Assembly (NCBI RefSeq): GCF_000010325.1
Contig: NC_009662.1
Location: 516,501-580,500 of the forward strand
Direction of reading: 5' to 3'
DNA: 64,000 bases
From: Nitratiruptor sp. SB155-2
Lineage (GTDB): Bacteria; Campylobacterota; Campylobacteria; Campylobacterales; Nitratiruptoraceae
Shown: one piece after another, positions 1-64,000 of the stretch
Layout of the letters: each line of letters begins with the position of its first letter
How positions within the stretch are numbered: position 1 is the first letter of the stretch
Notes under the pieces: model-generated
Database searches by the model: none
Told to the model about the DNA's origin: nothing
What the model saw: only the letters and a program-made list of their open reading frames with translations
Translations under genes and position numbers: made by a program

Positions 1-464
1 ATAAACCCTTGCGGTATCGCTTTTTGTTTATAGTCATAATAGAGTCCCGAAACCTCTATCTGTTTATTTGGAAGAGTGAATCCAAAAAACTTTTTGGTAT
101 ATTTACTTATCATCTTTACATCAAACTCCACATAATACCCCGCTACTGGGCGATTTTTGATAAAATATAAAACTCTCTCAATTGCCTCTTTTGGTTCCAT
201 CGCACCTTGCAGATCGCAAGCTCTTAAGTGATGGATCTTGATGCTTTGTGCGCTAATATCTTTTTGTGGTTTGAGCTCAAGATAGAGCGCTTTTGAGAGA
301 AGTATCTTATCTTTTTTGACTGGCAAACATGCAATAGATAAAATCTCATCATTTTTTGGATCGAGTCCGGTTGTTTCACAATCGATAAAAACTATCTCAT
401 CACCACTGTATGGCTCAAAAAGAAACTTAAACTCACCTCTATAGAACCACTTCTGCCAAAACAT
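1..464 (-). CDS. 3'-5' exonuclease, DnaQ/DEDD family (3' part runs off the window)
   Basis: I translated this reading frame from the minus strand; 154 residues are visible and the C-terminus lies beyond base 1. Residues 28-36 read DCETTGLDP, the ExoI motif (Asp28, Glu30) of DEDD-type exonucleases such as the DNA polymerase III epsilon subunit. An aspartate in VEFDVKM near residue 109 fits ExoII. The ATG at 464 overlaps the stop of the upstream cNMP/CBS/nucleotidyltransferase gene by one base (TGATG), so the two are translationally coupled. In this setting such exonucleases usually accompany the nucleotidyltransferase protein and an acetate-type symporter; what the nuclease does there is not established. 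It is probably not the replicative epsilon subunit, given its operon. Confidence 0.8.
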   Translation of the reverse strand, partial: MFWQKWFYRGEFKFLFEPYSGDEIVFIDCETTGLDPKNDEILSIACLPVKKDKILLSKALYLELKPQKDISAQSIKIHHLRACDLQGAMEPKEAIERVLYFIKNRPVAGYYVEFDVKMISKYTKKFFGFTLPNKQIEVSGLYYDYKQKAIPQGF

Positions 465-2224
465 CAGCTCACCATCGATAGTTTATAGTGGTATGATAAA
501 AACTCTTTGAATTTTTCAATTGTCTTAAAACTTTCTTTCAATATATCACGTTCTAGTTTATTGAGGGTTGTAACATCGATGCTGTTGGTAGCATCTAATC
601 CTTTTTGAATATTGTGCAGAGATGCTCTGAGCCTAAAGGAGTTGAGTGTCTCAAAGCTTTCAATGAGATCTGTAACAAAGCTCTTTTCCAAAATGCCAAG
701 ATTACTGATCTCTTTTAGTCGCTCAACTGTGTTTGTATTATGGATATGATATTGTAGTGCCAAGACTCTAACCCCATGAACTACTGCAAAAATACCACCC
801 TTTTTGAGATCAATTGTACGTGCTTTGCGAAAAAAACCAAACATATTGAGAGGATTTTCAAACTGCATAACAGGTCGCGCCATTTGCGATAAAAAGCCTG
901 CATTGTCGCTTACATGATCAAAAAGTATTCTTTTGAGATTTTCGAATTGCTCCTGGTTTCCATAGACTGCTTTGGCATCGAGAAAAATGCTCATATACAT
1001 CATATTTGTCTCGTTTGGATGTTCGATCCAGCTAAGTAGAGTCTCTTCCCACTCTTTTGTAGTTTTGTTCCATTGCGGGTTATTGAGCATGATGTTGCCT
1101 TTGCAGCGTGGATAGCCAAGAAGCTCCAATGCAGCAACAAACTCTTCGGCTTTTTTCAATGCAGCTTGTTTGTCTGCCGGATTTTTTACTATAAAAGCAT
1201 TATCTTGGTCAGTTCTAAGAAGCTGTTCGCCTCTTCCTTGGCTACCAAGAAGCAAAAATGTACCATCTATGCCAAATGTGAGATCATAGACCTTTTTATA
1301 TACTTTTTCATTAAGCTCGCTTACAAGTTTTGCTAAATAGCGTGTTTTAATGCCTTTATGGTACAAGATCTCTACCATCTGGATAAACTTATCTGTAACA
1401 TATTTGAGATCTTCTGTGGAGTCTGCCCGCTCGACTTTGCGTGCAAGTAGGTAGGATTGATTGGAAAAGAAGCTGAGAAGATCTCCTATCTCCACGCTTC
1501 CTATTGAGGTATTCTCTTTTTTGACGATGAGGTGTTTGATATTTTTACTTGTCATGAGCAAAAGGGCATTGAATAAAAAGTCATCATATTGAATAGTTAT
1601 GGCAGGAAACGTCGCAATTGACTCTATTGGTGTGGCAAAATCGATTGCATGAAGAATAACTTTTTTAAGATCGCTTGAAGTTACCACTCCTTCGAGATTT
1701 CCTTTTTGTACAAGCAGAAGGTGTTGCATATTTTTCACTGCATCTTTGATGGGAGTGGAAGCCTCCACTTTGTAAAGAGGTGTGAGAGGAATATCTTCTA
1801 GTTTGGCTGAGAGTAGATCGCCCACTTGCGAAAGACTCTTTTGCTCTTTGAGTTTATCAATTTTTTGAGAAATTGTTTGAAAAAAATATTGTTTAAATGT
1901 ACTGTTTTTATGAAAAACTTCTAAAAAAGTCTCTTTATCTATCTCGTATAAAAGTGTCTCTTCTACTGCCACAAAGTGTGCATCTTTTTTTCCAAGCAGT
2001 GCTTGAATATCGAAAAAATCTTTTTCATGATAGATTTCAACTACATTATCTTCTTGTATCTCTTGGGCACTTCCTTTGATAATAATAAAAAATCTATTGA
2101 GCACAATCTCTTCACCCTCTTGATAGTATCCTATATCGGTATGAGAAACTAGCAAATCGAGCTGTTGTGGAGTAAGAGTGTCAAAAGGGTGGATTGTATT
2201 CAAAAAATTTTTTACCTCTTCCAT
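464..2224 (-). CDS. cNMP-binding / CBS-pair / DUF294-type nucleotidyltransferase protein
   Basis: This 586-residue soluble protein has a cyclic-nucleotide-binding-like domain (about 1-125), a pair of CBS domains (about 135-255), then a nucleotidyltransferase domain with GSQGRGEQ at 327-334 and DQD at 339-341. A helical C-terminal DUF294_C-type domain (about 450-580) follows. Relatives resemble the GlnD/GlnE nucleotidyltransferase fold and are thought to be regulators that sense nucleotides through the CBS part; the substrate is unknown. The ATG has an AAAAGGGA ribosome site. It follows the symporter and overlaps the exonuclease gene, so a role in controlling carboxylate uptake or use is likely but inferred from context. 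Confidence 0.85.
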   Translation of the reverse strand: MEEVKNFLNTIHPFDTLTPQQLDLLVSHTDIGYYQEGEEIVLNRFFIIIKGSAQEIQEDNVVEIYHEKDFFDIQALLGKKDAHFVAVEETLLYEIDKETFLEVFHKNSTFKQYFFQTISQKIDKLKEQKSLSQVGDLLSAKLEDIPLTPLYKVEASTPIKDAVKNMQHLLLVQKGNLEGVVTSSDLKKVILHAIDFATPIESIATFPAITIQYDDFLFNALLLMTSKNIKHLIVKKENTSIGSVEIGDLLSFFSNQSYLLARKVERADSTEDLKYVTDKFIQMVEILYHKGIKTRYLAKLVSELNEKVYKKVYDLTFGIDGTFLLLGSQGRGEQLLRTDQDNAFIVKNPADKQAALKKAEEFVAALELLGYPRCKGNIMLNNPQWNKTTKEWEETLLSWIEHPNETNMMYMSIFLDAKAVYGNQEQFENLKRILFDHVSDNAGFLSQMARPVMQFENPLNMFGFFRKARTIDLKKGGIFAVVHGVRVLALQYHIHNTNTVERLKEISNLGILEKSFVTDLIESFETLNSFRLRASLHNIQKGLDATNSIDVTTLNKLERDILKESFKTIEKFKEFLSYHYKLSMVS

Positions 2225-2238
2225 TGTTATCCCTTTTA

Positions 2239-2257
2239 CAGCCGCAAAGAGCGGCTG
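2239..2257 (-). other. intercistronic hairpin between symporter and nucleotidyltransferase genes
   Basis: A perfect 7-bp stem (CAGCCGC / GCGGCTG) with a 5-base loop sits between the symporter stop and the ribosome site of the next gene. On the minus transcript it is not followed by a U-run, so it looks like an mRNA-stabilising or attenuating hairpin rather than a strong intrinsic terminator. Confidence 0.55.
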
Positions 2258-2260
2258 AAA

Positions 2261-3904
2261 TTAATGAGCTGATGCACCTTCAGCACCGATACCTGTTTGG
2301 GCTCTGATAAATTGTGCCTCAAATTTCTCTTTTTCTTCCTGCGCTTCTGGAGAGTTGTCAATTTTACTAAAAAACCAGATACCAATGAATGCTACTGTAA
2401 CACTAAAAAGTGCCGGGTATTTATATGGAAAGATTGGCTCAGGGTTGCCAAGAACACTTACCCAAACAGTAGGTCCCAAAATCACCAATATGATTGCAGT
2501 AATGAGTCCAAGGAGACCTCCTCGGAATGCTCCTTTTGTTGTAAGACCTTTCCAGTACATTGACAAGAAAAGGACTGGAAAGTTAGCACTCGCAGCAATT
2601 GCAAAAGCAAGACCTACCATAAAAGCAATGTTTTGCTTCTCAAATGCAATTCCGAGTAAAATTGCCAAAATTCCTATTACAAGTGTAGCAATTTTGGAGA
2701 CTTTCATCTCTGTAATCTCATCAACCTGTCCTCTTTTAAAAACGCTTGCATAGAGGTCATGGCTGATTGCAGATGCTCCTGCAAGTGTCAAGCCGGAGAC
2801 AACTGCCAAAATGGTAGCAAAAGCAACTGCTGAGATAAACCCTAAGAAGAAGTTACCACCCACTGCATGTGCTAAGTGGATAGCAGCCATGTTGTTTCCA
2901 CCAAAGATTTTCCCATCAGGACCAAGATACTCTGGATTTGTCATTACAAACACAATTGCACCAAAACCGATGATGAATGTAAGCATATAGAAATACCCTA
3001 TAAATCCTGTGGCATAAAAAACAGATTTTCTTGCCTCTTTTGCATCAGCAACAGTAAAAAAACGCATTAAGATGTGTGGAAGACCGGCAAGTCCAAACAT
3101 CAATGCCATACCAAGAGAGATTGCAGAGATTGGATCTTTGACTAACCCCCCTGGAGACATGATTTTTAAGCCATCAGGGTGTGTTGCAACTGCTTTTTTG
3201 AAAAGATCTTCCAAACTAAATCCAAAATGTGCCATAACTGCCAACGCCATAAATGTAGCACCAGCTAAAAGAAGCACTGCTTTGATAATCTGCACCCATG
3301 TAGTAGCAAGCATACCACCAAATGTAACATAAAGAATCATTAAGACTCCGACTATGATGACTGCAAAGGCATAGTCAAGTCCAAAAAGTACTTGAATCAG
3401 TTTTCCTGAACCAACCATCTGTGCGATGAGGTATAAAAGTACTGTTGCAATAGATCCAAAAGCTGCCAATGTTCTTGTAGGGCCTGGTTTGAGGCGAAAA
3501 GAGACAACATCGGCAAATGTGTATTTACCAAGATTTCTGAGCTTCTCAGCTATCAAGAAAAGCACAATAGGCCAGCCAACCAAAAATCCTATAGAGTAGA
3601 TAAGTCCATCATACCCTTTGAGATAGACAAGTCCCGAGATCCCCAAAAAGGATGCAGCACTCATATAGTCTCCTGCCATCGCAAGGCCGTTTTGAAAACC
3701 AGTGATTCCCCCGCCTGCAGTATAGAAATCTTTTGCTGTACGTGTTCTCTTAGCTGCCCAGTATGTGATGAAAAGTGTCAATGCAACAAAGAGTAAAAAC
3801 ATCACTACAGCAGAAACATTGATGTCTCTTTTACCGCTTACTTCTGCTGCACCTTCTGCAAATGCCGAGAGAGAAAAGATAAATGGAAGTATCCACTTTT
3901 TCAT
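2261..3904 (-). CDS. actP: sodium:solute symporter, acetate/cation symporter ActP-like
   Basis: This 547-residue polytopic membrane protein has an apparent N-terminal signal or first helix followed by about 13 hydrophobic segments. The early region [14 protein letters not shown] is typical of the sodium:solute symporter (SSS) family, and the overall length and pattern match cation/acetate symporters. Its start overlaps the stop of the small DUF4212 gene (ATGA), a pairing known in many bacteria where the small protein acts with the symporter. With the upstream porin and two-component system, it probably imports acetate or a related short carboxylate. The exact substrate cannot be read from sequence. 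Confidence 0.88.
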
Positions 3905-4218
3905 AACAGCTCCTTAATCGACTCTTTGAGTTCTTTTGTGATAGTGTCAAACTCTTTGTTTGCTTTGTTGACGTAAATTCCTGTTAAAATAAACGCAAAA
4001 ACAATGATTCCTATACCGATAGGAATACCGATTGTAGTGATACTGCCTTCACTGAGTGGTTTTCCTAAGAGTGAAGGATCAAAAGCGATGGTGAGAATAA
4101 ATGCATAGTAGACTATAAGCATGATAATTGCCATAGTCCAAGAAAACTTCTCACGTTTTTCTACGAGTTCCCAAAGTCTAGGATTACTTTTGAGTTTTTC
4201 TAAAACTTCTGTTTTCAT
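3901..4218 (-). CDS. DUF4212 small membrane subunit of the symporter
   Basis: This is a 105-residue protein with two hydrophobic segments (about 25-45 and 58-80) and a charged C-terminal tail. I chose the ATG at 4218 because it lies just after the porin stop and has an AAAGGAGCTG ribosome site; the longer open frame would run into the porin gene. The DUF4212 family is typically encoded directly before an ActP-like symporter, as here with a 4-base overlap. It is probably an accessory subunit, analogous in arrangement to PanF/YhdT-type small partners. Confidence 0.85.
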
Positions 4219-4228
4219 ATCAGCTCCT

Positions 4229-5593
4229 TTAAAATTTGTAGTTGACGATAAAACGATATTCGTCCCAGCCAAGATCGCTGCCATCTGCTTTTGCGAGAAA
4301 TTTTCTTGGGAAATTGCCACGGAAACGTAGTTGCAGATTTTTTACGGCTTCTGGATAGTAGATAAAATCAAATCCAGCTTCTGTTGCAGTCCAGCTGTGT
4401 GCATAATCAGCTGAGTCAGTTGCCAAAGAGTTATTTTGACCCACATCGAAAGAGGTGTAAAAAAAAGCAGTTTTGAGATTGAGACCATAGTCACTCCACT
4501 TATATGCAGCTGCAACTTTCCAGGCATCCGTATCGGCAAAGAATTGGTGGCGTGTCACCATGCCTTGTGTGAATGCCGGCATACCTCCCCATGGTGTAAT
4601 CACCCCTCCATTGACAGCAGCATTTGTATTTGAATTTGTAGTGGAGTAGGCTGCATAGGCTGTGAAATAGTGGTAACTACCACCAATTTTGGCTCCAAAG
4701 TAGTTACTCTCCACTTCTCCCGCCAACTTATTGCCCACATCTTTTTCATTGATATACTGCAGTGCTGCAAATGGTTTGATCTCGTCGCTAATGAGACAGT
4801 TCCACTTGAAATCTGCCTGTAGATAAACAGCATTTAAAATATCGTGTGCATAGTAGTCCCAGACCTGCAAGCTAAGATTTTTGATTCCTTTATAGATAAT
4901 TGCTACTGTTGTAACACCATCTGTATCTTGTCCAATGGCATATTGCCCCATATCCAGAAAATGTCCCACAATGCCTGTTTGAGTAGGATTGAGATATCCT
5001 GCACCATATCCTGCAGTTAAAGCCAAAGCTGGAAGTGGAAGACGATATTGGTTGTAAAATGTTCCGGGAGCAACTTTCGTTATATGTGCTGCTACGAGGG
5101 TAGTGGATGGTAAATCGGTGTTGGTAAGCACATAGGCTTCAAAAAGAGTCGGAATTGTTCTTGCATCGTCAGCTGCTGCGAGAGGAGTATCGAGTCTTTG
5201 GCGTCCAGCTTTGAATGTAGTATTGCCTCTTTTATATTTAATGTAGGCTTTTCCTACAAAAGCGTAATCTTCTCCCTTGTCACCGAGCAATGAGGTGTTG
5301 AGTTTACCGCTTGAAAATGAAGGGTTTAATCCAAAGTCGCTTACACTATAGAGAGCGGCACCAAGACTTATGCCCTTGAAAGAAGCTGTCTCATAGTGCA
5401 GATCTAGACCTGCTGCAAAAGCGTCTATATCTTTTTTGGAAATACTTCCTTGCCAATGCCTATCTATATATATAAGACGTATATGGCCTTTGAAATTGCC
5501 ATTTGTGAAAGCCTCTTGCAGAGTTGGAACTTCACTGGCATAGCTAAGAGTAAGTAGCGAGCTTGCAGCAAATGAAAGTGCGATTTTTTTCAT
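4229..5593 (-). CDS. outer-membrane porin, OprD-like
   Basis: This 454-residue protein has a cleavable signal peptide (MKKIALSFAASSLLTLSYA, then S-E) and many alternating beta-strand-like segments, ending in an aromatic residue (VNYKF), as outer-membrane barrels do. Length and pattern resemble the OprD/outer-membrane porin family of Campylobacterota. It lies 68 bases after the response-regulator gene and immediately before DUF4212/actP, so it probably admits the solute carried by that symporter. A direct repeat upstream suggests control by the adjacent response regulator. Confidence 0.8.
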   Translation of the reverse strand: MKKIALSFAASSLLTLSYASEVPTLQEAFTNGNFKGHIRLIYIDRHWQGSISKKDIDAFAAGLDLHYETASFKGISLGAALYSVSDFGLNPSFSSGKLNTSLLGDKGEDYAFVGKAYIKYKRGNTTFKAGRQRLDTPLAAADDARTIPTLFEAYVLTNTDLPSTTLVAAHITKVAPGTFYNQYRLPLPALALTAGYGAGYLNPTQTGIVGHFLDMGQYAIGQDTDGVTTVAIIYKGIKNLSLQVWDYYAHDILNAVYLQADFKWNCLISDEIKPFAALQYINEKDVGNKLAGEVESNYFGAKIGGSYHYFTAYAAYSTTNSNTNAAVNGGVITPWGGMPAFTQGMVTRHQFFADTDAWKVAAAYKWSDYGLNLKTAFFYTSFDVGQNNSLATDSADYAHSWTATEAGFDFIYYPEAVKNLQLRFRGNFPRKFLAKADGSDLGWDEYRFIVNYKF

Positions 5594-5618
5594 TTAGACT
5601 CCTTGAGAAATAGTTCAG

Positions 5619-5660
5619 ACTATATTCTAGGGAGCAAACGTAGCATGAATGTAGCAAAAA
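5619..5660 (-). promoter_or_regulatory. candidate response-regulator site and promoter before the porin
   Basis: On the minus strand TGCTAC occurs twice exactly 11 bases apart (+ strand TAGCA at 5641-5645 and 5652-5656), followed by a possible -10 box TATAGT at 5624-5619. Direct repeats with 10-11-base spacing in the -35 area are the usual layout for OmpR-family activators. The adjacent gene encodes such a regulator, but binding is inferred. Confidence 0.5.
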
Positions 5661-5661
5661 A

Positions 5662-6306
5662 CTATTTATCTATCTTATATCCAACACCGCGAATGTTTTG
5701 TATAAAATCTTCACACAAAAGCTTTTTTAGGCGAGAAATTTCTGCGCGTATCGTGGGATTATCCACAAACTCTTCTGTATATACATACTCGCGAAACATA
5801 TCATAATCGACTACGATACCTCTATTTTTTGCTAAGAGTTCGATGATTTGCTGTTGTCTTTTGGTAAGTGTTACTGGAGTATTATTGAAATAGAGGGTTT
5901 TTTGCTCAAAAGAGTAGCTGTAGCTTTTTGAAAGAACTACATGGGATTTATCTTGAATGGCAAGCTTTTCTATGCGAAGCTCTAGTTCTTTAAGATGAAA
6001 GGGCTTTTTGATGTAGTCTTTGCATCCAAGTTCAAAACCTTTTGTGATATCTTCAATATCTGTGAGGGAAGAGATGAAAATAACTGGAGTGTAGCGTTTA
6101 TGCTCTTTTAAAAGCTCCATCAAAGTAAATCCATCGATATTGGGAACATTGATATCGAGGATGAGCAGATCAAAGGAGCTTTGTTGTATGAGCTCAAATG
6201 CCTGCTCCCCATCATATGCAGTTGTGACCTGATGGCCGATCTTTTCAAGGTAACGTTCTATCGAATCGCACAAAATTATCTCATCTTCCATCAAAAGTAT
6301 TTTCAT
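5662..6306 (-). CDS. OmpR-family response regulator
   Basis: This 214-residue protein has a receiver domain (acidic pair Glu8/Asp9, phospho-acceptor Asp51 in LILDINVPN, conserved Lys in YIKKPF) and a C-terminal winged-helix DNA-binding domain. I chose the ATG at 6306 rather than the TTG at 6318 because GGAAGAG lies just before it and it overlaps the kinase stop as ATGA. It forms a pair with the upstream kinase, and the porin gene just downstream carries a candidate binding site. Confidence 0.92.
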   Translation of the reverse strand: MKILLMEDEIILCDSIERYLEKIGHQVTTAYDGEQAFELIQQSSFDLLILDINVPNIDGFTLMELLKEHKRYTPVIFISSLTDIEDITKGFELGCKDYIKKPFHLKELELRIEKLAIQDKSHVVLSKSYSYSFEQKTLYFNNTPVTLTKRQQQIIELLAKNRGIVVDYDMFREYVYTEEFVDNPTIRAEISRLKKLLCEDFIQNIRGVGYKIDK

Positions 6307-7904
6307 TGTCTCTTCCAAATGTAGCGGAATATATTGTATTTTCCATCATTATCCACTTCGATGGTGCAACTGTTTTTGTCGCAAATCTCTTTAACAAGCG
6401 CTAAGCCTAGTCCAAATCCACCTTTGGCTTTATCTTCTCTATAAAACTGTGTGAAAATTGCCTCTTTGTCTTCTATTTTTTTTGACTCAGTCCAAAACTC
6501 AAGTACTATTGTATCTTTTTTATAGAGTTTAACAGTGATAGCTGTATTTATATGAGAGTATTTGATAGCGTTGGAGAGATTGTTGTCTATGATTCGCTGT
6601 AACTCTATCTCGTTGATAAAAAGAGTGATATCTGGCTCAATTTTAGTAATAAAATGTAGACGACTCCCTTTGGCTACTTCAGTAAAAAACTCTACTCGTT
6701 GCTCTAAAAATGATGAAACATTGATGAAGTTCTTTTTATATTCGACTCTATCTTTTTTTAGTAGATACGCTAGATCGTTATAGATATTGTGGATGATTTT
6801 GATACCAGATTCAATATTGGTAAGCTCTTGGTTTTTGATGTTTTCCATTTTTAAAAGATCTATATTTGTAAGAATGATACTTAGAGGTGTATTAATCTCA
6901 TGAATGGCGGTTTTTAAGAAACTATCTTGATCGTGTAGGAGCTTTTCTGTAAACTCTTTACTTCTTTTTAGCTCTTCATTTTGCTGGTTGAGTTTTTGTG
7001 TTTTTTGCAAGACTTTGAGTTCAAGGGTCTTATTGAGCTCTTGCAGCTTTTTTGTTCTATCTTTGATGATTTTGATCATTTTATTGGTATAGCCTGCTAT
7101 CTCTTTGAATTCATTAAATAAGAGATCTTGGGCATAGATATAGGTTCCATGGTTAGCAGCATCTTGTGTTCGTATTTTAATCTTTTGTAGTGAGCGCTCA
7201 ATGAGATTGGAGGTGTAGCGCAATATTACAAATGTGGCAAAAAAGAGCATAAAAGAGAGTGTGAGAATGTTGATGATATATTTTACCATTTTGTCTCGGT
7301 AGGCCAGCTTTTTTTGGCGGATTATCTTTTCAATTTCATCGAGATATACACCAGATCCTACCATCCAGCCAAAAGGTTGGTACGCTTTTGCATAGCTTAT
7401 CTTTGGAGCAAGAGTATTTGTGGTTGGTTTGTTCCAGTAGTACTGTACAAATCCCCCATCAGGTTTTTTTGAGACTTCAATAAGCTCTTTTATGACTTTT
7501 TTCCCAGTAGGATCAGTAAAGTTGATGAGATTTTTACCTTTGTTTTGTTTTAAAATTGGATCTGCTACATTGATTCCATCAAATGTATAGATAAAAATGT
7601 ACCCAGTACCATCTCTCTCATTTCTCATGTACTCTATTGCATCGATGATCTCTTTTTGGAGTTGTGAAAGAGGCTTGTTTGGATCTTCTAGGTGTTTGTA
7701 CGATATATAGCGAAGAGCACGAAGAGTCTCTTTTTTTACGAGCTCTTTTTGTTTATTGATAAAATTTTTCTCAAAAAGAGCAATCTCTTTCTTAAATTCA
7801 TTGTACTCTTCATATACAATCAATGCAGTAAAAAGTGTAACAAAAAGAATAAAAAGTACAAGTGTAAAGAGTTTGATATTTTTAAAGCCAACTCTCCTTA
7901 TCAT
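6303..7904 (-). CDS. membrane sensor histidine kinase with single-Cache sensor domain
   Basis: This 533-residue protein has TM1 (about 10-30), a periplasmic sCache-type domain (about 40-200, with GYIFIYTFDG and the GWMVGSGVYLDEIE ending), TM2 (about 208-230) and a coiled coil (about 280-325). The kinase core follows, with the phospho-acceptor His335 (HEINTPL), an N-box (NNLSNAIKYS) and a G-box (GGFGLGLALV). Cache sensors commonly bind small organic acids, which fits the carboxylate transporter genes in the same operon. It overlaps both neighbours by four bases. Confidence 0.92.
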   Translation of the reverse strand: MIRRVGFKNIKLFTLVLFILFVTLFTALIVYEEYNEFKKEIALFEKNFINKQKELVKKETLRALRYISYKHLEDPNKPLSQLQKEIIDAIEYMRNERDGTGYIFIYTFDGINVADPILKQNKGKNLINFTDPTGKKVIKELIEVSKKPDGGFVQYYWNKPTTNTLAPKISYAKAYQPFGWMVGSGVYLDEIEKIIRQKKLAYRDKMVKYIINILTLSFMLFFATFVILRYTSNLIERSLQKIKIRTQDAANHGTYIYAQDLLFNEFKEIAGYTNKMIKIIKDRTKKLQELNKTLELKVLQKTQKLNQQNEELKRSKEFTEKLLHDQDSFLKTAIHEINTPLSIILTNIDLLKMENIKNQELTNIESGIKIIHNIYNDLAYLLKKDRVEYKKNFINVSSFLEQRVEFFTEVAKGSRLHFITKIEPDITLFINEIELQRIIDNNLSNAIKYSHINTAITVKLYKKDTIVLEFWTESKKIEDKEAIFTQFYREDKAKGGFGLGLALVKEICDKNSCTIEVDNDGKYNIFRYIWKRQ

Positions 7905-8299
7905 CGATGAAGCTCTCGTTTAACATCCTCTAAATCGCTCCAAAAATCTTCTTTTGGCCAGTAGCCGATTATTCTTTTTATTATAGTGCCTTCTTTTAGG
8001 ACATACATGGTCGGTACATATTGGGGAAAGAGATCGTCTGGATATTCACTTGTGTCGCGGTCCAGTATAACAGCGATGAAATGTTGATTGATAAATTGTG
8101 CAATTTCGGGATCTTGAAGTGTTGTTGTTTTCATTTTGTGACACCAACGGCAAGGTGGAACAACTCTTTCGATAAATATAAAAAGCGGTTTTTTTTCTTT
8201 CAATGCGAGATCGTAAGCTTTTTGAAAATCGTGTTGCCATTTGATGGATGAAGCGACAAGCAGAGAGCTCGAAAGAATGAATCCCAAAATTTTTTTCAT
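7901..8299 (-). CDS. periplasmic thioredoxin-fold protein
   Basis: This 132-residue protein has a signal peptide (about 1-18) and a thioredoxin-like fold with the redox motif CRWC at 50-53 followed by HKM, as in the Thioredoxin_7/SoxW-like group. A cis-proline segment (YVPTMYVL) is visible. The ATG at 8299 is preceded by GGAG and lies downstream of a TATAAT box; the longer frame lacks these. It is the first gene of the kinase/regulator operon. It may reduce periplasmic disulfides or thiols, and its link to the sensor system is unexplained. Confidence 0.82.
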   Translation of the reverse strand: MKKILGFILSSSLLVASSIKWQHDFQKAYDLALKEKKPLFIFIERVVPPCRWCHKMKTTTLQDPEIAQFINQHFIAVILDRDTSEYPDDLFPQYVPTMYVLKEGTIIKRIIGYWPKEDFWSDLEDVKRELHR

Positions 8300-8360
8300 A
8301 TTGTCTCCATTTTTTGTCAAAATTATAAGAAAAGAAAAGAACAAAAAGCAAACAGGGAGT
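8300..8360. promoter_or_regulatory. divergent promoter region
   Basis: This 61-base spacer separates the thioredoxin-like gene (minus) from the HIT-like gene (plus). On the minus strand TATAAT is at 8327-8322, about 23 bases before the start codon, with TTGACA-like bases too close to serve as a normal -35. No clear plus-strand -10 was identified. Confidence 0.5.
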
Positions 8361-8363
8361 ATG

Positions 8364-8729
8364 ATGGTGTATGAAAATCGCTATATCTATATCGAAGTCG
8401 AAGAGAGTGAAGTGCCATGGCTCAAAATTTTTGCAAAGAAAAAATGTAAAGAGATGAGTGATTGTGATGAAGTAACAAAGAAGATGATTTTTAAGGCTCT
8501 CGAAATAATAGAAAAAGAGATGCTTGACTATTTTAAACCAGATAAGATCAATATTGCTTCCTTTGGCAACTATGTACCCCAGGTGCACTGGCATATTCAG
8601 GCAAGGTTTCAAAATGACAGCTTTTTCCCTGAACCTCTTTGGGGAAAAAGACAGCGAGAGGGAAACGTACAACTTTCTCCTATGGAAGATTTTATCAAAC
8701 GTATAAGAGGACAACTAGATGCACTCTAA
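8364..8729 (+). CDS. HIT-like (histidine triad) family protein
   Basis: This 121-residue soluble protein has the C-terminal signature VPQVHWHIQAR around residues 71-81, close to the HIT motif H-x-H-x-H but with glutamine in the third position, as in GalT-type members. HIT proteins are nucleotide hydrolases or transferases; the substrate here is unknown. The start is either ATG 8361 or ATG 8364. I prefer 8364 because GGGAG lies at a better distance. The end overlaps the following zinc-finger gene. Confidence 0.78.
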   Translation: MVYENRYIYIEVEESEVPWLKIFAKKKCKEMSDCDEVTKKMIFKALEIIEKEMLDYFKPDKINIASFGNYVPQVHWHIQARFQNDSFFPEPLWGKRQREGNVQLSPMEDFIKRIRGQLDAL

Positions 8730-8946
8730 AATAGGTACGTGTCCAAAGTGTGGGAAAAATATTGCTGATAGAGGTGGCTTTTACGGATGCACGGGATTTT
8801 CAGAGGGTTGTGATTTTAGTGTCGGCAAAGAGTCTCTTGTACATCTTGGCCATTCTGTCATAACTCCCAAAGAGATGCGAATGCTACTCAAAGGTCCAAC
8901 GCAACTCTCATTTAAAATGAGTAGCGGCGTTGAGCGCCTTTTTTGA
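8719..8946 (+). pseudogene. topoisomerase-type zinc-finger protein, N-terminal part cut by TGA
   Basis: This 75-codon frame starts at an ATG inside the HIT gene's end. It carries a C4 zinc-finger pattern (CPKCGKN, then YGCTGFSEGCDF) like the zf-C4_Topoisom repeats at the C-terminus of DNA topoisomerase I, followed by the linker seen after such fingers (LTPKEMRMLL-like). It ends with an in-frame TGA at 8944-8946. The downstream sequence continues the same domain in the same frame without a gap, so this is most simply one gene interrupted by a nonsense codon. A functional short protein or readthrough cannot be excluded. Confidence 0.65.
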
Positions 8947-9279
8947 GTGGAACTCGTAGAAAAAGAGGGAAAGTTTTGGCCACAGGTCGATTTTGAAGCC
9001 GGAGTGGAGGCGGCATCATTTGGGAGTTGTCCGGTGTGCCAGGCTGATGTGGTGGAGTATCCATTGAGTTACGGATGTAGTAGATGGGAAGAGGGGTGCG
9101 AATTTGCTATTTTCAAAAATGCCATTAGTCGGTTTGGCGGGAAAGAGCTTACGAAAAAGCAGGTAAAAGAGCTCCTGCAAAAAGGAAAAACAGAAGTATA
9201 CATACGAAGATTTGGTAAAAAAACGAGGAAAGTTGAACTCCTTGTTGATGAGGTGTACGGCTGTAAAGTCTTATTTTGA
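8947..9279 (+). pseudogene. topoisomerase-type zinc-finger protein, C-terminal part after the TGA
   Basis: This frame is contiguous and in phase with 8719-8946. The first residues (VELVEKEG, KFWPQVDFE) complete the first module, and a second C4 finger follows (CPVC, YGCSRWEEGCEF) with the same linker and strand pattern (RKVELLVDE). Aligning the two modules puts the TGA opposite a lysine, consistent with CGA (Arg) to TGA, or TGG to TGA. The GTG at 8947 could start translation, but no ribosome site precedes it. The protein might bind nucleic acid; that is inferred from the finger type only. Confidence 0.6.
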
Positions 9280-9316
9280 AAATGCTACAATTTGCAAAAA
9301 AATTGAAGGAGGCACA

Positions 9317-11269
9317 ATGCCCAATTTTCCAGAATTTAGAGTAACTGATGAAAATTTAGACAAACAAAAAGAGCTTGTGCTGCGAACCATCGAAGAAAAT
9401 AGGAAAAAGATCGAAGAACTTTTGAATATGGAGCCAAAAACATATGAAAACTTCGTGCGGCCACTGCAATTGATGGAAGAGAAGCTAGGGTTTTATTTTA
9501 GCCCCGTTTCCCATCTAAATTATGTAAAGAACTCTCCTAAAACGGAAGAAATATATAACGCTTTGTTACCGGAACTGAGCCGTTATCACACAGAACTTGG
9601 ACAAAACGAGAAGATTTACGAAGCTCTAAAGCAGATTTTAGAAGAAGATCTGGCGCCAGAGCAAAGAAAAGTGGTTGAAGATATGATCATAGAGTTTGAG
9701 CTCAGTGGCGTAGCACTGGGGAAAAGTGCGAAAGAGGAGCTCAAAGCGATCAATATCAAACTGAGTGAGCTTACCAGCAGTTTTGGACAAAATCTTCTTA
9801 AAGCCACCGATGCCTATGAGATGATTGTAAGCAAAAGTGATGTAGAAGGAATGCCGGAAAGTCTCAAAGAGGCTGCAAAGTGTGAAGAGGGATACAGGTT
9901 TACTCTCAAACAGCCAAGCTATATCGCCTATATGACCTATGGGCCAAACAGGGAAAAAAGAGAAGAACTTTACAAAGCTTATGTGACAAGAGCACCTGAA
10001 AACGAGGCTTTAATAGATGAGATTTTAGCCCTTCGCCATAAAAAAGCAAGACTTTTGGGGTTTGAGAACTATGCCGAGTTAAGTCTTGAAACAAAAATGG
10101 CTGCTTCACCTGAGGAAGTAGTCTCATTTTTAAAAGATTTGGCACAAAAAAGCAAACTTCAGGCAAAAAAAGAGTTTGAAGCACTGCAAGCTTTTGCAAA
10201 AGAGCAGGGTGCTAAGTACGATTTGAAGGCTTTCGATATAGCCTACTGGAGTGAGAGACTCAAAAAGGCAAAGTATGATATCGATGATGAGGAGTATAAA
10301 CCCTATTTTGAAAAAGATGCTACAGTCAACGGTCTTTTTACCTTTTTGCATAAACTTTTTAAGTTAGAGTTTCAAGAGATCGATACGCCCGTTTGGCACG
10401 AAAGCGTCAAATGTTATGAGATATCTTTGCCAAACAGGCTTGTTGGAAGGCTCTATGTGGATCTGGAGGCCAGAGAAGGCAAAAGAGGCGGAGCATGGAT
10501 GGATGAGTGGGTGAGTCACCATATTGATCAAAAAGGTGAAGTGGTATATCCCGTTGCTTACATAGTGGCAAATTTCGCACCTGCAACGAAAACCACTCCA
10601 AGTCTTTTGCGTCCTGATGATATTGTTACGCTCTTTCATGAGATGGGCCATGCACTGCATCATCTACTCAGTGAAGTGAGTGAACCTGCGGTCAGTGGCA
10701 TAGCCGGCGTCGAGTGGGATGCAGTGGAATTTCCTAGCCAGTTCCTGGAGAATTTTGCCTATGAAGAAGAGGTTTTACATCTTTTTGCAAAACATTACAA
10801 AACGGGTGAGCCACTCCCTAAAGCAATGATTGAGCGACTCAAAAAAGCCAAAAACTTTCAAAGTGCCATGGCAATGGTTCGCCAGCTTGAATTTGGTCTT
10901 TTTGATATGCTGGTGCATATGGATTGGCCAGTAGATGTGCAACAAGTACTGGATGAGGTACGAGAAGAGGTGAGCGTTGTTCCAACGCCGCCATACAACA
11001 AATTCCAGTGGGGTTTCAGCCACATCTTTGCCGGTGGATACGCGGCGGGATACTATAGCTACAAATGGGCCGAAGTTTTAAGCGCCGATGCCTTTTTTAT
11101 GTTTGTGGACAACGGGATTTATAACGATGAGATTGCCGAGAGTTATCTGCAAGAGATCCTTTGCAAAGGAGGAAGCCGACCGGCGCTGGAAAGCTTCAAA
11201 GCTTTTGCGGGAAGAACACCAAAAAGCGAAGCACTACTTAAGCTTTGCGGGATAGAATCAGAAGCGTAA
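9317..11269 (+). CDS. M3-family zinc oligopeptidase (oligopeptidase A / PrlC-like)
   Basis: This 650-residue soluble metallopeptidase carries HEMGH at 441-445, the zinc-binding and catalytic HExxH motif, with the third ligand expected about 25 residues later in VEFPSQFLENF. The N-terminal helical half and C-terminal catalytic half fit the M3A family, which degrades short peptides in the cytoplasm. I chose the ATG at 9317 for its AAGGAGG ribosome site; the open frame extends upstream into the zinc-finger gene without a start signal. Its 3' end overlaps the convergent panE-like gene by 12 bases. Confidence 0.9.
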   Translation: MPNFPEFRVTDENLDKQKELVLRTIEENRKKIEELLNMEPKTYENFVRPLQLMEEKLGFYFSPVSHLNYVKNSPKTEEIYNALLPELSRYHTELGQNEKIYEALKQILEEDLAPEQRKVVEDMIIEFELSGVALGKSAKEELKAINIKLSELTSSFGQNLLKATDAYEMIVSKSDVEGMPESLKEAAKCEEGYRFTLKQPSYIAYMTYGPNREKREELYKAYVTRAPENEALIDEILALRHKKARLLGFENYAELSLETKMAASPEEVVSFLKDLAQKSKLQAKKEFEALQAFAKEQGAKYDLKAFDIAYWSERLKKAKYDIDDEEYKPYFEKDATVNGLFTFLHKLFKLEFQEIDTPVWHESVKCYEISLPNRLVGRLYVDLEAREGKRGGAWMDEWVSHHIDQKGEVVYPVAYIVANFAPATKTTPSLLRPDDIVTLFHEMGHALHHLLSEVSEPAVSGIAGVEWDAVEFPSQFLENFAYEEEVLHLFAKHYKTGEPLPKAMIERLKKAKNFQSAMAMVRQLEFGLFDMLVHMDWPVDVQQVLDEVREEVSVVPTPPYNKFQWGFSHIFAGGYAAGYYSYKWAEVLSADAFFMFVDNGIYNDEIAESYLQEILCKGGSRPALESFKAFAGRTPKSEALLKLCGIESEA

Positions 11270-12103
11270 CTGTAACTCTCTATAGATTTTGGCAATATTC
11301 CCCGTTGGCATCTTTTGGGCTAAAAAGCCCAAAAGGTTGTCCAGTTCCCCTTTTCGGCCTTTTTCAAAATCGAGCTGCAGTGATGTTTTCGCATTGGTTG
11401 GAGATTTCTGTAAAAGGTCGATTGCTTTTTGGATATCATCTTCATCTAGTGCAACTCCTTCGTTTCGAGCAACGTGAACAATCTCTTCCAAAATGGACCG
11501 GAACTCCTCTAGATGATGCGACACAATCTCTCCAAATGTTTGGTTGTAGTATGTCGCAAGAGCAGCAGTGGCAGCGATAAATAGATACTTTTGCCAAACT
11601 GCTTTTTCTATGTTTTCAGGAGTTTGTGTTTTGATACCGGCTTTTTCGAAATACGCTTTAAGTGACTGGGTGGTTTCGTTGATGTTTTCGAAAACTACCA
11701 TGGCGCCTTTGCCTTTTACTTCTATTGATCCATCATTTTGCTTGTTGGAAATGATATAGACCGCTCCATGGATGACCGTGGCAGCAAAATGTTTTTTTAG
11801 AAGAATATAGGGTAAAACTCCGTTTAAAAGTGGTAGAACAACACTCTTTTCGTCTATATTTTTTTCTATTTTTTTCATTTTTTCCAGCAAAACGTTGCTT
11901 TTTGTTGCAACGATAACAACATCGTATCGTTTCTCTTTTGGAGGTGTTGCGCAGATAGGAATATCGTATTTAGTGATTGTGTCTTGCTCTTTTATCACTA
12001 CTTCATTCGTTGAATCGCTAATGAGATCTACACTGCATATTGGTGATAGTTTTGCCGCTATATATCCTCCTACGCCTCCCCCGCCAAGAATTGCTATATT
12101 CAC
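11258..12103 (-). CDS. panE: ketopantoate reductase (2-dehydropantoate 2-reductase)
   Basis: This 281-residue protein starts with a dinucleotide-binding motif (GGGGVGGYIA, about 7-16) and has the ApbA/PanE layout: an N-terminal NADPH Rossmann domain and a C-terminal helical domain with the conserved lysine region (KAVWQKYLFIAA) and TSLQLDFEKGRKGELD. PanE reduces 2-dehydropantoate to pantoate for coenzyme A synthesis. The start overlaps the fadD-like stop by four bases, so it is the last gene of a fadL-fadD-panE unit, which pairs CoA supply with acyl-CoA formation. Some family members act on other 2-oxoacids. Confidence 0.88.
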   Translation of the reverse strand: MNIAILGGGGVGGYIAAKLSPICSVDLISDSTNEVVIKEQDTITKYDIPICATPPKEKRYDVVIVATKSNVLLEKMKKIEKNIDEKSVVLPLLNGVLPYILLKKHFAATVIHGAVYIISNKQNDGSIEVKGKGAMVVFENINETTQSLKAYFEKAGIKTQTPENIEKAVWQKYLFIAATAALATYYNQTFGEIVSHHLEEFRSILEEIVHVARNEGVALDEDDIQKAIDLLQKSPTNAKTSLQLDFEKGRKGELDNLLGFLAQKMPTGNIAKIYRELQLRF

Positions 12104-13653
12104 TCTTTTTCCTTTTGCAATCTCTCTTTTAGTACACGTTTGAGTACTTTACCTGTTGCATTTTTTGGAAGTTCGTCGACTATATAGACCGATCTTGGCA
12201 CTTTGAAGTTTGCAAGATGCTCTTTGAGGTAGCGTTTGATCTCGTTTTCACTGATTTTTTCCCCATCCTCAAGTTCCACATAAGCTACCGGAACCTCTCC
12301 GCTCTTTTCATCTTTGATGCCGATGACGGCCGCTGCTTTGATATGAGGGTTGTTCATTAAAACTTCTTCAATTTCTCTAGGATAGATGTTGATGCCTTTT
12401 GAGATGATGAGATCTTTTTTCCTATCGACGATGTAAATAAACCCCTCATCATCCATATAGCCTAGATCTCCCGTTTTGAGCCAACCGTTGACGATCGTTT
12501 CAGCAGTGGCTTCAGGACGTTTCCAGTAGCCCTGCATGACATTGTCGCCTTTGACGATAATCTCGCCAACTTCTCCTCTAGAAAGCTCAACCATATCTTC
12601 ATCCACGATCTTGACTTCAACTCCAGGAAGTGCCGGACCTACCGATTTTGGTTTTTGTTTATTGGGAAGATTGACTGCAACCACAGGGGAGCATTCGCTC
12701 AGTCCATACCCTTCCAAAAGTTTTCCTTTTTTAAACTTGCTTTGAAAGCGTTTCAAGGTATCTTCCGGCAATGCTGCAGCGCCGCTGACATAATATTTGA
12801 CTTTATTGAACCAGTGGAAATACCAAGGAAGTTTTGCTTTGGAAAGTGCGTTATAGACATCGGGTACACCTGTAAAAATGGTAACTCTTTTTAAAAGCAG
12901 TTGCTTGATGATATTGGAAAATGGCATGATGGAGCGAATAATGACTACGGGTGAACCAAAATAGAGGGGCATTAAAACAGTAACCGTTAGCGTAAAAGAG
13001 TGAAACATTGGTAGATAGACGATGAACCGATCTTTGGGTGTTATGGTCAGAAGCCTTTCGACACCTAAAATATTGGAAAAGATGTTTCTATAAGAGAGCA
13101 TCGCCCCTTTTGGCTTTCCTGTGGTCCCGGAAGTATAGATGATCACAGCCGTATCGTCGATATCTACATGCTGATTCAGTTTTTCATGACTTTCCAGGCT
13201 CTCTAGTATTTCGGAAAAAGCGATATTGTTTTCATCAAGCCCTTGATATTCCCCTTCCCATACAATCTTTTGTACATTGGTAGTTTCCAAAACATTACGA
13301 AGCTCTTTAGCGTACTTGGCACTTGCTGCAAGGAGTTTCGCGTCACTGTCATTGAGGATGAAAGTGATTTCATCCTCTTTTAAAAAATTATTGATAGGAA
13401 CGGGGATCGCTCCTAGTTTTTGCGCAGCGAGAAGTGTGATGATGAACTCAAGAGAATTCGCCATAATAATGGCAACTTTTTCCTCTTTCTGTACCCCCAT
13501 AAGCTCCATAAATCGTGCAAGCGTATCGATTTTTAATAGAAGTCTATGGAACGTGATTTTGCGCTCATCTATAAAGTAGGCTACACTTTTAGGCCTTTTT
13601 GTCGCGTGTTCTTTCACAATCTCATAGAAATTGTTATATCGGTAATCGAACAT
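12100..13653 (-). CDS. fadD: long-chain fatty acid--CoA ligase
   Basis: This 517-residue AMP-forming acyl-CoA synthetase has the P-loop-like A3 motif YTSGTTGKPKGAM (173-185), the A5 motif GYGLSECSPV, the A7 motif WLKTGDLGYMD, the A8 hinge DRKKDLI and the A10 catalytic lysine near PKNATGK at the C-terminus. It activates fatty acids in the cytoplasm. The gene lies nine bases after the FadL-like porin gene and overlaps panE, giving an uptake-activation module. A full beta-oxidation set is not visible in the window, so the acyl-CoA may feed lipid synthesis instead. Confidence 0.92.
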   Translation of the reverse strand: MFDYRYNNFYEIVKEHATKRPKSVAYFIDERKITFHRLLLKIDTLARFMELMGVQKEEKVAIIMANSLEFIITLLAAQKLGAIPVPINNFLKEDEITFILNDSDAKLLAASAKYAKELRNVLETTNVQKIVWEGEYQGLDENNIAFSEILESLESHEKLNQHVDIDDTAVIIYTSGTTGKPKGAMLSYRNIFSNILGVERLLTITPKDRFIVYLPMFHSFTLTVTVLMPLYFGSPVVIIRSIMPFSNIIKQLLLKRVTIFTGVPDVYNALSKAKLPWYFHWFNKVKYYVSGAAALPEDTLKRFQSKFKKGKLLEGYGLSECSPVVAVNLPNKQKPKSVGPALPGVEVKIVDEDMVELSRGEVGEIIVKGDNVMQGYWKRPEATAETIVNGWLKTGDLGYMDDEGFIYIVDRKKDLIISKGINIYPREIEEVLMNNPHIKAAAVIGIKDEKSGEVPVAYVELEDGEKISENEIKRYLKEHLANFKVPRSVYIVDELPKNATGKVLKRVLKERLQKEKE

Positions 13654-13661
13654 CGAATTCC

Positions 13662-14873
13662 TTAAAATTTATAGTTCAGTGAGAGATTGAGCAGCTGTGC
13701 CGCAACGCCATCTCCAAAAGTTCCAACGATTCCATTTTTGTTCTCTCCAAGAGAAAGAGTTCGTCCGATTTTATAGTCTGCAAGATAGGAGATTCCAAGT
13801 TTCAAATCCTTTTGTATTTCATAGAGAGCTCCAAGAGAAAAAACGATCGCATCACTATCAGGGAGCTCATATCCTAGGGTTTGGGCTGGAATCGGTGCTT
13901 GGTCATAAGCGATACCATACATAGTGGTCAATTTTGCACTGTTTTTATATGTCAAACCCAAGCGGAACGTGTTGGTATCATCCCAGTTTTTTTCAGAAAC
14001 GACAGTCGGTACAGTAGGGTCTTCGAATGTCATAATGAGCTTCTCATAACTGCTCCAAAAGGTTCGCTCATACACAAACTCGACTGTTGCCTTTTCGTTC
14101 ACTTCAACTGCCGCTGCCAAAGCAAGAGTTGCCGGAAGGGGAACTTCGGTACGACCTTTCGTTTTTGTCGTCCCGTTATGAACCACATTTCCTTTCTCTT
14201 TGAGATCGATTTTTGAATTGAACGTAGCTGCAAGGGTAAGACCTTCTAATCTGTACGTGGCAGCCAGTTCATAGCCGTATCGCGTCTGAATATCGCCATC
14301 CATATCGTATGTGCCTAGTACAGGATGATCGAATCTGATTTTGCCGTCGGTAAATACAACCCGGATGCCACCGCCAACTGCGAAATTCTCATTGACAAGG
14401 TAACTAAAACTCGGCATCACCTGAGCAGTTCTTAGGGTAAATTCCCTTGCGCTCCAAGTTTGTGGTGCTTTGTCCCACTTTTTGGCAAAACCGGCAGGTG
14501 TTGTGACACTCATACCAAATCGAAATTTTCCAAACTTTTGGCTGACATAATGGAAATGAGGAATAAGATATTGTTGAGACTGGCTTTTTGCAGATGCGGG
14601 GATTAAAGTAGGAGGAGGTCCCGGATTTGTCACTTGTTGCCCATCAAAATCGACTTTTGAAAGATACGCACCTGTAAAACTGAGCTCCATATAGTTTGCA
14701 TCATCCATAAAAGCCATATTGGCCGGGTTGAAGTAAGCAGCATCAGCATCTTTCGGTGCTGCAACGTAGGCTCCGGCAAGTGCGATGCTCCTGGCAGACT
14801 GTTCTGGAATTTTATAGGCTGCACCAAAAGCGAGTATTGAGGCACTTCCAACTGCTAGAACGATTTTCTTCAT
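13662..14873 (-). CDS. fadL: FadL/OmpP1-type outer-membrane transporter
   Basis: This 403-residue protein has a signal peptide (MKKIVLAVGSASILAFGAAY) followed by the FadL-family start region (SARSIALAGAYVA and YFNPANMAF) and beta-barrel strands, ending in LNYKF. FadL proteins let long-chain fatty acids or other hydrophobic molecules cross the outer membrane. I chose ATG 14873 because AAAGG precedes it at a proper distance; the longer frame (14888) has no ribosome site. It is the first gene of a unit with the acyl-CoA ligase. Confidence 0.88.
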   Translation of the reverse strand: MKKIVLAVGSASILAFGAAYKIPEQSARSIALAGAYVAAPKDADAAYFNPANMAFMDDANYMELSFTGAYLSKVDFDGQQVTNPGPPPTLIPASAKSQSQQYLIPHFHYVSQKFGKFRFGMSVTTPAGFAKKWDKAPQTWSAREFTLRTAQVMPSFSYLVNENFAVGGGIRVVFTDGKIRFDHPVLGTYDMDGDIQTRYGYELAATYRLEGLTLAATFNSKIDLKEKGNVVHNGTTKTKGRTEVPLPATLALAAAVEVNEKATVEFVYERTFWSSYEKLIMTFEDPTVPTVVSEKNWDDTNTFRLGLTYKNSAKLTTMYGIAYDQAPIPAQTLGYELPDSDAIVFSLGALYEIQKDLKLGISYLADYKIGRTLSLGENKNGIVGTFGDGVAAQLLNLSLNYKF

Positions 14874-14983
14874 GGTTGAACCTTTCATTGTTGTTGTAAA
14901 ATTTATCCGATTGTAACAAAGGTTTCGATAAACTTAATTTAATGTAGTACAATTTAAAAAAATATAATAATGAAGGTGTGCAG
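14874..14983. promoter_or_regulatory. divergent promoter region between fadL and the cyclophilin gene
   Basis: This 110-base AT-rich spacer has a plus-strand TATAAT at 14963-14968, about 15 bases before the cyclophilin ATG. Weak half-site repeats (TTGTTGT and TTGTAACAA) lie near fadL; I cannot assign an operator with confidence. Confidence 0.5.
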
Positions 14984-15493
14984 ATGATTAACATTTTTGG
15001 AAAAAAATTAAAAACGTATGACTTGAGTGATGTTCAAAAGTATCAATGGGCCCATATCAAGGTTAAGGATAAAGGCGATATCTGGATCAAACTCTTTCCC
15101 GAAGAGGTTCCAAATACGGTAGCGAACTTTGCTCATTTGGCAAACAGTGGATTTTACGATGGACTCACGTTTCACAGAGTCATCAAAGGTTTCATGGCAC
15201 AAGGTGGATGTCCTGAAGGAACGGGCAGGGGAGGACCAGGTTGGGCGATAGCGTGTGAAACAGATAAAAATGTACATAAACATAAGCGTGGAGCAATTTC
15301 TATGGCCCATGCGGGAAAAGATACGGGAGGTAGCCAGTTTTTTATCTGTTTCGTGGACTGTCCCCATTTAGATGGCGTTCATACCGTATTTGGACAGATT
15401 CCGGAAGATGATGCCGAGTCTCTCATGACACTCGATATGATTGATCAAAACGATATCATGGAAAAAGTGGAAGTGAAAGAGGATAGAGACTAG
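14984..15493 (+). CDS. cyclophilin-type peptidyl-prolyl isomerase
   Basis: This 169-residue cytoplasmic protein has the cyclophilin signatures [37 protein letters not shown] and GGSQFFICF. It catalyses cis-trans isomerisation of proline peptide bonds. There is no signal peptide. The ATG at 14984 follows GAAGGTG; a GTG at 14978 is the alternative. It directly abuts nadE, whose ATG begins right after its stop. Confidence 0.92.
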
Positions 15494-17374
15494 ATGTTTG
15501 GATTTATCCGTGTTGCTGCCATTTCGCCAAAGCTCTTTTTAGCCGATATAGAAGCAAATACAAAGCATATCTGTTCGCTTATTCAGTCGCAAAAAGAGGT
15601 GGCGATTACTCTTTTCCCTGAGCTTTGTATCACCGGATATACGATGGGTGATCTCTTTTTTCAAGAGATTGTGCACCAAAAGATATTGGAGGCGCTTGAA
15701 GAGATCAAAAAGTGTGTGATGGATGGCGTGGTTATTGTAGGAGCCCCCCTTTGGTACAAAGAGAGGCTCTATAACTGTGCAGTAGTCATGCAAAATCAAA
15801 AAATTGTAGGCATTGTTCCAAAAAGCTATCTAGCAAACTACCGGGAATTTTATGAAAAACGGTGGTTTCATAGCGGCAAAGATATAAAAGGTGCCACACT
15901 GCTTGATGTCCCATTTGGAACAGATCTTCTTTTTCGCTATAAAGAACTCTGTTTTGGCCTAGAGATTTGCGAAGATCTCTGGACGCTCACTCCTCCATCT
16001 TTTACTATGGCTGCGGCTGGAGCAAATGTGATATTCAACCTCTCAGCCAGTGATGAGCTTGTTGGAAAGCATGCTTATAGAAAAGAGCTTGTGAAAACAC
16101 AGAGTGCCAGGATTGTCGGAGCCTATGTCTATGCCAGTAGTGGTGTTGGTGAAAGCAGTAGTGATCTTTGTTACAGCGGAGCTACCATTATTGCAGAAAA
16201 TGGATCGATTCTGGCCGAAGGGGAACGATTTGTTTTTGATGATGTGGTAACAATAGCCGATATCGATATTGAAAAACTGAAAATTTTACGCCAAAGTGAG
16301 ACAAGTTTCGGTGATGCGGATGTGCAAAATTTTCGAGAAGTTGCGCTTTCGCCCCTTCCTGAGACAAAAGATGTAAAAAGACCATATAATCCACACCCTT
16401 TCGTTCCTCCTAAAAATATGAGAGAGGAAGTGTGCCATGAAATTTTTTCTATCCAATCTTCTGCCCTCGCTCGAAGAGTGATGCATATAGCAAAAGAGAC
16501 GAAACTGGTTATTGGTGTCAGTGGAGGGCTTGATTCCACCTTGGCGTTGTTAGTCTGTGCAAAAGTGTGTGAGATTTTACAAAAACCGTACTCTGATATC
16601 GTAGGCGTTTCCATGCCTGGATTTGGAACGACAGATGCAACGAAAAAGAGTGCACGAAAGCTCTGTGAAGCGATTGGGGTAACATACAAACAGATCGATA
16701 TAACAAAAAGTGTTTTACGACACTTCGAAGATATCGATCACGATCCCGATATTTGTGATGTAACCTATGAGAATGCTCAGGCAAGAGAGAGAACGCAGAT
16801 CTTGATGGATTTGGCCAATGAAGTGGGCGGTATTGTCATAGGGACTGGGGATCTGAGTGAAATCGCTCTTGGCTTTGCTACCTACAATGGCGATCATATG
16901 GCCATGTACAATGTCAATGCCGGTGTACCAAAAACCCTCGTTCGCTATGTGATAGAGTGGGTGGCAATGCAGCAAACAGATATAACGCAAATACTTCTTG
17001 AAATTATCAATCGTCCGGTGTCTCCGGAGTTGCTTCCAGCCAAAAATGGCAAAATAACTCAAAAGACGGAAGATATCATAGGACCTTATGAACTCCATGA
17101 CTTTTTCCTCTACCATTTTTTAAAATATGGAGCAGAACCTAAGAAGATCGTTGCAATGGCAAAGGTAGCGTTTGAAGAAAAATATGATGAATGTATGATC
17201 AAAAAATGGCTAAAGCTCTTTTTAAAACGCTTCTTTGCCAACCAGTTCAAACGAAATGCGATGCCAGATGGCGTTAAAGTTGGTACGATAGCTCTTTCTC
17301 CAAGAGGGGATTGGCGTATGCCAAGCGATGCAAATGTAAAAATCTGGTTGCATGAATTGGGGGATGAATGCTAG
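15494..17374 (+). CDS. nadE: glutamine-hydrolysing NAD+ synthase
   Basis: This 626-residue two-domain enzyme has an N-terminal nitrilase-type glutaminase with the Glu-Lys-Cys set visible as Glu43 (LFPELCITGYT), a lysine near 110 (VPKSYLANYREFYEK) and Cys159 (GLEICEDLW). The C-terminal NAD synthase carries the pyrophosphatase loop SGGLDSTLA near 342-350. It converts nicotinate adenine dinucleotide to NAD+ using glutamine. This is the long form, whereas several Campylobacterota have the short ammonia-dependent NadE. It ends overlapping queH. Confidence 0.93.
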   Translation: MFGFIRVAAISPKLFLADIEANTKHICSLIQSQKEVAITLFPELCITGYTMGDLFFQEIVHQKILEALEEIKKCVMDGVVIVGAPLWYKERLYNCAVVMQNQKIVGIVPKSYLANYREFYEKRWFHSGKDIKGATLLDVPFGTDLLFRYKELCFGLEICEDLWTLTPPSFTMAAAGANVIFNLSASDELVGKHAYRKELVKTQSARIVGAYVYASSGVGESSSDLCYSGATIIAENGSILAEGERFVFDDVVTIADIDIEKLKILRQSETSFGDADVQNFREVALSPLPETKDVKRPYNPHPFVPPKNMREEVCHEIFSIQSSALARRVMHIAKETKLVIGVSGGLDSTLALLVCAKVCEILQKPYSDIVGVSMPGFGTTDATKKSARKLCEAIGVTYKQIDITKSVLRHFEDIDHDPDICDVTYENAQARERTQILMDLANEVGGIVIGTGDLSEIALGFATYNGDHMAMYNVNAGVPKTLVRYVIEWVAMQQTDITQILLEIINRPVSPELLPAKNGKITQKTEDIIGPYELHDFFLYHFLKYGAEPKKIVAMAKVAFEEKYDECMIKKWLKLFLKRFFANQFKRNAMPDGVKVGTIALSPRGDWRMPSDANVKIWLHELGDEC

Positions 17375-18450
17375 TGCATATCTGTTGCAGTGTGGATAGT
17401 CACTTTTTTTTGGAAAAATTGAAAGAGAAATATCCCGATGAGAAGCTTATCGGATTTTTTTATGATCCGAACATTCATCCTTACAGTGAGTACAAACTGC
17501 GTCTATTGGATGTGGAGCGAAGCTGTAAGAAACTCGGTATCGAGCTGATTGAGGGAGAATACGATTACGAGTCGTGGCTGCAGGCGGTGCGAGGTTTGGA
17601 GAACGAGCCTGAAAAGGGAGAGCGGTGCAAAGTCTGTTTTGATAAAAGGCTGCAAAGAGCCGCACAAAAGGCAAAAGAGATAGGAGAAAAGCGATATACG
17701 ACAACTTTGCTTGTCAGTCCTCTCAAATCTCAAGAACAGCTCAAGCAAAGTGGTGCGGAAGTTGATCAAAAACTCGGAACGGAGTTTGTGTTCGTGGATT
17801 TTCGCTCTTTTGGCGGGACACAACAACAGGCCAAAGTGACAAAAGAGCAGCAGCTCTACAGGCAAGATTATTGTGGTTGCCTCTTTGGGCTTTCCCAGCA
17901 AAGAGCACATCAGCAAGTGATGATGGCTGAGATGATTGAACCGATTACCAGACAGATACTTCCAGGATCTATCAATGAACGATTGCAGATGTATCAAAAA
18001 AGAGTGGAATTGGAAGAGCAAGGGATTGGATATAAGATCGTACGAAAGCGTTTTTTGAACTATCGATTGCTGAGAGCTTTTGTAAGAATTGAGAAAGAGG
18101 TGGTTCCAAGTTATATATTGAGCTACTCCCATCTTCGAAGAGATTTTGCCAAGGCTAAGATAGAAGAGATTATCGATGGTATTGGATATGCCAACAGAGA
18201 TGAAATAAAAATAGTAGATCTTGATTATATCAATAGATACATGGAAAAACCATTTTCAAATGTAAAAGAGCTTGCATTCCGAGGTTTACCATGGCAGTTG
18301 GAACAAAAAATCCGATTTGATATTGAAGGATTCGCGAACAGTTTGTCTCCTATTGTTGTTTTAGATAAAATTCCAGATAAAAAGTTTGAGATATATATAG
18401 AAGCACAAAGCTATAAAGATGTAAAAGAGACTCTTGTCATAAAGGATTGA
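17368..18450 (+). CDS. queH: epoxyqueuosine reductase QueH, extended form
   Basis: This 360-residue protein has the DUF208/QueH cysteine set: Cys6-Cys7 (HICCSVDS), Cys87 and Cys90 (RCKVC), Cys169 and Cys171 (YCGC). QueH carries an iron-sulfur cluster and makes queuosine, the modified base at position 34 of certain tRNAs, from epoxyqueuosine. The catalytic unit occupies about the first 190 residues. The remaining 170 residues form a charged extension without a motif I recognise. The ATG overlaps the nadE stop by seven bases. Confidence 0.87.
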
Positions 18451-18451
18451 G

Positions 18452-18898
18452 ATGCTAGATGTTGTAGAAATTCAGAAGATTCTTCCCCACAGATACCCTT
18501 TTTTGCTAGTCGATAGAGTTGTGGAGCTGGAAAAGGGGAAAAGCGTCAAGGCATACAAAAATGTGAGTATTTCTGAACCTGTTTTTGAGGGGCATTTCCC
18601 GGGTCATCCAATCTATCCAGGCGTTATGATCATAGAGGGAATGGCACAAGCCGGAGGCGTTTTGGCATTTCTGAGTAGCTCTGAAGAGGAGCAAGAGGCG
18701 GCAAAAGATAAAGTGGTCTATTTCATGAGTATCGACAAAGCAAAGTTTCGCAATCCTGTAAGACCCGGAGACAAGCTCGAATACCATTTGGAAGTTATCA
18801 AACATCGCGGCTCCATCTGGGTACTCGATGGGAAAGCCTATGTGGATGGGAATTTGGTTGCCGAAGCAGAGCTTAAAGCAATGATTGTGGATAAGTAA
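18452..18898 (+). CDS. fabZ: 3-hydroxyacyl-ACP dehydratase FabZ
   Basis: This 148-residue hot-dog-fold enzyme has the catalytic histidine in [14 protein letters not shown] and the glutamate in [10 protein letters not shown]. FabZ dehydrates beta-hydroxyacyl-ACP in fatty acid synthesis. Its stop overlaps the lpxA start by one base (TAATG), the common fabZ-lpxA coupling that shares 3-hydroxyacyl-ACP between membrane lipid and lipid A synthesis. Confidence 0.95.
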
Positions 18899-19662
18899 TG
18901 ATACACTCTACAGCAATAATCGAAAAGGGCGCAAAAATTGGCCAAAACGTAACTATCGGGCCAAATGTCTTTATCTCGAAACATGCAGTGATTGAAGATA
19001 ATTGTACGATCATGCAGGGTGCCATCATTGATGGGAAAACGAGAATAGGGGAAGGGACAAGAGTTTTTTACAATGCCGTTGTCGGATCGATCCCCCAAGA
19101 TTTGAAGTTTAGTGGAGAGGATGTTGAACTTGTTATCGGTCGTAACAATACTGTCCGAGAATTTTGTCTCATAAATCCGGGGACCGCACATGGTGGCGGC
19201 AAAACGATTATTGGAGACAACAATCTATTGATGGGCTATGTACATGTGGCTCATGATTGTAAAATTGGCAATAACTGTATCTTGGCCAATGCAGCGACGC
19301 TTGCGGGACACGTAGAGCTTGGAAACAATGTAGTAATTGGTGGGATGACACCGATACATCAATTTGTCAAAATCGGTGATTTTGCCATGATTGGAGGAGC
19401 GAGTGCTGTGAGTCAAGACATTCCTCCATATACGTTGGCTGAAGGTAACAGAGCGAAACTCAGAGGCCTCAATCTCGTCGGACTTCGCAGAAATTTTGGC
19501 AATGAGGTAGTGGATGAGATCAAACAGGCATTTAAAAAACTTTTTAAATCTGGTGAATCTCCCAAAGAGGTGGCCAAGGAGCTGATAAACAGTCCTAGCC
19601 AATACGTACGAAATCTTGCACAGTTTGTACTGGAGTCTAAAAGAGGAATACCATATCGATAA
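18898..19662 (+). CDS. lpxA: UDP-N-acetylglucosamine acyltransferase LpxA
   Basis: This 254-residue protein is built from left-handed beta-helix hexapeptide repeats in the first two thirds, with the catalytic-histidine segment NPGTAHGGG and a helical C-terminus ([20 protein letters not shown]). LpxA performs the first step of lipid A synthesis, transferring a 3-hydroxyacyl chain to UDP-GlcNAc in the cytoplasm. It follows fabZ as in most Gram-negatives. Confidence 0.95.
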
Positions 19663-19670
19663 GGAAAATA

Positions 19671-20900
19671 ATGTTAAAAAAGTGTAGTTTTTGTGGAAGT
19701 TTCGAGAGTCGTGACAATCCTTTGATAGCTGGAAGTGACAGTAATGTTTACATTTGTAAAAACTGTATCGTTTCGGCGTACAAGATTTTATTTGGCGACA
19801 TTGAAGAGAAGGAAGAAGGAGAGGACCTAACACTTGATTATCTTCCAACTCCAAAAGAACTCAAGGCTATTTTGGATCAATATGTAATAGGTCAAGAGAA
19901 AGCGAAAAAAGTTTTCAGCGTTGCTGTATACAACCACTATAAAAGAATTTTCAAACAAGACATGGTTGACGAAGATACGGAAATCGCAAAATCAAACGTT
20001 CTTTTTATAGGACCCACAGGAAGTGGGAAAACATTGATGGCTCAAACAATGGCGAAAGTTCTGGATGTGCCTTTGGCGATCGCGGATGCGACAAGCCTCA
20101 CGGAAGCCGGCTATGTAGGCGAGGATGTGGAAAATATCCTTACGCGTCTTTATCATGCAGCCGATGAGGATGTGAAAAAGGCCGAAAAAGGAATCGTTTT
20201 TATCGATGAGATCGACAAAATTGCGAGACTGAGCGAAAATAGAAGCATCACGAGAGATGTGAGTGGAGAAGGTGTACAGCAGGCTCTTTTGAAGATCATT
20301 GAAGGAAGTGTTGTCAATATCAGTGCTAAAGGAGGCCGAAAACATCCAAATCAAGAGTTCGTCCAGATCGATACCTCAAATATCCTCTTTATCTGTGGCG
20401 GGGCATTTGATGGACTGACGGATATCATTAAACGAAGATTGGGTGGCAATGTTCTTGGATTTGGCCAGGAAAAACGCAGTAAACGGGATGAGAGTGATCT
20501 ACTAAATTATGTCGAACCGGATGATTTGGTCCATTATGGTCTTATTCCAGAGCTTATCGGTCGCCTTCATATGATTGCCACACTCAATGAATTGAGCAGA
20601 GACGATATGGTACGTATCTTAACAGAACCAAAAAACGCTCTTGTGAAACAGTATAAGAAGCTCTTTGCTTTGGATGAAGTGGAACTTTCATTTGAAAAAG
20701 AGGCACTTGAGGCGATTGCAGACCTTGCCATCAAAAGAAAGACAGGTGCACGGGGACTTCGTAGCATTATGGAAGAGATTATGGTCGATATCATGTTCGA
20801 TCTTCCAGAATACAAAGGGTACGAGGTGGTCATTACAAAAGATGTAATAGAAAAACGATCGGCTCCTATACTTGTCAAAAAACAGAAACGCACCGCATAA
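19671..20900 (+). CDS. clpX: ATP-dependent Clp protease unfoldase ClpX
   Basis: This 409-residue AAA+ protein has an N-terminal zinc-binding domain (Cys5, Cys8, Cys29, Cys32), Walker A GPTGSGKT, the GYVGEDVE pore-loop region, Walker [11 protein letters not shown] and the ClpP-contact loop region (LGFGQ-like, [11 protein letters not shown]). It unfolds substrates for ClpP. Its position after lpxA and before mreB is characteristic of Campylobacterota. An AAGGAAAATA ribosome site precedes the ATG. Confidence 0.96.
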
Positions 20901-20909
20901 GGAACAGGG

Positions 20910-21944
20910 ATGATATTTGATAAATTGATCGGAATGTTCTCCAACGATATGGGGATCGATCTTGGTACGGCAAATACTCTTGTTTTGAGCCGGGGAGAAG
21001 GAATTATCATCAACGAGCCATCTGTTGTGGCTATTAAAAGTGATAGACAGGGGCGTCAAAGAATTTTGGCTGTAGGGAAAGAGGCCAAAGAGATGGTCGG
21101 AAAAACTCCGGGTGATATCAAAGCGATCCGACCTATGAAAGATGGCGTCATAGCAGATTTTGATATTACTGAGAAGATGATTCGATACTTCATCGAAAAA
21201 GCACACAAACGAAAAGCCTTTATTCGACCTCGCATTATCATCTGTGTTCCCTACGGCTTGACGCAGGTAGAGCGAAAAGCTGTGAAGGAGTCGGCTCTGA
21301 GCGCAGGAGCAAGAGAGGTCTATTTGATTGAAGAGCCGATGGCCGCTGCTATCGGGGCAGGACTTCCTGTTAAAGAGCCACAAGGGAGTCTAGTCGTTGA
21401 TATCGGCGGTGGTACTACCGAGATTGGTGTCATTTCGCTTGGTGGTCTTGTGGTAAGCAAATCGATTCGGATAGCTGGAGATAAGATCGATGCAGCTATT
21501 GTCGATTTTGTCAAGAAAAAATACAACCTCGTGATAGGCGACCGAGTGGCCGAAGAGATAAAAATAGAGATAGGCACGGCACTGCCACTGGATGAACCTT
21601 TGAAGATGAACGTGACAGGACGTGACCAGGTGGGAGGACTTCTCAACACTATAACGGTAACGAGTGAGGATATCTACGAAGCGATGAAAGAGCCTTTGAA
21701 ACTTATAGCAGAGGCTCTAAAAGATGTGTTGGAACAGACACCGCCAGAGCTTGCCGGAGATATTATCGAAAACGGCATCGTTCTTACAGGAGGAGGCGCT
21801 TTGATACGGAATCTCGATCGCTATCTTTCCCAAATCGTGAAGATTCCGGTCTATATAGCCGAAGAGCCTCTGTTGGCCGTAGCCAAAGGAACGGGAAAAG
21901 TATTGGATGAAATAGAGATTTTGCAACAACTCACTGATGAATAG
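20910..21944 (+). CDS. mreB: rod-shape actin homologue MreB
   Basis: This 344-residue protein has the actin-fold phosphate loops GIDLGTANTLV (near 16-26) and VVDIGGGTTEIGVI, and the adenosine motif GIVLTGGGALIRNLD. MreB forms membrane-associated filaments that guide lateral wall synthesis. Its 3' end overlaps mreC by eight bases. It lies ten bases after clpX. Confidence 0.96.
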   Translation: MIFDKLIGMFSNDMGIDLGTANTLVLSRGEGIIINEPSVVAIKSDRQGRQRILAVGKEAKEMVGKTPGDIKAIRPMKDGVIADFDITEKMIRYFIEKAHKRKAFIRPRIIICVPYGLTQVERKAVKESALSAGAREVYLIEEPMAAAIGAGLPVKEPQGSLVVDIGGGTTEIGVISLGGLVVSKSIRIAGDKIDAAIVDFVKKKYNLVIGDRVAEEIKIEIGTALPLDEPLKMNVTGRDQVGGLLNTITVTSEDIYEAMKEPLKLIAEALKDVLEQTPPELAGDIIENGIVLTGGGALIRNLDRYLSQIVKIPVYIAEEPLLAVAKGTGKVLDEIEILQQLTDE

Positions 21945-22686
21945 AAAACTTCTTTTCTTTTTGTTCGCTGTCTTTTTGGCAGCCCTTCTTTTTTTGACAA
22001 ACCAAATATTCAAAGATTTTGTGCTTGACTTTACATTCGGTATAAAAAAAGAGTATCTTCAACTGAAAAAAAATTTTAATCAATTCTTGGAAGATCATTT
22101 TAATCAACAGCAAACGATACAAAAATTACGAAATCAAAACAGAGAACTTTTCCAATACAAAATTTTATATTCGGATATAAAAGAGAGATACAATGCGCTG
22201 TTACAAGATTGTCATATTATTGAAAAGACATCTCTTCATTTGCAGCCAGTTCAGGCTCTTTCATATGTGACACTTGGTGATTTTACTACACTCTGGATCG
22301 ATGCGGGTATTCCAAATGGGACTATCGTAGGCGCTTTGAAGGGAGCTTACGTTGCAGGGATCGCTATGGGAGAAGGCAAAAGAAGTAAACTATTGCTTTT
22401 GGGAAATAAAAAGTGCTCTTTTGGAGTACAGGTTGGAACAAAAGCATATGGAATTGCCGTTGGGAATGGGGACAACCGCTTTACTGTCGTCAAATATATC
22501 CCAAACTATGAACATATCCATATCGGTGACGAAGTGGTGACAAATGGTTTGGACGGACTTTTTATTTACGGAATAAAAGTGGGACGCGTCGTGGAGATCA
22601 AACACGAAGGCAGTTACAAGATTGCAAAGGTTCGAAACTATGCCGATCTGTCACATCCATGGTTTTTTTGGCTAATGAAGTTATAA
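21937..22686 (+). CDS. mreC: rod shape-determining protein MreC
   Basis: This 249-residue protein has one N-terminal membrane helix (about 3-21), a coiled coil (about 35-80) and a periplasmic beta-rich domain (VGDFTTLWIDAG-like and GDEVVTNGLDGLFIYGIKVG), the layout of MreC. It links MreB to cell-wall enzymes in the periplasm. It is short compared with the 270-350 residues common elsewhere, in line with other members of this phylum. No mreD gene follows. Confidence 0.92.
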   Translation: MNRKLLFFLFAVFLAALLFLTNQIFKDFVLDFTFGIKKEYLQLKKNFNQFLEDHFNQQQTIQKLRNQNRELFQYKILYSDIKERYNALLQDCHIIEKTSLHLQPVQALSYVTLGDFTTLWIDAGIPNGTIVGALKGAYVAGIAMGEGKRSKLLLLGNKKCSFGVQVGTKAYGIAVGNGDNRFTVVKYIPNYEHIHIGDEVVTNGLDGLFIYGIKVGRVVEIKHEGSYKIAKVRNYADLSHPWFFWLMKL

Positions 22687-22729
22687 ACATTATTTGGATA
22701 AAATCAAAAACTAAAACGCAAGGGATATC

Positions 22730-25700
22730 ATGCCAAAAAGAGAAGATATCAAAACGATTTTACTCATAGGATCTGGCCCCATAATCATAGGTCAGGCATG
22801 TGAATTCGACTACTCCGGAACGCAAGCTGTAAAAACTCTCAAATCTCTTGGATACAGGGTTGTTCTTATCAACTCCAACCCGGCAACCATCATGACCGAT
22901 CCCGGTTTTGCCGATCGAACCTATATCGAGCCTATAACAGAGGATGTGGTATACAAGATCATTCAGCAAGAAAAAGTCGATGCGATACTTCCTACAATGG
23001 GTGGTCAGACGGCGCTCAATGTGGCGATGAGCATGTACGAGAAGGGGATGTTAGATGGTGTTGAGTTTTTAGGAGCTAAGCCTCAAGCCATTAAAAAGGG
23101 TGAAGATAGACAGGCTTTTAAAGAAGCGATGCTCAAAATCGGTATGGATTTGCCGAAAAGCCGGTACGCCTACAGCATGGAAGAGGCGATGGAAGCAGCT
23201 GCCCAGATCGGTTTTCCTCTCATCATCCGAGCCTCCTATACCCTTGCAGGTGGTGGAAGTGGAGTTGCATACAACATCGATGAGTTTAAAGTTTTGGCCG
23301 CAAAAGGATTGGAGGCAAGTCCTATCAACGAGATCTTGATAGAAGAGAGTCTCCTTGGATGGAAAGAGTATGAGATGGAGGTGATACGGGACAAAGAGGA
23401 TAACTGTATCATCGTCTGCTCCATCGAAAATCTCGATCCTATGGGTGTTCATACCGGGGATTCCATCACTATAGCCCCGGCATTGACGCTTACAGACAAA
23501 GAGTATCAACGAATGCGGGATGCCTCTTTTGCAATTTTGCGCGAAATCGGTGTGGATACGGGGGGAAGTAACGTTCAATTTGCGGTCAATCCAAAAACAG
23601 GGCGAATGATTGTTATCGAGATGAATCCAAGAGTCTCACGAAGTAGCGCTCTTGCTTCCAAAGCCACAGGCTATCCTATTGCCAAAGTAGCCACTTTGCT
23701 TGCTGTTGGGTATACGTTAGATGAGATTGAAAATGATATTACGGGAACTGCTGCAAGTTTTGAGCCAACAATCGACTACATTGTGACAAAAATCCCTCGA
23801 TTCACATTTGAAAAATTCCCTATGGCTGACTCTACGCTGACTACCTCTATGAAGAGTGTTGGTGAGGTGATGGCGATAGGACGGACCTTTAAAGAATCTA
23901 TCCAAAAAGGGCTTTGTTCGCTAGAAACAGGACTCAGCGGGTTTGAAAAAATTGAGGCTGACATCGATACGATCCGAAGAGAGATTAGAAGACCAAACGA
24001 AAAAAGACTTCTGTATGTGGCTCAGGGATTTCGAGAAGGCTTGAGTGTAGAAGAGATTCATGAACTTTCCAAAATCGATCCGTGGTTTTTGTACCAAATC
24101 GAAGAGATAGTCGCGTTTGAAAATCAAATCGATCTTGATATTTTGCAAAACGAAGAGCTTTTGAGACTTGCTAAAACCTATGGCTTCAGCGATAAGATGA
24201 TCGCAAAACTCATCAATGAAAAAGAGCATACCGATTTGAGTGAAAACGATGTATACAATGCAAGAGTGGCTTTAGGAATTGAACTCGAATACAACGAGGT
24301 AGACACCTGTGCGGCGGAGTTTCCAGCCCGTACGCCTTATCTGTATAGCTCTACGAATATCACGAAACTGCCAAAAGCAAAAAAAGAGAGTGATGAGCAA
24401 AAAGTTCTCATCATCGGTGGCGGTCCAAATAGAATTGGACAAGGTATCGAGTTTGACTACTGCTGTGTCCATGCCGCATTTGCTTTAAAAGATATGGGTA
24501 TAAAGTCTATTATGTACAACTGCAACCCTGAAACGGTTTCTACCGACTATGATACGAGTGATATACTCTACTTTGAACCAATTGACTTAGAGCATGTGCG
24601 CCAAGTGATCAAAGAGGAAAATCCAAGCGGCGTAATTGTCCATTTTGGCGGACAAACGCCACTCAAACTTGCAAAACCTCTGACTGCTTTGGGAGCAAAA
24701 ATCGTAGGAACAAGTGCGAAAGTGATCGACTTGGCAGAAGACAGAGAGAAATTCAGTACGTTCGTTGCCAAAAACGGACTCAAACAGCCGCCAAATGGAA
24801 CTGCGTTTACAAAAGAGGATGCGCTCAAAATCGCCGATGAGATAGGCTATCCGGTCCTTGTTCGTCCTAGTTACGTATTAGGTGGTCGGGCGATGCGTAT
24901 CGTTTACAACGAAAATGAACTCAAAGAATATATGGATGAAGCGGTCAGTGTGAGTCATGAGTCCCCTGTACTCATCGACAAGTTTCTAGATCATGCAATC
25001 GAACTGGATGTAGACGCGATAAGTGATGGAACAAATGTCTATATCGGTGGCATCATGCAGCATATAGAAGAGGCAGGTATTCATTCAGGTGACAGTGCTT
25101 GCTCTTTGCCTACAGTAAGTATCGATGAAGCGATTTTGCATGAAGTCGAAAATCAGACGAAAAAAATTGCACTTGGTCTCGGAGTTAAAGGTTTACTCAA
25201 TATTCAGTATGCCATTTACAAAGATGAAGTGTACCTCATAGAAGTCAATCCAAGAGCTTCGAGAACTGTACCATTTGTGAGTAAAGCAACGGGTGTGCCA
25301 ATGGCAAAAGTGGCAACCAGAGTGATGATCAAAGGAGATCTCAAAGAGGCCCTTGAATTTTACGACGAATATGACATAGTGGACTTTAGCAGCGAAATCT
25401 TCAAACCGAAACTCAAAAGCCATATCTCGGTAAAAGAGGCGGTTTTTCCATTCAACAAACTCCCAGGAGCCGATCTCATTTTGGGACCTGAGATGAAGAG
25501 TACCGGTGAAGTGATGGGGGTGAGCGAAACTTTTGGAGAGAGTTTTGCAAAAGCGCAGTTCGCTGCCGGTAACAGACTCGCTACAAGTGGGAAGCTCTTT
25601 TTATCATTGACCGATTATGACAAACCCTTTGCACCAAAGCTGGCAAAAACCTACATCGATCTTGGATTTGAGATCGTTGCCACGAGAGGAACCCATCAAA

Positions 25701-25984
25701 TTTTAAAAGATAATGGTGTCGAGAGTCAACTTGTTCTCAAAATCAGTGAAGGTCGACCCAACATCGAAGATATGATCAAAAATGGTGAAATAGCAATGGC
25801 CATCAACACTAGTGACAACAAAGCGAGCAAAAACGATGCAAAACGGATACGAGAACAGGTTTTAAGACACCAGATTCCATACTTTACTACCGTATCTGCT
25901 GCACTTGTGGCTGCAGAAGCGATACGATCTTTGAAAGAGCATGAACTGCAACCAAAAGCGTTGCAAGATTATTTGAATGAGTAA
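22730..25984 (+). CDS. carB: carbamoyl-phosphate synthase large subunit
   Basis: This 1084-residue protein has the duplicated ATP-grasp structure of CarB: a first half with [15 protein letters not shown] at its N-terminus, a second half beginning [17 protein letters not shown] near 560, and a C-terminal allosteric MGS-like domain ([16 protein letters not shown]). It makes carbamoyl phosphate for arginine and pyrimidines. A TAAAAT-like -10 lies shortly upstream, in the short gap after mreC. Its stop overlaps the YrdC-like start. Confidence 0.97.
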
Positions 25985-26429
25985 TATCTTAGATCCAAAG
26001 AAAATCTATTTGGCTCAAACCGACACAACAGTCGGCTTCTTGAGTCAAGATGACTCCAAACTGGCAAATATCAAAAACCGACCTCCATCAAAACCCTTCT
26101 TGATAGCCGTTTCCTCTTTTTCAGTGTTGAAGTATTTTGTCAGAGTTCCTAACAAGTATAAAAAGAGAGTGAGACGATCGAAAAGGAGCACTTTTATCTA
26201 TCCAAATGGTAAAGCATTGCGGGTTATCAAGAGTACAGAGCACTATAGATTTTTGAAAAAGTTTGGTTGGTTTTACTCAACGAGTGCCAATGAGAGTGGG
26301 AAAAGGTTTGAACGCCACTGGGCTGTTCAAAAAGCCGATATTGTGGTAGAAGATAGACGAGGTCTTTATGAAAGTAAGCCTTCAAAAATCTTTCGACTAT
26401 CACAAAGAAAACTCAAAAAGATTCGTTAA
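25977..26429 (+). CDS. short Sua5/YciO/YrdC-family protein
   Basis: This 150-residue protein carries the family's opening pattern ([14 protein letters not shown], then KNRPPSKPF, then YSTSANESG). YrdC/TsaC proteins make threonylcarbamoyl-AMP for the t6A modification of tRNA. This form is shorter than the usual 180-200 residues and lacks part of the central region, as seen in Campylobacterota, so it may be the phylum's TsaC or a diverged relative. It is coupled to carB (overlap of eight bases) and meets the cytochrome peroxidase gene tail to tail. Confidence 0.78.
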
Positions 26430-27553
26430 ATACCATAATCGATTATATTTCCTTCAAGGGTATGCAAAAATGCCTCAATACTATCAATTTGTTCTTTGTT
26501 TAATTCCAATCCTCTTTGGTATTTTCCCATTATCCGAATAGCCTCTTTGAGGTTTTTGACGGTGCCGTTGTGAAAATAGGGGGCTGTTTTGGTGATATTG
26601 CGCAAGATTGGTACTTTAAAATATCTGGCACTGTTTTTTCCGTAGTAATGACCAATATCTGGAAACGGGTAGGGATCGTACGAGATATTTGTATCAAAAC
26701 GCAACTCTTTGAAATAATATTTATTGTCATAAAACCCAAAAACCGGATAGATAGGGCTATGATATTCGATAACTGGAAATTTTTGTATTATCTGTCCGCC
26801 AACGCTGCGTCCCATATGGCAGGCCTTACAGCCGATATTGATAAAAAGTTTTAATCCTTTTTGCTCTTTTGGAGTCAATGCACTTAAATTGCCATCAAGA
26901 AAATCATCAAACCGCCCTCGTGTAAGAAGCGTTCGTTCATACGCTCCTATCGCTTTTGTAATTTGATCAAATGTAATGGTGTCATCGCCAAAAACCTCTT
27001 GAAACATCTTGCGGTAAGATGGATTTTGTCGTACCCGTTCCACCACCTCTTTTGGCGTCATTGCCATTTCAAACGGTGCTTGCAAAGGACCTTTTGCCTG
27101 CTCTTCTACACTTTTTGCTCTTCCATCCCAAAATTGAAACTTTTGAAGGGCGGCATTGAGAACGGTTGGGGAGTTAAGATGATGAGGATTTTTTCGGTTT
27201 TTGTAACCGATTGCCGTTGGCCTGTCATCATCTCCGCCTCTGTCAAGATCATGACAACTTGCACAGCTGATAGTTCGATCTTTGGAGAGACTTGGATCGA
27301 AAAAGAGCATCTTCCCAAGAAGAATTTTTTCTTTCGTAAGTCTATTGGATGGTGTATCGAGAAGTTTTAAAAGCTCATCAAAATTTTTTGGATTGGATCG
27401 AAATCCAGCAGAAATTGCCAATTGCCGAAGCTGTTGAGGAGATATTTGCTGTACGGGTGTATGAAGTGTAACATAGGTGTTAACTTTTCCTAAAATATAG
27501 GGAGTAGTAATGATAAGAAATGGCAAAACAATAAGAATAAATATTTTTTTCAT
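26426..27553 (-). CDS. dihaem cytochrome c peroxidase (CcpA/MauG family)
   Basis: This 375-residue protein has an N-terminal signal or anchor (about 3-22) and two c-type haem motifs, CASCH (near 97) and CKACH (near 245). The intervening region LLTRGRFDDFL and the closing PYFHNGTVKNLKEAI are typical of bacterial di-haem peroxidases that reduce periplasmic H2O2 with electrons from cytochrome c. The gene is monocistronic and preceded by a strong palindrome. MauG-like oxidative roles are a less likely alternative. Confidence 0.9.
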   Translation of the reverse strand: MKKIFILIVLPFLIITTPYILGKVNTYVTLHTPVQQISPQQLRQLAISAGFRSNPKNFDELLKLLDTPSNRLTKEKILLGKMLFFDPSLSKDRTISCASCHDLDRGGDDDRPTAIGYKNRKNPHHLNSPTVLNAALQKFQFWDGRAKSVEEQAKGPLQAPFEMAMTPKEVVERVRQNPSYRKMFQEVFGDDTITFDQITKAIGAYERTLLTRGRFDDFLDGNLSALTPKEQKGLKLFINIGCKACHMGRSVGGQIIQKFPVIEYHSPIYPVFGFYDNKYYFKELRFDTNISYDPYPFPDIGHYYGKNSARYFKVPILRNITKTAPYFHNGTVKNLKEAIRIMGKYQRGLELNKEQIDSIEAFLHTLEGNIIDYGI

Positions 27554-27559
27554 AATAAA

Positions 27560-27591
27560 CTTTCTTATTTGGATAAATTCATAAGAAAGTA
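27560..27591 (-). promoter_or_regulatory. palindrome at the cytochrome c peroxidase promoter
   Basis: Two 10-base arms (ACTTTCTTAT and ATAAGAAAGT) form a perfect inverted repeat around a 12-base centre, just seven bases before the start codon. A TATACT box on the minus strand (27594-27589) overlaps its far edge. It could be an operator for a peroxide- or redox-responsive regulator or an mRNA hairpin that hides the ribosome site. Confidence 0.6.
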
Positions 27592-27649
27592 TATAATTTA
27601 TATGGAAGTTGCTTCATTGACCTGTATCAATTATGGATGGGTCTTCATC

Positions 27650-27922
27650 TCAATGTGGTTTCCAGCATTCATTAAAAAATTTCTGTTCATTTTCCAAAAG
27701 TTCGTTCTTGCAAGAGGCTATGATTGCTTGTGCCCATTGTTCGATTTTTTGACCAATCTCTTCCCCAAATTTCATAAAAACGGCCTTTTTGTAGTCCTCA
27801 CTGGTATAAGTTTTGTTCCCGACAAAGGGGAGACTGTGAAATGCTTGTAGTTTGAAGATTGCGAAAGTTTTTTCGTCAAGGTTTTCTGGAGCTTGTTTAA
27901 GTTTTTTCGTTATGTATTCCAC
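27650..27922 (-). CDS. small protein of unknown function (90 residues)
   Basis: I do not recognise this protein. It starts with GTG at 27922 close behind the stop of a 51-residue reading frame and reads MEYITKKLKQAPENLDEK and so on: a mostly helical, charged cytoplasmic protein with two cysteines (IIASCKNEL and NECWKPH) and no membrane segment. Its position behind the PAS protein and another small frame suggests a three-gene unit. An opposite-strand frame at 27569-27850 covers the same bases but lacks a ribosome site and looks like a shadow. Confidence 0.6.
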   Translation of the reverse strand: MEYITKKLKQAPENLDEKTFAIFKLQAFHSLPFVGNKTYTSEDYKKAVFMKFGEEIGQKIEQWAQAIIASCKNELLENEQKFFNECWKPH

Positions 27923-27925
27923 CTC

Positions 27926-28081
27926 TTACTCTTTGCGGCGTCGATAGGAGAGATTTTTGAAAATGGCATATTTTGTGGCTTGTGCAATGCCTATTGCTTC
28001 GGCCATCTCTTCATCGAAACCAAGTGCAAGTGCTCGATATTTTTGCAGTGCAGCCATTTTGGGAAAGCGGTTGATAAACAC
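27926..28081 (-). CDS. very small protein of unknown function (51 residues)
   Basis: A GTG start at 28081 overlaps the TAG stop of the PAS gene (TAGTG), with AGGAAG five bases before it. The product begins VFINRFPKMAALQKYRALAL, continues with GFDEEMAEAIGIAQATKYAI and ends in a basic tail (YRRRKE). It looks like a compact helical protein; the alternation of short helices resembles a small DNA-binding or partner protein, but that is a guess. It sits between two other genes with almost no spacing, which supports translation. Confidence 0.55.
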   Translation of the reverse strand: MFINRFPKMAALQKYRALALGFDEEMAEAIGIAQATKYAIFKNLSYRRRKE

Positions 28082-28539
28082 TACTCTTCCTGAGCTTTCA
28101 TCTCTTTGTATTGTTCTATTACACGTTCTACCATTTTTCTATCCGGAACTTTCCGACCGGCGATGTAACCGGTGATATTGCCTTTGTCGTCAAATTTTGG
28201 TTTAATCCATACGACAACCCAGTAGTACTTCCCGTCTTTTCTCATATTTTTGACATAGCCTTCCCAATATTCGCCGCGTTTGATCGTATTCCATAGATCT
28301 TCAAAAGCAGCACTTGGCATGTCGGGATGGCGGTTTATGTTATGTGGAGCGCCGATGAGTTCCTCTTTGGTATATCCTGTCATTTCGCGAAACTTTCTAT
28401 TTGCATAGGTAATGATGCCTGCGGTATCGGTTTCAGTGATCATGACACCACCATCAAACGGTACCTCTTCATCCACAGGATCTGGTTTTATGATCTCTTG
28501 TCCGGTGATAAGATTTTTTATTTTTTTCTTATATCCCAT
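28081..28539 (-). CDS. Aer-like PAS domain protein
   Basis: This 152-residue soluble protein contains a single PAS domain (about 30-130) of the Aer/energy-taxis type (TYANRKFREMTGYTKEELIG, then NINRHPDMP, then WEGYVKNMRKDGKYYWV). Such proteins in Campylobacterota bind FAD or haem and signal redox state to taxis machinery (CetB-like) or to other partners. There is no output domain, so it must act through another protein; the two small downstream genes are candidates by position. Confidence 0.85.
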   Translation of the reverse strand: MGYKKKIKNLITGQEIIKPDPVDEEVPFDGGVMITETDTAGIITYANRKFREMTGYTKEELIGAPHNINRHPDMPSAAFEDLWNTIKRGEYWEGYVKNMRKDGKYYWVVVWIKPKFDDKGNITGYIAGRKVPDRKMVERVIEQYKEMKAQEE

Positions 28540-28655
28540 TACAACAGTCCTTTATATTACTTTTTATTATTATTTATATTATAAAGTAAAAATAGTAAAA
28601 TCGCAATAGAGCGTTGAAAAAGATATAATTAGAAAAACGTTTATCGAGGGGAACA
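28540..28655. promoter_or_regulatory. divergent promoter region between the PAS gene and metH
   Basis: This 116-base AT-rich spacer has a plus-strand TATAAT at 28624-28629, and GAGGGG before the metH TTG. It is too short for a cobalamin riboswitch, and I see none of the SAM riboswitch stems. Confidence 0.55.
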
Positions 28656-31600
28656 TTGATCAAAAGATTACTTAGAGAAAGAATACTGATTATAGACGGT
28701 GCTATGGGCACGCAACTCCAAGCAAAGGCAAACGAAATATCTGCCGATGTCTGGGAAGGCAAAGAGGGATGCAATGAGCTATTGAATAGAACCGCACCCA
28801 AGGTTATAAAATCTATCCATGAAGCCTATGCCAAAGTGGGTGCCGACATCATTAAAACGAACACTTTTGGCTCAATGCCTTGGGTACTTGATGAGTATGA
28901 TTTGGCCAGTGAAGCGTATGATTTGACAAAGCGAGGGTGTGAGCTAGTCAAAGAGGTTTGCGAAACTTATAGTACACCTGAAAAACCGCGTTTCGTAGCC
29001 TGCTCTTTGGGGCCTGGAACGAAACTGCCGAGTCTTGGGCATATCGATTATGATGCAATGTATGTAGGATACTCAGAAGCGGCACGAGGAGCCAAAGATG
29101 GAGGAGCTGATATCTTCTTGCTTGAAACCTGCCAGGATCCTTTGCAGATCAAAGCTGCAATGCACGCTTGCCAAGATACTGCTCCTGAAATTCCTATAAT
29201 GGTAAGTGTCACCATTGAGCAAAACGGTACGATGCTTATCGGTACCGATGCTGCAACTATTGCAACCATTTTGGAGCCTTTTGACATCATATCCCTGGGT
29301 TTTAACTGTGGGACTGGTCCCGATATGGTGGAAAAACATGTAAGAGTGCTGAGCGAAGTGTGGGATCGGCCAATTAGTGTTCATGCCAATGCGGGATTGC
29401 CGCAAAACAGAGGAGGCTATACCTACTATCCTATGGGACCAAAAGAGTTTACAGAGCTTGAAGCAAAGTTTACTTCTATTGATGGTGTGGCACTGCTTGG
29501 GGGCTGTTGCGGAACGACTCCACAGCATATCAAAGCTTTGGTAGATGCAGTTGAAGGCAAAAAGCCCCTCCCCCCAAAAGGCAAACAACCACGCTCTATC
29601 GCAAGCCTTTTTGAATCGCGTACTCTCATGCAAGATCCAGCGCCATTCTTGATGGGCGAGAGGAGTAATGCTACTGGAAGTAAAGCTTTTCGTGAGCTCT
29701 TACTCAAAAGCGATTATGAAGGGACTTTGAGTGTCGCTCAGCAGCAAGTCAGAAGTGGAGCCCACGGCATTGATGTGAGCGTTGGATTCGCCGGGCGTGA
29801 CGAGACAAAGGATATGCATGAAGTCATCAAGCTCTACAATGAAAAGATTTCTATCCCTTTGATGCCAGACTCCACTCAGGTACCTGCTATTGAAGTAGCG
29901 CTCAAGCATATTGGTGGGCGACCGATTATCAACTCAGCCAACCTTGAAGATGGAGTAGAAAAATTCGACAAAATCTGTTCCTTAGCCAAACGATATGGCG
30001 CTGCACTGGTGCTGTTGGCAATCGATGAAGAGGGGATGGCAAAAACAAAGGAAAAAAAGCTCGCAGTTGCCGAGCGTATGTATGAAAGAGCTGTAAACAA
30101 ACATGGCCTCAATCCTGGCGATCTTGTTTTTGACCTTTTGACCTTTACCGTAGGAAGTGGAGATGAGGAGTATCAAACGGCAGCGATAGAGACTATTGAA
30201 GCCATTCGTGAACTGCGAAGACGCCATCCAGAGGTTGGAGCAGTTTTAGGAGTTTCCAATATCAGCTTTGGTTTGGACAAACATGCAAGGGAGTACCTTA
30301 ACAGTGTCTTTTTGCATCATTGTGTCGAAGCCGGTCTTACGATGGCGATCGTCAATGTCAAAAATCTCATTCCATACCATAAAATCAGCGAAGAGGATCG
30401 AAAAGTCTGTGAAGATCTGCTTTTTAACAGACGAGAAAATGGCGATCCGCTTTTTGCCTTCATCGAGCATTTTAGCAAAGCGGATAAAAAAGAGGCTGCA
30501 AGCGATGATGAGTTGAGTAAACTTCCACTGGAAGAACAGATCCACAAGCTTCTCATCGATGGGGACAAAGAGCGGATGATGCCGCTGCTTGAAAAAGCAA
30601 AAGATGAAATTGACCCAGAAAAAATTATCAATGAGATCTTGATAGGTGCTATGAAAGAGGTGGGAGATCTTTTTGGCAGCGGACAGATGCAGCTGCCATT
30701 TGTGCTGCAAAGTGCAGAGGTAATGAAAGCAGCGGTGGATTATCTTAATCAGTTCTTGCCAAAAACCGATAAGCAGTCCCAAACTACTCTCATTTTGGGA
30801 ACAGTTAAAGGGGATGTGCATGATGTTGGCAAAAACCTCGTGGATATTTTGCTCACAAACAATGGCTTCAAAGTCATCAACCTTGGCATCAAAGTAGAGC
30901 TCGAAGAGTTTATCAAGGCCTACAAAGAACACAATGCCCAGGCGATTGGAATGAGTGGGCTTCTGGTCAAATCCACCCAGGTAATGCTTGAAAATCTCAA
31001 AGAGATGAAGCAAAAAGGTATCGATGCTCCCATACTTTTAGGCGGGGCTGCTTTGACGAAAAAGTTTGTGGATGAGTTTTGCCGTCCATCGTATGATGGA
31101 CCGATTTTTTATTGTCGCGATGCATTTGATGGAATTGTCGCGATGAGCAGAATCGAAGAGGGCAATTTCGACACAAGGCTTGGAAGTGACAGTGATGAGG
31201 AGGAGATTGTAGAAATCAAACCAAAAGAGGAAGTAAAAATCGATCCGGCAAATATAATCTTGCCAAAACCAGCCCATGTTCCAACTCCACCATTTTGGGG
31301 TAGAAAAACGCTCGAAATTGATCCAGACATCGCCTATGAATGGATCAATAAAAGACTTCTTTTTAAACAGCGTTGGGGTTATAAGTCAAAGGGTCTGAGC
31401 AAAGAGGAGTATCAAAAGCAGCTGGATGAAAAGGTGATTCCAGCTTTTAACAGATTAAGAAGTGAGCTGGGAGATATATTTGAGCCAACAATTCTCTATG
31501 GCTATTGGCCTGCAAGAGCTGTAGACAATGAGCTTTATGTTTTTGGAGAGGAGTTTGGCTGGCAAAGAGATGAGGATGCCAATCGTGAGCCGATAGAAAA

Positions 31601-32102
31601 TATTATCGGAGATGCGATAGAGATCTTCACATTTCCAAGACAGTCCAAGCCACCGCATCGATGTATTGCAGACTATTTCCATGATGAACGAATGGATGTG
31701 AGCGCTTTTACCTGTGTGAGTGCAGGAAACAGATTTAGTGAATATGAAGGGGAACTCTTCAAAGCCGGAAAATACCATGAGTACCATCTGGTCCATGGTT
31801 TAAGCGTTGAACTTGCCGAAGCTTTGGCTGAGATTGCACATAAGCAGATACGCATAGAGCTTGGGATTTTGCGAAATGAAAAACCGGATTTGGGTGATGT
31901 AAAGATGGTAGGTTATCAAGGAGCCAGATACTCACCGGGTTATCCGGCTTGTCCCGATCTGGAACTCAACCGACACATATTCAACCTTTTGCAACCTGAA
32001 GAGTTTGGCATAACCTTGAGTGAAACGTTTCAGATCCATCCTGAGCAGTCTACCTGTGCGATTGTAGTACACCATCCGGAAGCAAAGTATTTCAATATAT
32101 GA
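28656..32102 (+). CDS. metH: cobalamin-dependent methionine synthase
   Basis: This 1148-residue enzyme has all four MetH modules. The homocysteine-binding barrel carries zinc cysteines at FNCGTG and GGCCGTT. A pterin/methyl-THF barrel follows from about 335 (GERSNATGSKAFRELL). The B12 domain has DVHDVGKNLV with the cobalt-binding histidine near 722. The C-terminal AdoMet reactivation domain runs from about 880 (ILYGYWPARAV, then YQGARYSPGYPACPD). It methylates homocysteine to methionine. The start is a TTG with GAGGGG upstream; no ATG lies nearby in frame before the conserved DGAMGTQ. Confidence 0.96.
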   Translation: MIKRLLRERILIIDGAMGTQLQAKANEISADVWEGKEGCNELLNRTAPKVIKSIHEAYAKVGADIIKTNTFGSMPWVLDEYDLASEAYDLTKRGCELVKEVCETYSTPEKPRFVACSLGPGTKLPSLGHIDYDAMYVGYSEAARGAKDGGADIFLLETCQDPLQIKAAMHACQDTAPEIPIMVSVTIEQNGTMLIGTDAATIATILEPFDIISLGFNCGTGPDMVEKHVRVLSEVWDRPISVHANAGLPQNRGGYTYYPMGPKEFTELEAKFTSIDGVALLGGCCGTTPQHIKALVDAVEGKKPLPPKGKQPRSIASLFESRTLMQDPAPFLMGERSNATGSKAFRELLLKSDYEGTLSVAQQQVRSGAHGIDVSVGFAGRDETKDMHEVIKLYNEKISIPLMPDSTQVPAIEVALKHIGGRPIINSANLEDGVEKFDKICSLAKRYGAALVLLAIDEEGMAKTKEKKLAVAERMYERAVNKHGLNPGDLVFDLLTFTVGSGDEEYQTAAIETIEAIRELRRRHPEVGAVLGVSNISFGLDKHAREYLNSVFLHHCVEAGLTMAIVNVKNLIPYHKISEEDRKVCEDLLFNRRENGDPLFAFIEHFSKADKKEAASDDELSKLPLEEQIHKLLIDGDKERMMPLLEKAKDEIDPEKIINEILIGAMKEVGDLFGSGQMQLPFVLQSAEVMKAAVDYLNQFLPKTDKQSQTTLILGTVKGDVHDVGKNLVDILLTNNGFKVINLGIKVELEEFIKAYKEHNAQAIGMSGLLVKSTQVMLENLKEMKQKGIDAPILLGGAALTKKFVDEFCRPSYDGPIFYCRDAFDGIVAMSRIEEGNFDTRLGSDSDEEEIVEIKPKEEVKIDPANIILPKPAHVPTPPFWGRKTLEIDPDIAYEWINKRLLFKQRWGYKSKGLSKEEYQKQLDEKVIPAFNRLRSELGDIFEPTILYGYWPARAVDNELYVFGEEFGWQRDEDANREPIENIIGDAIEIFTFPRQSKPPHRCIADYFHDERMDVSAFTCVSAGNRFSEYEGELFKAGKYHEYHLVHGLSVELAEALAEIAHKQIRIELGILRNEKPDLGDVKMVGYQGARYSPGYPACPDLELNRHIFNLLQPEEFGITLSETFQIHPEQSTCAIVVHHPEAKYFNI

Positions 32103-32112
32103 TTAGGTGATT

Positions 32113-33723
32113 ATGAAAACACTGAAACATGAGATATTTCGAAGGACGCTTTTTGTCATCATTTCAATGATCCTTTTTTTTGGATTGACAAGTTCCTATT
32201 TTTTTTATGTAACTGAGAAGAAAAATATACAACTATTTATCGAAACAAAAAATAGTGAGCTTGCCAATTTTATCAATGCATACTTTATAAAGATGTACAA
32301 TGCCGTCGAATATTTGAGTCGTGTTGAAGAGGTTCGAAATGCTATATATCGTAAAGAAAAAGCAAGAAAAAAGGTACTTGAACTGTTTCGTATCTTCGAG
32401 CAGATAGATCCAGATATAAACTATATCTATGCAGGATACAAAAATGGTTTGCTTCTTATCAACAACTATGTACCACCACCAGGTTTCAATCCGGTTGTAC
32501 GCCCTTGGTATCAGGTAGCACTCAAATCCTTCCCACACATCTCGCAAGGTCTTCCCTATCAGGAAATCAAAACGAAAGAGTGGCTTATATCCATCTCAAA
32601 AGCATTGGTAGATGATCGCGGAGAAATTGTAGGAGTCGTCTCTATCGATACCGCTTTGGATAAGATTTTGAACAAACTAAATGAGAATGAAAATCTCTCC
32701 TCTTTGTCCAATATCATTTTGAAGAAGAATGGAACGATTATAGTATGCAACAATAGGTTGGCGATTGGAGGAAATTTTTTTGATAAATACCATGTGAATA
32801 AGAAAAGGCTACAAAAAAAGAGTGGTTATTTTACGTATGAGCAAAATGGTCATAAACGATATGCCTTTTTTAAAAAGCTTGATAAATTGGAATGGATTTT
32901 AGTGACTTCGGTCGATGCTCATGAGATCTTTTTACCTATATTTTTGAAAACAGTTGCAATTTTATTGATAGTTTCCCTTTTTTCCATTATTTTAGGACTC
33001 TATTTTTCTCAACTCTTTTCCAGCGAAATTGTAATGGCTTTGAATACCATTCAAAACAATATCTACGCAATGCTGGAGGGAAAACCGGAAAAGATTAAAA
33101 AGAGGAAACTTACTTTGGATGAATTTGACGAGATTGAAAAAAATATCGAAAAATTGACCAACGACGCGCTTTTGCGAAAAAATAGTGAACTGCATAAACT
33201 CAATATGCTTCTAAGAGAGATGGCTTTGAAAGATGCGTTGACAGGACTGTATAATCGATACAAGATGATCGAAGATATTGAGCATCAAATAGCAAGATAT
33301 AAACGTTATAAAGAGCCGTTTTGTCTCATTATGCTCGATATCGATCATTTCAAACAGATCAATGATACCTACGGTCACGATATAGGAGACAAAGTACTCA
33401 AAGAATCTGCAAAAATCCTCCATACAGTTATACGTTCAAGTGATGTTGCTGCACGATGGGGAGGGGAGGAATTTATGATCCTTTGTCCAAATACCCATCT
33501 GAAAGAAGGAGTCGCTATCGCAAACAGACTTAAAGATGCTTTTGAGAAACATAATTTTGGTATCGATAGAAGGGTCACAGTAAGTGCGGGTGTCGTAGAG
33601 TATCGTAACGAAAATGAAGACATGAAAACTGTTCTAAAAAGAGTCGATGAGAGACTGTATCAAGCAAAAAGGGCTGGAAGAAATAGAGTTGTGTACGAGG
33701 AGAATGAGAGGAGCGAAAAATGA
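32113..33723 (+). CDS. membrane diguanylate cyclase with Cache sensor
   Basis: This 536-residue protein has an N-terminal membrane helix (about 15-35), a periplasmic dCache-like domain (VVRPWYQVALKSFPHISQG is a typical signature), a second helix near 280-300, a linker and a C-terminal GGDEF domain with GGEEF at about 451-455 (RWGGEEF), so it should make cyclic di-GMP. An RxxD inhibitory site does not stand out. I prefer ATG 32113 (after AGGTG) over the GTG at 32107. It overlaps the following secreted-protein gene by four bases. Confidence 0.9.
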   Translation: MKTLKHEIFRRTLFVIISMILFFGLTSSYFFYVTEKKNIQLFIETKNSELANFINAYFIKMYNAVEYLSRVEEVRNAIYRKEKARKKVLELFRIFEQIDPDINYIYAGYKNGLLLINNYVPPPGFNPVVRPWYQVALKSFPHISQGLPYQEIKTKEWLISISKALVDDRGEIVGVVSIDTALDKILNKLNENENLSSLSNIILKKNGTIIVCNNRLAIGGNFFDKYHVNKKRLQKKSGYFTYEQNGHKRYAFFKKLDKLEWILVTSVDAHEIFLPIFLKTVAILLIVSLFSIILGLYFSQLFSSEIVMALNTIQNNIYAMLEGKPEKIKKRKLTLDEFDEIEKNIEKLTNDALLRKNSELHKLNMLLREMALKDALTGLYNRYKMIEDIEHQIARYKRYKEPFCLIMLDIDHFKQINDTYGHDIGDKVLKESAKILHTVIRSSDVAARWGGEEFMILCPNTHLKEGVAIANRLKDAFEKHNFGIDRRVTVSAGVVEYRNENEDMKTVLKRVDERLYQAKRAGRNRVVYEENERSEK

Positions 33724-34349
33724 AAAAGATGGTGATTGTATTGATATATGCTGCGATGGCTTTAGCACAATGTTCGCATTTTACAAAAGTGCATACTGCA
33801 GATTTTGCATCGATCAAGATTGGCGATGTTCCATTTGGATGGATCGAGAGCCAGACAAATAAAAAAATGACGGGACACTGGGGTGTGAACAAAGAGGGGT
33901 GTCTATGTCTCCTTTATCCAAGGGGAATGAATGAAAAGGAGAAAAATCTCTTTTTTACCAAAGACCACTACTTTAAAAATGGCGAAGTTTCTGTTCGCAT
34001 GAAGCCAATAGAGGGGAGAGTTTTAGATGGTGGTGTTATTTTTCGGGCCAAAGATAGAAAAAACTATTATGCTGTTCGTATCGATTTTTCCCATCAAAAA
34101 CTTATCGTTGAATTGATAGATAGGAAAACACCAAAAGTGATCTATGAGAAAAAAATAGTAGCCAATCCTAATCAATGGCATAGGGTAAGAGTCCGTTTTT
34201 GCGGAAAAAACGTTATTGTGTGGTTTGATGGCAAAAAGGTGTTACAAAAAGAGATACTGCAAAAAGATCTATTGGGCGGTGTTGGTGTAATCGCCTCTGG
34301 AGATTCTCAAATAAAGTTCGACGACATTGAAATACGAGTGGCCCAATGA
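33720..34349 (+). CDS. secreted beta-sandwich (DUF1080/LamG-like) protein
   Basis: This 209-residue protein has an N-terminal signal sequence (about 1-16) and then a beta-rich domain of the concanavalin-like type (GEVSVRMKPIEGRVLDGGVIFRAKD, then NQWHRVRVRFCGKNVIVWFDGKKV). The family includes DUF1080 or 3-keto-disaccharide-hydrolase-like domains. No catalytic set can be named here, so it may only bind sugars or surfaces. It is coupled to the diguanylate cyclase before it and overlaps cobO after it. Confidence 0.7.
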   Translation: MKKMVIVLIYAAMALAQCSHFTKVHTADFASIKIGDVPFGWIESQTNKKMTGHWGVNKEGCLCLLYPRGMNEKEKNLFFTKDHYFKNGEVSVRMKPIEGRVLDGGVIFRAKDRKNYYAVRIDFSHQKLIVELIDRKTPKVIYEKKIVANPNQWHRVRVRFCGKNVIVWFDGKKVLQKEILQKDLLGGVGVIASGDSQIKFDDIEIRVAQ

Positions 34350-34846
34350 TACAGATATACACCGGCGATGGGAAAGGAAAAACGACTGCGGCGATAGGTC
34401 TTGCCGTGCGAGCATTAGGAGCTGGTATGCGGGTGGCTTTTTTCCAGTTCATGAAAGCTTGGGAAGAGAGTGAACTAGAAATATTGCAAAATTTTGAAAA
34501 TGTCATCATTGATAGGAGTTGGAATGGTCGTTTTATAAAAGAGGAGGCCAGTGATCATCAAAAAAAGATGGTATTTGATCAATTTCAAAGAGCAAAAAAG
34601 GCTCTGCACATGCCCTTTGACTTGATTGTTTTGGATGAGATTATTGTAGCGATGCATTTTGGTCTATTGCGCGAAGAGGATATTTTAGCATTGATGCAAA
34701 GCTGTCCCAAAAACAGAGAGCTTGTACTGACAGGGCAAAAAGCGACACAAAAGCTGATCGACAAAGCGGACCTTGTCACAGAAATGAAAAAGATAAAACA
34801 CTATTTTGATCGAGGTTTGGTGGCAAGAAAAGGCATAGAATTTTGA
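34346..34846 (+). CDS. cobO: cob(I)yrinic acid a,c-diamide adenosyltransferase
   Basis: This 166-residue protein has a P-loop at 7-14 (GDGKGKTT) and the family motifs FFQFMK, IVLDEI and ELVLTGQ. CobO/BtuR attaches the adenosyl group to cobalt in B12 synthesis or salvage, using ATP. It precedes a BtuB-like receptor and lies 2 kb after metH, forming a B12-related neighbourhood. Confidence 0.92.
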   Translation: MIQIYTGDGKGKTTAAIGLAVRALGAGMRVAFFQFMKAWEESELEILQNFENVIIDRSWNGRFIKEEASDHQKKMVFDQFQRAKKALHMPFDLIVLDEIIVAMHFGLLREEDILALMQSCPKNRELVLTGQKATQKLIDKADLVTEMKKIKHYFDRGLVARKGIEF

Positions 34847-34882
34847 TAGACTTTAGTTTTTAAATTTTTTCAAGGAGTTGTT

Positions 34883-36733
34883 ATGGCAAGAGGTTTCAAA
34901 AGACGGTACTTCTCTTTGGCCGCAATCGCTGCTACCGTTTCTGTTTTTACACTGAATGCACAGGCAGCAAGAGTAGAGTCTATAGAGAAAATAGTGGTGA
35001 GTGCAAACAAAGATACCCAGGCTCTTGAAGATGTGACGGATGATGTCACAATAATCACTGAACAGGATATAGAAGAGCTTGGTGTGCAGACTCTTCCCGA
35101 ACTTCTCAAAGAGATACAGGGTCTTGATATTGTGCAAACCGGTGGTTTTGGGCAGCCCGCTTCGCTCTATTTGCAAGGTTTAAATCCTGATAAAACGCTT
35201 ATTCTCATCGATGGAATCCGCTTTAACGATCCAACTGGTCTCAATGGGGGACAGCTTGAACTCATCGATCTGTCCCAAATCCAACGTGTTGAAATTATAC
35301 GGGGCCCTCAAAGCGGTGTCTGGGGTGCAGATGCGATGGGAGGTGTGATAAATATAGTTACAAAGAGTGCACAAAAAGGTACCCATGGTGGATGGAGCAT
35401 GGAAGGTGGTAGTTACTCTACTTATCATGGAAATATCAATCTTTTCAAAGGATTTGAAAAAGGCTATTTTGGTGTTGCGTTGTCCAAATATCAAACGCAA
35501 GGGTTCAGTGCCTATAGCGCCAAAAGAGGAGAACCGCTTTATGGAGTAAAGGTGAGCGACCTTCCTTTAGAGGATGACGGATACGAAAATCGAAAAATTC
35601 AGCTCAAGACAGGCTGGGAAATCTATGGTGCAAAACTCTTTGCAAATTTTATCAAAATCGATGCGACAGTCCATTATGACGGATTTGGGTATGATGCGCC
35701 AGATAGTCCCTATACTGTCAATGTCATCAACGATACGCTTTTTCAAGCCGGCTTGGAGAAAAGTGTCGAATCGCATGCATTGAAGCTGCAATACTCCTAT
35801 TCAGGTTTCAAACGATCACAATACGGTGGATACGAAGGGAGCGTTCGAGAACTTGAATTCAAAGACCGCGTTGTAATCAACTCTTTGATAACACAATTTG
35901 GCGGTGGTTGGCAGCGTTTTTATCAAAAAAAATCAGCCGGAACCCCTACAAATGATGGGTGTCAAAACAGATATCTGTTTATAACGAACACGCTGCAATC
36001 AAACAAGCTGCTCATTAACGTTGATGCGAGATATGATAGCTATAACCGATTTGATGATAAACTGACCTACAAGGTAGGGATCAAATACCCAATTGTAAAA
36101 GATATATATGTTGGAGCAAATGGAGCCACAGGTTATAAAGCCCCCTCTATTTTTCAACTCAACTACAATGCCACATCAAATCTCAATCCTGAAAAAAGTT
36201 TTGGATATAACTTCTTCATCGGCAACGATATGATAAAATTCACCTACTTTCATAATGCGATTAAGGACCTCATCAGTTATACCGATCCGGACGGTGACTA
36301 TAGGACGCCAAACGATTACTACTATAACGCTCCTGGAAAAAGCACTTTTAAAGGGTACACCGTGGCATTTTCCAAAGATTTTTTTGAAAAGTTTTATCTC
36401 AATCTAAACTATACATATCTCGATGCGAAAGATGCCTTTGGCAACGATCTGCCAAGAAGAGCTAAAGAGAAAATTGGATATTCGCTTTCATGGTACCCAA
36501 CTGACAAACATACTGTAAATATCAACGGATATTATGTGGGCAAAAGAGAAGATGTTGATGGAACGAATATTGGAAAATACAATGTGACGAATCTTTCATT
36601 GCAACACAATTTCGCAAAGCATATGACAGGGTTTATCAAAATCAACAATATTTTTGATCGTTTTTACCAAGAGGTGCACGGTTATGCCACTGCAGACAGG
36701 AGCTACTATATCGGCATAAGGGCGAGTTATTGA
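34883..36733 (+). CDS. btuB: TonB-dependent receptor, BtuB-like
   Basis: This 616-residue protein has a signal peptide (about 1-27, cleavage near AQA-A), a TonB-box-like stretch (ESIEKIVVSA), a plug domain (TLPELLKEIQGLDIVQTGG, then RVEIIRGPQSGVWGADAMGGVINIVTK) and a 22-strand barrel ending in RASY. The size and the cobO neighbour suggest cobalamin uptake. Substrate assignment of TonB receptors from sequence alone is uncertain; a siderophore or other corrinoid is possible. Only 36 bases separate it from cobO, so there is no room for a cobalamin riboswitch. Confidence 0.8.
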   Translation: MARGFKRRYFSLAAIAATVSVFTLNAQAARVESIEKIVVSANKDTQALEDVTDDVTIITEQDIEELGVQTLPELLKEIQGLDIVQTGGFGQPASLYLQGLNPDKTLILIDGIRFNDPTGLNGGQLELIDLSQIQRVEIIRGPQSGVWGADAMGGVINIVTKSAQKGTHGGWSMEGGSYSTYHGNINLFKGFEKGYFGVALSKYQTQGFSAYSAKRGEPLYGVKVSDLPLEDDGYENRKIQLKTGWEIYGAKLFANFIKIDATVHYDGFGYDAPDSPYTVNVINDTLFQAGLEKSVESHALKLQYSYSGFKRSQYGGYEGSVRELEFKDRVVINSLITQFGGGWQRFYQKKSAGTPTNDGCQNRYLFITNTLQSNKLLINVDARYDSYNRFDDKLTYKVGIKYPIVKDIYVGANGATGYKAPSIFQLNYNATSNLNPEKSFGYNFFIGNDMIKFTYFHNAIKDLISYTDPDGDYRTPNDYYYNAPGKSTFKGYTVAFSKDFFEKFYLNLNYTYLDAKDAFGNDLPRRAKEKIGYSLSWYPTDKHTVNINGYYVGKREDVDGTNIGKYNVTNLSLQHNFAKHMTGFIKINNIFDRFYQEVHGYATADRSYYIGIRASY

Positions 36734-37281
36734 GACTCGATCTGCATCATTATCTTTACTATAAATTTTTCAACTCCCTGTTTACCGGCCTTTCGGTCGG
36801 TACGATCTTCGTCATATACGAACCGCTTGAACCTTCTATATACTCTTTGGGAGGCATAGTGTTAGCCATTGGTATGCTTGTGATCGCCAAATTTTATGAT
36901 GTACTTCTGAATATCAAGAGATATTTTCAAATCGGACTGTTGGTGGAACTTGTTATCTTGGTATTAATTACGGTTTTTTTGTTGCATCCTTATACCTATA
37001 TGACGGCTCTTTTTGTCTATGCCGGATATCAACTCACATTCATGTTTGGGGCCTACCTGGTAAGAGCTGAAACCCTCATCGTCAAAAAAGCGCTCTTTTT
37101 GACAAAAGTGGATGTAGCCAAGCAGATCGGGTATCTTGGCGGAATGGTAGGAAGTTATCTCTTTTACAAAATCGTTCAAGGATCCAAACAGCAGCAGGTG
37201 TATGATCTGCATTTTCTTCTCCTTTTGATTGAAATTGTTATAATATGGCTCTTTATCAAATCTTTTAAGAGGAAACGATGA
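36730..37281 (+). CDS. multi-pass membrane protein of unknown function
   Basis: This 183-residue, very hydrophobic protein has five or six predicted membrane segments, and starts at a TTG overlapping the receptor stop (TTGA). The pattern, with a basic loop between helices and a short basic C-tail (SFKRKR), resembles half of a major-facilitator-type transporter, but I cannot assign it to a family. Being coupled between a corrinoid-type receptor and galU, it could be an inner-membrane partner of the receptor; that is speculation. Confidence 0.6.
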   Translation: MRLDLHHYLYYKFFNSLFTGLSVGTIFVIYEPLEPSIYSLGGIVLAIGMLVIAKFYDVLLNIKRYFQIGLLVELVILVLITVFLLHPYTYMTALFVYAGYQLTFMFGAYLVRAETLIVKKALFLTKVDVAKQIGYLGGMVGSYLFYKIVQGSKQQQVYDLHFLLLLIEIVIIWLFIKSFKRKR

Positions 37282-38102
37282 TAAAAAAGTGTTTGTTTCC
37301 AGCTGCAGGATATGGCACCAGGTTTTTACCGGCGACAAAAGCGATTCCAAAAGAGATGCTCCCGATAGTCAACAAACCTTTGATCCAGTATGGTGTAGAA
37401 GAAGCGATCGAAGCGGGAATGGATACGATGGCTATCATTACAGGTCGGGGGAAAAGGGCGATAGAGGATCATTTTGACATCAGTTATGAACTTGAACATC
37501 AGATCAAAGGAACTTCCAAAGAGTATCTTTTGAAATATATTCGAAGTCTAGTGGAAAACTACACCTTTACTTATACCCGTCAAAAGCAGATGAAGGGGCT
37601 GGGACATGCGGTGCTTGTGGGCCAAACGCTCATAGGAAACGAGCCTTTTGGTGTAGTGCTTGCAGATGACCTTTGTGAAGGTGAAGGCAAGGGTGTGCTT
37701 GCTCAGATGGTAGAACTCTATCACAAATATAAAACTTCCATCGTGGCAGTAATGGAAGTGGAGCAAAAAGATGTCAGTAAGTATGGGATTATCAGCGGTA
37801 AAGAGATCGATGAAGATATATTTATGGTAGAGGACATGATAGAGAAGCCTTCTGTTGAAGAGGCTCCAAGCAATCTGGCCGTTATAGGGCGCTACATTCT
37901 TACACCAGACATATTTACTATCCTTGAACGTACGAAGCCGGGAGCTGGCGGAGAGATCCAGTTGACGGATGCTTTGAAAGTACAGGCTAAGAAGAACATG
38001 GTCATAGCCTATAGATTCAAAGGGAAACGATTTGACTGTGGAAGTGTAGAGGGGTATGTGGAGGCGACAAACTACTTTTATCATAAATTTACCCAAAAGT
38101 AG
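37278..38102 (+). CDS. galU: UTP--glucose-1-phosphate uridylyltransferase
   Basis: This 274-residue nucleotidyltransferase has the GalU opening AAGYGTRFLPATKAIPKEMLPI and the motif LADDLCEG, and later EKPSVEEAPSNLAVIGRY and FDCGSVEGYVEA. It makes UDP-glucose for surface polysaccharides. The start overlaps the membrane-protein stop by four bases. Confidence 0.95.
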   Translation: MIKKCLFPAAGYGTRFLPATKAIPKEMLPIVNKPLIQYGVEEAIEAGMDTMAIITGRGKRAIEDHFDISYELEHQIKGTSKEYLLKYIRSLVENYTFTYTRQKQMKGLGHAVLVGQTLIGNEPFGVVLADDLCEGEGKGVLAQMVELYHKYKTSIVAVMEVEQKDVSKYGIISGKEIDEDIFMVEDMIEKPSVEEAPSNLAVIGRYILTPDIFTILERTKPGAGGEIQLTDALKVQAKKNMVIAYRFKGKRFDCGSVEGYVEATNYFYHKFTQK

Positions 38103-38130
38103 CTAGAATAAAAAGAAAAAAGGAATAGTG

Positions 38131-38631
38131 ATGAAAATTGGAGATATTGTAATCGTTGCAAATCTGGGAGAGATGAAAATTTACAAAGCAAATCCAAGAG
38201 ATTTGGAAGCTGAAGCGGGACTCAAGCCCCAAAACATCAAACTTGATCAAATCAATGGGATCGACTATGTAGAGGCACACTGGAAGGTGAAAGATATTGT
38301 GACCGATGAGGCTGGCCGTTTTAAAGCAGATGCTGGAAAAATGGGTGGCAATTCGGGAGAACGCCATGAACTGGAAAAGAAAATGGAAGAGGACGTGATC
38401 AAGGCGATAGCAGAAGATATTGCAAAAACGGTTGCAGAGCAAAATCCACCAAAATATTTCTTAGCATTGCCTGAAAATATCTTTTCAAGAGTGTGGCAAA
38501 AAGTAGAAGCGCTTCAAGCGAAATATCCTGATGCAGTGAACAAACTCTTTCGATATGTAGAACAAGACCTGACCAAAACAGACAAAAACAAACTTCCTGA
38601 TATTTTTAAAACGCAAGGAAAACATTTCTAA
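38131..38631 (+). CDS. host-attachment-family protein (baeRF/PF10116-like)
   Basis: This 166-residue soluble protein opens KIGDIVIVANLGEMKIYKAN and has the ERHELEKKMEEDVIKAIAEDI and FLALPENIF segments typical of the family named for attachment to host cells. That family is related to archaeal release factor eRF1 (baeRF) and its true role in free-living bacteria is not established. ATG 38131 is preferred over GTG 38128 because of AAAGGAATAGTG spacing. Confidence 0.72.
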   Translation: MKIGDIVIVANLGEMKIYKANPRDLEAEAGLKPQNIKLDQINGIDYVEAHWKVKDIVTDEAGRFKADAGKMGGNSGERHELEKKMEEDVIKAIAEDIAKTVAEQNPPKYFLALPENIFSRVWQKVEALQAKYPDAVNKLFRYVEQDLTKTDKNKLPDIFKTQGKHF

Positions 38632-38659
38632 AACTTTGGGTTTTTCCCAAAGGCCTACA

Positions 38660-39898
38660 ATGCGTGTATTAGAGCTTTTTAAAAAAATCACCACCATTCC
38701 CCACTGTTCTGGCAATACAGAAGCACTTCGTTCATATATCACCGATTTTGCAAAAAAGCAGGGTTTCAGCGTCCAAATGGATAGAGCCGGCAATATTCTT
38801 TGCTTCAAAACCAAAAGAGAGGTTGCTTTGCAGGCCCACTACGATATGGTGTGTGTTGGCAATGCTCCCAAGATTGAGATCTTGGAAAAAGATGGATATC
38901 TTATGGCCAAAAACGCCTCCTTGGGAGCGGATAACGGTATCGGCGTAGCGATCATGCTCTCACTTATGCAAGAAGGCGTGGAAGCGGAATACCTTTTTAC
39001 CAACGATGAGGAGATCGGCCTTGTTGGGGCAAGAGATCTTGAACTTTCTTTGCAGGCGAAAAAGATGATCAATCTTGATAGTGAAGAGTTTGGCAAAGTC
39101 TACGTGGGATGCGCAGGTGGGGCTGATATTGTTGCTATGAAATCACTAGAGCCTATTGTAGTAAAAAATGGTAACTTTTATCACGTAAAAGCTAAAAATT
39201 TTCCGGGTGGCCACTCTGGCGTGGATATCGATAAAGATATTCCAAATGCCATCAAAGAGTTCGCTTTTTTTGCAAAAGATGCATTGGTCTTTAATCTCAC
39301 AGCAGGTGAGCGCAGAAACTCCATTCCAGTACATCTTGAGGCAGTCATCGCTACAAACAAAGAGCTACAAAGTACACAATATTTCGATATACATTTGGCT
39401 GAACCTCAGCATTACGCTTACAGTATAATGGGAGATCTGTGTGGATATGCCCATGGTGTGAGAGGTTGGGAAAAAGCGTTTGGCATTCCGAAAGTGAGTA
39501 CAAACTTGGCCCTTGTCAATATGGAAAAGGATATTTGCAAGATAGAGTGTAGTGTGAGAGCGAACAGTGATGAAGAGTTGCATCGGATTATAGAAGAAAA
39601 CAGATGTTATTACGAAAATCTAGGCTACAAAGTGGAAGTGAGTGGCCAGTACCCCGCATGGAAACCTGATGTGACGCCTTTGGCACAAGAAGTTGCACAA
39701 AAATATGCAAAGTTCGTACATGATATTGAATTCAAAGCGATCCATGCGGGGCTCGAGTGTGCCATTTTTGCCCAAAAATTCCCTTCCATGCAGATTGTCT
39801 CCATTGGACCCGATATCGAATATCCACATTCGGTGCATGAGCGCGTACGATTGGATACAATCGAACCTCTTTATAGATTGATAAAAGAACTGCTATGA
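38660..39898 (+). CDS. pepD: aminoacyl-histidine dipeptidase (M20 family)
   Basis: This 412-residue metallopeptidase has the di-zinc set: HYDMV (His and Asp), GADNGIG, NDEEIGLVG (catalytic and ligand glutamates) and a C-terminal HAGLECAIF. PepD cleaves Xaa-His and other dipeptides in the cytoplasm. ATG 38660, preceded by AAAGG, is chosen over an in-frame upstream TTG. It overlaps the lipoprotein gene by four bases. Confidence 0.9.
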   Translation: MRVLELFKKITTIPHCSGNTEALRSYITDFAKKQGFSVQMDRAGNILCFKTKREVALQAHYDMVCVGNAPKIEILEKDGYLMAKNASLGADNGIGVAIMLSLMQEGVEAEYLFTNDEEIGLVGARDLELSLQAKKMINLDSEEFGKVYVGCAGGADIVAMKSLEPIVVKNGNFYHVKAKNFPGGHSGVDIDKDIPNAIKEFAFFAKDALVFNLTAGERRNSIPVHLEAVIATNKELQSTQYFDIHLAEPQHYAYSIMGDLCGYAHGVRGWEKAFGIPKVSTNLALVNMEKDICKIECSVRANSDEELHRIIEENRCYYENLGYKVEVSGQYPAWKPDVTPLAQEVAQKYAKFVHDIEFKAIHAGLECAIFAQKFPSMQIVSIGPDIEYPHSVHERVRLDTIEPLYRLIKELL

Positions 39899-40302
39899 AA
39901 AGAAGAGTTTTTGTACTATTGCCGTTTGCTTTTATAGGGTGTTCCCAAAGATTTGTTCTGACGAAAAGGGCGGTTGCCGATATGGTAATCGATTACTATA
40001 CGCCATACTCTTCAACCAATATATTGGTTCCGCAATCGGTAGATGTGAAAGATATCAAAAAAGTAAGTGAAACAAAGGCTGTTGCGAAGGTCTGTTACGA
40101 GTTTCACTTTTTGACTTCATACAAACAGCTTGTGCGATACATAAAAGAGCATCCAAACTCCTTCTTGGCCCGTTTCGATATCGGGTTAGTCGCTTTGTTA
40201 GGAAGAAAATTTGGAAATTTTGTCAAAGGGGATGTAAAACGGCGATGCGACGAGATTGTATTTGAGAAAAAAGGCAGCACCTGGGCAATTACTCAGATTT
40301 GA
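39895..40302 (+). CDS. small predicted lipoprotein of unknown function
   Basis: This 135-residue protein has a signal peptide ending in a lipobox-like FIGC (Cys16) followed by a periplasmic domain. I do not recognise the domain. It has a mixed alpha/beta look (STNILVPQSVDVKDIKKVSETKAVAKVCYEFHF), reminiscent of small nuclear-transport-factor-like folds, but that is weak. It is coupled to pepD and its end overlaps the convergent nth gene. Confidence 0.65.
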   Translation: MKRRVFVLLPFAFIGCSQRFVLTKRAVADMVIDYYTPYSSTNILVPQSVDVKDIKKVSETKAVAKVCYEFHFLTSYKQLVRYIKEHPNSFLARFDIGLVALLGRKFGNFVKGDVKRRCDEIVFEKKGSTWAITQI

Positions 40303-40942
40303 TTTCACGTTTATCTTCACTGTCACACAGATCGTATAAAAAGCATTGATCACATTTTGGATTTTTCGCTGTACAGATATAGCGCCCAAAAAGTACCATT
40401 GCCTGATGGATGGCGGCAAGATCCGTTTTGAATGCTTTGACTAAATCCTCTTCTGTTTTTTCTCTCGTTTTCGCATCGCTAAGTCTCAGGCGATGGGCGA
40501 CTCTGAAAACATGCGTATCGACAGCCATAAGATTTTTACCGAAATATTCGATCATTACGACATGTGCCGTTTTTTGGCCGACGCCTGGCAGTTTTACAAG
40601 CTCTTTTTCTGTTTCCGGTATTTCCCCACCATACTTCTCCATCACCATTTTTGCCATAGCTACCAGATTTTTGGCTTTATTGTTGAAAAATGAACAGGTT
40701 TTGATAAGCTCTTTTACATCCTCTACATCCGCTTTGGCTAAAGACTCGATATCTGGGTATTTTTCAAAAAGAGCCGGTGTGATCATATTGACTCTTTTGT
40801 CGGTACATTGGGCGGAGAGCATGACAGCTACAAGAAGTTCGTACAGATTTCTGTATTTCAGTTCCGTTTTTGCTGCTGGATAGTGTTCAAGGAGTCTTCT
40901 TTTGATTTCTTGGATCTCTTTTTCGCTTCTTTGTACCATCAT
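40289..40942 (-). CDS. nth: endonuclease III
   Basis: This 217-residue DNA glycosylase has the helix-hairpin-helix motif LPGVGQKTAHVV with the catalytic lysine, the catalytic aspartate in VDTHVFRVAHRL, and a C-terminal 4Fe-4S loop with Cys spacing 6-2-5 (CTAKNPKCDQCFLYDLC). It removes oxidised pyrimidines from DNA. It is transcribed against its neighbours. Confidence 0.95.
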   Translation of the reverse strand: MMVQRSEKEIQEIKRRLLEHYPAAKTELKYRNLYELLVAVMLSAQCTDKRVNMITPALFEKYPDIESLAKADVEDVKELIKTCSFFNNKAKNLVAMAKMVMEKYGGEIPETEKELVKLPGVGQKTAHVVMIEYFGKNLMAVDTHVFRVAHRLRLSDAKTREKTEEDLVKAFKTDLAAIHQAMVLFGRYICTAKNPKCDQCFLYDLCDSEDKREIKSE

Positions 40943-40998
40943 AAGCCTTTGTATGCTTTTGATATAATTTTACCTAAATTTTTGGATGAGGAGAGATA

Positions 40999-41712
40999 AT
41001 GGCTGGTCACAATAAATGGTCGAAAGTAAAGCATATCAAAGCAAAAGAGGACGCGAAAAAAGGAAAGGTCTTTACAAAAGCGGTCCGTGATATCATGACG
41101 GCTGTCAGAGATGGTGGGCCAAATCCGGATACAAATGCTGCTTTGAGACTTGCGATAGAACGGGCAAAAGCGGTTTCTATGCCACAAGATAACATTAAAA
41201 GAGCTATCGATAAAGCCAGCGGTAATTTACCGGGTGTCAAATATGAAGAGATTACCTATGAGGGTTATGGGCCTGGTGGTGTGGCAATAATGGTTGAGTG
41301 TTTAACAGACAATAAAAATAGAACCGTTGCATCTGTTCGTCACGCATTCAGCAAAAGCGGCGGTAGTCTTGGAACAAGCGGAAGCGTTTCATGGATGTTT
41401 GAGAAAAAGGGTGTCATTACGGTCGAGCGGGATGAGAACGAAGACGCAATTATGGAAGCAGCATTAGAATCGGGAGCAAATGATATTTTAGAGTTTGACG
41501 AAGTGCTTGTGATCGAGACAGATCCGGCAGATTTCAATCAAGTCCTTGAAGCGGTAGAGAAAGCTGGTGCGAAAATTTTGGAAAGCAGTGTCGGACTTGT
41601 AGCAACAAACGAGATCGATGTGGATGATGCAACCGCGGAAAAGGTTGAACGTCTTATCGATATGCTCGAAGAGAATGACGATGTGCAAAATGTGTATCAT
41701 AATATGAAGTAA
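40999..41712 (+). CDS. yebC: YebC/PmpR-family protein
   Basis: This 237-residue protein begins [23 protein letters not shown], the conserved YebC start, and shows the three-domain family pattern to the end. YebC proteins bind DNA as regulators in some bacteria, and recent work links a subgroup to translation of proline-rich stretches. Which applies here is not visible. A GAGGAGAG ribosome site precedes the ATG. Confidence 0.94.
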
Positions 41713-41769
41713 TTGTTAATAATTTTAAGATATAATCAAACCTGTACATTAAATTATCAAAGGAAACAG

Positions 41770-42588
41770 ATGAAAAAGATTGTAGCAACTGGACTTATGG
41801 CCGTTTCTCTTATCGCAACGCAGGCAATGGCCGCAAAAGTACTTGCAAAAGTGAATGGACATGCGATAACAACAGAAGATATCGCTCCTATGCTTTCCCA
41901 AATTGGCGCGCGCTTTGAACAGCTTCCGCCACAGATGAAACAGCAGGTCATCGATAAAGCGATCGAAAGAGAACTTTTGAAAGAGAAAGCCCTGAAGAGT
42001 GGTGTGGAAAAGAGTAAGGAGTTCAAAGAGGCTTTGGCGAAAATCAAACGGGACCTCGCTTTGCAAATCTGGATGAAAAAGAAGTATGACTCTATTAAAG
42101 TGACAGATAAAGAGGCGAAAGCGTTCTATCAAAAAAATATCGACAAATTCAAACGTCCCGAACTTGTTCATGCAAGACATATCTTGGTAAAAAGCGAAAA
42201 AGAAGCACAAGATATCATCAATGAGTTGAAAAAAACACCAAAAAACCAACTCAAGCAAAAATTTATCGAACTTGCAAAAACAAAATCTGTCGGACCAAGT
42301 GGCAAAAGAGGCGGGGATCTTGGATTTTTCAAAAAAGGACAGATGGTTAAGCCTTTCAGTGATGCCGCTTTCTCTTTGAAACCGGGTACCTTTACTACAA
42401 AACCTGTCCAGACACAGTTTGGATATCATATCATCTATGTGGAAGAGAAAAAGCCAGCCGGAACTATTCCGTTTGATCAAATCAAAGATCGTATCAAAGC
42501 GCAGTTGAAAATGAAAAAATTTCAAGAGATAGTGCAAAAAGAGGCCGAAAAACTGAAAAAAAGCGCAAAAATCCAAAAAAACATCTAA
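41770..42588 (+). CDS. periplasmic parvulin-type peptidyl-prolyl isomerase (SurA/PEB4-like)
   Basis: This 272-residue protein has a signal peptide (MKKIVATGLMAVSLIATQAMA, then A-K), an N-terminal chaperone region (residues 22-130) and a parvulin domain (VHARHILVKSEKEAQDI, then GKRGGDLGFFKKGQMVKPF, then TQFGYHIIYVEE). It resembles PEB4/Cbf2 of Campylobacter, which helps fold outer-membrane proteins. I chose ATG 41770 for the AAAGGAAACAG site; the longer frame has no signal peptide. It lies directly upstream of the aldolase. Confidence 0.9.
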   Translation: MKKIVATGLMAVSLIATQAMAAKVLAKVNGHAITTEDIAPMLSQIGARFEQLPPQMKQQVIDKAIERELLKEKALKSGVEKSKEFKEALAKIKRDLALQIWMKKKYDSIKVTDKEAKAFYQKNIDKFKRPELVHARHILVKSEKEAQDIINELKKTPKNQLKQKFIELAKTKSVGPSGKRGGDLGFFKKGQMVKPFSDAAFSLKPGTFTTKPVQTQFGYHIIYVEEKKPAGTIPFDQIKDRIKAQLKMKKFQEIVQKEAEKLKKSAKIQKNI

Positions 42589-42599
42589 AAGGATAGCTG

Positions 42600-43676
42600 A
42601 TGGGCGTACGATCGTTTCTAAAACCGGGAGTAGTTTGGGGCGATGATCTTTTGAAACTCTATGAGTATGCAAAAGAGCACTCTTTTGCTCTGCCAGCTAT
42701 TAACGTTGTAGGGACTGATTCTATCAATGCCGTTATGGAAGCTGCCAGGGAAGCAAACTCTCCTGTCATCATTCAGTTGAGCAACGGAGGAGCACATTTT
42801 TGGGCTGGTAAAGGACTGGATAACGAAGGGCAAAAAGCAGCCATTCTTGGTGCGATTGCAGCAGCAAAACATGTCCATATCTTGGCTGAAGCGTATGGCG
42901 TGAGTGTGGTATTGCATACAGACCACGCGGCAAGAAAACTCCTTCCATGGATCGACGGACTTTTGGCCGCTGGGGAAGAGTACTTCAAACTCCACGGCAA
43001 GCCTCTCTTTAGTTCCCATATGCTTGATTTAAGCGAAGAGCCACTGGAAGAGAATCTCTCAACGTGTGAAGCCTATCTCAAACGAATGGCACCACTTGGA
43101 ATGCATCTTGAAATCGAACTTGGCGTTACAGGTGGAGAAGAGGATGGTGTGGACAATACCGGTATCGACAATGCGAAGCTCTATACCCAGCCAGAAGAGG
43201 TTGCTGAAGCCTACAAAAGATTAAGTAGCATTAGTCCATATTTTACCATCGCGGCAAGCTTCGGAAATGTCCATGGAGTCTATAAGCCGGGACATGTACG
43301 GTTGGAGCCTATTATTTTGAAAAACTCTCAAGAATATATTAAAAAGCATTTTGATATCGATAAAGAAAAACCTGTGAGCTTCGTTTTTCACGGAGGAAGT
43401 GGAAGCGAACTTTCCAAAATCCATGAAGCGATCGATTATGGTGTCGTGAAGATGAACATCGATACCGATACCCAGTGGGCATTTTGGAGTGGAGTGAAGG
43501 GATATATCGAAAAATATCACGATTATCTCCAAAGCCAGATAGGAAACCCTGAAGGGGAAGACAAGCCAAATAAAAAGTATTACGATCCAAGAAAATGGCT
43601 TCGAGAGGGTGAAAAAAGCATGAAAGCCAGAGTTATCAAAGCCTACGAGGATCTTCGAAGTCTCAATGTTAACTAA
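42600..43676 (+). CDS. fba: class II fructose-bisphosphate aldolase
   Basis: This 358-residue enzyme shows the zinc ligands in LHTDHAARK, ELGVTGGEEDGVDNT, FGNVHGVYKPGHVRL and FHGGSGS. It interconverts fructose-1,6-bisphosphate with triose phosphates; in an autotroph it would work mainly toward sugar synthesis. The length matches the FbaA subtype. Its stop lies inside the left arm of a hairpin. Confidence 0.95.
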   Translation: MGVRSFLKPGVVWGDDLLKLYEYAKEHSFALPAINVVGTDSINAVMEAAREANSPVIIQLSNGGAHFWAGKGLDNEGQKAAILGAIAAAKHVHILAEAYGVSVVLHTDHAARKLLPWIDGLLAAGEEYFKLHGKPLFSSHMLDLSEEPLEENLSTCEAYLKRMAPLGMHLEIELGVTGGEEDGVDNTGIDNAKLYTQPEEVAEAYKRLSSISPYFTIAASFGNVHGVYKPGHVRLEPIILKNSQEYIKKHFDIDKEKPVSFVFHGGSGSELSKIHEAIDYGVVKMNIDTDTQWAFWSGVKGYIEKYHDYLQSQIGNPEGEDKPNKKYYDPRKWLREGEKSMKARVIKAYEDLRSLNVN

Positions 43677-43699
43677 AGCAGCAGTTATGGCTGCTTTAG
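43673..43699. terminator. bidirectional stem-loop between fba and csd4
   Basis: A perfect 10-bp stem (CTAAAGCAGC / GCTGCTTTAG) with a 7-base loop separates two convergent genes, and the stop codons of both lie in its arms. There is no long U-run on either side, so it may be a weak terminator, or mainly protect mRNA ends. Confidence 0.6.
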
Positions 43700-44748
43700 A
43701 CAGGATAAACGGTTAGTCTCATCCTTGTTTTATAATCCTCTTTGAGCAAAAATTGTTGAGGTTTAGAGAAATAGAAGCTTTGCCAATTGAGATTGATATG
43801 TTTTCCTATCAAATAACTTCCCCGATTACCATCTATTGCAACAACTTCGATGTTGCTTCCTTTTGGAATTTTGAGGGTACCACTTTTTGAAAATTTATGA
43901 ATGCTTCCATTGATTTTTAATGTTACGGTAGTTGTTTTATGGTGGTTCCAAAGAGTCTCATCATGAATCAGCTGATCGATAGAAGGAGCAAGTTCAATTT
44001 TGTATCGTTTAAAAAATTCTCTTAGCATGACAAGATGAGTATAAATTTTTTGATCGAGACGAAGCTGTTTTGAAGCTTCGATACAATAGGCTTTGATATC
44101 ATGCTGCAAGCACCAGCCTGTTAATGCGTTTCGCTGCTCTTTGTGTCGTGAGCTTGTAAAGGTTCTTGTGTTGAGTAGACCCAGTTTATAATGGGCAAAA
44201 TGGGGATTCGCATCTTTTAAAATAGAGTAAGCTTCTTCATAAAGATGAAAGTTTTTATAGATATTTTCATCAATAACAATAGATTGTCCCCAATGGTTAG
44301 GATTTTTCCTAGCAAAACCGTATCCATCGTGCATAGATATGACAACGTCCGGCCGAAATTCTAAGATAGCCGATTTTAAAAGCTCAACAAAATATCTATC
44401 CGGGTCTTTTTTATCTATATGGGCAAATTTTCTGTTCATATCCCCGTTATAGCCTCGCATTTTAGCTAGAATGGAGGTGAAGTTACTGCGTGGAATAATG
44501 ATAAGCTCACCTCGTTTGATATCGCAATCTACTAAAAGATCGCTTGCTTTATAAGCCCCGATTTCATTACCATGGATTCCTCCAATTATCAAAACTCGCT
44601 TTCCAGGGAGTTTTCCTTTTTTTACATGGTATTCAAAAGGTTTTTTTAGTAGATCGATGTGAATTTTTGAACTACTTTTAGCAAACAGTGGAGATGCGCT
44701 TAGAAGTACGCTAGTGATTATAAATTTTCTTCGGCTAAGATTTTCCAT
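43696..44748 (-). CDS. csd4: Csd4/Pgp1-like peptidoglycan carboxypeptidase (M99 family)
   Basis: This 350-residue exported zinc peptidase starts with a twin-arginine-like signal (SRRKFI at 5-10, then a hydrophobic stretch), then a catalytic domain with HGNE at 59-62 and a third ligand His140 (SMHDGYGF). Csd4 of Helicobacter pylori and Pgp1 of Campylobacter jejuni trim peptidoglycan tripeptides to dipeptides and set helical cell shape. The C-terminal region has beta-rich extra domains as in Csd4. The ATG at 44748 lies inside the end of the csd6-like gene; longer frames lack a start signal. Confidence 0.85.
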   Translation of the reverse strand: MENLSRRKFIITSVLLSASPLFAKSSSKIHIDLLKKPFEYHVKKGKLPGKRVLIIGGIHGNEIGAYKASDLLVDCDIKRGELIIIPRSNFTSILAKMRGYNGDMNRKFAHIDKKDPDRYFVELLKSAILEFRPDVVISMHDGYGFARKNPNHWGQSIVIDENIYKNFHLYEEAYSILKDANPHFAHYKLGLLNTRTFTSSRHKEQRNALTGWCLQHDIKAYCIEASKQLRLDQKIYTHLVMLREFFKRYKIELAPSIDQLIHDETLWNHHKTTTVTLKINGSIHKFSKSGTLKIPKGSNIEVVAIDGNRGSYLIGKHINLNWQSFYFSKPQQFLLKEDYKTRMRLTVYPV

Positions 44749-45779
44749 TTTCCATTTTCCTTTATGATGTACAGTATCTTCTTGCCGTGCCATTTATAGT
44801 TGTTGGATCGATAATCCATATCGAACGAGGCAACATAGATATGACCGTAATCGAGTACTCGTCCATCTTTTGTCACATAGAGATTTTTAAGAGTAAGTTT
44901 GATCCACTTTTTTCCTTGTGCTACTCGCTTTTTGTATTCGGTAAAACTCTTTTTATCGCCATATCGACTGATGAGGTGATCGCTGTAGCAATCAACATAA
45001 TCTTTATATTTTCCATTTACACTCTGTTCCCACGATTTCTTCCAATGATACAAGAAATATCCCAGAGATAACTTTGTATTTTCAAAATTTTTTTTGTCTA
45101 CATAGGAAAAATCATCGACTATTACAATAGGTGTTTTTTTAGGTAGAACAAATGGTTTAATTTTTGTAAAATTCTCATTCGTTACGACAACGCACCCATT
45201 TGAGCTAAATGGTTTTCTTTTATCATCATTGGTAGCATGCAACCATATGCCGTCACCTGTTTTATGATAGATTTTTTTATCGATAATGTTGGGATAATTG
45301 AGTGGAAACGCTCCTACTCCATAAATTTTACTTAGTTTTTCTTGGGGGATAAACCATTTGGGAAAATAGACTCCATTGGGAGTTTTTTTATCTCCGGCTT
45401 CCAATTTGTCACCTTGCCGTTTACCTGTGATACAAGGAATTTCTATTGTTTGTATAAAACCGTTTTTCCCATAGATGAGTTTGAGTTTCTGTTCATTTTT
45501 GCTTACGACAATGACGCTAAAACTGTTTGGATGGACAAGAAGATTTTCAAGTTGTTTATCGTCGGTATGAGGATCGGTTTGTAAAAGTGAAAGTAAAAAG
45601 GCTGCACTTGTTTTGTCACCGTGACGAACAAGATCCAATATCTCTAGCTCTATTTTACTTTTGGGATCAAGATTTTTTAAAAATTTTTCAATATCATCTA
45701 TTTTTGCATGAGAAAAATTAACAAAAGACTCAGCAAAAAGAAGCGAAAATGTAGTAAAAAGGATGATGAATATTTTCAT
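44718..45779 (-). CDS. csd6: Csd6/Pgp2-like L,D-carboxypeptidase (YkuD fold)
   Basis: This 353-residue protein has a signal peptide (about 1-16), an N-terminal helical domain, a YkuD catalytic domain with His181 (IWLHATND) and Cys196 (SSNGCVVVTN), and a C-terminal NTF2-like domain (from about 235, ending WKILAEENL). In Helicobacter and Campylobacter this protein trims tetrapeptides to tripeptides, feeding Csd4/Pgp1. Here it lies directly upstream of the csd4-like gene with a 31-base overlap, so both steps of the pathway are one transcription unit. Confidence 0.88.
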   Translation of the reverse strand: MKIFIILFTTFSLLFAESFVNFSHAKIDDIEKFLKNLDPKSKIELEILDLVRHGDKTSAAFLLSLLQTDPHTDDKQLENLLVHPNSFSVIVVSKNEQKLKLIYGKNGFIQTIEIPCITGKRQGDKLEAGDKKTPNGVYFPKWFIPQEKLSKIYGVGAFPLNYPNIIDKKIYHKTGDGIWLHATNDDKRKPFSSNGCVVVTNENFTKIKPFVLPKKTPIVIVDDFSYVDKKNFENTKLSLGYFLYHWKKSWEQSVNGKYKDYVDCYSDHLISRYGDKKSFTEYKKRVAQGKKWIKLTLKNLYVTKDGRVLDYGHIYVASFDMDYRSNNYKWHGKKILYIIKENGKWKILAEENL

Positions 45780-45837
45780 CGATTGTACCCTTTGTCGAAG
45801 ATGTTATAATTTATTAATATAGTACTATATTGGAGAT

Positions 45838-46797
45838 TTGAAATTGTTTAAACCTTCACCTGTAGAAACGGTGCGTTATAAAAATCTCTCTTTTTATCTC
45901 AAACGTGACGATCTCATCCATCCAGATTTTAGCGGCAATAAAGCAAGGAAGCTTCACTATTTTTTAGAACACGATTTTCCTTATATAAAAAGAGTAATAT
46001 CTTATGGTTCCATGCAATCCAATGCGATGTATTCGCTCTCAGTTCTAGCAAAAATGAAAGGATGGAAGTTTGAATATTATGCAAGAATCAATGAGCAGCT
46101 TTTACAAAATCCAAAAGGAAATTTAAAAGCGGCGCTTAAAAATGGGATGAAAATAAAGGATATTGGAAATTGGGAATTTAGCATTGTCCTCGCTTCGCTG
46201 TGGGGTTGTCAGGCTTCGCATTCGAACGGGAATTTTGGATTGTTAAGTGAATGTGTGAAATTAGATAATGTTTTGGTTGTGCCAGAAGGGGTAAGGTGTA
46301 AAGAAGCAGAAGAGGGGATACAACTTTTAGCTCAAGAGATTGTAGAGTGGACAAAAAAGGAAAACATCAAAAATCTAAATATTTTCTTGCCATCAGGAAC
46401 AGGCACCACCGCACTTTTTCTACAAAAAAATCTATCCCGATTCCCAATTCCTAATTCCCAATTCCAGGTCTTTACCGTCCCTTGTGTAGGTGACAAAGAG
46501 TATCTAAAAAAGCAGTTTTTTGTCTTAGAAGCAGATGAGAAGTTTCATCCAATTATTCTTGAGCCACCCAAAAAATACCATTTTGGCAAACTATACAAAG
46601 AACTTTTTGCAATATGGCAAGAATTAAAGGAACAAACAGGAGTTGAATTTGATCTGCTTTATGATCCGATTGCTTTTAAAACGATAATTTCTAATTCCCG
46701 ATTTCCAATTCCTTTTTTATATATTCATCAAGGAGGTCTTAAAGGCAATGAGACGATGATAGAGAGATACAAGAAAAAGTTTGATACAATCAAATAA
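45838..46797 (+). CDS. PLP-dependent D-cysteine desulfhydrase / ACC deaminase-family protein
   Basis: This 319-residue protein of the tryptophan-synthase-beta fold type has the PLP lysine at about residue 35 (FSGNKARKLHY) and the phosphate-binding LPSGTGTTALF. It is related to ACC deaminase and D-cysteine desulfhydrase; the substrate cannot be fixed. The start is a TTG after GGAG; no ATG is nearby. Two short heptamer-repeat tracts lie inside the gene and add FPIPNSQF and NSRFPIPF, which look like inserted loops. Otherwise the frame is open throughout. Confidence 0.75.
   Translation: MKLFKPSPVETVRYKNLSFYLKRDDLIHPDFSGNKARKLHYFLEHDFPYIKRVISYGSMQSNAMYSLSVLAKMKGWKFEYYARINEQLLQNPKGNLKAALKNGMKIKDIGNWEFSIVLASLWGCQASHSNGNFGLLSECVKLDNVLVVPEGVRCKEAEEGIQLLAQEIVEWTKKENIKNLNIFLPSGTGTTALFLQKNLSRFPIPNSQFQVFTVPCVGDKEYLKKQFFVLEADEKFHPIILEPPKKYHFGKLYKELFAIWQELKEQTGVEFDLLYDPIAFKTIISNSRFPIPFLYIHQGGLKGNETMIERYKKKFDTIK
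46435..46465 (+). repeat. heptamer repeat tract 1 (TCCCAAT-like) inside a coding region
   Basis: Four tandem degenerate heptamers read TCCCGAT, TCCCAAT, TCCTAAT, TCCCAAT plus a partial TCC. They are in frame with the PLP-enzyme gene and encode residues around RFPIPNSQF. A second copy of the same repeat lies about 250 bases downstream in the same gene. Confidence 0.8.
46689..46712 (+). repeat. heptamer repeat tract 2 (TCCCAAT-like) inside a coding region
   Basis: Three degenerate heptamers read TTCTAAT, TCCCGAT, TTCCAAT plus TCC and encode the NSRFPIPF segment. The unit is the same as in tract 1, at 46435, and both keep the frame open. Confidence 0.75.
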
Positions 46798-46816
46798 ATT
46801 TCACAAAAGGTGGGTT

Positions 46817-48109
46817 ATGAGAATACTTGAAACAAAATCCAGCACTTTTTCTAAAGAATTTGAAACAATTTTAGCACGGGCTCAAGAAGATAATGAATGG
46901 GTAATGCCAATTGTCACAAAAATAATAGATGAGATAAAACGTGATGGAGACAAAGCACTGTTTGAGCATATTGCAAAATTTGATCATTGGCAGCCCCGAA
47001 CGAGTGATGATCTAAAGATTGATCAAAATTTGATGCAAAAAGCATACGAGGCATTGGATGAAAAATTAAGAGATGCGCTTCATTTAGCCTACGACCGTAT
47101 TAAGAGATATCATGAAAAGCAGCTTCCAAAATCATGGGTCGATTTTGAAAAGAACGGAACAATCCTAGGGCAAAAAGTGACGCCCGTCGAAAAAGCAGGG
47201 CTCTATATTCCGGGAGGGAAAGCCGCCTACCCGAGTAGTCTGCTTATGAATGCCATTCCGGCACTTGTGGCAGGAGTGGACGAGATCGTTGTCACGACGC
47301 CTACACCACACAACGAACCAAACCATCTATTATTGGCTGCTTGCCATTTGTGCGGTATTGAAAAAGTGTATAAAGTGGGTGGTGCAAGCGCTATAGCCGC
47401 TTTGGCGTATGGCACCGAGTCGATACCGAAAGTGGATGTGATTACAGGACCGGGCAATATTTTTGTAGCGACGGCCAAAAGACTCGTTTTTGGCGAAGTG
47501 AACATCGATATGGTTGCAGGTCCAAGTGAAATCGGCATTATTGCTGATAGCAGTGCCAATCCAAGATATGTGGCTATCGATCTACTCAGTCAAGCGGAAC
47601 ATGATGAGATGGCGAGCTCTATTTTGATAACAGATTCGTCCGATCTTGCACAATCGGTCAATGATGAGGTAGAGCTCTTTTTAGAAAATCTTCAAAGAAA
47701 AGAGATTGCCCAAAAATCGATTGATGAGAGGGGGGCTATTATCGTTGCGTCCAGTATGGATGAAGCCGTTGAACTTATGAATACCATCGCTCCTGAACAC
47801 CTTGAGATCATGACAGCCAATCCTTTTGATCTGCTTTCAAAAATCAAACATGCCGGTGCTATCTTTTTAGGCGAGAATACGCCTGAGCCGATTGGTGATT
47901 ACATTGCAGGACCCAATCACACTTTGCCAACGGGTGGAACGGCAAGATTTTATTCACCACTTAATGTTGAGCACTTTATGAAAAAGAGCTCTATCATCAA
48001 TTTTTCCCACCAAGCGATGCAGGAGATTGGAGAAGCTGCTGCTATATTGGCGCATACCGAAGGGCTGGAGGCCCATGCAAAATCTATAGAGGAGCGGCTG
48101 GAAAAATAG
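46817..48109 (+). CDS. hisD: histidinol dehydrogenase
   Basis: This 430-residue enzyme shows the family motifs VEKAGLYIPGGKAAYPSS, ITGPGNIFVATAKRLVFG, the zinc/active-site QAEHDEMASS and the C-terminal GPNHTLPTGGTARF. HisD oxidises histidinol to histidine in two steps, using NAD+. I chose ATG 46817 (AAAAGGTGGG upstream) over an upstream in-frame start that overlaps the previous gene. No other his genes are in the window. Confidence 0.95.
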   Translation: MRILETKSSTFSKEFETILARAQEDNEWVMPIVTKIIDEIKRDGDKALFEHIAKFDHWQPRTSDDLKIDQNLMQKAYEALDEKLRDALHLAYDRIKRYHEKQLPKSWVDFEKNGTILGQKVTPVEKAGLYIPGGKAAYPSSLLMNAIPALVAGVDEIVVTTPTPHNEPNHLLLAACHLCGIEKVYKVGGASAIAALAYGTESIPKVDVITGPGNIFVATAKRLVFGEVNIDMVAGPSEIGIIADSSANPRYVAIDLLSQAEHDEMASSILITDSSDLAQSVNDEVELFLENLQRKEIAQKSIDERGAIIVASSMDEAVELMNTIAPEHLEIMTANPFDLLSKIKHAGAIFLGENTPEPIGDYIAGPNHTLPTGGTARFYSPLNVEHFMKKSSIINFSHQAMQEIGEAAAILAHTEGLEAHAKSIEERLEK

Positions 48110-51100
48110 ATGTTTAAACGCTACTTTTTCATCTATACCCTGCTATTTGCCTCATTGACTGCAGCTGTGGCGATAGCGACTTTTTTCTCTTTTGCAGATC
48201 ATGAAATCAAGGAGGAATTGTCGCGCACAGAAAATTTGATACAAAGTCATATCAATAAAGAGTATAAATATCTGCAATCTATCGCGACGGATTGGGCGAC
48301 TCGTGATGATACCTATGCATTTGTACAAAAGAAAAATTATGATTTTCTTCAGAAAAATTTTGATTGTGGTAAAACCCTTATCGATCTCAATATTGACGGA
48401 ATGCTTTTTTTTGATGAGAGTAAGAAACTTTTATATGCAAGGGTGGTCAAAGAGGGGCAAGAAAAAGTGGTCGATGCAATACCTTTGGATCTTCAACATC
48501 CTATCCAAAAAGATGGTCTTTTATTAGTTGCCTCTCATCTAATTACCGACTCTAATGAGAAAGCTACTCCAAAAGGCGTTCTGATTGTTTTTAAAAAATT
48601 GCCGTACTCTTTTTTTACGCCTGTGAAAGTCATAGGTTCAGCAAATGAGCCCTTTGATTATAATGTTGAAATACAAGATAGAGTCGTTGTTTTTCCTTTG
48701 AAGATTCACATTGGCCAAAAGAGTTATCTGTTGAAAAGTCAATTGCCATTACCACAAGACATTTATCGTCTTGCTATTATTTTTTCTCTTATGTGGATTA
48801 TATTTCTTTTGGCCCTCTTTTCCATCAGTTATATACTGTATAAAAAATTCATCCAAGATGAGGATCTCTATCTTCAAAAAGTTCTACTCAATTTCCATAA
48901 ACTCATTGAAAATCCTCTGCAAAAACTAAATTTTCCCCCAGCACCTGAGCGTTTCAAAGAGGTGGCGCACATATTTGAAAAACTGTATGAACGATTAACC
49001 AATGAAGTGCTTATAGAGCAGTTTTTAGATGAAGTCCCCTTTGGTGTCCTAGTATATCAGCCTCAAATTGTATATGCGAACAGATATGCGCAAAAACTTT
49101 TTGGAATCTCTTTACAAGAGTTACGAAAGAGAGACCCGCTCTCCTTTTTTATTCACAACAAAGATTATTTCAAACAAATTTATGAAAAAAGACTCAAGGG
49201 AGAAAAGTTCATAGCCCAGTACCGTGCAAAAATTGCAGTAGCTAATCGAGAGTATACTGTCTACGCAACCTCTCAAACGATTCTGTTTCGAGGTAAATCG
49301 GCCGGGCTTATCGTTTTTGTTGATATAACGAAAGAGGCCGAATTGCAACAACGTTTCGAAAAATTACTGGAAGTGTCACCTTTGGTAGTGTATGAAGTGG
49401 ATGTTGACACGAAAGAGCATAAAGAAATATTGAACTACGTTTCCCAAAGTCTGAAAAAATATACAGGATTTGAACAAACTGATATAACCTCTAGTTGGTG
49501 GATGGAAAATATTCATCCACAAGACAAGAAGGAAGTTTTAGAAAAACAAAAGGAGCTTTTTACAAACGGCAGTTTGGAACATACTTATCGTTTTAAAACC
49601 AAGGATGGGCCCTACATTTGGATTAAAGATAGGGTCTATGTTATACAAAAAAACGATGAAAATGTTAGGCTTTTAGGATTTTGGATCGACAAAACAAAAG
49701 AGCAAGTACTCTCCGATTTAAGTTTGCGTGTGGATGAAATTTTAAAAGAGCTACCGCGCTTCACTACAAAAGAGGATATTTTACGATTTAGTTGCCAGGA
49801 GCTAACGAAAGGAAAGACCTTCAGTCATGCTTGGATAAGTCAAAAAAATGGAATACACATACAGCCGTTCATACGATGCGGAGTTCATCAAGAGTATCCT
49901 GATCGTATAACCATTACAACAGATACGAGTGAATTTTCCCAAGGCCCAACAGGTAAAGCATATCGAGAAGAGGATTTTATAGGAATCAACCAAGATACTT
50001 TGCATAACGAAGCAATGAAGCCTTGGCGAGACGAGATGCTTAAAAGAGAGTTCTTCTCCTCCATCGCATTGCGTATCGATGATACCTATGCTCTTAATTT
50101 GTATAGCTCTATGCGAAACATTTTTACAAAGGATGTAGTTGCCGTCTTGAGACATCTTTTGCAAGGACTGCAGTCTGCTTTTCAAAATATTGAGTCCAAC
50201 TATTTTAACCATATAACAAAGCTTCCCAACAAGAACTCCCTTTTCCATGATCTTCAAAACTGTCATGACAACTATTTATTGGTACTTGTCAATATCAAAG
50301 ATTTTTCTAAGTTCAATCTCAATTTCGGATTTGAATTTGGGGATAAACTTTTGCAAAGCATTGCTCATTTACTATCATCCTTTCTTGATGAAAATAGAGG
50401 TCTTTATCATGTTAGCGCTGATCATTTCGCGCTTATTGTCAAGGTCAGCGAAAAAGATGATGCAATACAGCTTTTAGATGAAATACAAAAAGTAGCAAAA
50501 TCTGGAATCATAGTGGATGAAGTCACCATTTCTGTCATATTGAATGGAGGGGCGGTTTTTGACGGTGGGGAAGAGCCAAAAAGAGTGTATCGTAAATGCG
50601 AACTTGCAATGTTTTACGGTAAAAGAAGCAATAGCTTTCAGATATTTCAGGATTGGATGGAGGAGCACACGAAAGAGTATTTGCATTATGAAGAGGTTTT
50701 GTTACGACTTTTGAACCAAAAAGATTTTCTATTATATTATCAGCCTATTTACAATTTAAAAAGTAACCGTTTTGAAACTGCCGAGGTTCTGCTGAGAGTT
50801 CCTGGTGAAAAGGGCTTTTATAATCCAGAAAAAATAGTTGAAGTAGCAAATGAGCTTGGGTATTTGCAAGATTTAACGAGAGTGATATTGGAAAAAGGCA
50901 TTGCTGAGATTGCACAAATGCAAAATATGTTGCGTTTTGCATTTAACGTCAATGTGAGCGATCTACTGAACAAAGATTTCCTCCCATTTTTGGAAGATCT
51001 TTTGCTACGACATCAACTTGGAACCGATACGATAGCTTTGGAACTGACAGAAAAAGATGTCATCGCAAATTATGAAGTATTGAAGCCAGTCATTACTCGC

Positions 51101-51439
51101 TTGAAAGAGAGAGGGATAGCTATGGAGATAGATGATTTTGGCGTAGGGCACTCTAATTTTAAAGAGGTGGTACATCTCGATTTTCAGATTTTAAAAATCG
51201 ATAAATCTTTGATAGATGGTATGATAGATGACTCGAAAAGCCGAGAAATTGTCGGATTTTTGATTCTTTTTTCGAAAGAGTTTCATATGCAGTCATTGGC
51301 TGAAGGTGTCGAGACACACGAACAAGTTGATTTTTTGAAAAAGATGGGATGCGATTATGCTCAGGGATACTATTTTGCTAAGCCGATGCCAAAAGAGAGA
51401 CTTGTAGAATTTTTGAAAAGGAATACAGATGGATCTTAA
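48110..51439 (+). CDS. CHASE4-PAS-GAF-(degenerate GGDEF)-EAL signalling protein
   Basis: This 1109-residue membrane protein has TM1 (about 5-25), a periplasmic CHASE4 domain (about 35-215; ATDWATRDDTYAFV is typical), TM2 (about 223-245), two PAS domains (about 305-410 and 420-545), a GAF-like stretch (about 550-690), a GGDEF-like domain whose signature has become SADHF, and an EAL-type domain with EVLLR, NVNVS, ELTEKD, DDFGVGHSN and KIDKS. The cyclase is therefore probably inactive, while the phosphodiesterase metal and catalytic residues look largely intact, so it likely degrades cyclic di-GMP. It abuts hisD and overlaps the phosphate-transporter gene. Confidence 0.87.
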   Translation: MFKRYFFIYTLLFASLTAAVAIATFFSFADHEIKEELSRTENLIQSHINKEYKYLQSIATDWATRDDTYAFVQKKNYDFLQKNFDCGKTLIDLNIDGMLFFDESKKLLYARVVKEGQEKVVDAIPLDLQHPIQKDGLLLVASHLITDSNEKATPKGVLIVFKKLPYSFFTPVKVIGSANEPFDYNVEIQDRVVVFPLKIHIGQKSYLLKSQLPLPQDIYRLAIIFSLMWIIFLLALFSISYILYKKFIQDEDLYLQKVLLNFHKLIENPLQKLNFPPAPERFKEVAHIFEKLYERLTNEVLIEQFLDEVPFGVLVYQPQIVYANRYAQKLFGISLQELRKRDPLSFFIHNKDYFKQIYEKRLKGEKFIAQYRAKIAVANREYTVYATSQTILFRGKSAGLIVFVDITKEAELQQRFEKLLEVSPLVVYEVDVDTKEHKEILNYVSQSLKKYTGFEQTDITSSWWMENIHPQDKKEVLEKQKELFTNGSLEHTYRFKTKDGPYIWIKDRVYVIQKNDENVRLLGFWIDKTKEQVLSDLSLRVDEILKELPRFTTKEDILRFSCQELTKGKTFSHAWISQKNGIHIQPFIRCGVHQEYPDRITITTDTSEFSQGPTGKAYREEDFIGINQDTLHNEAMKPWRDEMLKREFFSSIALRIDDTYALNLYSSMRNIFTKDVVAVLRHLLQGLQSAFQNIESNYFNHITKLPNKNSLFHDLQNCHDNYLLVLVNIKDFSKFNLNFGFEFGDKLLQSIAHLLSSFLDENRGLYHVSADHFALIVKVSEKDDAIQLLDEIQKVAKSGIIVDEVTISVILNGGAVFDGGEEPKRVYRKCELAMFYGKRSNSFQIFQDWMEEHTKEYLHYEEVLLRLLNQKDFLLYYQPIYNLKSNRFETAEVLLRVPGEKGFYNPEKIVEVANELGYLQDLTRVILEKGIAEIAQMQNMLRFAFNVNVSDLLNKDFLPFLEDLLLRHQLGTDTIALELTEKDVIANYEVLKPVITRLKERGIAMEIDDFGVGHSNFKEVVHLDFQILKIDKSLIDGMIDDSKSREIVGFLILFSKEFHMQSLAEGVETHEQVDFLKKMGCDYAQGYYFAKPMPKERLVEFLKRNTDGS

Positions 51440-53060
51440 GCATTATCCAGAGATAAAACGGGCTAAAAAGTTTGATTTACGAGATGCCGTAAGAGTTGTT
51501 ATAGCATTTCTTTTTATACTGGGTGTTATGTGGTATGTCTCCATGTACGCAAAAGGCATAGAACATCACACACTTCTTATAGTAGCCGCTATTTTTGGTG
51601 GGTATATGGCTATGAATATTGGTGCAAATGATGTGGCAAATAATGTCGGTCCAGCTGTGGGAAGTGGTGCCTTATCGATGATGGGAGCCATTGTCATCGC
51701 TGCTGTTTTTGAAGCTGCTGGAGCGCTGATAGCAGGAGCAGATGTGGTTGGAACTATCCGAAAAGGCATTATCGATCCAACTCTTATAGCTAATACGCAA
51801 GTCTTTGTCTGGCTTATGATGGCTGCACTTTTAGCAGGTGCCATATGGCTCAATCTCGCTACCGCCATAGGTGCACCTGTGTCTACAACGCACTCTATTG
51901 TAGGTGGTGTCATGGGAGCAGGCATAGCAGCTGCCGGATTTGCTTCTGTGAGCTGGCCGACAATGGGAAAGATTGCAGCATCCTGGGTGATTTCGCCTCT
52001 GCTTGGAGGTGCAATAGCGGCTCTGTTTTTATATATCATCAAGAAAAATGTGATTTTTCAAGAAAATAAAATCGAAGCGGCGAAAAAGTGGGTTCCCCTC
52101 TATATTGCCATCATGAGCTGGGCCTTTGGAAGCTACTTGATTATAAAAGGGCTGAAGCATCTTGTCAAAGTACCTCTGCCTTTGGCAGTGTTGATAGGTT
52201 TTTTTATAGCGGTGGGTATCTATCTTTTTGTGAAACCGCTTATCGTGAAAAAAGCGGACCGGTTGGAGAATGACCGAGAATCGATCAATATACTTTTTAC
52301 CATACCTCTTATTTTTAGTGCCGCACTTCTCAGTTTTGCGCACGGAGCAAATGACGTTGCAAATGCCGTTGGACCACTGGCTGGTATCAGTGATGCACTC
52401 ATGAGTGGAGAGTTTGGGAAAAAAGCGCCGATTCCTCTTTGGGTCATGATGGTAGGAGCATTGGGCATTGCCATAGGATTGGCACTGTATGGACCAAAAC
52501 TGATACGAAAAGTTGGGAGTGAAATAACGGAGCTCGATCAAATCCGAGCATTCTGTATCGCTCTTGCTGCAGCGATCACTGTCATTATCGCTTCAGCTTT
52601 GGGGCTGCCTGTGAGCTCAACGCACATTGCTGTCGGTGGAGTTTTTGGTGTGGGGTTTTTACGTGAATATCTTATGCGTTTGGAAAATAGGGTGAAAAAA
52701 GATGAAGGGAAACTGAAAGAAGAGTTTCAAAAAGCCCATATAGAAGAGGAGCTGGAAAAACTGAGCGAGTATAAAAGAGCCTTGGAAGCCTTGGGGGATC
52801 CCAAGAAGGCAGATCCTTTCATAGTGAAAGCACTCATTGAAAAGATTAATAGAGAGAAAGAGGCAATCGCAAAATTGGAACATGGACAGATAAAACTGAC
52901 AAAAATAGAAAAAAAAGCCTTGAAAGCTTTGAAAAAGTATGAACTTGTGCAAAGAAGCGCTTTGAAGATGATTATAGCCGCTTGGCTTATTACTGTTCCA
53001 GCCGCAGCCATACTGGCCGCAATGATTTACTTTATGATTCGGGGGATAATGCTACCTTGA
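51429..53060 (+). CDS. pitA: PiT-family inorganic phosphate transporter
   Basis: This 543-residue polytopic protein has the duplicated PiT signature GANDVANNVGPAVG and GANDVANAVGPLAG, and paired APVSTTHS / LPVSSTHIAVGG motifs. It imports phosphate with protons or sodium. Before the last membrane helix lies a roughly 95-residue charged coiled-coil insert (about 418-510) facing the cytoplasm, which most PiT proteins lack. The start overlaps the end of the signalling-protein gene. Confidence 0.9.
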   Translation: MDLKHYPEIKRAKKFDLRDAVRVVIAFLFILGVMWYVSMYAKGIEHHTLLIVAAIFGGYMAMNIGANDVANNVGPAVGSGALSMMGAIVIAAVFEAAGALIAGADVVGTIRKGIIDPTLIANTQVFVWLMMAALLAGAIWLNLATAIGAPVSTTHSIVGGVMGAGIAAAGFASVSWPTMGKIAASWVISPLLGGAIAALFLYIIKKNVIFQENKIEAAKKWVPLYIAIMSWAFGSYLIIKGLKHLVKVPLPLAVLIGFFIAVGIYLFVKPLIVKKADRLENDRESINILFTIPLIFSAALLSFAHGANDVANAVGPLAGISDALMSGEFGKKAPIPLWVMMVGALGIAIGLALYGPKLIRKVGSEITELDQIRAFCIALAAAITVIIASALGLPVSSTHIAVGGVFGVGFLREYLMRLENRVKKDEGKLKEEFQKAHIEEELEKLSEYKRALEALGDPKKADPFIVKALIEKINREKEAIAKLEHGQIKLTKIEKKALKALKKYELVQRSALKMIIAAWLITVPAAAILAAMIYFMIRGIMLP

Positions 53061-54301
53061 TGTACGATTTTGAGAAAAAGATAAAAAACAGTTTTTTCGA
53101 TTCACTTGAAGAAAAAGAGCAGGAGTTTGTAAAGAAGAAGGCGTATGAATACAGGTTGACAGCCAACGAGTTGAAGCAACTTACCGATATGGCTGTCGAT
53201 CTGGCGATGTGGAACGAAAAGAGTCTTCAGGAGCTGTGGGTAGAGGGTCCCAAAAAGGAGGTCCTTAAAAAAATAAAAGAGCATTATGATCGTATCAAAA
53301 ATAAACCTAAGAGTTATGATAATTTTCAAATAGATAAAGAGAAAACGCACAAAATCCGTTTTGCCCAATCTGATAAGAAGCTCGGATTTGGTATGTGTCC
53401 GGTAGCGAGCCCAAAAACCAGATGCTGTAACCTCTGGACACTGGACATGGTAGAAAGTTGCGGATATGACTGCAGCTACTGCTCTATTCAGAGTTTTTAC
53501 AATGAAGATACGATTACATTCAATACCAACCTCAAAGAAAAGCTTTTAAGTCTCGATATCGATCCAGATGAGATCTATCATATAGGAACCGGTCAAAGTA
53601 GTGACAGTTTAATGTGGGGAAACCGCGGCGGAGTTTTAGAAGCACTGATTGCATTTGCGAAAAAATATCCAAATGTTATTTTGGAATTGAAAACAAAAAG
53701 CGATAATGTTACGTATCTTCTTAACCATGATTATCCTGAAAATATCATCGTTACTTGGAGCCTCAATCCTCAGACGATTGTCGAAAAAGAGGAGCGTCTG
53801 ACAGCTTCTTTACAAGAGCGTTTGAGTGCTGCCAAAAAGATTCATGATAAAGGAAGACTTGTTGGTTTTCATTTTCATCCTATGGTCTGGTACGATGGGT
53901 GGAAGGAGGAGTATGATGCCATTTTTGACGAGTTGATCAAAACCTTTGATCCCAATTTAGTGGCGCTAGTTTCATTGGGAACACTCACTTTTATCAAACC
54001 GGTTATCAAAAAGCTTAGAAAGCGTGCGATGAAGAGTAAAATCTTACAAATGCCCCTAGTGGATGCTGCAGGCAAACTCTCCTACCCTCTTGAGATAAAA
54101 GAGCAGATGTTTCGATTTACTTATGATTCTCTTGCTCCGTGGCATGGTAAAGTCTTTTTCTATATGTGCATGGAGGATCACTCTTTATGGAAAAAGGTGT
54201 TTGGATATGAGTATCCTACCAATGAGAGTTTTGAACTGGATATGAAATACAGCTACCTGGCAAAGATAAAAGCGTTGCAAAATGTGGAAAAAAAGAGTTG
54301 A
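53060..54301 (+). CDS. radical SAM protein, spore photoproduct lyase-like
   Basis: This 413-residue protein has the radical SAM cluster motif with Cys134, Cys138 and Cys141 (ESCGYDCSYCSIQ), preceded by a helical N-terminal domain and a cysteine-rich lead-in (GMCPVASPKTRCCN). The C-terminal half contains SLGTLTFIKP and FYMCMED, as in the SPL family that repairs the thymine dimer called spore photoproduct. This organism type does not make spores, so the lesion or substrate is uncertain. The ATG overlaps the transporter stop (TGATG), and the 3' end overlaps the eIF2B-like gene by 20 bases. Confidence 0.75.
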   Translation: MYDFEKKIKNSFFDSLEEKEQEFVKKKAYEYRLTANELKQLTDMAVDLAMWNEKSLQELWVEGPKKEVLKKIKEHYDRIKNKPKSYDNFQIDKEKTHKIRFAQSDKKLGFGMCPVASPKTRCCNLWTLDMVESCGYDCSYCSIQSFYNEDTITFNTNLKEKLLSLDIDPDEIYHIGTGQSSDSLMWGNRGGVLEALIAFAKKYPNVILELKTKSDNVTYLLNHDYPENIIVTWSLNPQTIVEKEERLTASLQERLSAAKKIHDKGRLVGFHFHPMVWYDGWKEEYDAIFDELIKTFDPNLVALVSLGTLTFIKPVIKKLRKRAMKSKILQMPLVDAAGKLSYPLEIKEQMFRFTYDSLAPWHGKVFFYMCMEDHSLWKKVFGYEYPTNESFELDMKYSYLAKIKALQNVEKKS

Positions 54302-55034
54302 ACAGATCGCTTCAGACAATCTTCATGGTGCAAGTTTTCTGCTTCAACAAGCGGTTGAACTGTTTGAAAAGATCGATTCTAAGCAAGTTGCGAAAGAGGC
54401 TGCTTTTGCTCTGCAAAACGCAAAACCTTTTATGGCCCCCTTATATAACTTTTCAAAACATATATTGCAAAACGTATCCAATTACAAAGATGAGGCGAGA
54501 ACCTTTTTCGAAAATGAGAGAGAAGAACAAAAAAGGGTAGTCGAAAAAGCCCAAGAGTTGTTTTTTGATGGCTGTTGCGTATTAACCCATTCCTATAGCT
54601 CCTTGGTAGCCGAGACTTTGATCAAGGCTTCTCGAAAATTCAAAATAAAAGTCTACTGTACAGAATCGAGACCTATGAGGGAGGGAGTAGAGTTAGCTAA
54701 AAAACTGTTGCAAAACGGAATAGAAACCAGGCTTATTGTGGATGCGGCAGCTGGATGGACTACAAAAAGGTGCGATTTCGTTCTGTTTGGTGCAGATGGC
54801 ATAGGGACTTTTGGTCTCGTCCATAAATTAGGCTCCTATCCGATCGCGCTATCAGCCAACCACAACAGGATTCCCGTGTACAGTATAGCCACTACGGCAA
54901 GGCTTTGGCCAGAGGATTTTATCTTACCACAAGAGATTTCTAAACCATGCCAAGAGATAGAAGCAACGCTACCGTGTGAAAATCTCTATTTTGATATGAC
55001 GCCAAAAGAGTTTTTTACAACCGTTCTTCCTTGA
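54282..55034 (+). CDS. eIF2B alpha/beta/delta-like protein
   Basis: This 250-residue protein has a helical N-terminal half and a Rossmann-like C-terminal half with VYCTESRPMREGVELAKKL and the family core FVLFGADGIGTFGLVHKLGSYPIALSANHNRIPVY. Bacterial relatives are sugar-phosphate isomerases such as MtnA and ribose-1,5-bisphosphate isomerase. It is shorter than MtnA, and the catalytic cysteine/aspartate set is only partly visible (GAD). It overlaps the radical SAM gene, so both probably act in one pathway, possibly nucleoside or sugar-phosphate salvage. Confidence 0.78.
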   Translation: MWKKRVEQIASDNLHGASFLLQQAVELFEKIDSKQVAKEAAFALQNAKPFMAPLYNFSKHILQNVSNYKDEARTFFENEREEQKRVVEKAQELFFDGCCVLTHSYSSLVAETLIKASRKFKIKVYCTESRPMREGVELAKKLLQNGIETRLIVDAAAGWTTKRCDFVLFGADGIGTFGLVHKLGSYPIALSANHNRIPVYSIATTARLWPEDFILPQEISKPCQEIEATLPCENLYFDMTPKEFFTTVLP

Positions 55035-55320
55035 TTACAGTTCACTAATTTTGAACGATTTCGAATTTTTGTTTTTAAAAATTAATTGCTTCATGATTCA
55101 AAATTTTTTAACGATACAAAATGATGTTACATAAATGCAAACAAAGCTTAGTGAATTAGAGCAAAAAAGAGCCGATTTACATCCATTTTAGTAAATGTTA
55201 AGTTAGAAATGTTAGACTTTATATAGCTAGGAAATAGCGATTTTACGGTAATTAGCAGCGACTTATGAATATCAGAAGTGCTGCTTATATTCGTAGCTAA
55301 TCTGTCATAAAGGAGAGGAT
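55035..55320 (+). promoter_or_regulatory. leader and promoter region of the molybdoenzyme operon
   Basis: This 286-base AT-rich spacer contains an inverted repeat AATTTTGAA (55047-55055) / TTCAAAATT (55097-55105). A nested stem-loop follows near the gene: an outer pair TTAGC (55252-55256) / GCTAA (55296-55300), and an inner pair AGCAGC (55254-55259) / GCTGCT (55280-55285). The AAAGGAGAGGAT ribosome site follows. It looks like a structured, regulated leader; no gene was found in it. Confidence 0.55.
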
Positions 55321-55965
55321 ATGAAGTTAGGCTTTTTGGTTGACCTGGACCTCTGTATGGGGTGTAAAGGGTGTGAGGTCTCCTGTAAAGTGGAAAACAA
55401 AGTTCCGCTTCATTCTTGGAGACTAAGAGTCAAATATGTAGATGTAGGTGTCTATCCTGAGACAAAACGTACCTATACGCCTCTACGATGTAACCACTGT
55501 GAAGATGCACCATGTGAGCGGATCTGTCCAGTCAGTGCTCTTCATTATCTCGAAAACGGTATTGTGAACATCGATAAAGAGCGATGTATCGGATGTGCCG
55601 GATGTATGATGGCTTGTCCATATGGTGCTATCTATATGGATCCAGAAACAAACACAGCCGATAAATGTACATACTGTGCACACAGAATCGCAAGCGAGAT
55701 GATGCCTGCATGTGTCGTCGCATGTCCTGTTGAGGCAAATATCTTTGGTGATTTGGACGATCCGACAAGCCATATCAGTCAATATATCATGAGACATCAA
55801 AAAGATGGTGGCGTGAAAGTTAGAAAACCAGAGAAAAATACTCATCCGAAACATTTCTATGTCGGTGGTGGGGAAGTACAACTCAATCCTTTAGCAGCGA
55901 AACGAGAAGAGGGATACAACCTATTTAACAACATTACTCATCTAGACCATATAGGAGGCCACTAA
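55321..55965 (+). CDS. 4Fe-4S electron-transfer subunit of a molybdoenzyme (PsrB/NrfC/TtrB type)
   Basis: This 214-residue ferredoxin-like protein has four cysteine clusters typical of the DMSO-reductase-family B subunit: CMGCKGCEVSCKVEN, CNHCEDAPCERICP, CIGCAGCMMACP and CTYCAHRIASEMMPACVVACP. It passes electrons between the membrane anchor and the molybdenum subunit. It has no signal peptide and probably travels with the Tat-exported catalytic subunit. The stop overlaps the NrfD gene start by one base. Confidence 0.92.
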   Translation: MKLGFLVDLDLCMGCKGCEVSCKVENKVPLHSWRLRVKYVDVGVYPETKRTYTPLRCNHCEDAPCERICPVSALHYLENGIVNIDKERCIGCAGCMMACPYGAIYMDPETNTADKCTYCAHRIASEMMPACVVACPVEANIFGDLDDPTSHISQYIMRHQKDGGVKVRKPEKNTHPKHFYVGGGEVQLNPLAAKREEGYNLFNNITHLDHIGGH

Positions 55966-56888
55966 TGGTAGAGCATACTGTTGCAGCGACTAACGCTATA
56001 GTTACATTAGATGTCGCTATTCCCGAAGTGATTTGGGGATGGATGATTACTCTTAATATGTGGGCAAAAAGTATCGGTACAGGGGTTATTCTTGTTGGAG
56101 CATTTTTGCTAGCACGTTACGGTGACAGAGTCGGCGACAAAGTAAAACTTTGGATGCCTATAATATCGTTTATTTTCCTCAACATTTTCTTACTGTTTAC
56201 ACTTTTGGACCTTCATCAACCATTTAGAATGTGGCACATTTTCTTCTATCCACACTTTACAAGTGCGATTACTGTCGGTGCATGGATGGCAACAGTTTTT
56301 ACTGGCATTGTTTTTGTTATGTGTGTGATTGCTATCAAAAAGTATCTACTCAAACAACCTTGTAAATTGGAAGGGTTATACAATCCTCTCTTAAAAGCCG
56401 CGGTTATTCTTGCTATTCCTGTAACACTCTACACTGCGACTATTATGGGTGAAGCAACAGCGAGAGAACTTTGGCAGACTCCAACTGAACTCGCTCAAAT
56501 GCTTTTGGCAGCTCTTCTTTGCGGTAGTGCGGTATTTCTCATTATCGGTGGAAACTGGAGCTATGAAGTTAAAAGAGATCTAGCTATCATCCTTGGATCA
56601 AGTGCATTTTTAAGCTTTACTATCTATATGGGCGAATACTATTTTGGACATATGAAAGCTGAAGAAGTGGCTGCGATTTTGGCATATGTAAAAGAGCACG
56701 GGCCATATCATGTAATGTTCTGGGCTGGACAGTGGCTTGCATTTATCATCCCTATGATATTGGTTTATTTCAGTTTGAAGTCAAGAAGTAGCTCACTACT
56801 CTATCTTGCAAGCGTATCAGCAATCGTTGGGCTTTACATCGCAAAACATGTATGGCTTATCATTCCACAACTACTACCTCTTAGCTAA
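55965..56888 (+). CDS. NrfD/PsrC-type quinone-interacting membrane subunit
   Basis: This 307-residue protein has about eight membrane helices, with the family's conserved pattern of an early glutamate-rich loop (VIWGWMITLNMWAKSIGTG), DLHQPFRMWHIFFYPH, and later LWQTPTELAQML. NrfD anchors exchange electrons with quinols. It forms an operon with the FeS subunit before and the molybdopterin subunit after (11-base gap). Confidence 0.92.
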   Translation: MVEHTVAATNAIVTLDVAIPEVIWGWMITLNMWAKSIGTGVILVGAFLLARYGDRVGDKVKLWMPIISFIFLNIFLLFTLLDLHQPFRMWHIFFYPHFTSAITVGAWMATVFTGIVFVMCVIAIKKYLLKQPCKLEGLYNPLLKAAVILAIPVTLYTATIMGEATARELWQTPTELAQMLLAALLCGSAVFLIIGGNWSYEVKRDLAIILGSSAFLSFTIYMGEYYFGHMKAEEVAAILAYVKEHGPYHVMFWAGQWLAFIIPMILVYFSLKSRSSSLLYLASVSAIVGLYIAKHVWLIIPQLLPLS

Positions 56889-56899
56889 GGAGAGCGAAT

Positions 56900-59800
56900 A
56901 TGAGTTTTATTGAAAGTAGAAGAAATTTTCTAAAAGGAACAGCAGCAGCTGCAGTAGCAGGTATTGCTGTGAGCAAAGGCGTTTTTGAAACGATCGCCGA
57001 AGCAAATACACAGGAAACAACAAAATTTACCAATACACCAAAAGAGCTAAACTTTTATCCACCTTTAGAAGAGTGGGACGATTTCAAAGAGCTCGATGGG
57101 GATGATTGGAAACGAGGCGGCATTAACAGAAAAGGGGTCCAAAGCGAAGATAATCCTGACGGTATCTATGTCAACGACTACGTAATCGTTCCGACAGTTT
57201 GTAGTAACTGTGAAGCGGGATGTGGTTTGACCGCATGGGTCGACAAAAAGAGTATGGTTGTTAAAAAATATATGGGAAACCCTTTGCATACGGGAAGTCG
57301 TGGACGAAACTGTGCAAAAGGGTATGCAGTTTGGTCACAAATGTATGATCCAGACAGAGTTCCATTCCCACTCAAGCGTGCCCCTGGAAGTAAAAGAGGT
57401 GAAGGAAAGTGGGTTAGAGTAACATGGGATGATGCAATGAAAGAGATTGGCAAAAAGATTGCCGAACTGTTAGAAAAAGGTGATGAAGTTAGTAGAAAAA
57501 TGTTCATCTACCATGTTGGTCGACCAAACGAAAACGGTTTTAGTGGAAAAGTGCCTCATACACTCGGTTTCGATGGATTTGATTCCCATACTAACATCTG
57601 TAGTGCGGGGGCTCGACAAGGATCGATCCAGTGGGCAAACGACGACAGAAACTCACCAGACTGGGCAAACAGTCGACTCATATTCTTGCAATCTTCCCAT
57701 GCTGCTGATGCCGGGCACTACTTCCAGCAAAGTGCCGGTTTGATTGCAGATGCGAGAAAACGAGGGGCTAAACTCGTAGTTATCGATCCACGCCTTTCAA
57801 ACAGTGCTGGTATGGCTGATCTTTGGCTTCCAGTATGGCCTGGAACAGAAGCGGCACTCTATCTTTACCTGGCAAACAGAGTGCTTCATGAGAAGAAGAA
57901 AAATGGTGAGGATATGATTGACCATGAGTTTGTACGAAACTGGGTCAACTGGAAAAAACTCATGAAAGATAAAGAGTATCTTAACTTCATCAAAGAAAAA
58001 GGATACATCAGCCAACTTCCAAAAGATGAGAGCTATGAAAGCTTTATCGAACTTTTGAAAGATATGTATAAACATTATGATCTTGACTTCGTTGTTAAAG
58101 AGTGTCGACTTGAGGGACAGGAGTATAAGCTCGAGCAGCTTTGGGAAATGATTCAAGATGCCGGTGATAAGATAACTACCTATCTATGGAGAGCAGGTAC
58201 TATTGGCCACCGCGGTGGTTGGATGAATACAAGAAGCGGCTTCTTGCTTCTAGCACTCACAGGGGCTCTCAAAGGTGATATTGGTGGAGTGAGTTGGCAC
58301 CACTGGCATGAAATCAGCGTTAACGGTAAATTTTTCAAAGCGACAGTTGCTGGTAAAGCGCCTGAACGAGTCGATACGTGGAACGACTACTCTTGGCCAC
58401 CGGAATATCCACTCTCGACATACGAGATGAGTTTCTTGCTTCCACACCTCATTATGGATGACGAGTGGAGAGAGAAGTGGAACAAGAAAGGGTTCAAAGT
58501 AGCAGAAAAGATAGCTGTCTGGGTTCCAAGAATGTACAACCCTGTATGGATCAATCCAGATGGATTTAGATGGATTGAGGCACTGAAGCGAGAAGACAAG
58601 TTTGAGCTCACTTTCAACCTTTCACCAACTTGGAGTGAGACAAACTGGTATTGTGACTATGTATTGCCAACAGGTCTTTCAGGTGAGCGACACGACCAAC
58701 AGTCTGCTCCAACGAAACCAGAGCAGTGGACGGCATTTAGGCAACCAGCTTTACGAGTTGCTCTAGAAAAAATGGGATGGAAGCCGAAAGATCCGACAAG
58801 AGCGACACTTGAAGCACACATCAAAGCCGGTCTCGGCGAAATATGGGAAGAGAATGAGTTCTGGGCGAACCTTTTTGTCCATTACGTCGATCCAGATGGA
58901 AAGTATGGAGTTAAGCAATATTGGGCGAGTAAAGAGGATCCAAGCCGTGCCATTACGATTGCTGAGCTGTACGACGCTGCATTTGCAAACTTGCCAAAAC
59001 TTAAAAAAGCGGCAAAAGCAGCCTATCCAAACAGCAAATATCCATGCTATGAATTCATGAGAGATAGAGGTGCTTGGACGGAAGAGACTGATATCTATAA
59101 ACCGCAGGAGGAAGAGATTCCGTTTGATGGGGAGTACTATACTGTTCATGGTAAAAAAGTCCATAAAGACCATGTAGAGAAAGACGAATACGATGTACTC
59201 TATCATGACGGAAAACCATTCGGTATCGAAATTGATGGAAAAGTCTATCACGGATTCCATACACCGGATAAGAGACTCGATTTCTATGTAGATTGGCTTG
59301 CAAAAGAGTATCAATGGCCAGAGTATGCGATTCCTATCTATCCAAGAAATGAAAAAGAGCGAAAAGAGATGGTGCACCTCGTTACACAGGTTCACCATGA
59401 TTACATCAAAGATAAAAACCAATTTGCACTTAATACCATTTACAGATTGCCATATAACATCCATACACGAAGTGTGAACTCTAAACACTTGATGGAGATC
59501 AGTCAAAACCACAACCCAATCTGGATCCATACAAGTGACGCGAAACGACTTGGTATCAAAAAAGGCGATAAGATTCGAGTAAAAATCGTCGATACTGTAA
59601 GTGGACTTGAGAGTGGATACTTTGTCGGTATGGCTATCCCAACAGAGGCGACTAGACCGGGCGTTCTCGCATGTTCACACCACGCAGGTCGATGGAAACT
59701 CAAAAATGCAGTCGAAATTCCAGGATTTGAGCACAAGCTTGGTGTCATGGGTCTTGGAGCTCCACTGTATAAGATGGAGATGGATGGCAAAATCGGTAAG

Positions 59801-60187
59801 ATGCGAGCAAAAGAAGGCATCGAAAAAGGTATGATGAAGAGAAAAGATAGCTGGCAGTTCAAAGAGATCAACAAAGACCTTGACAATATCTGGTGGGATG
59901 GTTTAACAGGTGCTTGGCAAAATGCCGTTGCTCCAGTTCATCCAGATCCAATTGCAGGAAACCATGCATGGCATCAAATGGTTTACATCGAAAAAGCAAA
60001 ACCGGGTGACAAGTATGGTGATGTCTATGTGAACTATGAAAACAACTTCAAAACGTATCAGGCGTGGAGAGATAAACTTACACGACCGGTAAGTGAGAAG
60101 ATGAAATTCAGACGTCCGCCTTGGATCAAAAGACCGGCAACTCCTCTTACACTACGAGCATATAAAAACCCAATGTATAAGGGATGA
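56900..60187 (+). CDS. large molybdopterin oxidoreductase catalytic subunit, Tat-exported
   Basis: This 1095-residue protein starts with a Tat signal (SRRNFLKG) and has an N-terminal 4Fe-4S motif (CSNCEAGC, with the fourth Cys in NCAKGYAV), then the molybdenum domain with a cysteine in NICSAGARQGS, a likely Mo ligand. The subunit order FeS-NrfD-catalytic is that of tetrathionate reductase (ttrBCA), and its length is nearer to TtrA than to PsrA. Long insertions (about 385-470 and 680-900) are unlike the families I know well. The substrate, perhaps a sulfur or arsenic oxyanion, cannot be fixed. Confidence 0.85.
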   Translation: MSFIESRRNFLKGTAAAAVAGIAVSKGVFETIAEANTQETTKFTNTPKELNFYPPLEEWDDFKELDGDDWKRGGINRKGVQSEDNPDGIYVNDYVIVPTVCSNCEAGCGLTAWVDKKSMVVKKYMGNPLHTGSRGRNCAKGYAVWSQMYDPDRVPFPLKRAPGSKRGEGKWVRVTWDDAMKEIGKKIAELLEKGDEVSRKMFIYHVGRPNENGFSGKVPHTLGFDGFDSHTNICSAGARQGSIQWANDDRNSPDWANSRLIFLQSSHAADAGHYFQQSAGLIADARKRGAKLVVIDPRLSNSAGMADLWLPVWPGTEAALYLYLANRVLHEKKKNGEDMIDHEFVRNWVNWKKLMKDKEYLNFIKEKGYISQLPKDESYESFIELLKDMYKHYDLDFVVKECRLEGQEYKLEQLWEMIQDAGDKITTYLWRAGTIGHRGGWMNTRSGFLLLALTGALKGDIGGVSWHHWHEISVNGKFFKATVAGKAPERVDTWNDYSWPPEYPLSTYEMSFLLPHLIMDDEWREKWNKKGFKVAEKIAVWVPRMYNPVWINPDGFRWIEALKREDKFELTFNLSPTWSETNWYCDYVLPTGLSGERHDQQSAPTKPEQWTAFRQPALRVALEKMGWKPKDPTRATLEAHIKAGLGEIWEENEFWANLFVHYVDPDGKYGVKQYWASKEDPSRAITIAELYDAAFANLPKLKKAAKAAYPNSKYPCYEFMRDRGAWTEETDIYKPQEEEIPFDGEYYTVHGKKVHKDHVEKDEYDVLYHDGKPFGIEIDGKVYHGFHTPDKRLDFYVDWLAKEYQWPEYAIPIYPRNEKERKEMVHLVTQVHHDYIKDKNQFALNTIYRLPYNIHTRSVNSKHLMEISQNHNPIWIHTSDAKRLGIKKGDKIRVKIVDTVSGLESGYFVGMAIPTEATRPGVLACSHHAGRWKLKNAVEIPGFEHKLGVMGLGAPLYKMEMDGKIGKMRAKEGIEKGMMKRKDSWQFKEINKDLDNIWWDGLTGAWQNAVAPVHPDPIAGNHAWHQMVYIEKAKPGDKYGDVYVNYENNFKTYQAWRDKLTRPVSEKMKFRRPPWIKRPATPLTLRAYKNPMYKG

Positions 60188-60214
60188 TTTCACAAGCCAT
60201 ATGGCTTGTGAAAT
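60187..60214 (+). terminator. 28-bp perfect palindrome at the end of the molybdoenzyme operon
   Basis: Arms of 14 bases (ATTTCACAAGCCAT and its exact complement) begin at the last base of the stop codon and could form a strong hairpin in RNA. No long U-run follows, so it may stabilise the mRNA end or serve as a binding site. The next promoter-like TAAAAT begins about 7 bases beyond. Confidence 0.55.
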
Positions 60215-60250
60215 ATGATAAAATTGTACTCCATTCAAATGGAGAAAAAT

Positions 60251-60541
60251 ATGGATAAAAATGAAATTCTCTCTTATCTAAAAAAACATAAAAATGAATT
60301 AAAAAAGAAATACAAAATATCACAAATCGTTCTTTTTGGCTCCTATGCAAAAGAGAAAGCAAATAAACAAAGCGATATTGATATTGCTGTAAAAACTCCT
60401 ATTAGTGATTATTTCAAACTTTATGAATTGAAAGAAGAATTAGAAAAAGCTTTTCAGGCTTCTGTAGATATTGTGAGGATTAGAGATCACATGAATCATA
60501 GCCTTAAAAAACATATTTTTAAAGATGGTATTAATGTATGA
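60251..60541 (+). CDS. mntA: MNT-domain antitoxin (nucleotidyltransferase)
   Basis: This 96-residue protein has the minimal-nucleotidyltransferase motif GSYAKEKANKQSDIDI (Gly30, Ser31, Asp42, Asp44). In HepT-MntA pairs it neutralises the toxin by adding AMP to a tyrosine. I chose ATG 60251, with GGAGAAAA before it. It overlaps the HEPN gene by eight bases. Base composition is more AT-rich than that of the molybdoenzyme genes, which suggests separate acquisition. Confidence 0.88.
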   Translation: MDKNEILSYLKKHKNELKKKYKISQIVLFGSYAKEKANKQSDIDIAVKTPISDYFKLYELKEELEKAFQASVDIVRIRDHMNHSLKKHIFKDGINV

Positions 60542-60914
60542 TAGAAATCTTGTGGTAGAGATAATAGAACAGATTATTGATGCTGTAAAAACTATTCAAA
60601 AAAGATGCAATTTTGCAAAATCATATGAAGATTTTATCCATAGCGAAGAGGGACAAGAAAAATTAGATAGTATCTGTATGAAGTTTATAGCAATAGGTGA
60701 AAGTTTAAAAAAGATAGATAAAATAACACATAAAAGCCTTTTAGAACAATATCCTCAAGTTGAATGGAAAAAAGTAAAGGGAATACGGGATTTTATTTCG
60801 CATCACTATTTTGATTTAGATGCAGAAGTAATTTATGATATTTGTCAAAATCATCTAAATACTCTTCTTATTACTCTTTTCAAGATAAAAAGGGATTTAG
60901 AGTCAAATTATTAA
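60534..60914 (+). CDS. hepT: HepT-family HEPN toxin (RNase)
   Basis: This 126-residue helical protein of the DUF86/HEPN family has R-x4-H-x-Y as RDFISHHY (Arg85, His90, Tyr92), the RNase active site and, in the studied Shewanella pair, the tyrosine that MntA modifies. ATG 60534 gives an 8-base overlap with the antitoxin gene; ATG 60525 is an alternative start. The pair lies between the molybdoenzyme operon and its likely maturation genes. Confidence 0.88.
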   Translation: MYDRNLVVEIIEQIIDAVKTIQKRCNFAKSYEDFIHSEEGQEKLDSICMKFIAIGESLKKIDKITHKSLLEQYPQVEWKKVKGIRDFISHHYFDLDAEVIYDICQNHLNTLLITLFKIKRDLESNY

Positions 60915-61289
60915 TCAGCTTCCACTACTGCTTCCAATCTCATAATCTTGAAAATAGCGTTCCTCGTCAAATAGTTTTTTCTTGTTACCCAATGAATGAA
61001 GATAATGTGCAATTGCTTGAATTTCTTCATCATTTAACGCTTTAGCAAACGGTGCCATCATATTGGCTCGGTTTGAGTGGATTGTCCCGTTTTTGTAGCC
61101 AAGTAGTCTTTTTTTAATATAGTGCTCACTTTTTCCAGCAAGTTTTGGAAAGCTGTTTGCACCTTCGGCATTGATTCCATGGCAGCCATAACAGCCATGT
61201 TTTGTATAGAGTTTTGCTCCTATTGATTCATTGGTTTCGGCTGCAATCAAACAAAGAGATACAGCTAAAAGAGTCCACATCTTTTTCAT
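60915..61289 (-). CDS. periplasmic class I cytochrome c
   Basis: This 124-residue protein has a signal peptide (about 1-17), a haem motif CYGCH (33-37) and a probable methionine ligand in ANMMAPFA. It could carry electrons for the neighbouring respiratory enzyme or for oxidases and peroxidases. It runs against the surrounding genes, tail to tail with hepT, and has a serine-rich C-terminus (EIGSSSGS). Confidence 0.9.
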   Translation of the reverse strand: MKKMWTLLAVSLCLIAAETNESIGAKLYTKHGCYGCHGINAEGANSFPKLAGKSEHYIKKRLLGYKNGTIHSNRANMMAPFAKALNDEEIQAIAHYLHSLGNKKKLFDEERYFQDYEIGSSSGS

Positions 61290-61365
61290 TAAGGCGCTCC
61301 AATAATTGGTTTTAAAGCTGCTCTTGGATAGGATACAATTATACTATATTCAAAGGATTGTCCAA

Positions 61366-61977
61366 GTGGATATTACTGCAAATAGAAATGCTATGTATGG
61401 TCTAGTATCAAGAATTTTTCTCATTGAAATGGATCCCGATACATTAGCAAGAATCGAAAAACTTCCAAATTTCCAAGAACTTTTCCCAAACTATTTCGAG
61501 TGGGAAGAGCGACAAAAACGAAGTCGATATAAGCTTATAAATGAACTGCTCAATGTTGATTTTACCGATATTGCTATCATGCATCTTATTCCATATGAGA
61601 CCTTTTATACAAGAGAAGACGGCATGATTGAAAGTGGTGGAGCAAATCCAGTACTTCAAGTGTATAACGATTTTGGCTATAGAGTCGATTATGAAAAGGC
61701 TAGGGTAGTGAGCCCTGATCACATTGGGGTTGAGCTTGAATTTATGAATCTTTTGACCAATGCACAAAAAAAGGCCGAGAGTGAAGGAGATGAAGAGGCT
61801 GTTCAAAAGATAAAAGAGGAACAAAAGAGATTTTTGCATGAGCATCTTCTCCAATTTGCCCCAATGTATTTGATCAACGTGGCTGAGCAGGCAAGAACGC
61901 CTTTTTACAAAGATGCAGCGAAATTGGCTCTAGAGTTTTTACTTGAAGATAACGAGTACTTGAGTCAAACATGCTAA
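61366..61977 (+). CDS. TorD-like molybdoenzyme chaperone
   Basis: This 203-residue helical protein has the NarJ/TorD-family look (NAMYGLVSRIFLIEMDPDTLARIEKL, LIPYETFYTREDG, HLLQFAPMYLINVAEQARTPFYKDAAKLALEFL). Such proteins guard a molybdoenzyme and its Tat signal until cofactor insertion. The start is a GTG at 61366 with AAAGGA upstream; no ATG fits. It overlaps the polyferredoxin gene. In this phylum the same arrangement often precedes formate dehydrogenase, so the client may lie beyond the window. Confidence 0.8.
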   Translation: MDITANRNAMYGLVSRIFLIEMDPDTLARIEKLPNFQELFPNYFEWEERQKRSRYKLINELLNVDFTDIAIMHLIPYETFYTREDGMIESGGANPVLQVYNDFGYRVDYEKARVVSPDHIGVELEFMNLLTNAQKKAESEGDEEAVQKIKEEQKRFLHEHLLQFAPMYLINVAEQARTPFYKDAAKLALEFLLEDNEYLSQTC

Positions 61978-63035
61978 ATCTCAATCCGGCAAGTTGCGTT
62001 CGTTACTATTCAAAATTCAGTACATGCGATAGATGTGAAGCAATCTGCCCGGCTGATGCTATTGAAACGAAAGAGGCGGGAGTTGCGATTTATCAAGATA
62101 AATGTATAGAGTGTGGAGGCTGCGTTGGTGTATGTCCGACAGAGGCACTGAGTTTGAGTGATTTTAGTGTAACCAATTTCTTTTTCGAGTTTTTAAATCA
62201 AGAAGAGAGTGTTATTAGCTGCAAAACGAACTTTGTCTGCTTGGCTGCACTCGGTACGGAGTATATGATTGCTTTGGGGCTTGTAAAGGATATCGTTCTC
62301 GATATCGGGCATTGCAAAGAGTGTGAACTCCAGGAAAAATGCTTTCCGGCTATCGAAGATATGGTTAGCGAAGCCAATTACGTGCTGCAAACGATTGGTG
62401 GCAAAGAGATCAAAGCCGAACTACTCGCAAAAATCAAAGAGAATGAACCAAACAGAAGAGAATTTTTCAATCTTTTTTCTTTGAAAAAAGTGGCCCAAGC
62501 CAAAAGTGAGTTTGAATCAAAACTGGATTCCTTGGATAATCCAGAGATCGCTCTTGATGCGGCAGGAGCCAAAGCGATCAAGGAAAAAAGCATTCCCAAC
62601 AAAAGGAAACTTCTTTTTACACTTTTGAAAAAGATGGGAAAACCACACGAATATAAGATGCTTGAAAACAGATATCTAAGTTTTACATCGGATAAAACAA
62701 TTGATGAATCATGCGATAACTGTTCTATATGTTATCGAATCTGTCCTACCGAGGCTCTGAGTACAACCAGAAAAATGGATGCGATTCTTTTTGATCCACT
62801 GCTATGTGTTCGATGTCATCTATGTCATGATGTATGCGAAAAGAAGAGTATTCAGCTTGCCGAAACGTTCGATACAAAAGAGTTTTTTGAGCCTTCTCAG
62901 AAAATCTTGGCAAGATTCAATGTGGTTCGATGTATCGACTGTGGCAATTTCTTTACCTATACAGGGGGTGAACAGGTTTGTCCACGATGTAAAGTGGAAG
63001 AGGAAGAGGCAAAAAGTTTATGGGGGATAGGATGA
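61971..63035 (+). CDS. polyferredoxin-like 4Fe-4S protein
   Basis: This 354-residue cytoplasmic protein has a two-cluster N-terminal ferredoxin domain (CDRCEAICPADAI and CIECGGCVGVCPTEA), a central cysteine set (CKECELQEKC), a second ferredoxin domain at 245-300 (CDNCSICYRICP and CVRCHLCHDVCEKK), and a C-terminal zinc-ribbon-like CIDCG / CPRC. Similar proteins follow TorD-like genes in formate dehydrogenase clusters of this phylum and may carry electrons during enzyme maturation or turnover. It is coupled to both neighbours. Confidence 0.82.
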   Translation: MLNLNPASCVRYYSKFSTCDRCEAICPADAIETKEAGVAIYQDKCIECGGCVGVCPTEALSLSDFSVTNFFFEFLNQEESVISCKTNFVCLAALGTEYMIALGLVKDIVLDIGHCKECELQEKCFPAIEDMVSEANYVLQTIGGKEIKAELLAKIKENEPNRREFFNLFSLKKVAQAKSEFESKLDSLDNPEIALDAAGAKAIKEKSIPNKRKLLFTLLKKMGKPHEYKMLENRYLSFTSDKTIDESCDNCSICYRICPTEALSTTRKMDAILFDPLLCVRCHLCHDVCEKKSIQLAETFDTKEFFEPSQKILARFNVVRCIDCGNFFTYTGGEQVCPRCKVEEEEAKSLWGIG

Positions 63036-63394
63036 ATCCAGCAGATATTCATGGGAAAAAACTGATAGCCGTAGCAGGTACGGATGTATTTGGAAAACAG
63101 TTTATTTCGGTTGTCAATAAAGAGATTGCATCGAAAAATCTTTTTATGATAGGCATAAATATCAATGAAGAGGATTTTGGTTTTTTTATACACAACCTGA
63201 AAGACTCGAAGGTGGAAGTGACTATTTTTATGCCAGAATTTCAGAAAAAGTCGGCTGATTTTTTTGGACTCGATGGATATTTGATAATGAGTTACAAAGA
63301 GGGTGACGCATTCAAGTTTGTTACAGCACCTAATGAAACGTTGATAGACGATCAAAAACTATTTGAACTATCACAAAATATCGGTACTAACTAA
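63032..63394 (+). CDS. hypothetical protein behind the polyferredoxin
   Basis: I do not recognise this 120-residue soluble protein. ATG 63032 overlaps the ferredoxin stop as ATGA and follows a GGGGGATAGG site. The mix of beta strands and charged helices (LIAVAGTDVFGKQFISVVNKEI, then VEVTIFMPEFQKKSADFFG) gives no functional clue. Its stop codon and last codons lie inside the left arm of the inverted repeat, so the C-terminus may have been altered by insertion of that element. Confidence 0.65.
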   Translation: MNPADIHGKKLIAVAGTDVFGKQFISVVNKEIASKNLFMIGININEEDFGFFIHNLKDSKVEVTIFMPEFQKKSADFFGLDGYLIMSYKEGDAFKFVTAPNETLIDDQKLFELSQNIGTN

Positions 63395-63540
63395 ATACAC
63401 TCAACAAGAGTGTAAATTTTTAACGCTACAAAAAAGCTAAAAAGTGCAAACAGCTACGGCTGCCCTACGGGTAGAGTGCACTTTTTTTAACGCTTTTTCT
63501 TTGCTAAAATTTACAACTGTTTCGCTTTATTTAGTTAGTA
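63385..63540. mobile_element. MITE-like 156-bp imperfect inverted repeat
   Basis: Perfect 13-base ends (TACTAACTAAATA and its complement) enclose further matching blocks (TGTAAATTTT, AAAAAGC and TAAAAAGTGCA on the left, with counterparts on the right). The terminal loop has two small hairpins (CAGC-TACG-GCTG and CCC-TAC-GGG). The 8-base sequence AAAATATC flanks it at 63375-63382 and 63542-63549, like a target-site duplication. There is no open frame in it. An alternative is a large regulatory hairpin between two genes of one operon. Confidence 0.55.
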
Positions 63541-63567
63541 TAAAATATCAAAGGCAAGGAAAAGAAT

Positions 63568-64000
63568 ATGGATTTCAATCTAGATGATTTGAGAAAAGAG
63601 TTTGATGCCCTGAAGGCTGCAAAAGATTTCAAAGAGGAAGAGGCGTGCGAAATAGGGTGTGAACCTGCTGAAGAGGTGGAAGGGTTTATTGAAACAGTTC
63701 AAAAATATATGCTTGCACCTGTCAACTGTGGCGTCTACTATAGCAGACTCGATATTAAGATTATCGGGCTGATGATCGAGGAAGATGTACAGGTTCGAGA
63801 GCGAAAAAGAATGATCCGAGATATTCTTCGCTCGATTACTTCCAAAGAGGCTTTGGCAAATCTATTTGAGGTGATTGAAAAGGTAGGACAGGAGAAGGTC
63901 GATATTTACGATCAGCTAAGCCAGGCATTTCCGAATTCCAAGCCTATTTTTGATAACAAAAAGGCAAAGTTTCAAGAATTCAAAAAAGTTTTGGCAAAAA
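63568..64000 (+). CDS. unknown protein of the molybdoenzyme/ferredoxin cluster (runs off the window)
   Basis: This reading frame from ATG 63568 (AAGGAAAAGA upstream) runs to the window end; 144 residues are visible. It is a charged, helical, apparently soluble protein, beginning MDFNLDDLRKEFDALKAAKD, with two cysteines in CEIGCEP and another in APVNCGVYY. I do not recognise a family. It is probably part of the same unit as the TorD-like and ferredoxin genes, with the inverted repeat in between. Confidence 0.7.
   Translation, partial: MDFNLDDLRKEFDALKAAKDFKEEEACEIGCEPAEEVEGFIETVQKYMLAPVNCGVYYSRLDIKIIGLMIEEDVQVRERKRMIRDILRSITSKEALANLFEVIEKVGQEKVDIYDQLSQAFPNSKPIFDNKKAKFQEFKKVLAK

Follow-up and report, generated by a model that had tools for sequence, protein, structure and literature searches.

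ERIC/IRU, Correia and RUP elements are dispersed intergenic palindromes of about 100-170 bp without genes, and are TA-duplicating elements of other phyla. The element described here, from Nitratiruptor sp. SB155-2, is like them in form but differs in having 8-bp duplications and another partner. Among the Sulfolobus SM MITEs, which have been assigned to mobilising insertion sequences (IS), the 164-bp SM3A was assigned to ISC1058 (PMC3718332); both the hosts and the IS families differ from those considered here. MITEAba12 of Acinetobacter is, like the present element, a small non-coding bacterial element which shares its ends with a transposase-bearing IS, has AT-rich targets and contains stop codons, and its fixed-length duplications, found in 40% of copies, are likewise restricted to a minority of copies here (PMC6382973). 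MITEAba12 is 111-114 bp in length with ISAba12 ends, 9-bp duplications and a co-resident IS (PMC6382973), whereas members of the present family are about 145-160 bp, with IS1-like ends, 8-bp duplications and no such IS in the host genome. In that study ISAba3 is called an IS1 family member, with relatives that have 8-bp duplications and GGTGGTG... ends (PMC6382973). No description of the present MITE family was found in the open-access literature searched.

Sequence and limits of the element

The window, which is the whole 64,000-nucleotide stretch of DNA that was analysed, contains a molybdoenzyme cluster. The genes before the element are an NrfD-type subunit, a large molybdopterin oxidoreductase, a TorD/nitrate-reductase-delta-type chaperone and a ferredoxin-type gene. 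The element lies between a genus-conserved 124-aa ORF (63020-63394, forward strand) and a 156-aa ORF on the same strand (63568-64000) that continues beyond the window end. Neither ORF had a Pfam match, and the two are adjacent in 17 relatives. At 60215-60914 in the same cluster, adjacent ORFs of 108 and 129 aa look by eye like a toxin-antitoxin pair of the MNT-HEPN kind, with a nucleotidyltransferase and a HEPN protein.

The flanking 8-bp duplication sets the limits of the element at 63383-63541 on the forward strand, giving a complete, near-palindromic MITE of 159 bp that is non-coding, with no ORF of its own. The original prediction had placed a 156-bp inverted repeat at 63385-63540; the palindrome stands, and its limits have moved outwards by two bases at the left end and one base at the right end. 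The two copies of the duplication, AAAATATC, at 63375-63382 and 63542-63549 (forward strand), abut these limits exactly with no gap. The left terminal inverted repeat (63383-63397, forward strand) is GGTACTAACTAAATA, with the family form GGYACTGACTAAAT, and the right repeat (63528-63541, reverse strand) is the reverse complement of TATTTAGTTAGTAT. Within these repeats, TACTAACTAAATA (63385-63397) and TATTTAGTTAGTA (63528-63540) are exact reverse complements and form perfect inverted ends of 13 bp, inside which there are more paired arm blocks. The tip of the palindrome (63444-63481, forward strand) carries a GTGCA/TGCAC stem and two mini-hairpins. The predicted 13-base ends, paired blocks and 8-base direct repeats are thus all present in the sequence. 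Complementarity of one half of the element to the other scored 22.5, compared with -2.6 +/- 3.9 for 1000 shuffles (maximum 10.5), and the fold of the element strand has an energy of -45.5 kcal/mol, shuffles averaging -30.8 (z -4.0) and none of 200 being as strong.

A TAA within the left end (63392-63394, forward strand) is the present stop codon of the upstream ORF, as had been predicted. The last three codons of this ORF are derived from the element, which adds GTN and the stop in place of a native end that was about as long; the proposed replacement of the original C-terminus was therefore real but minor. The ACTGACTAAAT of the element end contains both TGA and TAA, and the stop of the adjacent gene lies inside the element in 18 of 48 copies. 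Since the ends carry stop codons, no special mechanism is needed to explain the takeover at the upstream ORF. The start codon and ribosome-binding site of the downstream ORF are both outside the element.

Copies, empty sites and insertion history

The genome of the host (G000) was searched as one contig of 1,877,931 bp, and about ten loci were found, including two deletion derivatives of 91 bp and 79 bp. Copies in this genome had 92, 77, 75 and 73% identity to the window element, and further ones, the deletion derivatives among them, were detected by a covariance model, which also found related copies in 14 of the 41 genomes searched. When one genome per species was scanned for the pattern, the family was found, with confirmation by the model, in metagenome-assembled genomes (MAGs) of Nautiliaceae and Nautiliales and in one Campylobacterales MAG. 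The copies thus span several related families of bacteria. None of the chance pattern matches in other phyla or in IMG/VR was scored by the model, and no relatives were found in the phage and plasmid collections searched. At the 48 MITE loci (L001-L209), no copy was located within a gene.

The element was missing from the window junction in all 17 orthologous junctions examined. In G005 the ortholog has the sequence ACACAAAATATAAAAGGGTAG ahead of the next start, where the target (AAAATATA) occurs once and the stop is native, and the G001 ortholog has ATCAAAACAATTGTAAGG; the ancestral site therefore had a single target copy with a native stop nearby. The copies of ends and body elsewhere in this genome and in relatives, together with empty sites that have a single target copy and a different upstream C-terminus, bear out the MITE-like insertion originally proposed. 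The window element is short and non-coding, with terminal inverted repeats, an 8-bp duplication, dispersed copies and empty sites, all of which are features of a MITE.

Insertion has also distinguished close relatives at other sites. Copies at 1601787 and 53346 in the host genome, with duplications TCCTTTTT and TCTTTAAA, are absent in G001, and one G001 copy is represented in the host genome by a 25-bp scar only. A 79-bp core-deleted derivative is common to the two genomes (G000:C1:28645-28723 and G001:C1:24910-24988) with 1-2 differences within the element, and being nearly identical must predate their split. Behind one gene end the element is found in opposite orientations in the two genomes (G000:C1:54389-54544 and G001:C1:46752-46897), the result of either arm-to-arm inversion or independent insertion.

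Other palindromes were observed at the gene junction of the window element. In G016 a palindrome of a cousin family, about 174 bp long and with ends CTCTGAAAAATTAC, is located there (L150, G016:C1:1420778-1420954) and is missing from the same junction in the sister genome G020 (L148), while in G018 (L146) the junction has a third palindrome type (TTATTGGTTATTAGTTATTGG...). A repeat similar to this third type is present at L171 15286-15362 in G000, at the place where G001 has a MITE, and L002 is flanked by AGGAATTAGGAAT-type repeats.

Terminal repeats and the probable IS1-like partner

Canonical ends for the family, GGYACTGACTAAAT...ATTTAGTCAGTRCC, were defined from fresh Nautiliaceae copies. 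With these ends, 8-bp duplications were found at fixed positions in 10 of 46 copies, six of them exact and four at 7/8, compared with 0.6% at 7/8 or better for mispaired (cross-paired) flanks (P about 3e-13). Exact duplications were found at L185/L195, L203, L204, L198 and L200, and that of the window, AAAATATC, is exact given a one-base shift. When the offsets were left free, the signal was weak, 8 of 34 reaching at least 7/8 compared with 7%; it became decisive once the boundaries were set by the canonical ends. No duplication can be recognised in many of the older copies, and ends other than canonical were found on copies L050 and L052 and on L199b, which has CAGGGCTGTTTCA.

A search with the ends identified a 715-bp element in G033 whose own ends, GGCACTGACTAAAT and ATTTAGTCAGTGTC, are those of the MITE, and in which two frames overlap at an A8C run. 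A protein search identified six intact 684-bp copies of a related element in G036, with ends GGCACTGACCTAAAA and two frames overlapping at A9. All six have an exact 8-bp duplication; there are five distinct sequences, as two tandem copies share one. The end variants TAAAT and CTAAAA of the G033 and G036 elements are the two variants found on the MITEs. The overlap of two frames at an A-run fits the IS1-family layout, and frameshifting is predicted. Profile scores of the transposase were E 8e-8 for NF033558 and E 4e-4 for PF03400, both under the curated cut-offs. Its tblastn relatives annotated as IS1 family are 27-31% identical, and the best plasmid-borne relatives are 27-35% identical, several of them annotated as IS1 family. 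The partner is thus like the IS1 family in its short two-frame transposase, A-run overlap, GG-initial ends and 8-bp duplication, but differs in its 684-715 bp length, in scoring below the curated IS1 cut-offs and in the low identity of its transposase to the best plasmid-borne relatives; the enzyme resembles a distant IS1-type transposase. The G033 copy has TEG where G036 has TDG, possibly a catalytic change.

Among the element-bearing genomes searched, the IS and the MITE are co-resident in G033 and G036 only, so it is in these genomes, and not in that of the host, that the MITE shares its ends with a transposase-encoding element. The original prediction noted no transposase nearby and a need for mobilisation in trans, and this now holds more strongly, as no relative of the cognate transposase was detectable in the whole host genome; the window copy is therefore an orphan MITE. 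Transposase remnants occur in two congeners, decayed in G004 and as a fragment in G015, and end-pattern searches of G016/G018 and G000/G001/G003 revealed no transposase between ends. The MITE bodies have only about 14-16 bp of end in common with the IS, which makes them type II MITEs by the usual definition. Judged from the ends alone, the mobiliser of the copies in Nitratiruptor would be an IS1-like transposase. We conclude that the window element is very probably an orphan type II MITE with IS1-like ends, pasted between two genes of the molybdoenzyme cluster by an IS1-like transposase.

It is quite unlikely that a different, unseen transposase moved the MITE and that the likeness to IS1-like ends is convergence. 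The shortness of the shared ends (about 14-16 bp) would allow this, as would the other ends on L050, L052, L199b (CAGGGCTGTTTCA) and a 174-bp cousin family (..CTCTGAAAAATTAC), but convergence would have to account for two end variants that match two IS variants and for a duplication of the same length, 8 bp. IS6 transposases also produce 8-bp duplications, and IS6 ends are GGCACTG-like. The IS6 family was considered as mobiliser on account of these ends and rejected: no IS6 transposase was found in the element-bearing genomes of Nitratiruptor, and G033 gave one weak match.

Orientation, covariation and the shared core

In 38 of 45 copies the left end of the element follows the 3' end of a same-strand gene (P 3e-6, or P 2.5e-5 with four orthologous copies removed), a count made from automatic ORF calls on MITE copies only. 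In 32 copies, 92% of cells in the arms were paired and 13 of 19 pairs had changed on both sides, well above shuffled and slid controls, with no shuffle reaching this level. Such covariation could be produced by selection on structure, by co-evolution of the ends with a transposase or by template-switch correction of palindromes. Counting against the orphan-MITE reading, the strong orientation bias and the arm covariation reveal constraints that would not be expected of a purely inert insertion.

Part of the core of the window family is shared with the 174-bp cousin family (ends ..CTCTGAAAAATTAC), of which G016, G018 and G012 have many copies, and with L199b, despite its CAGGGCTGTTTCA ends. In the Nautiliaceae MAG of L199, a copy at 4576-4817 has an extra insertion in the core, and at 5510-5667 a core with the unrelated ends CAGGGCTGTTTCA is flanked by the duplication CATAGCAT. 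Given the orientation bias, the arm covariation and a core shared with other ends, the body may have a role of its own. We offer tentatively, and consider on balance unlikely, the reading that the body is the lasting unit, a conserved, structured core acting as a portable terminator of transcription or 3'-end module and carried by several unrelated sets of transposon ends (GGYACTGAC, CTCTGAAAAATTAC and CAGGGCTGTTTCA), with selection keeping the core behind genes in one orientation.

The same orientation and covariation, together with the strong fold, could be taken to favour an attenuator, riboswitch or terminator, a structured RNA fixed at this place to control the downstream gene; a large RNA structure controlling that gene had been put forward as the alternative to a MITE. 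We regard this as very unlikely. The structure is absent from the same junction in 17 of 17 orthologs, its copies adjoin different genes and have target-site duplications, and an Rfam search of the region gave chance-level matches only and no family; the covariation itself would also follow from shared transposon ends or from template-switch correction. A fixed RNA had been expected to occupy the same place in all relatives with no copies elsewhere, and the element does neither, so that a fixed RNA is refuted as an ancestral regulator of the downstream gene. An element of the REP/BIME kind, mobilised by a Y1 (RAYT) transposase, would likewise be palindromic, intergenic and repeated, but is scarcely conceivable because Y1 enzymes are not known to duplicate their target and 8-bp duplications were found, and a chance palindrome is ruled out by the copies and empty sites. 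Integron attC and casposon readings were dropped by inspection only, their features being lacking.

Proposed insertion mechanism and significance

For the orphan MITE, an IS1-like transposase would have bound to ends of the form GGYACTGAC... and inserted the element between the two genes, at an AT-rich target of 8 bp that was duplicated in the process; the ends, duplication and empty sites all record such an event. The upstream gene would then have taken the stop codon built into the element end, a takeover seen in the present ORF, leaving its old stop free to decay. Later loss of the transposase from the lineage would probably have left the window copy immobile. If expression of the downstream gene is affected at all, the effect would not exceed that of a hairpin acting as a spacer.

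The element is ordinary in kind; its identity as a MITE is well supported, and a likely partner has been found. It documents a palindromic MITE family of Nitratiruptor and the Nautiliales with a probable IS1-like mobiliser, reveals insertion history between close relatives, and shows how a transposon end can supply the stop codon of a gene. The family is also a candidate system for studying why palindromic MITEs retain their pairing, and why they lie behind genes in one orientation.
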